Assembly (NCBI GenBank): GCA_937919205.1 | Contig: CALFOZ010000232.1 | Location: forward strand, 1-39,857 | DNA length: 39,857 nucleotides | Reading direction: 5' to 3' | Source: an uncultured Planctomycetia bacterium | GTDB taxonomy: Bacteria; Planctomycetota; Phycisphaerae; Phycisphaerales; SM1A02 | The notes under the pieces: generated by a model | What the model was told of the DNA's origin: nothing | Databases searched by the model: none | What the model saw: only the letters and a program-made list of their open reading frames with translations | Shown: positions 1 to 39,857 of the stretch, one piece after another | Layout of the letters: the number at the start of each line of letters is the position of its first letter | Position numbering within the stretch: position 1 is the stretch's first letter | Program-made: the position numbers and the translations under genes

Positions 1-315
1 TACAACAAAAACATTTTGCCAATACTTGAAGCGCGTTGTTGGGACTGCCACGGCAAAGGCGTAGCCAAGGGCGGCGTAGCCTTTGATCATGTGGCGGAGT
101 TGATTGTGAAAGAGCCCTTGGTGAAAAGTAAGCAAGTCCCAATTATTCTTGTGGGCAAACCAGCGTCAAGCGCCATGATGAAAGCCATTCAAAAACCAAT
201 CACCGCCAAGGGCCACATGCCGCCAAAAGGCGCGCGGCTTACGGCGGAGCAAATTGCTTTGATTGAAGCCTGGATTCAACAGGGCGCAAAAGTTGTGAAT
301 CCGCCCAAACCCTAA
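1..315 (+). CDS. Planctomycete-type cytochrome c domain protein, C-terminal part (partial)
   Basis: The reading frame is open at the left edge, so only the last 104 residues are visible and the real start lies outside the window. A CWDCH haem-binding motif (CxxCH) lies near residues 13-17 of the visible part. It is followed by KGGVAFD and, near the end, by MPPKGARLT and the sequence EAWIQQGA. These are the hallmarks of the planctomycete cytochrome c (PSCyt1) domain, which covalently binds haem c in the periplasm. The domain usually sits at the N-terminus of large PSD1/PSCyt2 proteins, but here it is at the C-terminal end, so the full architecture cannot be known. The gene converges on the TauE-like gene with an 8-base gap and no obvious terminator. 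Confidence 0.85.
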   Translation, partial: YNKNILPILEARCWDCHGKGVAKGGVAFDHVAELIVKEPLVKSKQVPIILVGKPASSAMMKAIQKPITAKGHMPPKGARLTAEQIALIEAWIQQGAKVVNPPKP

Positions 316-323
316 TTCAAATT

Positions 324-1058
324 TTAGACCGCGACAAATTTTACAGCCGCGATAAGCAACACACATCCAAGCAGTATGCGCAACACGGCTTGAGACGAGG
401 CGCGCGCGCTGTATGTGGCGCCAAGCCAGCCGCCCACAATGGCCGCTACGCCGGCCCACCACAGCCAGGCTGGATATTCAACGCTTTGGCTGATCACTCC
501 ACCAAGCGCGGCGATTGAATTAACAAATATAAATGGCGCGGACACCGCCGCGGCTTCGCGTGGCGTGGCCCATGCGCACAAGACAAGAAGGGGAGTGAGA
601 AAAATACCGCCGCCCACGCCAACCAGTCCAGAAAGAAATCCAATCGCGGCGCCGCACGCCAACGCGTCAACCAAAACAAGCGGCTTTGGCGAAAAAGTTT
701 TTTGTGGCATAAATAGTCTGATCGCCGCAAGTAGCAATGTTGCGGCCACCAATATTTTGAACGCGCTCTCTTGAATGACAAGCGTGCCGCCCCAATAGGC
801 GAACGGTATGGAGGTGACACCAAACGGCCACAGCAAGCGCCAGCGAAAGTGTCCCGCTTTGACAAACGCGAACGTGGCCAACGCCGAGACCATGATGTTT
901 AAAATAAGCGCCGATGGCCGCATGAACGCCGCGCTGACGCCAAACAACGCCATGATGGCCAGATAGCCCGAGGCGCCGCCGTGGCCAACGCTGGCATACA
1001 GCGCCGCGATTATTCCAATAAGCACAATGAATGTCACAAGCGCAAAATCGGTGGGCAT
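324..1058 (-). CDS. TauE/SafE (TSUP) family membrane permease
   Basis: This 244-residue protein is almost wholly hydrophobic, with about eight predicted membrane helices. The N-terminal ASVGHGGASGYLA and the mid-protein GFLSGLVGVGGGIFLTPLL are the two repeated glycine-rich motifs of the sulfite exporter TauE/SafE family (DUF81), which exports small sulfonates or sulfite. The substrate cannot be told from sequence. A longer frame reaches 1250 but would cover untypical sequence and nearly abut the tRNA. I chose the ATG at 1058 because homology starts there and a TAAACT hexamer ends 7 bases upstream of it, with no Shine-Dalgarno, which suggests a leaderless transcript. Confidence 0.88.
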   Translation of the reverse strand: MPTDFALVTFIVLIGIIAALYASVGHGGASGYLAIMALFGVSAAFMRPSALILNIMVSALATFAFVKAGHFRWRLLWPFGVTSIPFAYWGGTLVIQESAFKILVAATLLLAAIRLFMPQKTFSPKPLVLVDALACGAAIGFLSGLVGVGGGIFLTPLLVLCAWATPREAAAVSAPFIFVNSIAALGGVISQSVEYPAWLWWAGVAAIVGGWLGATYSARASSQAVLRILLGCVLLIAAVKFVAV

Positions 1059-1065
1059 GCGAATA

Positions 1066-1071
1066 AGTTTA
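1066..1071 (-). promoter_or_regulatory. Putative -10 element (TAAACT) of the TauE-like gene
   Basis: TAAACT on the minus strand ends 7 bases before the ATG at 1058. This spacing would place the transcription start at or next to the start codon. It is one of a recurring set in this window; no convincing -35 is seen. Confidence 0.45.
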
Positions 1072-1251
1072 GTGCGTGGATTTTTTTTAGTTGTGCGCGC
1101 GCAAGCACATGCGCCGCTGACCTTCATAATAGGCTGGGCAAACAGTTCATATTGAATTGCTGTCGCACTGCATTTGCAACGCCCGAAGCCCGCAGTGCGT
1201 TGGTCCACGCGCGCCACCACGGCGGAATCAATTTGAAGCGAAAAAAACAAA

Positions 1252-1325
1252 CGTCCCGAGGTGGATTCGAACCACCGACCTGCAGCTTAGAAGGCTGCTG
1301 CTCTATCCAGCTGAGCTATCGGGAC
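1252..1325 (-). tRNA. tRNA-Arg (anticodon TCT)
   Basis: A full cloverleaf can be folded on the minus strand: acceptor GTCCCGA with TCGGGAC, D-arm GCTC/GAGC, anticodon stem GCAGC/GCTGC with loop CTTCTAA (anticodon TCT, reading AGA), and T-arm GGTGG/CCACC with loop TTCGAAT. The 74 nucleotides include a G discriminator. CCA is not encoded. A T-rich run (GTTTGTTTTTTT) follows the 3' end directly and may serve as the termination or processing signal. Confidence 0.96.
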
Positions 1326-1490
1326 CCGCAAGGATTTCAATCACGGAGCTGGATGATTCATTTCCACCAAACTCCGCGGGATGATTGTAATAGTGCGAGC
1401 CCCAAGTGCGTCACGGTGATTTCGCAAGTAATTTGTCGTGTCGTATACGCGATCACCAACGCATATCACACACTTGTGCAGTGTTGCGAG

Positions 1491-1502
1491 TAAACTTAAA
1501 CT
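1491..1502 (+). promoter_or_regulatory. Tandem TAAACT TAAACT upstream of the HD-GYP gene
   Basis: Two abutting copies of TAAACT end 15 and 9 bases before the ATG at 1512. The same hexamer appears as a putative -10 element before the TauE-like gene, nuoC and the DUF1573 gene. Either copy could act as the -10; no clear -35 is visible. Confidence 0.35.
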
Positions 1503-1511
1503 GAATTAGAG

Positions 1512-3584
1512 ATGCTTCGAACCCGCATTCGAATTTTAATCGTGGCAACCGCCCTTGGGACGGCCACGGTTATTTCCCTTGTGCTGTACTTCTTGGTTGG
1601 AGCGATTGTTATTCAAGGCATGCAGGAAAGGGTGATGTCTTTGGCCAGCGTTTTATCAGCGGGCATGGATAAAAATAAAATCATTCAACTTTCAGAGGAT
1701 AAAAATCCAAATCGCGAGCAGGCGAATTTTATATATTTGAATCAAGTCTTGGGGGAGATGATTCGTGGCACTGCATTATTCAGCAACCCCATTGTTGGCG
1801 CCAGCATTTTAGTTCCAACGCGCGAGAACGCCACATCTGGATTTGATGTTTTGGTGGCAAGCGATGGATCCTCGAAACCGCGCAGGCCATTCAACCCAAG
1901 TGATGATCAATTTCGTTTTGAATTGCAGGGGAAGCCATGCGATTGGGTGTTCCTGTCCGATGAATCTGGTTCGTGGATCACTGGCTATGCAAATATCAGC
2001 GATGCCAATGGAAAATTAATTGGAATGGTGGAACTGCATCTAGACAGAGCGGTTGTGCAATGGATGCTTTTGAAATTATTCCTGGTTGTGTTCGTGTTTG
2101 GGTTCGGTCTATCCATTGCCGCAAGTTTCTTGTCTGATCGAGTGGTGGTGAGATTGCTGAGACCCCTGGATCTACTCAACACCGCCATACAAAATATTTC
2201 CAGTGGAAATTACAAATCACCAATCACTATTACGCATCCCAAAGATTTTGTCATTGTCGGCCAAAATATAAAAAAGTTGGCTGAAAAATTAGAGCAACAA
2301 GACCAATTACGCCAAGAAACGCAAGCCATGCAAGCCAATGCGGATATTCGAGAAGAGCATGACATGTTGATCCAGATGCTTGAGGAGCAATTGTCGAAGG
2401 TGACGGATGTGGATTTACTGTTGAATTTTATTTTAAATTCCGCGCTGGAATTTTCCAGATGCGAGGCGGGCTCGATTTGGATCATGGATCAAGGCGAACT
2501 TGTGTTGTGGTACGCGCGCAATTTAGTTTTTGAAAAAAATACTCCCGGTACCCAAACTGGAATTGTAAACGCTCGAATATCAATCACATCCAAGAGCATC
2601 GTTGGCCATTGCGTACTTAGTAAAAAACAAATTGTGATAGACGACGTCTATCACTTGCCAAGTGGATCGCCCTTTCAATTTGATCAATCGTTTGACATAA
2701 AAAGCGGCTTTAAAACGCGTTGCATGATTTCCATTCCGTTGCTTGGCATGCAGGGGACGGTGCTTGGAGTGATGCAGTTGATCAACCCAGAAAATCACGA
2801 AACAGTCACGGACACTCCATTGGTGGACCGCGCGGAAGCCTTCGCCATTCTGACCGGTCAAGTGCTTGAGCGCGTCAACAACGCCAAGGAATTATTAATG
2901 CGGTTGGTGCGAACCGCTGAAGTGCGCGACCCCCACGAAACCGGCGTGCATGTGCAACGCGTGTCTGGCGTGGCGTGCCATTTGTACAAACTTATCGCGA
3001 ATAAGCGCAATGTTTTGCCACAAGTCCGCGATCAAAATCTTTCCGTGCTACGCGTGGCCGCATTTTTGCATGACATTGGCAAGGTTGGCATTCCCGATTC
3101 CATTTTGAAGAAGCCAGGCAAGTTGGACGAGTATGAATACAACTTAATGAAGTGGCACACCATTATTGGCGCGAAGTTGTTTGATGATTCTGAAAACGCG
3201 CTGGAGAAGGCGGCATCCGATGTTGCTTTGCACCACCATGAGCGGTGGGATGGAAAGGGATATCCAGGCGCGATTGACTTTCCCGCATACGGTAGGATTC
3301 TTGACGAGTTGCAGGACATGCCGCATTTAACCAGTGGACTGAAAGGCGAGGAGACGTCCATGTTCGCTCGGCTTGTCGGAATTGCGGATGTGTTTGACGC
3401 GCTTGCGAGTTCGCGCGCGTACAAGGAACCGTGGACCGACGAGCAAATTAAATCTGAATTTTCTAAAAATTCTGGAACGCAATTTGATCCGGAGATTGTC
3501 GCCACGTTTCTGGAAAATTACAGCGATTTGAAAGCCATTCGCGAGCGATTTCAAAACCCGCATCAGACGCGGCGCGGCACTTAA
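1512..3584 (+). CDS. Membrane-bound GAF / HD-GYP domain c-di-GMP phosphodiesterase
   Basis: The 690-residue protein has a membrane helix near residues 8-34, an extracytoplasmic sensory region to about 180, a second helix near 182-208, a HAMP-like linker and coiled coil (about 205-295), a GAF domain (about 296-453) and a C-terminal HD-GYP domain (about 460-680). The HD-GYP motifs are intact: HDIGKVGIP near residue 520 and HHERWDGKGYP near 575. The family hydrolyses cyclic di-GMP to pGpG or GMP in response to sensory input. The start has only a weak GAG upstream; tandem TAAACT boxes precede it. The TAA stop shares the palindrome TTAA with the convergent nuoC stop. Confidence 0.92.
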   Translation: MLRTRIRILIVATALGTATVISLVLYFLVGAIVIQGMQERVMSLASVLSAGMDKNKIIQLSEDKNPNREQANFIYLNQVLGEMIRGTALFSNPIVGASILVPTRENATSGFDVLVASDGSSKPRRPFNPSDDQFRFELQGKPCDWVFLSDESGSWITGYANISDANGKLIGMVELHLDRAVVQWMLLKLFLVVFVFGFGLSIAASFLSDRVVVRLLRPLDLLNTAIQNISSGNYKSPITITHPKDFVIVGQNIKKLAEKLEQQDQLRQETQAMQANADIREEHDMLIQMLEEQLSKVTDVDLLLNFILNSALEFSRCEAGSIWIMDQGELVLWYARNLVFEKNTPGTQTGIVNARISITSKSIVGHCVLSKKQIVIDDVYHLPSGSPFQFDQSFDIKSGFKTRCMISIPLLGMQGTVLGVMQLINPENHETVTDTPLVDRAEAFAILTGQVLERVNNAKELLMRLVRTAEVRDPHETGVHVQRVSGVACHLYKLIANKRNVLPQVRDQNLSVLRVAAFLHDIGKVGIPDSILKKPGKLDEYEYNLMKWHTIIGAKLFDDSENALEKAASDVALHHHERWDGKGYPGAIDFPAYGRILDELQDMPHLTSGLKGEETSMFARLVGIADVFDALASSRAYKEPWTDEQIKSEFSKNSGTQFDPEIVATFLENYSDLKAIRERFQNPHQTRRGT

Positions 3585-4138
3585 GAAACGTCGCGCGAAA
3601 GCTTTTGATAGCGCTCGCGTTCGCCACGACCACGCAGTGGATAATCCTTGCGCAGCGGATGCGCTGGAAAATCTTTCCACAATAAAATACGGCGCAGGTC
3701 AGGATGGTTGCGGAATCGAATTCCAAACATGTCGAACACCTCGCGCTCCATCCACTCGGCGCCTGGCCACAAGTCCGTGACCGAATCAACAAAGAGCGTT
3801 GGGTCTGGTTCAATCCCGGTGGTGTCAATGGAAGGATTTAAATACACCTTCAAGCGAAGGCGGCGCTCAAATTGGAAACTGCAGAGGTTGTAGACCACGG
3901 CAAAACGCGCTGGTTGCTCGGCTGGATACTCCAGGTAATCCACGCCCGCCAAATCGCTGAGAAAGTTGTAACGGCAATTCGGATCGTCGCGCAGAAAGCG
4001 CGCCACTTCATGCAGGGAATTTTCGGGGACCACAAGCGAAGTCTGTCCACGGAATTCTGTCGCCATGAATTTCACTTGACCAAAGCGTTCTTTGACAAGA
4101 GGAAGCGTGGGGTGATCTAGTTTGGTGGCGGCTGGCAT
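3581..4138 (-). CDS. nuoC: NADH-quinone oxidoreductase subunit C (NuoC, 30 kDa)
   Basis: The 185-residue protein matches the 30-kDa subunit of respiratory complex I, part of the peripheral arm that connects the iron-sulfur chain to the quinone site. The family signature is clear near the C-terminus: EREVFDMFGI, then HPDLRRILL, then HPLRKDYPL. The N-terminal part (FLSDLAGVDY) also fits. A TTG two codons upstream (4144) is a possible start, but I prefer the ATG at 4138 because TAAACT lies 8 bases before it. No other nuo gene is in the window, so nuoC stands alone here between unrelated genes, although it is usually flanked by nuoB and nuoD. Confidence 0.93.
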   Translation of the reverse strand: MPAATKLDHPTLPLVKERFGQVKFMATEFRGQTSLVVPENSLHEVARFLRDDPNCRYNFLSDLAGVDYLEYPAEQPARFAVVYNLCSFQFERRLRLKVYLNPSIDTTGIEPDPTLFVDSVTDLWPGAEWMEREVFDMFGIRFRNHPDLRRILLWKDFPAHPLRKDYPLRGRGERERYQKLSRDVS

Positions 4139-4146
4139 AGGCAAAT

Positions 4147-4152
4147 AGTTTA
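4147..4152 (-). promoter_or_regulatory. Putative -10 element (TAAACT) of nuoC
   Basis: TAAACT on the minus strand lies 8 bases before the ATG at 4138, and no Shine-Dalgarno is seen. It is consistent with a very short or absent leader. Confidence 0.35.
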
Positions 4153-4352
4153 GCCATGATGCGGCGCAAAGTGGCGGCGAATTTTGCGCGGCAAATTGGC
4201 TTGATCATCCCGCCACACAAAGGAATTACGCGCGGCCAGAATGATTATTGAATTGCGCACGGCAACAATGCGTTGTTTTAATTTGCAAAATGTGTTGGAA
4301 AAAAGGCAGATATTTGAAATGTGAAAGTGAATCTTGTCACAGTGCCTTGGCA

Positions 4353-4371
4353 GGCAACGGCGTTCGTTGCC
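4353..4371 (+). other. Perfect hairpin in the leader of the 4400 lipoprotein gene
   Basis: GGCAACG and CGTTGCC form a perfect 7-base-pair stem around the loop GCGTT. It ends 17 bases before the Shine-Dalgarno of the downstream gene. No T-run follows, so it is more likely an mRNA-stabilising or regulatory structure than a terminator. Confidence 0.4.
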
Positions 4372-4388
4372 GCGAATCAACAACATAC

Positions 4389-4394
4389 AAGGAG
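4389..4394 (+). promoter_or_regulatory. Shine-Dalgarno AAGGAG fixing the start at 4400
   Basis: AAGGAG lies 5 bases before the ATG at 4400. It decides the start against an upstream in-frame codon at 4334 and places a signal peptide exactly at the N-terminus. Confidence 0.8.
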
Positions 4395-4399
4395 CGAAA

Positions 4400-5074
4400 A
4401 TGAAACAGCGAAATACTTTGTGGGCTATGGGTGCGATGTTGGTGGCGTTGGGATTTACAAGCGTTACGGGCGGGTGCAAGTCAACCCACGAGAAGGTGAC
4501 CTATCCCGACGGAACAATCTATGAGCGGCATGATGTTGAATTTAGACCAGATTTTATACCAAGTTTGCTGAATTATGAAATGCGCGAGAAAGGTCTTTCC
4601 CAAGAAGGTCTGCGTCTGCGTGAATGGATTCCAAAGAAGGGCGGCGAAATTATTCACGAGGTTGAGGGCGTCTATTATGTGCCACTTAAGAAACTACTGG
4701 GGATTCGGCCGCAACTTTCAGTGAATTCAAATTACAAGAATGACGAAGGTCAGAAGAATGTGACGCCAAGCGAATACCGTATTTCCGCCGATTATTTGGC
4801 GGATAGCGCGGTCTTGGAGGGCCAAATTGCCGGCACCGACAATTGGCAGACCATTATCGATGGTGATATGCAAGACATCGCCATCGCGGCGATGAAGCGC
4901 GGATTGGGCGCGATGGAGTTTGAGAATGAATTTGGTTCGTGGCGCATTGTTGTTGATGCTCCAATTCCAGTGATTGTCACCAGGCTCAATGGTGAAATCA
5001 TGGATGTTCGTGGGATCAATGTGCGGTTTGGAAGCTATGTGTATTCGGATAGCGTGAATGAAAATTGTCGATAA
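4400..5074 (+). CDS. Lipoprotein of unknown function
   Basis: The 224-residue product begins with MKQRN, a hydrophobic stretch (about residues 8-22) and SVTGGC, with Cys26 as the likely lipidated residue; T at -3 makes the lipobox slightly non-canonical. The mature part is soluble and contains PDGTIYERHDVEF, a central region with many charged residues, and a C-terminal beta-rich stretch. I do not recognise the family. The gene has its own Shine-Dalgarno and a strong hairpin terminator downstream, so it is probably a single-gene unit. Its location (outer membrane or inner membrane face) cannot be decided. Confidence 0.8.
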   Translation: MKQRNTLWAMGAMLVALGFTSVTGGCKSTHEKVTYPDGTIYERHDVEFRPDFIPSLLNYEMREKGLSQEGLRLREWIPKKGGEIIHEVEGVYYVPLKKLLGIRPQLSVNSNYKNDEGQKNVTPSEYRISADYLADSAVLEGQIAGTDNWQTIIDGDMQDIAIAAMKRGLGAMEFENEFGSWRIVVDAPIPVIVTRLNGEIMDVRGINVRFGSYVYSDSVNENCR

Positions 5075-5092
5075 GAGCAATGGAGGGAGTCG

Positions 5093-5120
5093 CCCGGCGG
5101 GGACGAACGTCTCCGCCGGG
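5093..5120 (+). terminator. GC-rich hairpin after the 4400 lipoprotein gene
   Basis: CCCGGCGG pairs with CCGCCGGG, extended inward by a G-T pair and a G-C pair, 18 bases after the stop codon. It is followed by TTGTTGCTTG, which is T-rich but not a pure T-run. The position between two same-strand units supports termination. Confidence 0.65.
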
Positions 5121-5130
5121 TTGTTGCTTG

Positions 5131-5136
5131 TAGTCT
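5131..5136 (+). promoter_or_regulatory. Putative -10 element (TAGTCT) of the ABC exporter
   Basis: TAGTCT lies 7 bases before the GTG at 5144, directly after the terminator hairpin, and no Shine-Dalgarno is present. It fits the recurring leaderless pattern. Confidence 0.35.
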
Positions 5137-5143
5137 TGCATAA

Positions 5144-6112
5144 GTGGTCAGCCAGAATCAAAATGTGATTTCGCTTGAGTGTGTTTCCAAGGTGTATGGT
5201 GGAAACACGCACGCGTTGCGCGAGGTCTCACTTCATGTTGGCGCGGGTGAAATATTTGGATTGCTTGGTCCCAACGGCGCTGGAAAAAGCACGCTTGTGA
5301 AAGTGTTGCTGACAGTGGTCAAGCCAAGCGTGGCGCGCGGCGAAATGTTGGGCCAACCAATCGGCGATAAAAAAACATTGGCGCGGGTTGGATATTTACC
5401 CGAGCAACATCGACTGGCGCCCTATCTCACCGCGCGTCAGGCCGTGGAATTTGTGGCGGCGCTTTCCGGCGTGGACCGAGCCATCAGGAAAAAGCGCGCC
5501 GCGGAATTGCTCGACCGTGTTGGACTTTCAAAGTGGATGGACCGGCGCGTGAATGTGTTTTCAAAAGGCATGCGCCAGCGCGCGGGCTTGGCGGCGGCGC
5601 TTGTGAATGATCCGCAAATTATTTTTTTGGATGAGCCAACCGATGGCGTTGACCCAGTTGGGCGCGTTGAGATTCGCGACCTGCTCATTCAGATGCGCCG
5701 CGAAGGCCGCACCGTGTTTTTAAACAGCCATCTGTTGGGCGAGGCCGAGCAAGTGTGCGATCGCGTGGCGATTTTGGTGCAAGGGCGCGTTGTGAAGCAG
5801 GGGAGCATGGCCGATTTGCAAAAGGAAGGTTCGCGCCAAGAGTTGACGGTTCGTTGGGGCACCGCAAGCGCACGGCCATTGCCATTTCGCGGCATGAATA
5901 TCGCGCCAACGGTCAACGTCGACGGCTCGCATCAATATGTATTTAGCGACTTGGACACCGCCGCCGCGCAACCCGCGCTTGATGCGGCGCGCGCAATGGG
6001 TGGAGAAATTATTTCACTCATACCAATGCGCCAGCGATTGGAAGAGCTGTTTATGAAAATTGTGGTGGACCCAACCACTGGTAAAGCGCCGCCGCCAGGA
6101 GCGGGTTCATGA
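5144..6112 (+). CDS. ABC transporter ATP-binding protein (ABC-2 type exporter)
   Basis: The 322-residue protein carries a complete ATPase domain: Walker A GPNGAGKST (42-50), an ABC signature in variant form FSKGMRQR (about 138-145), Walker B IIFLDEP (about 158-164) and the H-loop NSH. The YLPEQ Q-loop is also present. After residue 220 a short C-terminal extension follows, as in exporters of the NosF/CcmA/drug-export type. The start codon is GTG without a Shine-Dalgarno. The stop overlaps the start of the permease by ATGA, so the two are translationally coupled and form one exporter. The substrate is unknown; the sequence does not discriminate between lipid, drug or protein export. Confidence 0.9.
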   Translation: MVSQNQNVISLECVSKVYGGNTHALREVSLHVGAGEIFGLLGPNGAGKSTLVKVLLTVVKPSVARGEMLGQPIGDKKTLARVGYLPEQHRLAPYLTARQAVEFVAALSGVDRAIRKKRAAELLDRVGLSKWMDRRVNVFSKGMRQRAGLAAALVNDPQIIFLDEPTDGVDPVGRVEIRDLLIQMRREGRTVFLNSHLLGEAEQVCDRVAILVQGRVVKQGSMADLQKEGSRQELTVRWGTASARPLPFRGMNIAPTVNVDGSHQYVFSDLDTAAAQPALDAARAMGGEIISLIPMRQRLEELFMKIVVDPTTGKAPPPGAGS

Positions 6113-7209
6113 CGGCCTTCACCGCGATTTTAGTGGACGGCTACCGCGAGCTTGTCGCCAAGAAATTATTCACGCTGTCCATGATCTTGTCGCTGTTAGT
6201 GGTGGCGGTCATAGGCGTGGGTGGTTTGAACGAGCAAGGTGTGACCATCTTTGGATTCACGATTGAAGTTCCATTTGTGAATTCAAACATGTTCACTCCC
6301 GCGGATTTTTACAAGCTTATGTTTAATTCCGTGGGCGTGAAATTCTGGCTGGGCTGGTTGGCGTGCTTGCTGGCTTTGGTCAGTAGCGCCGGAATGTTTC
6401 CAGAAATGGTTTCAAGCGGAGTGGTGGAGAACATGTTGTCGCGCCCCATACCGCGTTGGCGTTTATATATTTATAAATTCACCGCGGGGTTGTTGTTCAC
6501 CTCACTGCAAATGGCCGTGTTTTGCCTGGCTAGTTTTTTGGTCATTGGATTGCGCGGCGGCGCGTGGGAGCCAGGACTGTTTCTTGCCATTCCATTGGTC
6601 ACCCTGCTGTATTCATATTTGTTCGCCATGAGCGCGTTGCTGGGAACCGTCACGCGCTCGGCGATCGCGGCGTTGCTACTCACCATTTTATTTTGGGGAT
6701 TCTTGTTCACGTTGAATTCTGCGGAGTTTCTTGTGAATGGATTCCGCATTGGCAGTGTGAAAGAATGCGAAGCCATTCAAGCGTTGATGGAAAAGCGCCA
6801 GAAGGAAAATCCAGAAGTGGATGTTTCTGATTTGGAGTCCGAACTTGAACGCAATCAGTCCACGCTGAGCAACTTGGCGTTGTGGCACCGTGTTGTGTTT
6901 GCGATGAAGACCGTATTTCCAAAAACAGATGAGACCACTTCGCTATTGCAACGTTGGACTTTGGAAGCCTCCAACATGAAGGATGAAGGTGGCGATGACG
7001 CGGAGGAAGTTGCCGCGACGGCGCAGAAACCGCGTCGCCGGGGCGGTCCTGATTTTGGAAATGGCCGCGCGAAAACCCGCGACGTGAATCTGGCCCTTGA
7101 AGCCGATCAACGCTCTAGAGGTGTTGGTTGGATCTTGGGCACATCGGTGGCATTTGAAATTGCCACGCTTGGTTTAGGTTGCTGGCTCTTTGCGCGCCGT
7201 GATTTTTAA
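6109..7209 (+). CDS. ABC-2 type transporter permease
   Basis: This 366-residue membrane protein has about six predicted helices: one near residues 22-42, a group between about 78 and 215, and a last one near 342-360. Between the fifth and sixth helices is a hydrophilic insert of about 115 residues, rich in E, D, K and R and with a QKPRRRGGP stretch, which probably lies in the cytoplasm. The SGVVENMLSRPIPRW segment after helix 2 is typical of ABC-2 permeases (the coupling helix). It overlaps the ATPase gene by 4 bases and must form the transmembrane half of that exporter. Confidence 0.85.
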   Translation: MTAFTAILVDGYRELVAKKLFTLSMILSLLVVAVIGVGGLNEQGVTIFGFTIEVPFVNSNMFTPADFYKLMFNSVGVKFWLGWLACLLALVSSAGMFPEMVSSGVVENMLSRPIPRWRLYIYKFTAGLLFTSLQMAVFCLASFLVIGLRGGAWEPGLFLAIPLVTLLYSYLFAMSALLGTVTRSAIAALLLTILFWGFLFTLNSAEFLVNGFRIGSVKECEAIQALMEKRQKENPEVDVSDLESELERNQSTLSNLALWHRVVFAMKTVFPKTDETTSLLQRWTLEASNMKDEGGDDAEEVAATAQKPRRRGGPDFGNGRAKTRDVNLALEADQRSRGVGWILGTSVAFEIATLGLGCWLFARRDF

Positions 7210-7328
7210 ATCATGCCAGGAGCATGTGCGCGCTTTCACAACTGAGAGGCGCCGCGATTTTAAAATGCAAGAGACGCGCGGGCGTTCACCGCTCGCAGGC
7301 GCTAGAAATGCAAGTTACTCCACCGGAC

Positions 7329-8174
7329 TCACTGGTTCGATTGACCCAATTGCGCGGAGCGATCTTTCGCCGCTTGCGCCGCACGCGCAATCAGTTGCGA
7401 AAATTCTCCCGCATCCAGAACGGCAAGCGCCGCGGCTGTTGTGCCGTTTGGGCTGGTCACGCTGGCGCGCAACGCCGCCGCATCAAATGCGCCAGCTGAA
7501 GCGCTTTTTGCAACCCCTTGCAATACATCAAGCGACAAGTTTTTCGCCACATCTTTTGGCAGGCCAAGTTGCAGAGCCGCGCGCTCAAGCGCCTCAATGA
7601 ACAAGCACAAATACGCGATGCCGGAACTGGAAATGGCGGTGGCGGCGTCTAGGTGCGACTCATGGAGCAGTTCCACGCGTCCCACGGAAGAAAAAAGTTT
7701 CATGGCAAATTCACGCGCGGGCGCGGGACATTCTTGAGGAATTGAAAGCGCGGTCACCGCGGCTTGCACTTGCGCCGCCACATTTGGCATGGCGCGAATG
7801 ACATGCTTCACTTTCAAGCGCGCGCCAATATGTTCTGCGGACCAACCCGCCATAACGCTAATCACATTTGTGCCCGCATTCACGCAAAGTTGCGGCGCCA
7901 GTTCGCTGAAATACTGCGGCTTGATGGAGAGCAACAGCGCGTGGCCACTTTGCGCGCATGTGTTCATGTCTACTAATTTCAAACCCATGGAATGCGCTTG
8001 CGCCATGCGCGCGTCGCTTCTGGCCCACACAACAATGTCGCTGGGATTTAAAACACCAGTGGACACGCAACCGCGCACAATGGCCGAGGCAAGTTTGCCA
8101 AATCCAAGCACTGCCAATGCGTGTTGCGCACCGACAGTGCCATGCGAGTCTTGCTGTGGGGAAAAGTTTGGCAT
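7329..8174 (-). CDS. proC: Pyrroline-5-carboxylate reductase (ProC)
   Basis: The 281-residue protein has the N-terminal NAD(P)-binding GFGKLASAI motif (about 24-32), VISVMAGW in the middle, and the family-typical region around RAMPNVAAQV. The late region contains SSGIAYL and the conserved SVTSPNGTT near the C-terminus. ProC catalyses the last step of proline synthesis. A longer frame reaches 8360, but homology begins just after the ATG at 8174, and CACAAT lies 6 bases before it. The first glycine motif is GFGK rather than the usual GxGxM. The gene is convergent with the exporter operon and divergent from the kinase gene. Confidence 0.9.
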   Translation of the reverse strand: MPNFSPQQDSHGTVGAQHALAVLGFGKLASAIVRGCVSTGVLNPSDIVVWARSDARMAQAHSMGLKLVDMNTCAQSGHALLLSIKPQYFSELAPQLCVNAGTNVISVMAGWSAEHIGARLKVKHVIRAMPNVAAQVQAAVTALSIPQECPAPAREFAMKLFSSVGRVELLHESHLDAATAISSSGIAYLCLFIEALERAALQLGLPKDVAKNLSLDVLQGVAKSASAGAFDAAALRASVTSPNGTTAAALAVLDAGEFSQLIARAAQAAKDRSAQLGQSNQ

Positions 8175-8180
8175 GTTTGT

Positions 8181-8186
8181 ATTGTG
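8181..8186 (-). promoter_or_regulatory. Putative -10 element (CACAAT) of proC
   Basis: CACAAT on the minus strand ends 6 bases before the ATG at 8174. It matches TATAAT at four of six positions, including the last three. No Shine-Dalgarno is visible. Confidence 0.3.
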
Positions 8187-8317
8187 CCGTTGAACGAGAA
8201 TTTGTGTAGCGCCCAAAGCGTGTCGATTGTTCTTGAAAAAGCACGCCATTTCAAGGCGTTTGATGGCGCGCAAGTCCGCATGTTTATGTAGTTGACCTTG
8301 GTGGAAATATTTTTCAA

Positions 8318-9136
8318 TTGGTCGCATACTCATCATCACTCTTGAAAGCATCTCCACCAACAGGGTTCATTTCCCACGCGCTTCCTTGCGGCGCAAGCTG
8401 GTTGCGCACGCAGTGGGTTGACCAACTAACAAAAGCCGTTGGGCAAGCCACTGCACCAGTGATTTCGTTGGCGCTTGCCTCTAAGGACAGCCAACGATTT
8501 CGCGGGCGCGCCGCGGTGGCAACTTGGAACTGCGCCGAACTTAGCGCGCCGCTTGTTGTCCGTCGTTGCAGTCATGGTGGATTCTGGCGCCACTTCGCAG
8601 GGGATCGATATGTGGGGGAGCAACGAGCGCGGATTGAAATGGAACATTCACAGCGCATTCACGCGCAGGGTATTGCCACGCCCGAAATTGTTGGCGTTGT
8701 GTTCTACAAGTCGGGATTGTTTCAGCGCATGGATTTTCTAACTATTCAAGTGCCAGACAGTATGGACCTTGTCGCGTTTCTTGCGTCAAATTCAGCAACG
8801 CAACAGCGCCAGGCCGCGCTTGAGGCGGTGCGTGTTTTACTGGCGAAATGCGCCGCGCATGGATTGCTACACAAAGATCTGAACGCGCGCAATATCTTGT
8901 TGGCCAACATGGATCACGCCACGCTCGCTTATCTACTTGATGTGGAGGATGTGGTGTGGATGCCGCATCTTGATGTGGATGGTGTGGAGTGGTGGCCGCA
9001 TCAAGTGGAGCACGCGCGCGCCGCCAACCACGCGCGCCTTGCGCGTTCATTGCATAAGCGCGTCCGCAAAGGTGACCTTGCCTTGACCGCGCAACAATTG
9101 CAGGCATTGATTTCTGAGTTAAAGTCCCACGCATGA
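8318..9136 (+). CDS. Lipopolysaccharide core kinase-like protein (Kdo kinase / WaaP family)
   Basis: The 272-residue protein has the eukaryotic-like kinase core of the Kdo/WaaP family: VVRRCSHGGFWRHFAGDRY (about 80-98), the catalytic loop LLHKDLNARNILL with Asp187 and Asn192, and LLDVEDV, with Asp208 in the DFG position. Members phosphorylate a sugar in the lipid A-core oligosaccharide. The TTG at 8318 is the outermost possible start and has no Shine-Dalgarno; the conserved core starts near residue 75, so a later start is possible. The stop overlaps the glycosyltransferase start by ATGA, so both genes act in the same envelope glycolipid pathway. Confidence 0.8.
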   Translation: MVAYSSSLLKASPPTGFISHALPCGASWLRTQWVDQLTKAVGQATAPVISLALASKDSQRFRGRAAVATWNCAELSAPLVVRRCSHGGFWRHFAGDRYVGEQRARIEMEHSQRIHAQGIATPEIVGVVFYKSGLFQRMDFLTIQVPDSMDLVAFLASNSATQQRQAALEAVRVLLAKCAAHGLLHKDLNARNILLANMDHATLAYLLDVEDVVWMPHLDVDGVEWWPHQVEHARAANHARLARSLHKRVRKGDLALTAQQLQALISELKSHA

Positions 9137-10155
9137 AACTGCCAGAGCGCCCACGAATTTGCATGGTCATGATGAGCGCCATCGGCGACGTTGTGCACGC
9201 ACTGCCCGTGATCACGGCCATCAAGCGACATCGCCCGCACGCGCGCATCACTTGGATTTTGCAAGCGCCCGGCGCCGCGCTGGTGAATGGCCACAAGGAT
9301 GTCGATGAAATATTGATCTTTGATCGCAAGGCGGGCTGGCGCGGATTTTGGAATTTGCGCGCGCAACTCAAGACGCGTCCCTTTGATGTGGTGCTTGATT
9401 TACAGTGTTATCTGAAAGCCAGCATCATCACCGCCATGTGTCAAAGCCCTATCAAACTTGGGCTGGATCGCGCGCGCGCCAAGGAATTGAACTGGCTTTT
9501 CACCAACACAAAAATTCCCGCCAAGCCACTGAATCATGTGCAGGCGCACTTTCTGGAATTTCTTGACGCCATGCAAATTCCCAGCCAGCCGTTGCAATGG
9601 AACATTGGTCCGTGGACACAGGAGCGCGCGTGGCAAACGGAATTTTTCACCAACATGCCCAAGCATCGCGTGGCGCTTGTGGCCGGCACAAGCAATCCGT
9701 TGAAGGATTGGTTGCCCGAGCGCATGTGTGAATTGGTCGACGCGCTTGAGGAGCAAGGCTTGCGCACTATTTTAGTTGGCGGACATTCCGCGCGTGAAAT
9801 TGCGCTTGGCAAAATGTTGGCGCAACGTTGCGCGCACCCGCCAGTACACGCGCTTGGTTCTGGCTTGCGCAATTTGGTTTGCATTCTTGACGGCTGTGAC
9901 TTGGTGATTTCGCCCGACACCGGTCCGTTGCACTTGGCGGTGGCGCTTGGCAAGCCTGTGATTGGACTGTACGGCTACAACAGTCCCACGCGTGTCGGGC
10001 CATTTGGCAATGATCCCAAATTGTTGGTGGACGCCTATCACGATCCTGGCGAGGCGCCGCAAATGACATTCACGCATCGACAAGGGCGCATGCAAAAAAT
10101 CTCCGTGCAAAATGTTCTGGATCGCGTTGAATATTGGCGCGCTTTGAAACAGTGA
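9133..10155 (+). CDS. Glycosyltransferase family 9 (heptosyltransferase-like)
   Basis: The 340-residue protein has the two-domain fold typical of family 9. The N-terminal part contains MMSAIGDVVHALPVITAIK, and the C-terminal part contains LVAGTSNPLKDW, TILVGGHS and SPDTGPLHLAVALGKPVIG. These match the donor-binding region of ADP-heptose:LPS heptosyltransferases (WaaC/WaaF/RfaQ). The exact sugar transferred cannot be deduced. Its 4-base overlap with the kinase gene supports a coupled role in building the lipopolysaccharide core, which implies that this organism makes an outer membrane with LPS. Confidence 0.9.
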   Translation: MKLPERPRICMVMMSAIGDVVHALPVITAIKRHRPHARITWILQAPGAALVNGHKDVDEILIFDRKAGWRGFWNLRAQLKTRPFDVVLDLQCYLKASIITAMCQSPIKLGLDRARAKELNWLFTNTKIPAKPLNHVQAHFLEFLDAMQIPSQPLQWNIGPWTQERAWQTEFFTNMPKHRVALVAGTSNPLKDWLPERMCELVDALEEQGLRTILVGGHSAREIALGKMLAQRCAHPPVHALGSGLRNLVCILDGCDLVISPDTGPLHLAVALGKPVIGLYGYNSPTRVGPFGNDPKLLVDAYHDPGEAPQMTFTHRQGRMQKISVQNVLDRVEYWRALKQ

Positions 10156-10161
10156 ATTTGC

Positions 10162-10167
10162 TAGAAT
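10162..10167 (+). promoter_or_regulatory. Putative extended -10 element (TGC-TAGAAT) of accA
   Basis: TAGAAT, preceded by TGC (extended -10), ends 7 bases before the ATG at 10175. The 12-mer GCTAGAATGATC recurs in reverse orientation at 31504-31515 upstream of the Bax-inhibitor gene. It supports the start at 10175 and a leaderless accA transcript. Confidence 0.5.
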
Positions 10168-10174
10168 GATCTTG

Positions 10175-11152
10175 ATGTCTAAAACAGCACTTGTGACGCT
10201 GGATTTTGAGGAAGCGGTGGCGCAAATCGATATCCAAATTGACTTGATGGAGGCAAAAATTGACGCCGAAGTCTTCGCGGATGAATTGCGCACATTGCGC
10301 CAAGCGCGCGAAAGTTTGCTGACCAAGACCTACGCCAATCTCACGCCGTGGCAGACAGTGCGGGTGGCGCGCCATCCGCAAAGACCGCAAACACTGGACT
10401 ATGTGCGCATGATTTGCCGCGATTGGTCTGAGTTGCATGGCGACAGGCGCTTTGGCGACGACGCCGCGCTGATCACCGGCTTCGCGCGCATTGGAAGTTT
10501 AAAGTGCTTGGTGGTTGGCCATCACAAAGGACGCACCACCGAGGAGCGCATTAAGTGCCGCTTTGGTTGCGCCAATCCAGAGGGCTATCGCAAGGCGCTT
10601 CTAAAAATGAAACTGGCGGAAAAATTTCATCTGCCAATAGTCACGCTCATTGACACGCCCGGCGCGTATCCAGGTGTTGACAGCGAACAACGCGGACAAG
10701 CCGAGGCCATCGCGGTGAACCTGCGCGAGATGAGTCGTTTGCGCACACCGATTGTTTGCATAGTGATTGGTGAAGGCGGCTCTGGCGGCGCGCTTGGAAT
10801 AGGCGTGGGGGATCGCATCGCCATGTTGCAACATAGTTGGTATTCCGTCATCAGTCCGGAGGGTTGCGCGGCAATTCTGTGGAAGAAGGCCAACGAGCAA
10901 ACAAACAATTCCGCGGCGCAAGCGTTGGCGTTGACCGCCGAGAGCAATCTTAAAAATGGATTGATCGACGCCATTATTCCCGAGCCAAACGGCGGCGCGC
11001 ATAGGGATCCGCAAGCCACGGCCGAACGACTGCAAGGCTGGGTGGTGGATTCCATCCGTGAACTGCAACGCCTTGCGCCGGACACCTTGGTGCGCCTGCG
11101 CTTTGATAAAATTCGCAATATTGGCACACATAACTGCTCTTCCACCGCGTAA
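10175..11152 (+). CDS. accA: Acetyl-CoA carboxylase carboxyltransferase subunit alpha
   Basis: The 325-residue protein is a full-length AccA, which with AccD transfers the carboxyl group from biotin to acetyl-CoA, the first committed step of fatty acid synthesis. Conserved stretches include LHGDRRFGDD, GHHKGR, FGCANPEGYRKAL, LIDTPGAYPG and IGEGGSGGALGIGVGD. An ATG at 10166 is also in frame, but I prefer 10175 because a -10-like TAGAAT covers the former. accD is not in the window. The gene lies 19 bases after the glycosyltransferase and may also be read from upstream. Confidence 0.94.
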   Translation: MSKTALVTLDFEEAVAQIDIQIDLMEAKIDAEVFADELRTLRQARESLLTKTYANLTPWQTVRVARHPQRPQTLDYVRMICRDWSELHGDRRFGDDAALITGFARIGSLKCLVVGHHKGRTTEERIKCRFGCANPEGYRKALLKMKLAEKFHLPIVTLIDTPGAYPGVDSEQRGQAEAIAVNLREMSRLRTPIVCIVIGEGGSGGALGIGVGDRIAMLQHSWYSVISPEGCAAILWKKANEQTNNSAAQALALTAESNLKNGLIDAIIPEPNGGAHRDPQATAERLQGWVVDSIRELQRLAPDTLVRLRFDKIRNIGTHNCSSTA

Positions 11153-11255
11153 CGGGGTTGACTTGCGTGGCGATGCAAACGACAATCGCACACCCATCAT
11201 TGAAAGAGTTTTGCAACCATTTGTCCGGCCTTGGGCGGGCAAAGTGAACTTGAAT

Positions 11256-11262
11256 AAGAGGA
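11256..11262 (+). promoter_or_regulatory. Shine-Dalgarno AAGAGGA fixing the GTG start at 11271
   Basis: AAGAGGA lies 8 bases before the GTG at 11271. It decides against an upstream in-frame ATG at 11058 that would overlap accA by almost 100 bases. Confidence 0.7.
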
Positions 11263-11270
11263 TTTCATTC

Positions 11271-12110
11271 GTGCCAAAAAAGAAGCCAGAGAATAAAAAG
11301 ACGAGCAAGAAATCTTCTGGCTCCGCAAAGCCAAGCGCTAAAAAAACTTCGCCCAAGTCCAAAGTGACCGTGGTGAAAAGCTCAAAGGTTGTCGCCAAGC
11401 CTGCGTTCGCATCGCCGCCGCCATCCAAGAAGCATCCAAATCGCGTGCCGCCTCCGCCGATTGGCAAGAACGCACCAAGGCCCATGCCCAAGCAAACCGC
11501 GCCGGAAGAAAAGGGCAAGCGCACTCCCAAGATTGACATGTCCACCGCGCGCTCCGTCGCCGCGACCGCCATTACGCAGAAGGCCGATCAAGCTGGCTAT
11601 GTTGTGATCAACGGTCGCCGCGTGCGAATGATCAGTAGCAAGGGAATGGACAAAAGCAAAAAGAAAAAGTCCAAGTCCGCGGTTGCAAATGACAAAGTCA
11701 AAGCCGAGCAGGAAATAGATATTTTCAGCATCAAGACACGTTTGACCAGCAAGGAACTGTCGGAGCATCGTGGCATTTTGATCGCGCGCCGCAACGAACT
11801 CATTGGCCGAGTGGAGGGTCTTGAAGATGAGGCTCTGCGCTCAAATGGCGGCAATCTCAGCAATATGCCGCTCCATATGGCCGATGTTGGCACCGACACA
11901 TTTGATCAAGAATTTGCGCTGAATTTAGCGGCATCGGATCGCGTGAAGTTGGCGGAAATTGACGAAGCCATATCGCGCATTGATGCCAAGACGTACGGCG
12001 TGTGTCAACTGACAGGCAAGCCCATTCCAAAGACTCGTTTAGAGGCGAACCCATTGGCGAAATACACCGTCGAGGCGGCGCGCATGATCGAGCGGGGCGT
12101 TACTCGTTGA
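11271..12110 (+). CDS. DksA/TraR-family-like protein with long basic N-terminus and degenerate zinc finger
   Basis: The 279-residue protein has two parts. Residues 1-130 are Lys-, Ser- and Pro-rich and probably disordered. Residues 160-279 resemble the DksA/TraR family: a helical hairpin (RGILIARRNELIGRVEGLEDEAL) followed by LAEIDEAISRIDAKTYGVCQ and a C-terminal finger region. DksA proteins bind RNA polymerase through the secondary channel. In the finger only Cys245 remains; the other three expected cysteines are T248 (TG instead of CG) and non-Cys residues, so zinc binding is unlikely. The stop overlaps the TTG start of lspA by TTGA. The function in transcription is inferred from fold only. 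Confidence 0.82.
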   Translation: MPKKKPENKKTSKKSSGSAKPSAKKTSPKSKVTVVKSSKVVAKPAFASPPPSKKHPNRVPPPPIGKNAPRPMPKQTAPEEKGKRTPKIDMSTARSVAATAITQKADQAGYVVINGRRVRMISSKGMDKSKKKKSKSAVANDKVKAEQEIDIFSIKTRLTSKELSEHRGILIARRNELIGRVEGLEDEALRSNGGNLSNMPLHMADVGTDTFDQEFALNLAASDRVKLAEIDEAISRIDAKTYGVCQLTGKPIPKTRLEANPLAKYTVEAARMIERGVTR

Positions 12111-12775
12111 GTTCCACGTCGTCGGCGAATATTATTCCATTCACTCCCGCATGTAGATCCAAATCCGCGTGGCTGATCTTGCTCGTGGTTTTTGCCATTG
12201 GTCTTGCGCTTGATCTGTCAACAAAAAGTTTGGCTTTTCGTTGCGTGGCAGAGGAGCCCGTTGAACTTTCCTACGACGACATCGCGGGCAATCCGTCGTA
12301 TCGACTTCCATATCACACTGGGGTCAAGGCCCTGCCGTGGGATTTGTTGGACTTGCGTCTGGTGCTCAATCACGGCGCCGTGTTTGGCTTGGGCCAGCAA
12401 AAGCGAATGGTGTTCATAGCCTTCACCATCATTGCGGTCACCGCGGCCATGTGGATTTTTGGTTGGTGGACCGACGCTAAAAATCGCGTGGCACATATTG
12501 GAATTGGGCTGGTTTTAGCGGGAGGAATAGGCAATTTGTACGATCGCTTGGCCTTTGGCGCGGTACGTGATTTTTTATTCATGACGCCGCGCTGGCACCT
12601 GCCATTTGGTTTTCATTGGCCAGGTGGTAGCACGGAATTGTTCCCGTGGATCTTCAATGGCGCCGACATGATGCTGTTGCTGGGCATGGCGATCTTGTTG
12701 ATCAACGCGCAACGACAAGAGGCAACGCCAAAAGCTGAGAAGGATTCGGAAGCGCCTCCTGCTTCAACTCAATAG
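12107..12775 (+). CDS. lspA: Lipoprotein signal peptidase (LspA, signal peptidase II)
   Basis: The 222-residue membrane aspartyl protease cleaves prolipoproteins just before the lipidated cysteine. The family motifs are present: ALDLSTKS (first helix), NHGAVFGLGQ (88-97), GGIGNLYDRLAFGAVRDF with catalytic Asp155, and FNGADMM with catalytic Asp187. Between the first helix and NHGAVFG is a longer loop (about residues 46-84) than in E. coli LspA, and the tail is long and hydrophilic. The TTG at 12107 is chosen because it overlaps the upstream stop (TTGA), implying coupled translation. Several lipoprotein genes in this window would be its substrates. Its 3' end overlaps truB by 74 bases. Confidence 0.88.
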   Translation: MSSTSSANIIPFTPACRSKSAWLILLVVFAIGLALDLSTKSLAFRCVAEEPVELSYDDIAGNPSYRLPYHTGVKALPWDLLDLRLVLNHGAVFGLGQQKRMVFIAFTIIAVTAAMWIFGWWTDAKNRVAHIGIGLVLAGGIGNLYDRLAFGAVRDFLFMTPRWHLPFGFHWPGGSTELFPWIFNGADMMLLLGMAILLINAQRQEATPKAEKDSEAPPASTQ

Positions 12776-13412
12776 CGCCATCGATTGTGTATGGACCAAT
12801 CGCCGTGCGCCGAATCGCGGTGCAATATCCATCGCCACCAAGAGCTACGCCAAGATCGTGCGCCAAACTGCGCACGTAAAAACCTTTATCACAGCGAATA
12901 GCCAACCGCACAATGGGCCAAGCAAACGAAAGCATGGTGAGTTCATGAACCTTCACCATGCGCGGCGCCAACACAACTTGCTCGCCACTGCGCGCAATAT
13001 CGTAAGCCCGTCGACCCTTGATTTGTTTGGCGCTGAACGCCGGAGGCATTTGCAAATATGCGCCTGTGAATTGTTTCAACGCCAACTCAACCCTGTCCGC
13101 GGTTGGCGGGGGCGTGGTTCGAACGCACTCAATGCGATCGCTTTCGCTGTCCAAGGTTGGTGTTGTGGCGGAAAGATCAATTGTGGTTTCATATTGCTTT
13201 TCCATATCCATCAACATGTTTATGCTTCGTGTTGCGGAACCCACGGCAATAATCAGCACGCCCGTAGCCAGTGGATCAAGCGTGCCGGCGTGGCCCGTTC
13301 GCAAGCCACCCATGCCACGGCGCACCATTTCCACTGCGCGCATGCTTGAAACCCCCAATGGTTTATCAATAATTACAATTCCGCAAGGAGATGTTGGCGT
13401 TTGGTGTGTCAT
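12702..13412 (-). CDS. truB: tRNA pseudouridine-55 synthase (TruB)
   Basis: The 236-residue protein makes pseudouridine 55 in the T-loop of tRNAs. The catalytic motif GHAGTLDPLATGVL carries Asp46. Other family segments are GIVIIDKPLGVSS near the start, KQYETTIDL, PPAFSAKQIKGRRAYDIAR and GFYVRSLAHDLG. A GTG at 13430 is in frame, but the ATG at 13412 is preferred because TAGACT sits directly before the GTG and would then lie 18 bases upstream of the ATG. The C-terminal 74 bases overlap the end of lspA in antisense. The C-terminal PUA domain seen in some TruB proteins is missing or very short. Confidence 0.92.
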   Translation of the reverse strand: MTHQTPTSPCGIVIIDKPLGVSSMRAVEMVRRGMGGLRTGHAGTLDPLATGVLIIAVGSATRSINMLMDMEKQYETTIDLSATTPTLDSESDRIECVRTTPPPTADRVELALKQFTGAYLQMPPAFSAKQIKGRRAYDIARSGEQVVLAPRMVKVHELTMLSFAWPIVRLAIRCDKGFYVRSLAHDLGVALGGDGYCTAIRRTAIGPYTIDGAIELKQEALPNPSQLLALPLVVAR

Positions 13413-13471
13413 GGAAATAGTCGTAAGCACAGTCTAGGGGGGCTAGGATTTCATGCTGATTTAAATATCTT

Positions 13472-13499
13472 TTGACTACCCGACTTTGCGTGCTATCTT
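13472..13499 (+). promoter_or_regulatory. Sigma-70-like promoter of the 13529 gene
   Basis: TTGACT (13472-13477), 16 bases, then TATCTT (13494-13499). The start of transcription would be near 13506, leaving a leader of about 23 bases before the ATG at 13529. Confidence 0.6.
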
Positions 13500-13528
13500 T
13501 ATAGACCATTCAACTTTGCAATTTCATA

Positions 13529-13789
13529 ATGAACATATTGATTCAAACTTTTCACGCATTGTCCAATCAGCGCAACCGCATCTGCCTCGCTTTGTTCATT
13601 GGCGCTTCCCACATTGTGGCCGCATGTCAATCTACTCCTGCGGCTGAAACCCCGCGCGAGCAAGCGTCGGATTTAATCCGCGAGGCGGAAAGTAGCGGAA
13701 CCATTGTCTTGGTTGTCATAGCGCTCGTGGTGGCGTGGATGGTCTTGTTGGGATTCATCGGCCGCATCGTCAAGGTGAAAAATTCCTAG
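13529..13789 (+). CDS. Small lipoprotein with one membrane helix, unknown function
   Basis: The 86-residue product has a signal sequence ending in HIVAAC (Cys33 is the likely lipidated residue) and a second hydrophobic helix near residues 57-79, followed by the basic tail RIVKVKNS. I do not recognise a family. The gene has one of the better sigma-70 promoters in this window and its own strong terminator, so it is a discrete single-gene unit, which makes a chance open frame unlikely. Neither a Shine-Dalgarno nor a partner gene is obvious. Confidence 0.7.
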   Translation: MNILIQTFHALSNQRNRICLALFIGASHIVAACQSTPAAETPREQASDLIREAESSGTIVLVVIALVVAWMVLLGFIGRIVKVKNS

Positions 13790-13834
13790 TTGATGATGGC
13801 CAAGGAGCCGTGTGAACTATAAAAATTAAAAACA

Positions 13835-13866
13835 AAAAACGGAGGTCAAGCCTCCGTTTTTTTGTT
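13835..13866. terminator. Bidirectional rho-independent terminator
   Basis: ACGGAGG pairs with CCTCCGT around the loop TCAAG. An A-run lies on the left and a T-run on the right, so it works in both directions: it ends the small lipoprotein gene (plus strand) and the tRNA-Ser/tRNA-Pro unit (minus strand). Confidence 0.93.
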
Positions 13867-13871
13867 GGTAG

Positions 13872-13945
13872 TCGGGCTGGCGGGATTTGAACCCACGACC
13901 TTTTGACCCCCAGTCAAACGCGCTACCAAGCTGCGCTACAACCCG
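13872..13945 (-). tRNA. tRNA-Pro (anticodon GGG)
   Basis: Cloverleaf on the minus strand: acceptor CGGGTTG with CAGCCCG (one G-T wobble accepted), D-arm GCGC/GCGC with loop AGCTTGGTA, anticodon stem TTTGA/TCAAA with loop CTGGGGG (anticodon GGG, codon CCC), and T-arm GTGGG/CCCGC with loop TTCAAAT. The discriminator is A and CCA is not encoded. A terminator follows directly. Confidence 0.95.
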
Positions 13946-14015
13946 AGATTTTTTCGGCGAGGCACTCGCCGAATTCGCCAACTTCATGCATCGATGAAGA
14001 TGCGTGAAATGAAAG

Positions 14016-14102
14016 CGGACAAGGTGGGATTCGAACCCACGATACGGTTACCCGTATACAGCATTTCCAATGCTGCTCCTTCAACCGCTCGGACACCTGT
14101 CC
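14016..14102 (-). tRNA. tRNA-Ser (anticodon GGA)
   Basis: An 87-nucleotide class II tRNA on the minus strand: acceptor GGACAGG with CTTGTCC, anticodon stem CAGCA/TGCTG with loop TTGGAAA (anticodon GGA, codon TCC), a long variable arm TACGG/CCGTA, and T-arm GTGGG/CCCAC with loop TTCGAAT. The discriminator is G. It lies 70 bases upstream of tRNA-Pro on the same strand and is probably co-transcribed with it. Confidence 0.95.
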
Positions 14103-14183
14103 AGTGGAAGGAACACTATAGCGAAGAAGTTAGAAATGCTGTGTTGGGCGCGGGGTGCCCCAAGGCGGGGGATGGAATTGGTC

Positions 14184-15656
14184 TTATTGCTTGGCGGCGG
14201 GTTGCATGAAGGCAACAACCGGATCAACTACGGCGCTTGGAACGCCCCATGAATTTTCAGATTGGTTGAAAATATAAATGAATCCTGGTGTCGAAAGATC
14301 TTGCGCGCCTGGCGCGCAAACGGCGATTCGATTTGTCGTGCAAGCAAGAGCCGCGCCAAATCGCGCGTGTACGTTGGACTGCGCAGGAACAAGGGTGATT
14401 AAAAATTCTTCTTCCTTGGGGTTCGATCCAGGAATGATTTGATACACATACACCACTCCCGCCGCGGATTTGTCGGCGTGCATTTTCATGGGCGCGCCAA
14501 TGACAAAGTGTGTCCCCGCGATTCCCACCGCACTGCCAAAAGCCGCATTCGACTCCAAATCCTCAGCAATTATATATTGGATTTGGCTCCAAGTTTGTTC
14601 TTCGCGTTCAAAAAGATCCACCGAGCCATTGCCGGCGTAGTTTCCCTGGCTGTCTCCGGGCGCGCCCACCAAGGCAATATTTCCAAACATGCACACCGAC
14701 CAGCCAAAGTGATCGCCCGTTCCGCCCATATGTCCTCCGACGCGATCTCCTTTGTACAAGATATTGCTCGTGTCAGATATTTGCACAAGCGGGGTCGGGG
14801 GCCAATGTGATTTGTAACGTAAAAAAATATTTGCTATGCCAAGCTCATTTCGATCCGACGCACGCGCATATGGAGAGCCAATCAAAGCTTGGGTGGCTTT
14901 GAGCGATATAGATGAGCCAAATTGCGCATTTGCAATAAGATCATTTGGGTTTAAGGTTGAGCTTTCAGACCATATTCCTTCTGAGTCGCGCATCCATGTG
15001 ATTACTATTCCGTGAGCCGCAACTTCGCTCAATGTTGCAAAAGGCGCCCCGGCAAGGAATGTGTCATCATCAATTGCCACGGCGCGGCCAAGCAAAGCAT
15101 TGGAGGAAACCAAGTCGCTCGAGAATGAGCCGCTATACACCCACTTGGATTCCACTTTTTCCCAAAGATGCACCGCGCCAACGTTGGGCAGATTGCCCAC
15201 ATTTGTATTGGGAGCTCCGACAAGGATAAATCTTCCAGAATTGGAAATATCGACCGCCGATCCGAACGCATCGCCGGTTGAAAGATGTGGTGGAACTAAT
15301 TTAAGGGGCGAAGTAGTTGTGGTTGCCAAATCAAATACCCAAACGGCGCCACCGCCAGTTGTGTTTGGCGCGCCCACCACCAACGTATCGAGCGCCATTG
15401 CCACGCAAGCCGCAAATTGATCGTTGGATTGTTGCGAGGGGGACGCAATGATTTGATTTTCGGTTGCGCTTGGCAACGTGATGACGGGTTCAATGATTGG
15501 CTTGATTGGTGTGATTTCGGCTATGCCAATCGCTAATGGATATAAAGGCGGAGGTTGGCTTTCGATGCACGAGATCAAGGTGATCATGGCGATCATGGCG
15601 ACACACACTTTGAAATGGGTACTCCAAGCGTATTGTCTGAAAATACTTATAGGCAC
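14184..15656 (-). CDS. FG-GAP repeat beta-propeller lipoprotein
   Basis: The 490-residue protein starts with a signal peptide ending in TLISC (Cys30 is the likely lipidated residue), followed by a proline-rich spacer and then about six or seven repeats of the type GDAFGSAV...[16 protein letters not shown]...IAVCAPGAQ and AFGSAVGI...FVIGAPM. These are FG-GAP repeats, as in integrin-alpha-like seven-bladed propellers, often used for surface adhesion or scaffolding. No enzyme domain is present. The GTG start has TAGACT 6 bases upstream and no Shine-Dalgarno. It is divergent from the MsrB-MsrA gene. Confidence 0.85.
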
Positions 15657-15662
15657 ATGCGC

Positions 15663-15668
15663 AGTCTA
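15663..15668 (-). promoter_or_regulatory. Putative -10 element (TAGACT) of the FG-GAP gene
   Basis: TAGACT on the minus strand ends 6 bases before the GTG at 15656, which puts the transcription start at the first base of the start codon. Confidence 0.45.
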
Positions 15669-15693
15669 GCGCCATCGAAGGCCCGATTGATCA

Positions 15694-15722
15694 TTGGAAG
15701 ACTTGAAAGATTGACCTACTAT
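15694..15722 (+). promoter_or_regulatory. Putative promoter of the msrB-msrA gene
   Basis: TTGGAA (15694-15699), a 17-base spacer, then TACTAT (15717-15722). Transcription would start near 15729, only about 3 bases before the ATG at 15732, so the mRNA would have almost no leader. Confidence 0.45.
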
Positions 15723-15731
15723 CATTCTGCC

Positions 15732-16850
15732 ATGCAAGTTCGCAAGCAAGCCACTATTTACATTGTCGCCACACTCACGCTTGTGTGTATGGTTGCAAGT
15801 TTTGCGATGTCATTTGATGATCCACCTTCAACCCTAGAGATTTCTATGAAGAGCAAGCCCCGCACACTTTCCCGTAGTGGTTACAACATCGCGCCTTTGT
15901 CCAAGGAGAAGGTTGCGGAGTTGGCCAAAAAATTAACTCCCGAACAATTTAAAGTAACGCAGAAGGCGGGTACCGAGCCAGCATTTTGTGGCAACTTGCT
16001 CGACAACAAAAAAGACGGCGTGTATTACTGCGTGGTTTGTGGATTGCCGCTGTTCTCAAGCGAAAATAAATTTAATTCAGGCACGGGTTGGCCTAGTTTC
16101 TTCTCGCCATTTGATCCCGACCATGTGGCGTATAAAAAAGACAATGAGTTTGGCATGGAGCGCGTGGAGATTGATTGCGCCCGTTGCGACTCGCATCTTG
16201 GCCATGTGTTTGAGGATGGACCCAAGCCAACGGGTCTGCGCTATTGTTTAAATTCGGCGGCGTTGGAGTTTCATGAAAAGGGATCAACGCTTGCACCAGA
16301 ATGTTTGCCAATGCAACTGAAGACGGCCTATTTCGCGGGCGGATGTTTTTGGGGAGTGGAGCATTGGTTTCAGGAATGCCCAGGCGTGGCGGATGTTTCC
16401 AGTGGATACATGAATGGATCCACAGAGAATCCAACATACGAAGATGTGTGCTCGCATAAAAGTGGGCATGCCGAAGCGGTTCGCGTGACATACGATCCGG
16501 CGAAGGTGTCCTATCAACAATTGCTTGATGGATTTTTTCGCCTGCATGATCCAACGCAATTGGATCGACAGGGTCCGGATGTTGGCGATCAATATCGATC
16601 GGCTGTGTTCACCACGGATCAGGATCAGTTGGCGCAAGCCAAAGCGTTTACGGCCGCCTTGCAGTTGTCGCCACGCTACGCGGGTAAAAAAATTGTGACC
16701 GTGATTGAGCCCGCCAAAAAGTTTTGTGCCGCGGAGGGATATCACCAGGATTATGTCGAGCGAACAGGTCGTGCTTGCCATGGAGTGAATCCGTGGCCTG
16801 CGGTGTTCGCCGAGAACAAAGAAACGCCAGGCGTGAAGAGTGCGCCGTGA
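15732..16850 (+). CDS. msrAB: Fused peptide-methionine (R)- and (S)-sulfoxide reductase (MsrB-MsrA)
   Basis: The 372-residue protein joins two repair enzymes that reduce oxidised methionine. An N-terminal hydrophobic segment (about 8-26) suggests export or membrane anchoring. MsrB follows (about 48-185) with the zinc cysteines C100, C103, C149 and C152 and catalytic Cys172 in RYCLNSAA. MsrA (about 195-355) has catalytic Cys205 in [14 protein letters not shown] and the family-typical GDQYRSAVF and EGYHQDY. The order MsrB then MsrA is the reverse of the more common MsrA-MsrB fusion (Neisseria PilB type). The start at 15732 was chosen over an upstream frame that overlaps the divergent gene. The stop shares one base with the next start (TGATG). 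Confidence 0.93.
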
Positions 16851-19096
16851 TGTATGGCAAGGTTGGCGCCGGTATTTGCATGGCCATCGCGCTTTCAATC
16901 GTTGCGGTGATTGCCGTGGCGGCCACGCAACAACCAGCCCAAGCCGACGAGTCGCGCAATCAGCCAAACGCCTCTCCTGAAAAAGTTTCGTCCAAATTTA
17001 CAGCGCCGCTTTCAGCCAAACAGTACGCGGAAAAATTAATCGCCATGCCGCGCGCAAGCGAGTTGCGTCGCTGGCACGATGTGTTGACACAAGAGCCACA
17101 TATCGCTGGCACGCCCGGCGATATGCGCCAAGTTGAGCGGCTGAAGCAAGCGTTTGAGTCCATGGGATTGAATACTCGAGTGGAGGGATTTCGCGCGTAT
17201 CTCGCGCGGCCCATCAGCGCCACGCTGGAATTGATCGACGTCGCGGCAGAGCAAGAATCCGCTACAGCGCAAAATACAAATCAAACGGGCGCCACCGCGC
17301 CGCCAGTGCGCAAGGGCGTTCTGTCCTTGGCCGTGAATGAAAAAAACTTGCTTCAAGATCCAGCCACCGCGCATCCAGATTTAAATTATGGATGGAATGC
17401 GTACAGCGGAAATGGCGACGTGACCGCCGAGGTGGTGTACGCAAACTATGGCACGCAAGAAGATTTTGACACATTGAAGAAACTTGGCGTGGATGTCAAA
17501 GGCAAGATTGTCTTGGCTCGATATGGAAAAAACTTTCGTGGATACAAGGCGCGCTTCGCCGAAAATGCTGGCGCGGCTGGATTGATTATCTTCACCGATC
17601 CAAGTGATTCTGGATTTACCAAAGGTTCCACCTGGCCAAATGGCGGTGGTTGGGCCAATGATGCTTGCATTCAACGTGGAACGTTGAACACACTGCCGTA
17701 TCCCGGCGATCCAGGAACTCCAGGCGTGTACTCCGCGGACAATGTCAGCCGCGACAAGCCCCAGAATTTAGATTTGCCGCGCATTCCCGTGCAACCAGTT
17801 GGATACGCCGCCGCGGGCGCCATCATGGCTCGAATGAAGGGCGTTGATATTCCAGATCCATCGTGGCAAGGTGGTTTGGATTTTCCATATCGATTGACGG
17901 GTGGAAATAATTTAAAAGTTCATCTTGCGATTCAGCAGGAGCGATTTCTTGGCGCATCCGCAAATGTGTTGGCCATGGTTCAAGGGTGGCGCCGACCTGA
18001 CGAGGTGATTGTGATTGGATGCCATCACGATGCGTGGGGGTATGGCGCGGCGGATCCTTGCGCGGGAACCATTTGTCTTTTGGAGGCGGCGAATTGCGTG
18101 GCGCAGTTGACCAAGCAGGGAATTTGGCCGGAGCGTTCCATTGTTTTCGCGGCGTGGGGCGCCGAGGAGTTTGGAATCATTGGAAGCACCGAGTGGGTGG
18201 AGGGACATGACGCTGAAATGGGGGACAAAATAGTGTCCTATGTCAATCTTGACATGGCGGCAATGGGACCCAACTTGTCGTTCGCGCTCACTCCAGAATT
18301 AACCCAAGTCGCCAAGGATTGCGCCGCGATGACTCCAGCCGCGGGCGATCCAAGCGTGAGCGCGTTGTCGGTGATGTTGAACAATAATAAGTCTGACACA
18401 TTGTTTGGAACCCTTGGTGGCGGAAGTGATCATGTTGGATTTGTTTGTCGACTGGTGGTGCCGGCGATTTCCATTTCCGCTGGTGGTTCGCAGGGTACCA
18501 GCTATCACAGCAATTACGACACCACGGCGTGGTATCGCGCCACGGTTGGCGAGAACTACGAACCAGCGCTCATGGTCACGCGCGCCACGTTGTCATTCAT
18601 GGCGCTCATGTCCAACCAAAAGTGGACGCCATACCAGTACGGCGAAATTGGGCGCCTGGGCTTGAAGGCGCTTGATGGGTTGACGCAACTCGCCAAGACG
18701 GACAAAGAAAAATCCGCGCTGGAAATTCTTCGTCCGATGTTGATCACCTTGCAAACACAGGGAGAACTGGTGGACGCAGGAATTTTGAAAGATCAACCGC
18801 AAAATCCGCATGCCGAGCAACGCCTCATCACGGGCATGCGCAGATTCACCAAGGCGTTCAAGGACGACGCCGGCCTGCCTGATCGGCCTTGGTATCGCAA
18901 TCTTTGGGTGGCAACGGATCCATCCAATAGCTATTCGGCAAGCGTATTTCCAATGATTCAAGAGGCTTTGCAGGCGAATGACCCGCAACGGCTTGAGGTT
19001 GCGATTGAGCGAACGGCGGACGCGATTCAAAGAGCCTCCACCGCGGCGGAATTAATGTTGCAGGGATTGCGCCCAAGCACTTCCCCGGGACAGTGA
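16850..19096 (+). CDS. Secreted M28 metallopeptidase, glutamate carboxypeptidase II-like
   Basis: The 748-residue protein has a signal peptide (about 1-34), a protease-associated (PA) insert around VKGKIVLARYGKNFRGYKA, an M28 peptidase domain and a C-terminal TfR-type dimerisation region. The metal and catalytic residues of the glutamate carboxypeptidase II / PSMA family align: His392 and Asp402 (GCHHDAWGYGAADP), Glu439-Glu440 (WGAEEFG), Asp468 (VNLDMAAMG) and His553 (SYHSNYDT). It should be a periplasmic or outer-surface di-zinc exopeptidase that removes C-terminal residues from small peptides. A GTG at 16847 is also possible. It is translationally coupled to the MsrB-MsrA gene. Confidence 0.92.
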   Translation: MYGKVGAGICMAIALSIVAVIAVAATQQPAQADESRNQPNASPEKVSSKFTAPLSAKQYAEKLIAMPRASELRRWHDVLTQEPHIAGTPGDMRQVERLKQAFESMGLNTRVEGFRAYLARPISATLELIDVAAEQESATAQNTNQTGATAPPVRKGVLSLAVNEKNLLQDPATAHPDLNYGWNAYSGNGDVTAEVVYANYGTQEDFDTLKKLGVDVKGKIVLARYGKNFRGYKARFAENAGAAGLIIFTDPSDSGFTKGSTWPNGGGWANDACIQRGTLNTLPYPGDPGTPGVYSADNVSRDKPQNLDLPRIPVQPVGYAAAGAIMARMKGVDIPDPSWQGGLDFPYRLTGGNNLKVHLAIQQERFLGASANVLAMVQGWRRPDEVIVIGCHHDAWGYGAADPCAGTICLLEAANCVAQLTKQGIWPERSIVFAAWGAEEFGIIGSTEWVEGHDAEMGDKIVSYVNLDMAAMGPNLSFALTPELTQVAKDCAAMTPAAGDPSVSALSVMLNNNKSDTLFGTLGGGSDHVGFVCRLVVPAISISAGGSQGTSYHSNYDTTAWYRATVGENYEPALMVTRATLSFMALMSNQKWTPYQYGEIGRLGLKALDGLTQLAKTDKEKSALEILRPMLITLQTQGELVDAGILKDQPQNPHAEQRLITGMRRFTKAFKDDAGLPDRPWYRNLWVATDPSNSYSASVFPMIQEALQANDPQRLEVAIERTADAIQRASTAAELMLQGLRPSTSPGQ

Positions 19097-19126
19097 ATTT
19101 ATATTCAAGACCCATCCAAATTCACG

Positions 19127-19132
19127 TAAACT
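19127..19132 (+). promoter_or_regulatory. Putative -10 element (TAAACT) of the DUF1573 gene
   Basis: TAAACT ends 6 bases before the ATG at 19139. That places transcription start exactly on the start codon. No Shine-Dalgarno is present. Confidence 0.5.
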
Positions 19133-19138
19133 GATGGC

Positions 19139-20218
19139 ATGATTTGGATCACAAATAAACCGCCACGCGTTTGGAGTTGCATCGCGTTCTGTGTTGGCGC
19201 ATCGTGCATGTCCCACGCGCAGACCGCCACGCAGTCAAGCGCCACCGAGGCGAAATCGACAATGCAAAATTCGCAGTACACAATCACGCCTGTGATGATT
19301 GACTTTGGCGTGGTCAAGCCTGGGTCTCAACATCAAGCAAAATTTATAATTCACAATGCCTCGGCCACCGCGGTTCGAATTGAGTCCGCGTTTCCAAGTT
19401 GCAAGTGCACCACGCTTTCGGATTTGGTCAACAAGGAAATTCCAGCGGGTGGCGACATAGAACTTGTCGCGTCGCTGGATGCGCCGCGAACGCCAGGCGA
19501 AAAAGATGCCAAGGTGTTCGTGACATTCGCGGGCAACGACCAACCACTCATCGCCAGGATGAAAGGCATGGTGCAGTTTCCGTTGCTTGTGCAACCCGCT
19601 TTTATCGACGCGCTCAAGGGTAAGAACCAGGGAACAGTTGAAATTTCCAGCGTAAACAAAGCGCCATTTCATATTGTTTCGTGTGATGGCGCCACGCCAC
19701 AATTTGTGGATTTTGATCCAGTGAAGGACGTGGCGCGCGCAACGTACCGCGTGCGCTGGGATTTTTCATTGGTGCCAGAGGGAAAACTTCAGCAATGGTG
19801 GTGCGTGGAAACGGATGTGAAGGATTGTCCGATTCTTCCATTTCGAATTCGCCACGAAAGCACTGGTATTCGCTTTGATCCAAAGATGGATCAGCGGCAT
19901 TGGTTTATCCCCGAATCAATCGTGTTGCCGGATCGATTGTCTTTGAATTCGCCGGTGGATCTTGAAGTGGAAATTGAAAGCTCCATGAGTAGAGGCAAGC
20001 CGCAACCACCTGGGTGGGACGCTGTGACCGCGGTGACATCCATCAATCCAGACTTCACGGCGCACATGATCTCCAGCAAGCGCGTGGGTGATCGCGTGCG
20101 TGTCGTGTTTCGATTTGCCGCGCTGAAGTCCAAAGGCGGATTTGTATACGCGCCGCTTGAGATCACAACCAACACTGGAAGCGCGCGGTTTTTTGTCGCC
20201 GCCACGGTGGCGCCTTGA
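19139..20218 (+). CDS. Secreted DUF1573 domain protein
   Basis: The 359-residue protein has an N-terminal signal sequence (about 1-28, ending SHAQ). It is followed by a DUF1573 immunoglobulin-like domain (about 53-145) with the hallmark IDFGVVKPGSQHQAKFIIHN and SCKCTT. The rest (about 145-359) appears beta-rich and has no domain I recognise. DUF1573 proteins are common in Planctomycetes and Bacteroidetes and are thought to be envelope-associated; no biochemical role is established. The stop overlaps the TTG start of the metallophosphoesterase (TTGA), implying coupled translation. Confidence 0.87.
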   Translation: MIWITNKPPRVWSCIAFCVGASCMSHAQTATQSSATEAKSTMQNSQYTITPVMIDFGVVKPGSQHQAKFIIHNASATAVRIESAFPSCKCTTLSDLVNKEIPAGGDIELVASLDAPRTPGEKDAKVFVTFAGNDQPLIARMKGMVQFPLLVQPAFIDALKGKNQGTVEISSVNKAPFHIVSCDGATPQFVDFDPVKDVARATYRVRWDFSLVPEGKLQQWWCVETDVKDCPILPFRIRHESTGIRFDPKMDQRHWFIPESIVLPDRLSLNSPVDLEVEIESSMSRGKPQPPGWDAVTAVTSINPDFTAHMISSKRVGDRVRVVFRFAALKSKGGFVYAPLEITTNTGSARFFVAATVAP

Positions 20219-21105
20219 AACTGGCGGACATCGATCATTTAGGCGCGCTTGGCGTGGCGCAACTGCTGACGCGCGCCGCGGAAATATTTCGCGGCGATTC
20301 CAAGCGGCGTGGTGCATGCGTTCATCTTGGCGACACTGGACGGCTTCTTGTTACTGGTGATTTGCACGACAATCCAAATCACTTTGTGAAAGTGGTCAAT
20401 TTTGCTCGGCTTGACGAGCCAGCACATCACGTGGTGCTTCATGAATTGATTCACGGCGAGCGCCTGACGCATGGCGCAGATATGAGTTGGCGGATGTTGG
20501 CCAAAGTGGCCAGATTGGTGGAGAAATATCCCGGCCAAGTGCATGTGATGTTGGCCAACCATGAATTGGCGCAGGCGTTCAATCAGCCCGTAAGCAAAGG
20601 AGCCGGCGAAAATACGGAATTATTCCGCGCGGGTTTGTTGTGCTCGTTTGGAGATGACGCCGAAATTGTGGATGAAGCAATTCAAGTTTTTGTGAGGTCG
20701 TTACCGTTGGCGGTGAAAACCCACAGTGGAATTTTGTGTTCACATTCGCTTCCAAGTATGTATGACATGAAGACATTTGATATTGGAGTTCTAGATCGCG
20801 ATCTGATAGAGGACGACTACGAAGCGCGTTTAGGAAGCGCGTGGCAGATGACCTGGGGGAGAAATCAAAAGCCGGAGCAGTTGGCTGGATTGGCCGCGGC
20901 GTGGGGGGTGAAAGTTTTCATCGCGGGCCATGCGGCCGTGCCCGAGGGCGTTGCCGCCGCGGGCGAGCAATTGTTGTTGTTGAATTCAGATCACGAGCAT
21001 GGCGCGGTGCTTGCATTGCCACTGAGTTACGCGATTTCCAACGCGCATGAATTGGCGCTTCGAGCGATTCCTATTGGTTCAATTGAGGGGTCGCTTGGCG
21101 ATTAA
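20215..21105 (+). CDS. Metallophosphoesterase (calcineurin-like), atypical second metal motif
   Basis: The 296-residue protein has the calcineurin-type motifs in order: GDLHDN (Asp49, His51), ANHE (Asn115, His116), CSHS (His177) and AGHA (His239). The motif that normally reads GDxxDRG is replaced by LHELIHGE (76-83), so either His76/His80 or Glu82 would take the role of the missing aspartate. It has no signal peptide, so it probably acts in the cytoplasm; the substrate is unknown (nucleotide, protein and RNA phosphoesters are all possible). The TTG start overlaps the DUF1573 stop, yet the product should stay inside the cell while its neighbour is exported. Confidence 0.82.
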   Translation: MKLADIDHLGALGVAQLLTRAAEIFRGDSKRRGACVHLGDTGRLLVTGDLHDNPNHFVKVVNFARLDEPAHHVVLHELIHGERLTHGADMSWRMLAKVARLVEKYPGQVHVMLANHELAQAFNQPVSKGAGENTELFRAGLLCSFGDDAEIVDEAIQVFVRSLPLAVKTHSGILCSHSLPSMYDMKTFDIGVLDRDLIEDDYEARLGSAWQMTWGRNQKPEQLAGLAAAWGVKVFIAGHAAVPEGVAAAGEQLLLLNSDHEHGAVLALPLSYAISNAHELALRAIPIGSIEGSLGD

Positions 21106-21147
21106 TTTCATGATGTTTTCGCGGATTTTTCATTCAAGGATCTCGCG

Positions 21148-21873
21148 GTGAATCCTGGCGGCGGAATGATTTTGGCATTGGAGACATCGCAACGAACCTC
21201 ATGGGTTGCGTTGGGGCCAGTGCTATTGGAAAGTCATTGCGACGCGATTACAAGTGAATCCATCGACACTCAAAACCGTCTTGTGGAGGATGTATTGCCG
21301 GCGATCCAGCGCTTGTGCGCCCGGGCCAATATCACGCGTGATCAAATCGGCGCGGTGGCTTTAAATTCTGGACCGGGTGGTTTCTCCGGTTTAAGAATTG
21401 CACATGCCGCGGCGCAGTCGATCGCCGAGTCCCTCTCCATTGCAATCGTCCAAGTTTCAGCCGCCGTGGTGGCGCGACAATCCGCCGTGTTGGCTGGACG
21501 CATGGACGCAAATCAGATTGCGTGGGTTGCGCTTGCCGCAAAAAATGACGGATGCTGGATGGCCAAGGTGCGTCAACCAAGCCAAGGCAATGATGATCCA
21601 GAGCACGTCGGCGTGCGAACGTTCCAGCAGTGGCCAGTCGAGTCGGGTGAAATTCTGATCGCCGACGAGCATCTGCCAGTTCAATGGAAAGAGCGCGCCG
21701 CGAAGTTGAACATTGATATTGTGGCGCTTGAACCCACCGCCGAGGCGGTTTTGCATGTGGCGCGGCGCATGTTGGCTTGCAATCGAACTGTGGCTCCACA
21801 GTTTGCGCTTCCGGTGTACCCACGCGAGGCCGAAGCGGTGCGATTGTGGCGCGAGCGCCATGGAACAGCCTAA
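21148..21873 (+). CDS. tsaB: tRNA threonylcarbamoyladenosine biosynthesis protein TsaB
   Basis: The 241-residue protein is the TsaD-partner subunit of the enzyme that makes t6A37 in ANN-decoding tRNAs. The N-terminal ILALETSQRTSWVALG and the central ALNSGPGGFSGLRIA are the conserved ASKHA-type nucleotide-fold motifs of TsaB. The GTG at 21148 has AAGGAT 7 bases upstream; an ATG at 21166 is an alternative start. The C-terminal region (about 140-241) is variable, as usual. tsaD and tsaE are not in the window. Confidence 0.9.
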   Translation: MNPGGGMILALETSQRTSWVALGPVLLESHCDAITSESIDTQNRLVEDVLPAIQRLCARANITRDQIGAVALNSGPGGFSGLRIAHAAAQSIAESLSIAIVQVSAAVVARQSAVLAGRMDANQIAWVALAAKNDGCWMAKVRQPSQGNDDPEHVGVRTFQQWPVESGEILIADEHLPVQWKERAAKLNIDIVALEPTAEAVLHVARRMLACNRTVAPQFALPVYPREAEAVRLWRERHGTA

Positions 21874-21959
21874 CTAGACCGCACAGACGGAACACCGGCG
21901 CATTTCTATTTATCAAAGCGCATAAGTCGCGCATCGCGCGCGTCGATTTCAGTTGTGCC

Positions 21960-23036
21960 ATGGAATCAAACTTCAATCCCTCGCGGCATGAACAGTGTGG
22001 ACGAATTCTTTTAACCGGAGCGTGCTCAAATTGGTCTGACTTGATTGGATCACTTGTGGATGAGGGATTTCAGATTGAAATGGTTCCAAGCGCCACACGG
22101 GCTGGAATTCGTTGCGTGGAACAAGTGGTGGACGCGGTTCTGCTGGATGTAACCGAGGACGTGGTTGAAGTTTCAAACACCGCGCGACTTTTACAGCGTG
22201 TTTCAAAACACACAAAAATTGTGGTGCTCTGTGAATCTTCCCAAGACGTGCCGCCCACACTTGCGGCGTTTGAAAATGTGCAACGCGTTGTGTCGGATGT
22301 GTCGCCGAATGATTTTGTAAGAATCATGCGTACCACCGTGCGCGTGGCGCGGTTAAGCCGCGAGCGTCACGAGCGGATTGACACGTTGAAATCGCTGGCG
22401 ACGCAAGTGCATGACCAACAGAATGTGACGGGCGATATGGAAAAACTTTTAAGCGTGTTGCAAGAACATTCTCCACGCACGCCATTTCCAAAATTAAAGT
22501 TGCCTGAAATTTCAACCCTGACCGAAGTGTTGGCGCGGTCGTTGGATCCGTTGACAGCATCAAGGGCGGCCGTGGACTTTGTGGAGCGATGTTTGCCTGG
22601 CGCAATGATTGTGTCCTGGTTGGTTGGATCAGATTCACGCACGGGCCTTGCGGCATGCGCTGGCAACGGGGGCTCCAACGCGATTCTTTCAGCGCGGCTT
22701 TTAAGCGATGTGGAAACACTGCAACTTCCAAGGGTTTTAAGCGCCGATCGCGCGTGCGTGGTGGACGATGTCCGGCAGTTTGTTGGCGGAAACGATTTTC
22801 AGGCTTTCGCCCAACGGTGGGCCATGCTGGCGCCATGTCGCGCCAACGGTGAATGTTTCGCGGCCATACTTATTGTGGGACCCGTGGGCAGTAGGCCAGC
22901 GCAAGCGGAGGCAGGCTTGGGCGATGTCTGCCAAGCGCTGGCCACGCAGTTGGCGTTTGACGCGCGTATTCATCGACGAATTTGTGGCGCATGGCCAAGT
23001 GATTCGTGCGAAGACGAACCAGATTTATTTGGTTGA
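21960..23036 (+). CDS. Pseudo-receiver-like protein with GAF-like C-terminus, unknown function
   Basis: The 358-residue protein begins with a stretch that follows the fold pattern of a response-regulator receiver: GRILLTGACS (strand), VDAVLLDVTE with Asp63 in the phospho-acceptor position, and KIVVLCESS. The later VVSDVSPNDF lacks the usual KP, having Asp at the Lys position, so phosphorylation-dependent switching is doubtful. A helical linker follows (about 130-200), then a GAF-like region (about 210-340) with LPGAMIVSWLVG and FAAILIVGPVG. No output domain is visible. The assignment is weak. It overlaps psd by 12 bases tail to tail. Confidence 0.6.
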   Translation: MESNFNPSRHEQCGRILLTGACSNWSDLIGSLVDEGFQIEMVPSATRAGIRCVEQVVDAVLLDVTEDVVEVSNTARLLQRVSKHTKIVVLCESSQDVPPTLAAFENVQRVVSDVSPNDFVRIMRTTVRVARLSRERHERIDTLKSLATQVHDQQNVTGDMEKLLSVLQEHSPRTPFPKLKLPEISTLTEVLARSLDPLTASRAAVDFVERCLPGAMIVSWLVGSDSRTGLAACAGNGGSNAILSARLLSDVETLQLPRVLSADRACVVDDVRQFVGGNDFQAFAQRWAMLAPCRANGECFAAILIVGPVGSRPAQAEAGLGDVCQALATQLAFDARIHRRICGAWPSDSCEDEPDLFG

Positions 23037-23708
23037 GTCAAGCGCGCTCAAGCGGGCGATGGCGGTGCGCCCGGCGTACACGCGTGAGCCCTCTTGCACC
23101 AGGCTGGTGGCGCGCTCAGGCTGTGGAAGTATCAGCTCGGTGGTGGATCCAAACTGGATCATTCCATAGCGTTGACCACGATCTAAACGCTGGCCAATTT
23201 TTACTCCGCAAATGATGCGGCGTGCGATGGCGCCGGAAATTTGCCGAATGCCATACACGCGCCCATCATCCAAGCGCAATGTCAGCAAAAGATTTTCGTT
23301 CACGCGCGCGCCAGCCGACGCGCGCGCGTCAAGGTATCGACCCGGTTGATGCCGCAGGCCAACCACCGTGCCGTCATGCGCCGCTCGATTGATGTGCACA
23401 TCAAGCACGCTGAGAAAAATTCGGATCACAAGCGCGGGACCATTGGTGGCATCATGGTGCGCCACGCGAATCACGGCGCTGACGGTGCCATCGGCTGGAC
23501 TTAGAAAATCCGCTGGATTGTTGGAAGCGGGTCGTCGCAGAGGGTCGCGAAAAAACGCGGCAAAACACATCCAAAGTACTAGAAGAAAGCCGGCGGGAAT
23601 CCACCACGCTGGCTCGCCATTGTCAGCCAGCCAAACGCACGCGCCAATAATTGGATAGACCACGACAGCAGTGGTCAGCCACTGGTTCATTCCGTATTTG
23701 GTCAGCAT
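23025..23708 (-). CDS. psd: Phosphatidylserine decarboxylase proenzyme
   Basis: The 227-residue membrane-associated enzyme converts phosphatidylserine to phosphatidylethanolamine. The N-terminal part holds two hydrophobic helices (about 9-29 and 34-52) and then FFRDP, SPADGTV and LDVHINR. The self-cleavage site is YGMIQFGSTTEL: cleavage between Gly187 and Ser188 would make the pyruvoyl group. This is the short bacterial type (about 220-230 residues, as in alphaproteobacteria and Sinorhizobium), not the E. coli type. The start is only 15 bases after the stop of the helix-turn-helix membrane protein gene, so the two are probably one operon. Confidence 0.92.
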   Translation of the reverse strand: MLTKYGMNQWLTTAVVVYPIIGACVWLADNGEPAWWIPAGFLLVLWMCFAAFFRDPLRRPASNNPADFLSPADGTVSAVIRVAHHDATNGPALVIRIFLSVLDVHINRAAHDGTVVGLRHQPGRYLDARASAGARVNENLLLTLRLDDGRVYGIRQISGAIARRIICGVKIGQRLDRGQRYGMIQFGSTTELILPQPERATSLVQEGSRVYAGRTAIARLSALDSTK

Positions 23709-23723
23709 TGTTGTGAGGTCCGA

Positions 23724-25037
23724 TTATTCGGTGGCTTTGCCAACAAAGAAGCCAATGGCTCCACAGATGGCGATAGAGGCGGCGTATCCACCGCTCCACA
23801 TCATCCAATCTTTGGCGAAGTACATTGCAAGTTCTGGCGTGGCTCCGATTGTCTTCATCACCAACATGGATGCGGTGGCCGAAAGGCCAATGATGGCTGG
23901 CACCAGAAGTCCAATGGTCATTCCGCTCCAAGAGCCGCTGTATATTTCACTGCCCGACATTGCGCCGGCAAACACAGGTGAAGCCGCGGCGATGGAACCT
24001 GTGTTGACAACGGGTGCGTCATGAATTCCGCTTTCGCCCGATGCGCCACCAAATATTCCGCTGGCATTTTTGGGAGCTTCTTCGTCATCGCCTTGGAAAG
24101 CCTCGTCCATAAGCTGGGCGCCCATTTGGCTGTCTTCGCTCTCCTGCGTGAGATCAAGAAGACCGCTTCCCGAACTAGGTTGATCCAGATTGATTTGGTC
24201 GGCTTCCAATGCGGCGGAAGCTCCAGCCGCGCTGTCCACACGACTATCAAATCCAATCGCACTGCCTTCGCGGCTATCTTCGATTGTTTGATCAAAATTC
24301 TTGGCGAGATTAGGCGCGGAACTTTTGGCTGGACTTGGTGAACTGCCGCCCGCCAAGCTGTCATCAAGCAACATAGGCTCTAGATCGGAATCATTTGTGC
24401 TTTTCGCGGGCGAAGCCTTGGCCGCGGGGGACGCGGGCAATGAGTCGGATAAATCAAGCTCAAGCGTGGACGATTCATCTTCAATCGTGGGCTCAAACGG
24501 GGCTACGGATTTTGCAGTGGGCACAGCGGCGGCGCTTGCGTTTGAAGATTCCAAATCAAGTTCCAAAGAAAACACATCGGAGCCGGCGTTTGCGTTTGAC
24601 GAATCCGAATCAAGTTCCAAAGAAAGCACGTCGGAGCCGGTGCTTGATTGAGATGCGGCAACAGGAACTTCCGCGCCGGCCATTGAGTCAAGTTCAAGTG
24701 ACAAGTCATCCTCAATACTTTGCGGCGCGTTCAAGCCAACAGGGCTATCACCCTTTGGATTGGCCACGGGAGCTGGTGAGGAGGAGTCCGCAAGGTCAAG
24801 TTCGAAACTATCGCTTTCGCCACCAAGATTGACCATGTCCGATCCCATTTTTAAATCAAGGCCATCATCGGACTCGCTATCGGTGGCGATGCTGTTGACA
24901 TCTTCAACCTTCAGCATCAACTGACCTCGATCGCGAAATTCTCGTAGCTTTCCGGATTTGATCAAATCCATAACTTGGCTGGTGTTCTTACCAAGCTTGC
25001 CGCACGCTTCATCGATTGTGTAGAAAATTTTTGCCAT
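23724..25037 (-). CDS. Helix-turn-helix N-terminus, acidic LELD-repeat middle, two C-terminal membrane helices
   Basis: The 437-residue protein begins with an excisionase/MerR-like helix-turn-helix (residues 1-50: MAKIFYTIDEACGKLG, LREFRDRG). The middle (about 55-340) is Ser-, Asp-, Glu- and Ala-rich and repeats a short motif around (S/T)LELD or FELDL at least five times. The C-terminus has two predicted helices (about 367-392 and 408-432), so the N-terminal domain would be tethered to the membrane. A similar family, with this N-terminus, occurs in planctomycetes; its role is unknown. It precedes psd in an apparent operon. The start at 25037 was chosen because a longer frame adds atypical residues. 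Confidence 0.82.
   Translation of the reverse strand: MAKIFYTIDEACGKLGKNTSQVMDLIKSGKLREFRDRGQLMLKVEDVNSIATDSESDDGLDLKMGSDMVNLGGESDSFELDLADSSSPAPVANPKGDSPVGLNAPQSIEDDLSLELDSMAGAEVPVAASQSSTGSDVLSLELDSDSSNANAGSDVFSLELDLESSNASAAAVPTAKSVAPFEPTIEDESSTLELDLSDSLPASPAAKASPAKSTNDSDLEPMLLDDSLAGGSSPSPAKSSAPNLAKNFDQTIEDSREGSAIGFDSRVDSAAGASAALEADQINLDQPSSGSGLLDLTQESEDSQMGAQLMDEAFQGDDEEAPKNASGIFGGASGESGIHDAPVVNTGSIAAASPVFAGAMSGSEIYSGSWSGMTIGLLVPAIIGLSATASMLVMKTIGATPELAMYFAKDWMMWSGGYAASIAICGAIGFFVGKATE
24538..24645 (-). repeat. 54-base imperfect tandem repeat, two copies
   Basis: Two adjacent 54-base units, about 90 percent alike by eye, encode 18-residue repeats (GSDVLSLELDSDSSNANA and GSDVFSLELDLESSNASA). 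They lie inside the acidic middle of the helix-turn-helix membrane protein and look like a recent in-frame duplication. Confidence 0.75.
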
Positions 25038-25122
25038 GACAATGTGTGGGGGTCTGTGAACCTTAGGGAGGTCGGATAGGGTAAATGGGTAGCGCCAGAG
25101 TGGCAAGGGAGTATTCGCCAAA

Positions 25123-26190
25123 GTGAAGAGAAAGGTTGCCAAACAAGTGCCAAATGCCAGAGCCATAGCGACACGCTTGCAGGAGTGGTTTCCAAGGGTT
25201 TTGCGCGATCTTCCATGGAGAAAAAGGCGCACTCCATGGCGGGTTTTGGTGAGCGAAGTGATGTTGCAACAAACGCAGGCGAGCAGGGTTGCGGAAAAAT
25301 TTCCGGCATTTTTGAGGCGGTTTCCCAGCCCGCAACGCTTGGCCGAATCCACCGAGTTGTCGGTGCTTTCTTTGTGGCAGGGGTTGGGTTATTACAGGCG
25401 GGCAAAAAATCTACGAGCCGCCGCGCAAATGATGGTGGCACAATTTGGCGGACGAGTTCCGCGTTCCGTGCAGGAGTTGCAAACGCTTCCAGGAATTGGC
25501 CGCTACTCGGCTGGCGCGATTGCCAGCATCGCATTTGGGCAAGCGGCGCCCATTGTGGATGGCAACGTGGCGCGCGTGTTGTCTAGAATTGCGGATCGAC
25601 GTGAAACCACCAAGGGAAAAATCGCCGAGGCGTGGCTATGGAGCACGGCGGAGGAATTGGTTCGTTCTGCGAAATCGCCAGCGGTGTTGAATGAAGCCCT
25701 GATGGAATTGGGAGCGACTGTTTGCACGCCCCGCGTTCCGCGTTGCGGCGAGTGCCCGCTCAAGCGTTGCTGTGGATCCTTCAAAGCGCACTCGCAGGAA
25801 TTTGTTCCGCTGAGCAATTCCGCGGCGCCACGAAAAACCGTGGTGCATCACGCGTGCGTGGAAATTCGTGGCTTAAAGATTGGCGTTGAGATTCGACCCG
25901 CCCCGGGTTTGTGGGCTGGAATGTTGTCACCACCTGTTGTTGAATCGTCAAGCGTGTATTCCGCCGCGAAGTTGATGCGCGAGCGCCGCGACATTAAGAG
26001 GATAAAAAAATTCCAGCGGGAATTTGAATTTCTTACAACCCATCGAACGGTCCGCATTCGCGTGTACCAAGTGGAATTTCATTCGGGCGCGAAAGTTCGC
26101 TGGGTTGATGTGGCAAAACTCAACAAATTAGCGGTAAGCAACGCGGTTTTGCGCATGGTGAACGTGGCGCAAAAAAACATGGATGCATGA
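25123..26190 (+). CDS. mutY: A/G-specific adenine glycosylase (MutY)
   Basis: The 355-residue DNA repair enzyme removes adenine opposite 8-oxoguanine. The N-terminal domain has PWRKRRTPWRVLVSEVMLQQ with catalytic Glu45, the helix-hairpin-helix LPGIGRYSAGAI and catalytic Asp146 in VDGNVARV. The iron-sulfur cluster cysteines are C201, C208, C211 and C217 (C-x6-C-x2-C-x5-C), and the C-terminal 8-oxoG-recognition (Nudix-like) domain is present (about 245-340). The GTG start at 25123 has no clear Shine-Dalgarno. The downstream lipoprotein gene starts 21 bases after the stop. Confidence 0.93.
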   Translation: MKRKVAKQVPNARAIATRLQEWFPRVLRDLPWRKRRTPWRVLVSEVMLQQTQASRVAEKFPAFLRRFPSPQRLAESTELSVLSLWQGLGYYRRAKNLRAAAQMMVAQFGGRVPRSVQELQTLPGIGRYSAGAIASIAFGQAAPIVDGNVARVLSRIADRRETTKGKIAEAWLWSTAEELVRSAKSPAVLNEALMELGATVCTPRVPRCGECPLKRCCGSFKAHSQEFVPLSNSAAPRKTVVHHACVEIRGLKIGVEIRPAPGLWAGMLSPPVVESSSVYSAAKLMRERRDIKRIKKFQREFEFLTTHRTVRIRVYQVEFHSGAKVRWVDVAKLNKLAVSNAVLRMVNVAQKNMDA

Positions 26191-26198
26191 GAATTGGG

Positions 26199-26204
26199 TA
26201 AAGT
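26199..26204 (+). promoter_or_regulatory. Putative -10 element (TAAAGT) of the 26212 lipoprotein gene
   Basis: TAAAGT ends 7 bases before the GTG at 26212. It helps to choose among four candidate starts for this gene and fits the leaderless pattern seen elsewhere in the window. Confidence 0.4.
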
Positions 26205-26211
26205 GTCGGGC

Positions 26212-26757
26212 GTGAACAAGGTGGCAATGCATTTGAATATCGGCGTGTTGATTGCGGTTGTATTTTTGGTGGCTTGCTCAACGCCAGCGCCAATCGTGCA
26301 ATCCAACGAAGTTTTTCCTGGCGATCTTGCCAGCGTGAACCGTGAACTCACTTCTGCGGAGTCCCAGCGCGTGCTTAACGCAATGGCATCCACGCGCTCG
26401 CAGAAAGATATTGACGGCACGCGGCCGTTGCAGACATCAAGCGTGGGTCGTTGGTCGGATGTGTATCAAGCCGCGGTGATTGGATCTAGAAAAGTTGAAA
26501 TGGCTGTGATTGCGCAGTTTGTTCTACCAGACGGATTGCGTTTCACCATTGTGACATTGAACAATGACCAAGGTGAACTTGTGGTGAAGGGCGACTTGGC
26601 GCAAGGCGTGTTGAGCGCCAGCGCCACATTGGGATTGTTTGGCGAACGAACCACGTCCGCGCAGGCGTTGGTGGATTCCTTTTATTCGCAACTGCACGAG
26701 TTGGGCGCAATTCCGCGCGCCTCCCAAGCGCCTCCAATTGCCGCCGCCACTGAATAA
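26212..26757 (+). CDS. Lipoprotein of unknown function
   Basis: The 181-residue product has a basic N-terminus, a hydrophobic stretch and the lipobox LVAC (Cys22), followed by STPAPIVQ. The mature part (about 23-181) is soluble and of mixed charge. It has no domain that I recognise. The start could also be the TTG at 26194, the GTG at 26221 or the ATG at 26227; the GTG at 26212 is chosen because TAAAGT lies 7 bases upstream and the signal peptide then has a lysine. It ends 26 bases from the convergent gatA. Confidence 0.72.
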   Translation: MNKVAMHLNIGVLIAVVFLVACSTPAPIVQSNEVFPGDLASVNRELTSAESQRVLNAMASTRSQKDIDGTRPLQTSSVGRWSDVYQAAVIGSRKVEMAVIAQFVLPDGLRFTIVTLNNDQGELVVKGDLAQGVLSASATLGLFGERTTSAQALVDSFYSQLHELGAIPRASQAPPIAAATE

Positions 26758-26782
26758 TGTGGCCGGGGCGCGAAAGCCGCCA

Positions 26783-28264
26783 CTACGAAATAAGTGTCGG
26801 CGCTTCTCGAGCCAGATCGGGAAAAAGTTTTTCAACCATGCGTGCGGCGCGCAATAATTTTGCGTCGGCAAAGGCTGGCGCTTGCAGGTGCAGGCCAATC
26901 GGCAGTGAGCGCGCGCCCTCTGTGGCAAAGCCAATTGGCAGTGAAATAGCGGGCAAACCAGCGATATTTGTATTCACGGTGTAGACATCGCACAAATACA
27001 TTTTCAGCGGATCGCTCATGCCGCCAAACTTGAATGCGGGTGACGGACTCGCGGGCCCAGCGATGACGTCGCACTTGGCGAAGGCGTTGTCAAACTCCGC
27101 CTTGATGAGGCGGCGCACACGTAACGCGCGGCCGTAGTACGCGTCGTAATAACCGGAGCTCAACACATACGTTCCAAGCATGATGCGCCGCTGAACTTCG
27201 GGACCAAATCCTTCAGCGCGACTACGCGAGTAGAGCGTGTCCAAACTTTCACCCGTCTTCAACGCGGCGCGGTGTCCATAGCGAATGCCGTCAAAGCGCG
27301 CCAAGTTTCCGCTGGCCTCCGCCGGCGCGATCACGTAGTACGTGCTGATGCCAATGTCCGTGAGCGGCAGATCCACTTCAACAAGAGTCGCGCCTAATTT
27401 TTTCAGGCGTTGCAGTGCGTCGTTTACGCACGAGTTCACCTCGGCGTCATTGGCGTCGCTTAAATATTGTTTAGGCACGCCAACGCGAAGGCCTGCGATT
27501 GGAGTTTCCAAATCCTTCATTGGATCTTCCACGGCAAGATCCGCGGTGGTGCTGTCGCGGTCATCAATACCGGCCATCACGTGATAGGTGAGCGCGGCGT
27601 CGCGCACACTGCGGGTGAGCGGGCCAACTTGGTCAAGACTGCTTCCAAAGGCCACCAAACCGTAGCGACTGACGCGGCCGTAGGTTGGCTTGAAGCCAAC
27701 ACAACCACACAACGAAGCGGGTTGACGAATGCTACCGCCGGTGTCGCTTCCTAGGGAAAAACCGCATAAACCAGCGGCCGCGGCAACGGCACTGCCACCG
27801 CTGGAACCGCCCGGAACGCGCGTGGTGTCCCACGGATTTTTTACGGATCCCCACGCGCAATGTTCCGTGCTTGAACCCATCGCGAATTCATCCATGTTGG
27901 TTTTTCCAATCACCACCGCGCCCTCTGCTTGCAGGCGCTCAACACAAGTCGCCGTGAATGGCGAGCGATAGTGCTCCAGCATTTTGCTTGAACAAGTTGT
28001 TCGGCCAACCTTGGTCGCCAAATTATCTTTCACGGCCATGGGCACGCCAGCGAGAGGCCCAGGATTTTTTCCAGCTTTCACTTTCGCGTCCACGGCGCGC
28101 GCGGCCTCCATGGCTTCGCTTTCAAAGATTTCGTGGAACGCATTCAATGACGCGTTTGCCGTTTGCGCCCGGCTTAAAAATTCCTTGGTCACTTGCTCGG
28201 CGGTGGTGGCGCCGGTACGAACCGCTTCGCCAATGGAAACGGCGTCCGTGAATGGCGCGCTCAT
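26783..28264 (-). CDS. gatA: Asp-tRNA(Asn)/Glu-tRNA(Gln) amidotransferase subunit A
   Basis: The 493-residue amidase generates ammonia from glutamine so that Glu-tRNA(Gln) or Asp-tRNA(Asn) can be amidated in GatCAB. The Ser-cisSer-Lys catalytic set is intact: Lys79 in MAVKDNL, Ser154 in PGGSSGGSA and the nucleophile Ser178 in SDTGGSIRQPA. Other family segments include TNMDEFAMGSS and GFKPTYGR. The ATG overlaps the gatC stop by 4 bases. gatB, the kinase subunit, is not in the window. This implies that the organism makes Gln-tRNA and/or Asn-tRNA by the indirect route. Confidence 0.96.
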   Translation of the reverse strand: MSAPFTDAVSIGEAVRTGATTAEQVTKEFLSRAQTANASLNAFHEIFESEAMEAARAVDAKVKAGKNPGPLAGVPMAVKDNLATKVGRTTCSSKMLEHYRSPFTATCVERLQAEGAVVIGKTNMDEFAMGSSTEHCAWGSVKNPWDTTRVPGGSSGGSAVAAAAGLCGFSLGSDTGGSIRQPASLCGCVGFKPTYGRVSRYGLVAFGSSLDQVGPLTRSVRDAALTYHVMAGIDDRDSTTADLAVEDPMKDLETPIAGLRVGVPKQYLSDANDAEVNSCVNDALQRLKKLGATLVEVDLPLTDIGISTYYVIAPAEASGNLARFDGIRYGHRAALKTGESLDTLYSRSRAEGFGPEVQRRIMLGTYVLSSGYYDAYYGRALRVRRLIKAEFDNAFAKCDVIAGPASPSPAFKFGGMSDPLKMYLCDVYTVNTNIAGLPAISLPIGFATEGARSLPIGLHLQAPAFADAKLLRAARMVEKLFPDLAREAPTLIS

Positions 28265-28572
28265 GAATTTTCCTCCGCCAGAACTTTTGGAACCGCGATG
28301 AAGCGGCCCTCAACAGCGGGGGCGTTCATAAATAATTCTTCCAATGAAAGCGTGGCGCCAGGTTGGTCAGCGGCAAGTCGGTTGGTGGAATCCACCGGGC
28401 TTGTGAGCGGCTCAATGCCATCCACGTTGATGGCCTTCAACTTGGCAACATGGCCCAGCACATTGGCCAGCTCGCCGCGGTACTGTTCCAGTTTCGCGGG
28501 CGCAATTTCTAGCCGCGCCAATTTGGCCACATGCGCTGTTTCCTCGATCGAAAGTGTGTGTTTCTCTGTCAC
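28261..28572 (-). CDS. gatC: Asp-tRNA(Asn)/Glu-tRNA(Gln) amidotransferase subunit C
   Basis: The 103-residue protein has the typical short GatC sequence: HVAKLARLEIAP near the N-terminus, a helical middle (YRGELANVLGHVAKL), then VDGIEPLTSPV, and a C-terminal tail ending in RFIAVPKVL. It wraps around GatA and helps it to fold. The GTG at 28572 is chosen because the homology begins there and TACACT lies 7 bases upstream; no Shine-Dalgarno is seen. The gene overlaps gatA by ATGA, and the pair is divergent from the ROK kinase gene across 48 bases. Confidence 0.92.
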   Translation of the reverse strand: MTEKHTLSIEETAHVAKLARLEIAPAKLEQYRGELANVLGHVAKLKAINVDGIEPLTSPVDSTNRLAADQPGATLSLEELFMNAPAVEGRFIAVPKVLAEENS

Positions 28573-28579
28573 GCATTTG

Positions 28580-28585
28580 AGTGTA
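28580..28585 (-). promoter_or_regulatory. Putative -10 element (TACACT) of gatCA
   Basis: TACACT on the minus strand ends 7 bases before the GTG of gatC. It is embedded in a 14-mer (28578-28591) that recurs at 38958-38971, upstream of fabG on the same strand. Confidence 0.5.
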
Positions 28586-28608
28586 ACCAAGCGTGGCGCA
28601 AGGTCGGT

Positions 28609-28614
28609 TAGATT
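28609..28614 (+). promoter_or_regulatory. Putative -10 element (TAGATT) of the ROK kinase gene
   Basis: TAGATT ends 6 bases before the ATG at 28621. The divergent gatC and ROK promoters would interleave within the 48-base gap, because each -35 region falls beside the other -10. Confidence 0.5.
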
Positions 28615-28620
28615 CCGTGC

Positions 28621-29628
28621 ATGGCAGATCGCAAACAACGTTTCACTGGTCCAATTGTTGGCGTGGATTTGGGCGGCACCAACATGAGCATTGGTGTGAT
28701 TGATGAAAAAGGAAAAATTGTTGGGCGTACACGCCGCAAGACCAAGGCCGCCGAGGGCCGCGAGAAAGTCCTCACTCGTATAGTTGAAGGTATTGAGCGC
28801 GCATGCGAAGACGCAAAGTTGTCCATAAAAGATATTGAGGCCGCCGGTATTGGCGCGCCAAGCGCGGTGGATTGGGACAAGGGCAGTGTGATCCACGCGG
28901 GCAATCTTGGATGGAAAAAAGTTCCCCTGCGCGACATCATGTCAAAGAAATTGGACATGCCCGTGGTGGTGGACAATGATGTGAATGTGGCGGCGTTTGG
29001 CGAAAGCCGTTTGGGCGCGGGTAAAAATCGCGGCGATTTGTTGGCCATGTGGATTGGCACCGGCATTGGTGGCGGGATGATTCTAAATGGAAAATTGTGG
29101 CGCGGTCCGTTTTACACGGCTGGCGAAGTTGGACATGTTGTGCTTTTCCCGGGCGCAGGTCCGGGCCATCGAACGCTGGAAGATCATTGCAGTCGCACGG
29201 CGCTTGTGCGTAGCATGATGATGTTGCTTGGGCACTATCCCGACAGCATGTTGCGCGAATTTTTAAACAAGGAAAAAGACGACGAGGGCAAGCCCGATCC
29301 ATCCGCGATTGGAAGCGGCGTGCTGGCGGAGTGCTATTCCAAAGGCGATCCGCTTGTGCGCAAGGTGGTTGATGCGTCGGCTGAATTGTTGGGTCTGACC
29401 ATTGCCAATCTGACTACTGTGATGAGTTTGCAAACAGTGGTGCTGGGCGGCGGCGTGTCCGAGGCGCTTGGAAAGCCATATCTGTACCGCGTGCGCGAAA
29501 GTTTTGAGCGCGTGGTGTTTCCACAAACATTACAGCGATGCGAAATTGTTCCAAGTCAATTGGGCGATGACGCCGGCATGTTGGGCGCGGCGCTTCTGGC
29601 GCGTGAAACATTGAGCGAAGAAAAATAA
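28621..29628 (+). CDS. ROK-family sugar kinase (glucokinase-like), zinc motif absent
   Basis: The 335-residue protein has the ROK ATPase fold: VGVDLGGTNMSIGVID (phosphate 1), GIGAPSAVD, the catalytic Asp120 in VVVDNDVNVAA, IGTGIGGG (phosphate 2) and GEVGHVV with the sugar-binding Glu169 and His172. Family members phosphorylate glucose or related sugars. The CxCGxxGCxE zinc motif that normally follows GEVGH is missing; only Cys190 is nearby, so zinc binding is unlikely. The C-terminal half is complete (VVLGGGVSEAL). The gene is alone on its strand, with a putative leaderless promoter, and converges on the NIF3-family gene. Confidence 0.9.
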   Translation: MADRKQRFTGPIVGVDLGGTNMSIGVIDEKGKIVGRTRRKTKAAEGREKVLTRIVEGIERACEDAKLSIKDIEAAGIGAPSAVDWDKGSVIHAGNLGWKKVPLRDIMSKKLDMPVVVDNDVNVAAFGESRLGAGKNRGDLLAMWIGTGIGGGMILNGKLWRGPFYTAGEVGHVVLFPGAGPGHRTLEDHCSRTALVRSMMMLLGHYPDSMLREFLNKEKDDEGKPDPSAIGSGVLAECYSKGDPLVRKVVDASAELLGLTIANLTTVMSLQTVVLGGGVSEALGKPYLYRVRESFERVVFPQTLQRCEIVPSQLGDDAGMLGAALLARETLSEEK

Positions 29629-29721
29629 GTTTGCGCGTGGGCGTTCAACAGCGGGCGACTCAAACAAATCCCGCCGCGGCCCAAGCGCGCAACATCCGCG
29701 TTGCGAGCTTGCGTTCTAGTT

Positions 29722-30639
29722 CTATGCGCTGTGAAGCGGATGTCGATCGCGTTTGCTCACCAACAAACGAACCTGCGGCACATGCGGTTGCAATTGCTTG
29801 GCAAAGTGCGGCAGAAATCCGCGCTCGGAATTTGTGTGGCCAAGCAAAATTATGTCGCAATTCATTTCGCGCGCGTGGATCACATCGTGGTGCTTGGCCT
29901 CGCCGGTGACCATGAGCGTGCAACCGGCCTCGATTGCCATTGTCAGCAAACTGGCGCCTGAGCCAGGAACCACCGCGACGCATGTGTGGCGGCGCGATTT
30001 GTTGAATTCGCAATAGTTCACATCGCCGGCGGAAAGTCGTAGCGAGGCACGCAATTGTTTCGCTATGGCGCTTGTTGTTCGGGGCTTTGCAAGCGTGAGC
30101 GCGCGACCTTGGCCATGAACTTGTGCTTGAACTCGACCTTGACCCTGACCTTGACCCTGATTGCGAAACAGGCCTTGAACTTGCGCTTGGACTTGATCTT
30201 GCCCGCGCGCCGACGCATGCAAGTGATTCACTTGCGTCGCCGGCGAATTTAAATTTGTTGCTGGCTCCAACGCCACGCGCGCACCTGCATCAATCATGTC
30301 GGCCAGCCAATCGGTCATGCCGCCACACACCGCGTCAAGCGCCGTATGCGGCGACAAGATCGCGATCTTGTTCTCCGCGCAACGTAGCAAGATTTGCTCA
30401 TGCGCATGCATGGCCGTGAGTTGTTTTAGCGGCTCAAAAATAGGCGGGTGATACGCAATAATCGCCTCGCATTTGGCCGCTATCGCTTCATCAAGCACGT
30501 CAACCGTGAGGTCAATCGTGAGCAAGGCGCGCCGAAGCAAACGCGATGGATCGCCAAGAAGCAAGCCGGTGTTGTCCCACGATGCCGCAAGACGCCGCGG
30601 CGCGACAGCCTCCATGGCCAGCACAAGTTCTCCAATCAT
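29722..30639 (-). CDS. NIF3-family dinuclear metal protein with Gly/Gln repeat insert
   Basis: The 305-residue protein belongs to the NIF3 / GTP cyclohydrolase I type 2-like family. The N-terminal half has SWDNTGLLLGDP, AYHPPIFEPLK with His64, and SPHTALDA with Asp102. The C-terminal half has VVPGSGASLL, VTGEAKHHDV and LLGHTNSERG with His268 and Glu272. The YHPPIF form is like eukaryotic NIF3-like proteins; bacterial YbgI has HH. Residues 145-180, at the junction between the halves, are a Gly/Gln/Arg/Val-rich low-complexity insert. The function of the family is not settled. The start is 33 bases after the Bax-inhibitor-like gene, so they are probably one operon. Confidence 0.86.
   Translation of the reverse strand: MIGELVLAMEAVAPRRLAASWDNTGLLLGDPSRLLRRALLTIDLTVDVLDEAIAAKCEAIIAYHPPIFEPLKQLTAMHAHEQILLRCAENKIAILSPHTALDAVCGGMTDWLADMIDAGARVALEPATNLNSPATQVNHLHASARGQDQVQAQVQGLFRNQGQGQGQGRVQAQVHGQGRALTLAKPRTTSAIAKQLRASLRLSAGDVNYCEFNKSRRHTCVAVVPGSGASLLTMAIEAGCTLMVTGEAKHHDVIHAREMNCDIILLGHTNSERGFLPHFAKQLQPHVPQVRLLVSKRDRHPLHSA
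30111..30203 (-). repeat. Simple-sequence tract in the NIF3-family gene (hexamer-type repeats)
   Basis: On the plus strand the tract repeats CTTGAC/CCTGAC-type hexamers and variants, including a perfect double copy of the 12-mer CCTTGACCCTGA. It encodes the Gly-Gln/Val-Gln stretch in the protein. Six-base units keep the frame, so the length can vary without breaking the gene. Confidence 0.8.
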
Positions 30640-30672
30640 GGATCAACTTTCATGTGGAACGCGCGCTCGTAA

Positions 30673-31488
30673 TCAATCGCGCTTGCCACCGAAGATCATG
30701 GCCAAGCGGAAAATAATTTTCATTGACTCAAAATAAATCCAGACCAAGCTTACGGTCAGACCGTATGCCAAATACCATTCACTGCTAGCCGGTGCGCCTT
30801 CTTTAGAGGCCTGATCGACTTGTTGAATGTCGGCGATAAAAGTAAACGCCGCCACCACCAGAATGAGCCCGTTAATAGCAAGGCCAATGTAGGCGCCCGT
30901 TGAACCGCCAGTTTGATTTGGCAGTGAGATGAACGGAGTCGCCACGCCAAATAGACTGAGTACAAATGAAATCAGATAGGTCACGCCAATACCCAGCACG
31001 CATGCCCACAAAATAAATGCGCCACGTTGAGTGATGCGCACGGCGCCACTGCGGTACAAAATGAGGCACGTCAACGCCACGCCCGCGGTCATGATGAAGG
31101 CTTGCAGAGCGATGCCGCCTGTAAGCGCGATGCCCTTTGACTTCAAGATGTTGTCAAGCACAACTCCAACCGCGCCCATGAAGAACCCTTGCACCGCCGC
31201 ATAAATTGGCGCCAAAAATATCGCCCAACTTGGGCGGCCAAACAAGGCGAATCCAACTCCTAAGGAAACCACAAACGACGCCATGCTGACCATAAACAGC
31301 GCACCGGGGTTGGTTTGTACAAACGAGTTTCCCAACGCGCCAAACACCACGGCCACCGCCAAGCACAGCGTGGTTTTGTTTACCACGCCAGCAACGGTGA
31401 CAGTGGCTTGTGAATTTGGAGAGCTTCGTAAAGCTTCCTCTAGGCGGCCTTCGGCAAGAATTGGGTTGGATGATCTTAGAATGGACAT
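30673..31488 (-). CDS. Bax inhibitor-1 / YccA-like membrane protein
   Basis: The 271-residue integral membrane protein has a soluble N-terminus of about 38 residues and seven predicted helices. The MAIL-like layout and segments such as GALGNSF, YAAVQGFFMGAVGVVLDN, GIALQAFIMTAGVALTCL and WYLAYGLTVSLVWIYFESMKI fit the BI-1/YccA family. Members act as ion-leak channels or interact with the FtsH protease, but the role here is unknown. The ATG has a strong AAGGAG 5 bases upstream. TAGAAT (31508-31513, minus strand) lies further upstream as a possible -10. It is followed by the NIF3-family gene on the same strand. Confidence 0.88.
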   Translation of the reverse strand: MSILRSSNPILAEGRLEEALRSSPNSQATVTVAGVVNKTTLCLAVAVVFGALGNSFVQTNPGALFMVSMASFVVSLGVGFALFGRPSWAIFLAPIYAAVQGFFMGAVGVVLDNILKSKGIALTGGIALQAFIMTAGVALTCLILYRSGAVRITQRGAFILWACVLGIGVTYLISFVLSLFGVATPFISLPNQTGGSTGAYIGLAINGLILVVAAFTFIADIQQVDQASKEGAPASSEWYLAYGLTVSLVWIYFESMKIIFRLAMIFGGKRD

Positions 31489-31576
31489 GGGTTCTCCTTA
31501 GCGATCATTCTAGCCACCAAGCGCGAAGTTTGACATTTCTTGCATGGATTTTTCCGCACCCCAAGACTTGCGCAAT

Positions 31577-31605
31577 TTGTCACAATTTATATTTTTAAAT
31601 ATAAA
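31577..31605 (+). promoter_or_regulatory. Sigma-70-like promoter of the PIN-PhoH gene
   Basis: TTGTCA (31577-31582), a 17-base AT-rich spacer, then TATAAA (31600-31605). This is the closest match to a sigma-70 consensus in the window. The transcription start would be near 31612, leaving about 108 bases of leader before the TTG start at 31720. Confidence 0.75.
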
Positions 31606-31619
31606 GTTCACGCGAACTT
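31604..31619 (+). promoter_or_regulatory. Inverted repeat overlapping the phoH -10 and start site (operator candidate)
   Basis: AAGTTC-ACGC-GAACTT: two perfect 6-base arms with a 4-base spacer. It overlaps the last two bases of the -10 and covers the predicted transcription start, the place where a repressor would block RNA polymerase. Confidence 0.5.
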
Positions 31620-31719
31620 GACTCGGGGGCAATTAGAATCCACTCTAGTGCATCCGAGTGGTCTATTGACTTGTGGTGCGGCCATTCGTTCACTCACTTT
31701 TTCGAAGGGACTTTGCCTC

Positions 31720-33219
31720 TTGAAGAATTCTTCGTCTTCCGCATCGCGGACGCCGTCTGAAACCAAGTCCGACAAATCTAAGCCATCCGCGGATTCCGTG
31801 GTTGCGCCAACAGCAAAAATTCAAGTGGGGGCGGGTTCAGCCACAGACTTGCGCAAGCACTTTGTGGTTGACACGAATGTGTTGTTGCACAATCCCAACG
31901 CATTGTTCAAGTTTGAGGAGCACGAAGTGGTGATTCCACTTCAAGTGATTGAGGAGCTTGATCATTTCAAGAAAAACAACGATGAAACTGGGCGAAATGC
32001 GCGCAGTGTGATTCGCCGCTTGGACAAGATGCGCTCCATTGGGCGGCTCTTTGAAGGCGTGGTGTGGAATGAGCAAGGCGGTTCCATCCGCATTGAACGT
32101 TGCGATTTGAAGACTCCGTTCGCGCTGGACCTTGATGTGGCCGACAATAAAATTCTTGGCGTGGCGCATCGGATGCACATAAGTGGTCTGCGGACAATTT
32201 TTATCTCCAAGGACATCAACGCGCGCGTGAAGTGCGACGCGCTGGATATTCCAAGCGAGGACTTTGAGGCCGACCGCGTTGACGCTGATTGGCTCTACGG
32301 CGGCTACGCCATGTTGAGTTGCCCCAGCGCCACCATTGATGAGCTCTATCAAGAGCGTCAACTGAGCATTGAGCAATTGGAAGGTTTGATCTTTCGCACC
32401 ATCGAAGGCGGTGAACTGAAAGCCCACGACTTGGTGGCTAATCAATTTGTTGTTCTGCAAGACGACGCCGATGAAAGCCACACCGGTTTGGGGCGCGTGC
32501 TTTCCGACACGGGCCATTTGATTCCAGTGACGGGTCCGCGAAAACCGATTTATGGAATTCTTGCGCGCAATGTGCAACAAACAATGGCCATGGATTTGTT
32601 GCTTGATGATGAAGTTCGCTTGGTCTCGTTGATCGGCGCCGCGGGAACAGGAAAAACTCTTCTGGCTATAGCCGCGGGCATGCACAAAGTTTTGCGTGAG
32701 GAGCGCTTTGACAAATTGCTAGTGGCCAGACCCATCATGCCCATGGGCCGCGATATTGGATTTTTGCCGGGCGATAAAGATGAAAAACTAGCGCTGTGGA
32801 TGCAACCCGTGTTTGACAATGTGGCGTACCTGCTTTCAACCCGCGGCGGCAGTGGCAATGAAGCCGACAGCAAGACCGCCGAACAGCGCATGGATCAACT
32901 TGTGGCTGGCGGCAAATTGGTCATGGAGCCGCTCACCTATATCCGCGGCCGCAGTATTCCGCATCAGTTTATTATTGTTGACGAGGCGCAAAATCTTTCG
33001 CCGCATGAGGTGAAGACCATTGTCAGTCGAGTGGGCGAGGGCACAAAGATTGTGCTTGCGGGCGACATTGGTCAAATTGATAATCCATATCTTGACGCGG
33101 CAAGCAATGGTCTTTCGCACTTAATTGAGCGTATGAAGGGTCAACGCATCGCGGGTCATGTCACTTTGAGTCGCACGGAGCGCAGTGAATTGGCAAGTTT
33201 GGCCGCGGACATGTTGTGA
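31720..33219 (+). CDS. PIN domain - PhoH ATPase fusion (PhoH2/YlaK type)
   Basis: The 499-residue protein joins an N-terminal PIN endoribonuclease domain (about 45-175) with a PhoH-type P-loop ATPase (about 270-495). The PIN domain starts with FVVDTNVLLHNP (Asp51) and has VIEELDHFKK and ISKDINARVK. The ATPase has Walker A GAAGTGKT (about 305-313), VARPIMPMGRDIGFLPGDK and Walker B IIVDEAQ (about 417). Such proteins (PhoH2/YlaK type) are implicated in ATP-driven RNA unwinding and cutting. A Ser/Lys-rich N-terminal tail (about 1-40) is probably disordered. TTG at 31720 is chosen because GAAGGGA lies 9 bases upstream; longer frames to 31540 would run through the promoter region. Confidence 0.88.
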   Translation: MKNSSSSASRTPSETKSDKSKPSADSVVAPTAKIQVGAGSATDLRKHFVVDTNVLLHNPNALFKFEEHEVVIPLQVIEELDHFKKNNDETGRNARSVIRRLDKMRSIGRLFEGVVWNEQGGSIRIERCDLKTPFALDLDVADNKILGVAHRMHISGLRTIFISKDINARVKCDALDIPSEDFEADRVDADWLYGGYAMLSCPSATIDELYQERQLSIEQLEGLIFRTIEGGELKAHDLVANQFVVLQDDADESHTGLGRVLSDTGHLIPVTGPRKPIYGILARNVQQTMAMDLLLDDEVRLVSLIGAAGTGKTLLAIAAGMHKVLREERFDKLLVARPIMPMGRDIGFLPGDKDEKLALWMQPVFDNVAYLLSTRGGSGNEADSKTAEQRMDQLVAGGKLVMEPLTYIRGRSIPHQFIIVDEAQNLSPHEVKTIVSRVGEGTKIVLAGDIGQIDNPYLDAASNGLSHLIERMKGQRIAGHVTLSRTERSELASLAADML

Positions 33220-33270
33220 CGCGCAATTGATCGACTTCAGCACATTCACGCGCAACGCAGGTTGATCGCT

Positions 33271-34380
33271 TTAATGTATGCGTTTTGCTTTTGGCTTCTT
33301 CAAGTGAGAGTCAATCACAAGTTGAAGCGCAATTTCAAGAGATGCGGAGGCGGTTACGCTTTGTGCGTCGGCGCCGACAACTTTCCAAAGGTCGTCAATC
33401 AGTTGAAATGGCTGACCACCCACTAAAATTGGAATGTTTTTTCCAGCATCCGTGGCGCGAACCATGGCGATGGCATTGTGAACTCCACGAAGGCGCAAAC
33501 TGGTGGAGGCGCTTAAGGCCAAAAGATCCGCGCCGCCACGAAACGCCTGCGGCCCAATGGTGTTGGCAATTTCCTGCGCGGGAGTGTTGGCCCCCAAAAA
33601 CTCCACATTCCAGCCCTCTTTTTCATAAATGGCTGACAGAATTCGAATGCCAAGATCATGCATGTCGCCGCCCACGGATGCGGCAACCATGAGATATCCA
33701 TTGTTAGCTTTGCCCGGAGTCTTGCAACGAAGCGCTTCCAAGATTTGTTGTGTTGCATTGGTGCAATAATGTTCGTCAGCAATGCTGGCTTCTTGCACGT
33801 GCCACATGTGGCCAATTTCCGCCAGGGCTGGCGAGAATATTCCCTCGCATATTTGAGAAAATGTCAGGCCGTTTTTGGACAGATCTAAAATAAAACGCTC
33901 CGCCTCACTGCGATCACGCCGCAGTAAGTGCATCAGATACATGCGCGCCAAGTCGCGAGAAGTTCCCACAATCGACATTGGACTGACCACACATGCTTGA
34001 TTGTTTAGCAACGTTTCAACGGCATGGGTAATGATGGGCGTGGTCAAATCGGAAATTACTTTTGGAAGTTGCTCAATCAAGACGCTCATCATGCACTGTA
34101 AATTTTGGGCTAGATCAGCTGTGTTCATTTCACGGGCCGTGAACGCCGCCTTGGACCACAGCGCGTTGCCAATGAAAATTTGCTCTCTATCCAAAGCCAC
34201 GGCTTCAGCCAAGTGGGCGATTCGCGCAAGCACTTCTTGGTTCCACATGCGCCTACCAGTAGCACCGTAACGCTCCTCCATAGTGGTGTCTTTGCCATAC
34301 TGCTGGTCAACCGTCCATGTGGCAATGGCGCGGCTGGATGACTCAATGAGATCGGCAACTTCAAGTCTGGAAGATTTCAC
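33271..34380 (-). CDS. Cobalamin-binding protein with CarH-type W-x9-EH motif, no DNA-binding domain
   Basis: The 369-residue protein has a helical N-terminal region (about 1-125) that is not a recognisable helix-turn-helix. A four-helix cap of the B12-binding-2 type follows (about 145-225), with Trp193 and Glu203-His204 spaced exactly W-x9-EH as in the light sensor CarH. The C-terminal Rossmann domain (about 228-360) binds B12 with GGDMHDLG: Asp239, the axial His241 and Gly244 form DxHxxG. This combination suggests adenosylcobalamin binding. It could be a light- or redox-responsive regulator acting by protein contacts, or a corrinoid carrier protein. The start is GTG at 34380. It lies 98 bases after the GH15 gene on the same strand. 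Confidence 0.82.
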   Translation of the reverse strand: MKSSRLEVADLIESSSRAIATWTVDQQYGKDTTMEERYGATGRRMWNQEVLARIAHLAEAVALDREQIFIGNALWSKAAFTAREMNTADLAQNLQCMMSVLIEQLPKVISDLTTPIITHAVETLLNNQACVVSPMSIVGTSRDLARMYLMHLLRRDRSEAERFILDLSKNGLTFSQICEGIFSPALAEIGHMWHVQEASIADEHYCTNATQQILEALRCKTPGKANNGYLMVAASVGGDMHDLGIRILSAIYEKEGWNVEFLGANTPAQEIANTIGPQAFRGGADLLALSASTSLRLRGVHNAIAMVRATDAGKNIPILVGGQPFQLIDDLWKVVGADAQSVTASASLEIALQLVIDSHLKKPKAKRIH

Positions 34381-34478
34381 TCGGGTTTATTCGTCAATTT
34401 CAAATGTCAGATTCACTTGCTGTGCAAATGGTGCGTTGAAATTGTATTTTGGTTGTTGTGAAGGGAAATGGAGCTTGT

Positions 34479-36494
34479 TTATGCGGATGCGCCATCGATT
34501 GCGGCGTGCTGGGTCACGGGGAGTTGCGCGCCGGATAATTCCGCGTGCCGCAGGCGATATTGCATGGAGGTTGTGATGAGCGTGGCGTGGCTCCATGTCA
34601 GCGGGCTCACCGAAATTTGCGCGCCGGTGTACGGATGGTATTGCTCGGCCAACACGCCGCTGGAAGATGCGCGCCAATTAGTCCATTCAAGATATGGAAT
34701 GGCTTCGTCAAGTTCGGCAATGGTGGTGGCTTTGGCGATCAACCACTGCGCAAACCACAGCGTGCAAATCACCCACGGATTGCCCGGAACATTTTCAAAT
34801 TCACGGTGCTCAACTTGTTGGTACGGATCGCGTTCGTAGCGCGCAATTCCGCCAATTTCTGTGCGCACCCAAAGGCGATCGCGGATGGCGCGCATGTGGT
34901 CGCACACGCGCGCGTCATTGGCGGGCAGCACATCAAAAGCAAACAGCGCGTATGCCGACGCATCCAACGTGAAGTCAAGACGATATGAACCATCGTCGGC
35001 GGCGATGGCGGTGCGCGCGAACAAGCGACGCTCCGGATCCCACATATGTTTCAACATGGCCAGCCGCATGCGATCCGCCGCCTCGCTGAAATCAGTCGCG
35101 CGATCATGCGCGCCCATGTCTTGCGCAAATTGGCTGGCCGCAAGCAAGCCGCCAATGGTTGCGCACACGGTGAACAAGTGCACGCCGCGGCGCTCTTCCC
35201 ACAAGTCCCAACTTGGCAGTGGCAAACCGTGGTGGTCGCGGTAGGAAATCATCCAGTTCGCGGTGTCAACAATCAGCGGGTTGTAGAGCGACTTGATGAA
35301 TTCCACATCGCGAAACTTCACAAAATGTTGGCGTAAAGCCCAAGGAATAAGCGCGGTTTCGTCCTGTTGAATGGGCAGTAGCGAGGGCTTTTCCGTGAGC
35401 CACGGATGCCAACTTGAAGCCACCGTTCCATTTGGGTTGTACTTGTGGTGGAAATATCCGTCGGGGTGGCGCACGCGCTCGCAGAAGCGGAAAAAGTTTC
35501 GACTGAGTTCGCTTTGACCTGAAAGAACAAGCGACTGCGCCACCAACGCGCCGTCGCGGGGCCACATGTAGGAATACGTGTCGCCAGCGAAATGCGTGAT
35601 GTCGTAATCGTTGGCCGCGATGATTGCTCCGCCATTGTCAATTTGCGTGCGCGCGATCAGCAAACTGCGCGTCTGCAATTGTTGCAAATGTTTTGGAAGC
35701 GGATCCGCGCCAGAAGATTCCTGTTGCGACCACAGGCGCCAATAGGCCTCGGTGCGATCCAGCATGCGCTGTGGAGTTTTTTCGCAAACCTTTTTGTTCA
35801 GCGCGTGCACTTCATCGTAACTTTTACCGGCCGCGATCCAATACACGCACGTCTCACTGCCGTTGGGAGCAAGCGTAAGTTGGAATCCAACCGCGCTGTC
35901 CACGCTACCTTGCGCAATGCTGTTGCGGCTCAGCATGCCGTCCTCGGCATCGCGCCATGTTCCTTCCGCCTCGCCAATTCTTTTGGCGCCCGTGGCATAG
36001 GTGGTCACGCCAACTCCAGCTGGATGACTTCCATTGAACAAAAAATAGAAATCGTTTTTGTAATGAATCAAGCCGCCAGTTTGCGGATCAAAGGCAACGG
36101 TGTCGCCCACGGGGCTTTCATTCACGCTTAAATCCGCGTGAAAAAACACGCGCACATCGCGTGGACGATTCCACAAATCCGTGACAATCACTTGGCGAAA
36201 ATAAACGGGGCTCCAATAGTCAACAGCGTCGTGGCACACTAACTCCAAACCAAGACGCTCGTTGCGCAAGCGCACCTCGGTCAGCAATGTGTTGTGCTTG
36301 TAGGAAAAATTGCGCGACCAACCCGGGCTATCCATCCATGCAAATTGTCCATCGGCCCACACACCAAAGCGTTGCAAGTGTCCGCAGGTGTGGTTGGGTT
36401 GCCCAACATGCGGCCAATACAAATCGCGAATGCGATAGAGGTCATCAAAGGCGACCAACATGTCGCCGTTACCAACTGGAATATTTCGTGGCAT
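34479..36494 (-). CDS. Glycoside hydrolase family 15 glucoamylase-like protein
   Basis: The 671-residue protein has an N-terminal beta-sandwich region (about 1-260) and a C-terminal alpha/alpha-barrel, the layout of GH15 enzymes that release glucose or related sugars from alpha-glucans. Family-typical segments are FAGDTYSYMWPRDGALVA (about 300-317), SWDLWEERRGVH (about 427-438) with a candidate general acid Glu, and EQYHPYTGAQISVSPLTWSHA near the end (about 613-635) with a candidate base Glu. It has no signal peptide, so it probably acts on intracellular glycogen, trehalose or similar oligosaccharides. It lies 27 bases after fabF on the same strand, so it may be read from the fab operon. Confidence 0.88.
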   Translation of the reverse strand: MPRNIPVGNGDMLVAFDDLYRIRDLYWPHVGQPNHTCGHLQRFGVWADGQFAWMDSPGWSRNFSYKHNTLLTEVRLRNERLGLELVCHDAVDYWSPVYFRQVIVTDLWNRPRDVRVFFHADLSVNESPVGDTVAFDPQTGGLIHYKNDFYFLFNGSHPAGVGVTTYATGAKRIGEAEGTWRDAEDGMLSRNSIAQGSVDSAVGFQLTLAPNGSETCVYWIAAGKSYDEVHALNKKVCEKTPQRMLDRTEAYWRLWSQQESSGADPLPKHLQQLQTRSLLIARTQIDNGGAIIAANDYDITHFAGDTYSYMWPRDGALVAQSLVLSGQSELSRNFFRFCERVRHPDGYFHHKYNPNGTVASSWHPWLTEKPSLLPIQQDETALIPWALRQHFVKFRDVEFIKSLYNPLIVDTANWMISYRDHHGLPLPSWDLWEERRGVHLFTVCATIGGLLAASQFAQDMGAHDRATDFSEAADRMRLAMLKHMWDPERRLFARTAIAADDGSYRLDFTLDASAYALFAFDVLPANDARVCDHMRAIRDRLWVRTEIGGIARYERDPYQQVEHREFENVPGNPWVICTLWFAQWLIAKATTIAELDEAIPYLEWTNWRASSSGVLAEQYHPYTGAQISVSPLTWSHATLITTSMQYRLRHAELSGAQLPVTQHAAIDGASA

Positions 36495-36521
36495 GTGTTG
36501 TGGGAAAGTCGAGCGAAGTGA

Positions 36522-37784
36522 TTAGCCGTTGAAGCGGCTAAAGATAAGGCTGGTGTTGTGTCCGCCAAATCCAAATGAATTGTTGATTGCAAAATCAAGT
36601 TTGCGCTCTTGCGGCGTGTGCGCCACAAAATTTAAATCCATTCCCTCATCGGGGTTATCCAAATTAATGGTGGGGGGCAAGACGCCTTTGTGAATGGCCA
36701 AGATGGTGGCGATACTTTCAATGCCGCCCGCCGCTCCCAGCGCGTGACCCGTGACGCCCTTAGTGCTACTCATGGCCAATGTGTACGCGTGCGCTCCAAA
36801 GAGTTCCTTCACCGCGTTCACTTCCGCGCGATCACCCAGCGGAGTGCTGGTTCCGTGCGCATTGATATAGCCAATTTGATCTGCGTTGATTTGTCCATCG
36901 CGTAGCGCCCATGTCATGGAGCGCTTGGCGCCGGAACCTTGCTCATCTGGCGCCGCAATGTGAAACGCATCTCCGCTGGAACCGTAGCCAATAATTTCCG
37001 CGTACATCTTGGCGCCACGTTTTTTGGCGTGCTCTAATTCTTCCAAAACCAAAATAGCGGCGCCGTCGGCCAGAACAAATCCGTCGCGGTCCTTGTCAAA
37101 TGGGCGGCTGGCTTTAGTAGGTTCATCGTTGCGCGTGCTCAGCGCCTTCATGGCGCTGAACGCCGCCACGCACACCGGACCAATTCCACTTTCCGCGCCA
37201 CCAGCGAACATGACATCGGCGTCATTGCGCTGAATGGCGTGATACGCGGCGCCGATTGAATGCGAGCCAGAGGCGCACGCCGTTGCCGTGGCAATGTTGA
37301 AGCCACGCAAGTTGTATCGAATGCTAATTTGACCAGCGCATGCGTTGACCATGAGTCGCGGAACAATGAACGGGCTGACTTTGCGCGGGCCGCTTTCCAA
37401 AAGTTTGTACAAGCCAGTTTCAATTGTGTTGATGCCACCAACGCCGCTACCAACAGCTACGCCGCGGCGATCAGGATCGCCAGTTGTGAAATCAATACCG
37501 CAGTCGCGCGCGGCCTGCGTTGCCGCGCCCAAGCCGTAGATGGCAAAGTTGTCCATGCGCCTGGATTCGCGCACATCAATGCCCGCGTGTTTATCCAAAT
37601 CAAAGCCGCGGACTTCGCCGCCAAATCGTGTGGTCCACTCCTCATTTTGCGGGAAATTGGTGATGGGACCAATTCCAGACTTGCCCGCCAAAAGGGAAGC
37701 CCAAAAAGAGTCGACATCCAGACCGACATCGGTGATTGCGCCGAGTCCAGTGACCACGACGCGGCGAAGCGTGATGGTTCGCAT
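36522..37784 (-). CDS. fabF: 3-oxoacyl-[acyl-carrier-protein] synthase II
   Basis: The 420-residue condensing enzyme elongates acyl-ACP with malonyl-ACP in type II fatty acid synthesis. The Cys-His-His set is intact: Cys170 in TATACASGSHS, His310 in NAHGTSTPLGD and His347 in GVTGHALGAAGG. The start RRVVVTGLGAI is the standard KAS N-terminus. The upstream gap to acpP holds a hairpin (37803-37821). TAAATA lies 6 bases before the ATG, and no Shine-Dalgarno is visible. The gene belongs to the order fabG-acpP-fabF, typical of bacterial fatty acid clusters. Confidence 0.96.
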   Translation of the reverse strand: MRTITLRRVVVTGLGAITDVGLDVDSFWASLLAGKSGIGPITNFPQNEEWTTRFGGEVRGFDLDKHAGIDVRESRRMDNFAIYGLGAATQAARDCGIDFTTGDPDRRGVAVGSGVGGINTIETGLYKLLESGPRKVSPFIVPRLMVNACAGQISIRYNLRGFNIATATACASGSHSIGAAYHAIQRNDADVMFAGGAESGIGPVCVAAFSAMKALSTRNDEPTKASRPFDKDRDGFVLADGAAILVLEELEHAKKRGAKMYAEIIGYGSSGDAFHIAAPDEQGSGAKRSMTWALRDGQINADQIGYINAHGTSTPLGDRAEVNAVKELFGAHAYTLAMSSTKGVTGHALGAAGGIESIATILAIHKGVLPPTINLDNPDEGMDLNFVAHTPQERKLDFAINNSFGFGGHNTSLIFSRFNG

Positions 37785-37802
37785 GGGAATTATTTAGGCG
37801 AA

Positions 37803-37821
37803 CGAGACCTGAGGAGTCTCG
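37803..37821 (-). other. Intercistronic hairpin between acpP and fabF
   Basis: CGAGAC pairs with GTCTCG (perfect 6-base stem, 7-base loop) in the 41-base gap between the acpP stop and the fabF start. No T-run follows, so it may act as an RNA-processing or stabilising element or attenuate readthrough. Confidence 0.45.
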
Positions 37822-37825
37822 CGCG

Positions 37826-38083
37826 TCACTTGTCCTTACTGCTGGATAAATTCTTGTTGATGAAGTCGACGGCTTGACCCACAGTGTGGATCTTCTCCGC
37901 TTGCTCATCCGGAATTTGAGTGTCAAATTCCTCCTCAAGCTCCATAACAAGCTCGACCGTGTCAAGACTGTCGGCGTTGAGGTCATTGGTGAAACTGGTG
38001 TCCCGGGTGATTTGATCTTTATCAACACCCATTTGTTCGGCGACGATTCCAATTACTTTTGTTTCAATCTCTTGCTCGGTCAC
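37826..38083 (-). CDS. acpP: Acyl carrier protein
   Basis: The 85-residue acidic helical protein carries the growing acyl chain on a phosphopantetheine arm attached to Ser39 in the motif NADSLD. The flanking [18 protein letters not shown] is helix II-III of ACP and is highly conserved. The GTG start at 38083 has AGGAG 6 bases upstream (38090-38094). The gene sits between fabG and fabF. The C-terminal tail is lysine- and serine-rich. Confidence 0.96.
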
Positions 38084-38089
38084 GGTCTT

Positions 38090-38094
38090 CTCCT
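38090..38094 (-). promoter_or_regulatory. Shine-Dalgarno AGGAG of acpP
   Basis: AGGAG on the minus strand lies 6 bases before the GTG at 38083, which supports this non-ATG start. Confidence 0.75.
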
Positions 38095-38170
38095 AAATCA
38101 AATATGGACATGTCTGAAGTTCGGGATGCTAACGGAAATTACACATTCATGCACGCACAATATTTTGCAA

Positions 38171-38938
38171 TCACATTGACATTCCGCCATCCACGGCAAG
38201 AACTTGTCCCGTGATGTAACTCGCTTCTTCGCTGGTGATAAACGCAACCGCCGCGGCGATATCCGCGGGCAGACCAAAGCGCCGCAAGGGAATGCTTGGC
38301 AGGGCCGCCTCCTTCACTTGTGGCGGCAAAGTGGCTGTCATATCGGTTTCAATAAATCCTGGCGCAATAAGATTGGCGGTCAATCCCTTGGAACCCAACT
38401 CGCGGGCGATTGATTTGGTCATGCCAACCAGCGCGGCTTTGGCGGCGGAATAGTTCACTTGTCCCGCATTTCCAATCAAACCGCTGACGCTACCCACATT
38501 CACAATGCGACCCCAGCGTCCACGCATCATGGGTCGGGCGGCGGCGCGGCAGGTGACAAACGCACTGCGTAAATTTACTTGAATGACCTCGTCAAAATCT
38601 TGATCGCTCATGCGCAGTAGCAAACCGTCGCGAGTAATGCCGGCGTTGTTCACCAGAATATCCAGGCGACCGTACTTTTCCGCAACAGCCTCAACTAGCG
38701 CGGCAAGCGCCACGCCGTCGCCAACATCGCACGCCATGCCTTCCATGGAACCGCCCGCGGCTTGCACGGCGTTGACCACCTCGGCAAGATTGGCTTCGGT
38801 GCGCGCCACGCCAACGACATGTCGGCCATCATTCGCCAATCGCTCCGCAATCGCTCTACCAATTCCACGGCTGGCACCTGTGACAATTGCTACTCGCTTT
38901 TCGATGATGCATTCTCCTGTTGTATGCGCTTGACACAA
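38171..38938 (-). CDS. fabG: 3-oxoacyl-[acyl-carrier-protein] reductase (start uncertain)
   Basis: The NADPH-dependent short-chain dehydrogenase reduces 3-oxoacyl-ACP in fatty acid synthesis. It shows TGASRGIGRAIA (cofactor loop), NNAG, and the catalytic Ser150, Tyr163 and Lys167 (numbered from the TTG start). The listed start is TTG at 38938, the only canonical start codon upstream of the homology, with GAGG 4 bases before it. The family normally starts about four residues before VAIVTGAS, and a stronger AGGAG (38914-38918) lies 5 bases before ATC ATC (38903-38908), so initiation may occur there. No ATG, GTG or TTG is in frame between the two. Confidence 0.9.
   Translation of the reverse strand: MCQAHTTGECIIEKRVAIVTGASRGIGRAIAERLANDGRHVVGVARTEANLAEVVNAVQAAGGSMEGMACDVGDGVALAALVEAVAEKYGRLDILVNNAGITRDGLLLRMSDQDFDEVIQVNLRSAFVTCRAAARPMMRGRWGRIVNVGSVSGLIGNAGQVNYSAAKAALVGMTKSIARELGSKGLTANLIAPGFIETDMTATLPPQVKEAALPSIPLRRFGLPADIAAAVAFITSEEASYITGQVLAVDGGMSM
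38914..38918 (-). promoter_or_regulatory. Shine-Dalgarno AGGAG pointing to ATC codons in fabG
   Basis: AGGAG on the minus strand is followed after 5 and 8 bases by the codons ATC (38906-38908) and ATC (38903-38905), in frame with the fabG product just before the conserved start. Confidence 0.45.
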
Positions 38939-39029
38939 ACATCCTCACATCAAGCAGTGAGTGTAACCAAGAAAATTAAATTGATTCACAACGGGCGGAT
39001 CAAAAGCATTTCACATCAATCTCTACAGA

Positions 39030-39854
39030 TCAACGTGGCTTCAATGGAGGTCCACCAGGGGCATCCACGGGAGCCCCAGTTGGCTTGCGTCTGCCTGGGC
39101 CGGAAGGATTTTTTGGCTCGGTGCTCTCGGGCTCGCTGGAGCTATTCGATTCGCCTTTGACTGATCGATCTTGTTGTGGAATCTCAATGATTTCGTCGGG
39201 TGCCTTGGCGGAGGCGATCTCCTCTTTGTTCATGTTCATCCACTGCTTGATGCGTGATTCCGTCTTGTTTCCCTGCAACTTTTCATCGATTTTTGGTGGC
39301 GATGCTAGCGCAGTCATAAGAAGTGGACTTTCCCCCTCGGCGGGCGAAAGCGACCACAGTTGCGCGGCAAATACATCGCCCACGGTATAGAAGCCAAGAA
39401 CCGTAAGTGATCCATTTTCGGCTCCGGAAGTCCATCCCACGTTCACGCGTGAAATATTTTCGGTGGCTGTTTTCCATTGACCCGATTTGTTCATGTTGGC
39501 CAAGACCGCTTGATCCAACTGGCTCATCAACGGAGATAATTTTTCCGCGTTGCCGCGAACCATGGCGTCAAAGAACAGCAGGACGGCCTCTGCTTGCTTG
39601 ACATCGCTGGGCGCCTTGTCGGAGTCCTCAACTCGCACGCGTTTGTCAATACCAAGGCGCTTCATCATGTCGTTGAGAGTTTCTTTGGAGGTCTCATCAA
39701 CCACGACTTCCTTCACCGCAGTATCTTCGGCGGGCTTCTCCTCGGTCTTGCCGCATGCAACCATAAGCAAGGCCACCGAGCCAAACAAAAGAGCAAAGTG
39801 GCGTGATAAATTACAATCCACTATTTGCATTATGAGTTTGCGCAATTGAATCAT
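39030..39854 (-). CDS. Lipoprotein of unknown function
   Basis: The 274-residue product has a signal sequence ending in LLMVACGK (Cys34), then an acidic, Glu/Val-rich spacer, a soluble domain (about 85-200) and a proline- and glycine-rich, basic tail (about 225-274: GPGRRKPTGAPVDAP). I recognise no family. The ATG at 39854 is 4 bases from the right window edge; an in-frame ATG at 39830 is an alternative, and the upstream context is not visible. It ends 91 bases before fabG on the same strand. Confidence 0.75.
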   Translation of the reverse strand: MIQLRKLIMQIVDCNLSRHFALLFGSVALLMVACGKTEEKPAEDTAVKEVVVDETSKETLNDMMKRLGIDKRVRVEDSDKAPSDVKQAEAVLLFFDAMVRGNAEKLSPLMSQLDQAVLANMNKSGQWKTATENISRVNVGWTSGAENGSLTVLGFYTVGDVFAAQLWSLSPAEGESPLLMTALASPPKIDEKLQGNKTESRIKQWMNMNKEEIASAKAPDEIIEIPQQDRSVKGESNSSSEPESTEPKNPSGPGRRKPTGAPVDAPGGPPLKPR

Positions 39855-39857
39855 GTG

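Follow-up and report, generated by a model that had tools for sequence, protein, structure and literature searches.

A globin-first photocobilin with a CarH-type histidine in a planctomycete genome lacking detected heme oxygenase PF01126

The photocobilins date from 2024, when they were described on the basis of SasPcob (8J2W/8J2X) and AbDPcob/AbPcob (8J2Y), neither of which has the CarH histidine (PMC10979010); in both, a CarH-type cobalamin domain is combined with a bilin-type globin. According to that description they fall into three groups, defined in part by the end of the protein at which the AdoCbl domain lies (PMC10979010); since one listed group has a C-terminal AdoCbl domain, the globin-first order is already known. 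In SasPcob, Asp270 contacts biliverdin rings A-C and Trp296 touches ring D of the bilin as well as the corrin. The SasPcob light-state structure, the sole one presented there for a photocobilin, shows water or hydroxide on the cobalt and only modest movement; the same paper gives evidence for a photocobilin whose target, a separate diguanylate cyclase, is acted upon through protein-protein contact (PMC10979010). A light signature consisting of GxxW, EH, GxxH and GxxxP has been published (PMC11796333). In the light state of TtCarH, His132, which lies beside the stacking Trp131, is described as becoming the upper cobalt ligand (PMC10442372); CtMerR has Arg at this position, SasPcob Gln and AbDPcob Tyr, and different photochemical mechanisms were suggested for the three proteins (PMC11796333). 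Bilin-type globins linked with B12-binding proteins, as is the case here, are also reported among the photoglobins and BBAG-2 globins, whose respective motifs are given as CxQD and RGMC, next to CxRD for the phycobiliproteins (PMC10151467).

The gene under study (33271..34380, minus strand, GTG start, stop included) encodes a protein of 369 aa and is located in what we refer to as the window, that is, the whole stretch of 39,857 nucleotides analysed, from an uncultured Planctomycetia bacterium of the order Phycisphaerales. The position of the GTG start is common to this gene and to its full-length relatives L003-L007, the products of which are 74-84% identical to the window protein; five of these six proteins are 369 aa long and one is 359 aa long. 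Residues 1-128 (33997..34380; all features of the gene are on the minus strand) form a bilin-type globin, or photoglobin, domain delineated by a PDB profile search and a structure model. It is followed by the two parts of a cobalamin domain supported by Pfam, model and structure match: a four-helix bundle (residues 139-222, 33715..33966) and a Rossmann domain (residues 223-361, 33298..33714). The corresponding Pfam matches are B12-binding_2 at 146-217 (2.1e-10) and B12-binding at 231-339 (1.4e-16), and the model of the whole protein has a pLDDT of 92.9 and a pTM of 0.89. Given this globin N-terminus and photocobilin-like cobalamin C-terminus, the protein is firmly identified as a photocobilin with the globin first. 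It differs from SasPcob, whose globin is C-terminal, in its domain order and from both described proteins in lacking a fused enzyme, yet its build is ordinary for the family; what is new in this variant is the ligand set and the bilin-poor background, and it is unusual mainly by a CarH-type histidine switch and by a genome without detected heme oxygenase PF01126. Promoter and terminator scans revealed nothing above chance.

Searches of the PDB sequences with the window protein returned AbPcob (2.4e-19), SasPcob (2.5e-17) and CtMerR (3.1e-12), with a Desulfitobacterium cobalamin protein (4JGI; 3.7e-8) and CarH (7.8e-7 to 1.6e-6) lower in the ranking. When the model of residues 139-361 was compared with known structures, the photocobilins scored Z 26.2-26.8 overall (AbPcob 26.8 over 214 residues at 2.2 A; SasPcob 26.5), ahead of CtMerR at 23.8, of methionine synthase and corrinoid proteins at about 22, and of CarH at about 20, a level shared by AerR and AppA. 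The light signature is complete in the window protein: G190-W193, E203-H204 (33769..33774), G238-H241 and G263-P267. Motif alignment further places the lower-ligand histidine in D239-x-H241-x-x-G244 (33649..33666) and equates W193-H194 (33799..33804) with Trp131-His132 of TtCarH, i.e. with the adenosyl-stacking Trp and the CarH-type upper-ligand His. The conserved W, EH and D/ExH are thus common to the window protein, SasPcob and AbDPcob, and the AdoCbl pocket signature is shared with TtCarH, as is the His at the His132 position, where the window protein departs from SasPcob (Gln) and AbDPcob (Tyr). W193, E203, H204, D239, H241 and G244 had been correctly placed by an earlier sequence-only reading, which did not mention that the gene is on the minus strand.

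Conservation was assessed in an alignment of 70 rows, 46 from the order and 24 from the rest of the phylum. W193, E203 and H241 are each kept in all 70 and H204 in 68, being replaced by Arg in L054 and L140; the W-x9-EH motif is not a chance occurrence given that W193, E203, H204 and H241 are near-invariant over these rows. A His at position 194 is present in 49 of the 70 rows (27/28 in the family of the window, 9/12 in family f2, 4/6 in families f4-f6 and 9/24 elsewhere). Its absence from the other 21, together with the two Arg substitutions of H204, indicates that only part of the wider family would undergo a bis-His step. No report of a globin and a CarH-type His in one protein was met in the consulted passages of the photocobilin and photoglobin papers. 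We note that the same genome encodes a B12-fold paralogue of 250 aa (P0002; L002:1396-2145, minus strand, contig C55 of G000), adjoining a PP-loop (PF01171) gene, that lacks GxxW/EH as well as the DxH histidine; cobalamin may be bound by it in another way or not at all.

A profile built from residues 1-128 of 32 relatives and searched against the PDB sequences retrieved SasPcob first (1.1e-6), with allophycocyanin beta at 0.02 and AbPcob at 0.039. The globin part was also modelled separately (pLDDT 94.9) and, in VIA comparisons, this model matched allophycocyanin with a Z of 17.7 (2.1 A, 125 residues), residues 225-343 of SasPcob with 17.1 (rmsd 2.0 A, 119 residues) and residues 219-332 of AbPcob with 14.9; allophycocyanin and SasPcob are tied on structure, by which alone phycobiliproteins are not separable. 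Foldseek searches with the model gave no match with E < 0.001 (best 2e-3), and the 50 matches listed are phycobiliproteins, smURFP and SasPcob. Pfam puts no name on the domain, its only match in the window protein being GNA1162-like at 0.17; among the globins of 32 members it found Phycobilisome in 2 (best E 0.0014) and FliG_C in 3 (best 0.029), and Pfam scans of the window protein detected no HTH family. The assignment to the bilin-type globins is accordingly drawn from the profile search and the VIA scores; the N-terminal profile and the model arrived at it independently, through the photocobilin globin and allophycocyanin. The N-terminus had been described from the sequence as a helical sensory module not of the MerR type, for which structure prediction was proposed; the profile search, the model and the VIA scores all bear this out and show the module to be a photoglobin.

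To compare the globin with the bilin pocket of SasPcob, the numbering of the latter was taken as chain index + 6 (Trp61, Glu71 and His72 at index 55, 65 and 66 by our count). E49 then aligns with Asp270, for which the window protein has Glu, and W75 (34156..34158) with Trp296, a residue common to the described photocobilins and the window protein. Position 49 is acidic in 35 of the 70 rows and non-acidic in the other 35 (acidic in 26/28 rows of the family of the window, 1/12 of f2, 2/6 of f4-f6 and 6/24 elsewhere). W75 is kept in 69, the exception being L134, whose start is near a contig edge, and it follows that the corrin-facing Trp is constant while the bilin contact is not. By our placement of the CxRD/CxQD motif, which makes use of the alignment and column counts, the window protein reads W46-N-Q-E49 (34234..34245) where photoglobins have CxQD and BBAG-2 globins RGMC, and Trp occupies the position of the motif Cys in 28 of 28 family rows. 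With no Cys in WNQE, a covalently attached bilin would not be expected at this site.

Photocobilin matches at 1e-20 or better are present in 44 of the 201 genomes sampled in the order, and near-whole-profile matches recur in at least 10 other families of the phylum; the phylum tally of 167/392 also includes matches to the B12 part alone. The gene order in the window is fabF-GH15-photocobilin-PhoH, with the upstream glycoside hydrolase gene (GH15, PF00723; 34479..36494, minus strand) on the same strand and 98 bp before the photocobilin start. GH15 is a possible partner, although the link is unproven: a photocobilin dedicated to this enzyme would, through protein contact, let light or B12 gate how a storage glucan or disaccharide is broken down. 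Both genes are present in 18 family genomes; they adjoin in 16 of these, 15 times on the same strand, and lie on different contigs in the other two (G013 and G111). However, 22 family genomes have GH15 without photocobilin, no GH15 match at 1e-60 is present in eight photocobilin carriers, and three genomes (G120, from the genus of the window, G141 and G153) have fabF, GH15 and PhoH side by side with no photocobilin. Because of these GH15-only genomes and empty slots, the adjacency is explained by shared synteny, and we consider a dedication to GH15 unlikely. A ROK-family sugar kinase gene (28621-29628) is found about 5 kb from that of GH15, and the two may possibly belong to a common sugar metabolism. 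Elsewhere in the window, a single protein (15555-16850) carries SelR and PMSR methionine sulfoxide reductase domains, and a DUF34/NIF3 protein (29722-30639, minus strand) contains Gln/Gly/Arg/Val repeats (GQGQGQGRVQAQVHGQ) in a run that looks inserted.

The photocobilin gene has diverged more than its neighbours in part of the comparisons. Its dS relative to L004-L007 is 1.05-1.21, against 0.18-0.59 for fabF, GH15 and PhoH; relative to L003 it is 0.30 (neighbours 0.30-0.53), within the L004/L005 pair 0.27 (neighbours 0.38-0.47) and within the L006/L007 pair 0.23 (neighbours 0.14-0.21). Such a pattern is compatible with an exchange of alleles, or with gain and loss of the gene, at one fixed slot. 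The dN/dS ratios between the window and L003-L007 are 0.12-0.31 for photocobilin, indicative of purifying selection, and 0.01-0.05 for the neighbours. Among close relatives fabF, GH15 and PhoH are 96-99% identical, against 75-84% for the much faster diverging photocobilin, and the same slot in G120 lacks the gene.

The surroundings of more distant photocobilin genes were compared in a neighbourhood set that leaves out G162, the neighbour clusters being named by Pfam on one member each. Of 36 homologous loci, five were kept out of the A2 alignment: L001, which is the window itself; L009 and L010, whose contigs are by their length those of L003 and L004; the truncated L008; and L025, which has an internal stop. 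In families f4, f5 and f6 and genome G175, an ECF sigma factor and a fasciclin protein are encoded within 8 kb in 5 of 7 loci; the sigma factor gene adjoins photocobilin in four of these five, and RskA-type anti-sigma genes cluster in three. In the other two of the seven, L082 and L086, a GGDEF protein is encoded directly downstream (identified by Pfam at L086 and by clustering at L082). In family f32 (L141-L143) a photocobilin of the same globin-first build is fused to HisKA, HATPase and receiver domains in three proteins of about 800 aa, as determined by Pfam for L141 and by our reading for L142 and L143. These ECF sigma, GGDEF and histidine-kinase contexts of the relatives are signalling ones, and L066, L068, L075 and L083, which combine the sigma factor with fasciclin and in some cases RskA, possibly represent a light-controlled sigma system.

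Heme oxygenase PF01126 was not found in the window genome, which is 95.6% complete. Among the matches listed for 67 genomes of the family, 26 genomes have photocobilin, 21 have heme oxygenase and 4 have both, such that the latter enzyme was not found in 22 of 26 carriers (Fisher two-sided p 0.03, kinship ignored); photocobilin carriers have it in 10 of 12 cases in f2 and 0 of 6 in f4-f6. The lack of a PF01126 match in this genome and in 22 of 26 carriers makes the presence of biliverdin in vivo doubtful. A cobalamin adenosyltransferase (PF01923, 3.1e-57) is encoded in the window genome, and AdoCbl can therefore form if cobalamin is available. Ferrochelatase PF00762 was not found in any of 27 genomes of the family (the 26 carriers and G120) or 12 of f2 and was found in 4 of 6 of f4-f6. 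COX1 is present in all 21 genomes tested, which makes the uptake of heme or a ferrochelatase that went unrecognised likely, and an absence of heme is not claimed. The missing PF01126, along with a bilin-site acid that is not conserved in relatives and a corrin-facing Trp that is, would also suit a sensor of AdoCbl availability, in which the protein reports cobalamin status, light sensitivity is incidental and the globin is a bilin-free lid; the strong conservation of the complete GxxW/EH/GxxH/GxxxP signature speaks against such a sensor and renders it rather improbable.

A corrinoid carrier of a methyltransferase (MtbC/MtgC/MtaC kind), the alternative put forward by the sequence-only reading, shares the B12 fold with the window protein, and NCBIfam MtgC is the best-scoring model of all, but the scores are far below the cut-offs (MtgC 48.3 bits/370, MtbC 43.5/350, MtaC 23.1/420), the W, E and H of W-x9-EH are conserved, a bilin-type globin is present in addition and Pfam found no corrinoid methyltransferase family in any of the 35 listed window frames, so that we reject it as highly implausible; four recurring neighbour proteins were annotated in relatives. 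Membership in CarH was likewise rejected, the NCBIfam CarH model (NF052513) scoring 45.3 bits against a cut-off of 400 and the MerR DNA-binding domain of TtCarH having no counterpart, nor any other HTH, in the window protein; a search for this model in genomes says little, as 0 of 17 family genomes and 0 of 14 control genomes exceeded the cut-off. AerR and AppA signal through a partner, AerR being the antirepressor of the PpsR/CrtJ repressor, and to our knowledge neither contains a bilin-type globin. The comparison with AerR drawn earlier from the sequence holds for the B12-type fold, which AerR (7TE2) and the AppA SCHIC domain (4HEH) have in common with the window protein. AerR as the closest match is rejected: each of the two reaches a Z of 20.1 at 13-15% identity (AerR rmsd 3.5), below the photocobilins. 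A light- or B12-responsive protein devoid of a DNA-binding domain and acting via a partner, as proposed in that reading, is the best and a well-supported interpretation. Of the refuting conditions that the reading had set, a lack of conservation of W193 or EH did not occur, and neither did a methyltransferase neighbourhood as judged from the 35 window frames and the four recurring neighbours of relatives; what the reading missed is the bilin-type globin, the published photocobilin family and the CarH-type His194.

We therefore favour, with a probability of roughly 0.8, a stand-alone photocobilin with an N-terminal bilin-type globin and a C-terminal adenosylcobalamin domain that would operate as follows. 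In the dark, AdoCbl would be bound base-off with H241 below the cobalt, its adenosyl group packing on W193, E203 and H204 at a head-to-tail dimer interface, and the globin would cap the corrin edge via W75. Green light, or longer wavelengths should a bilin be bound, would break the Co-C bond, upon which H194 may ligate the cobalt from above in the manner of CarH His132; the assembly would then come apart and the binding of a partner protein would change. A bis-His light state in a globin-bearing protein is a prediction made by analogy with CarH.

More tentatively, and with odds that we put below even, the photocobilin may be a hybrid photoreceptor in which a CarH His132-type switch gives rise to a bis-His state under a globin cap, and in which the globin is either a bilin-free lid or a receptor for scavenged bilins. 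In this lineage, mostly without detected heme oxygenase, any such bilins would come from other organisms, for instance cyanobacteria. The occurrence of H194 and the globin together in natural proteins bears on which of these two elements sets the size of the light-driven change, and it raises the question of what role the globin plays in genomes in which heme oxygenase, the usual source of biliverdin, was not detected.
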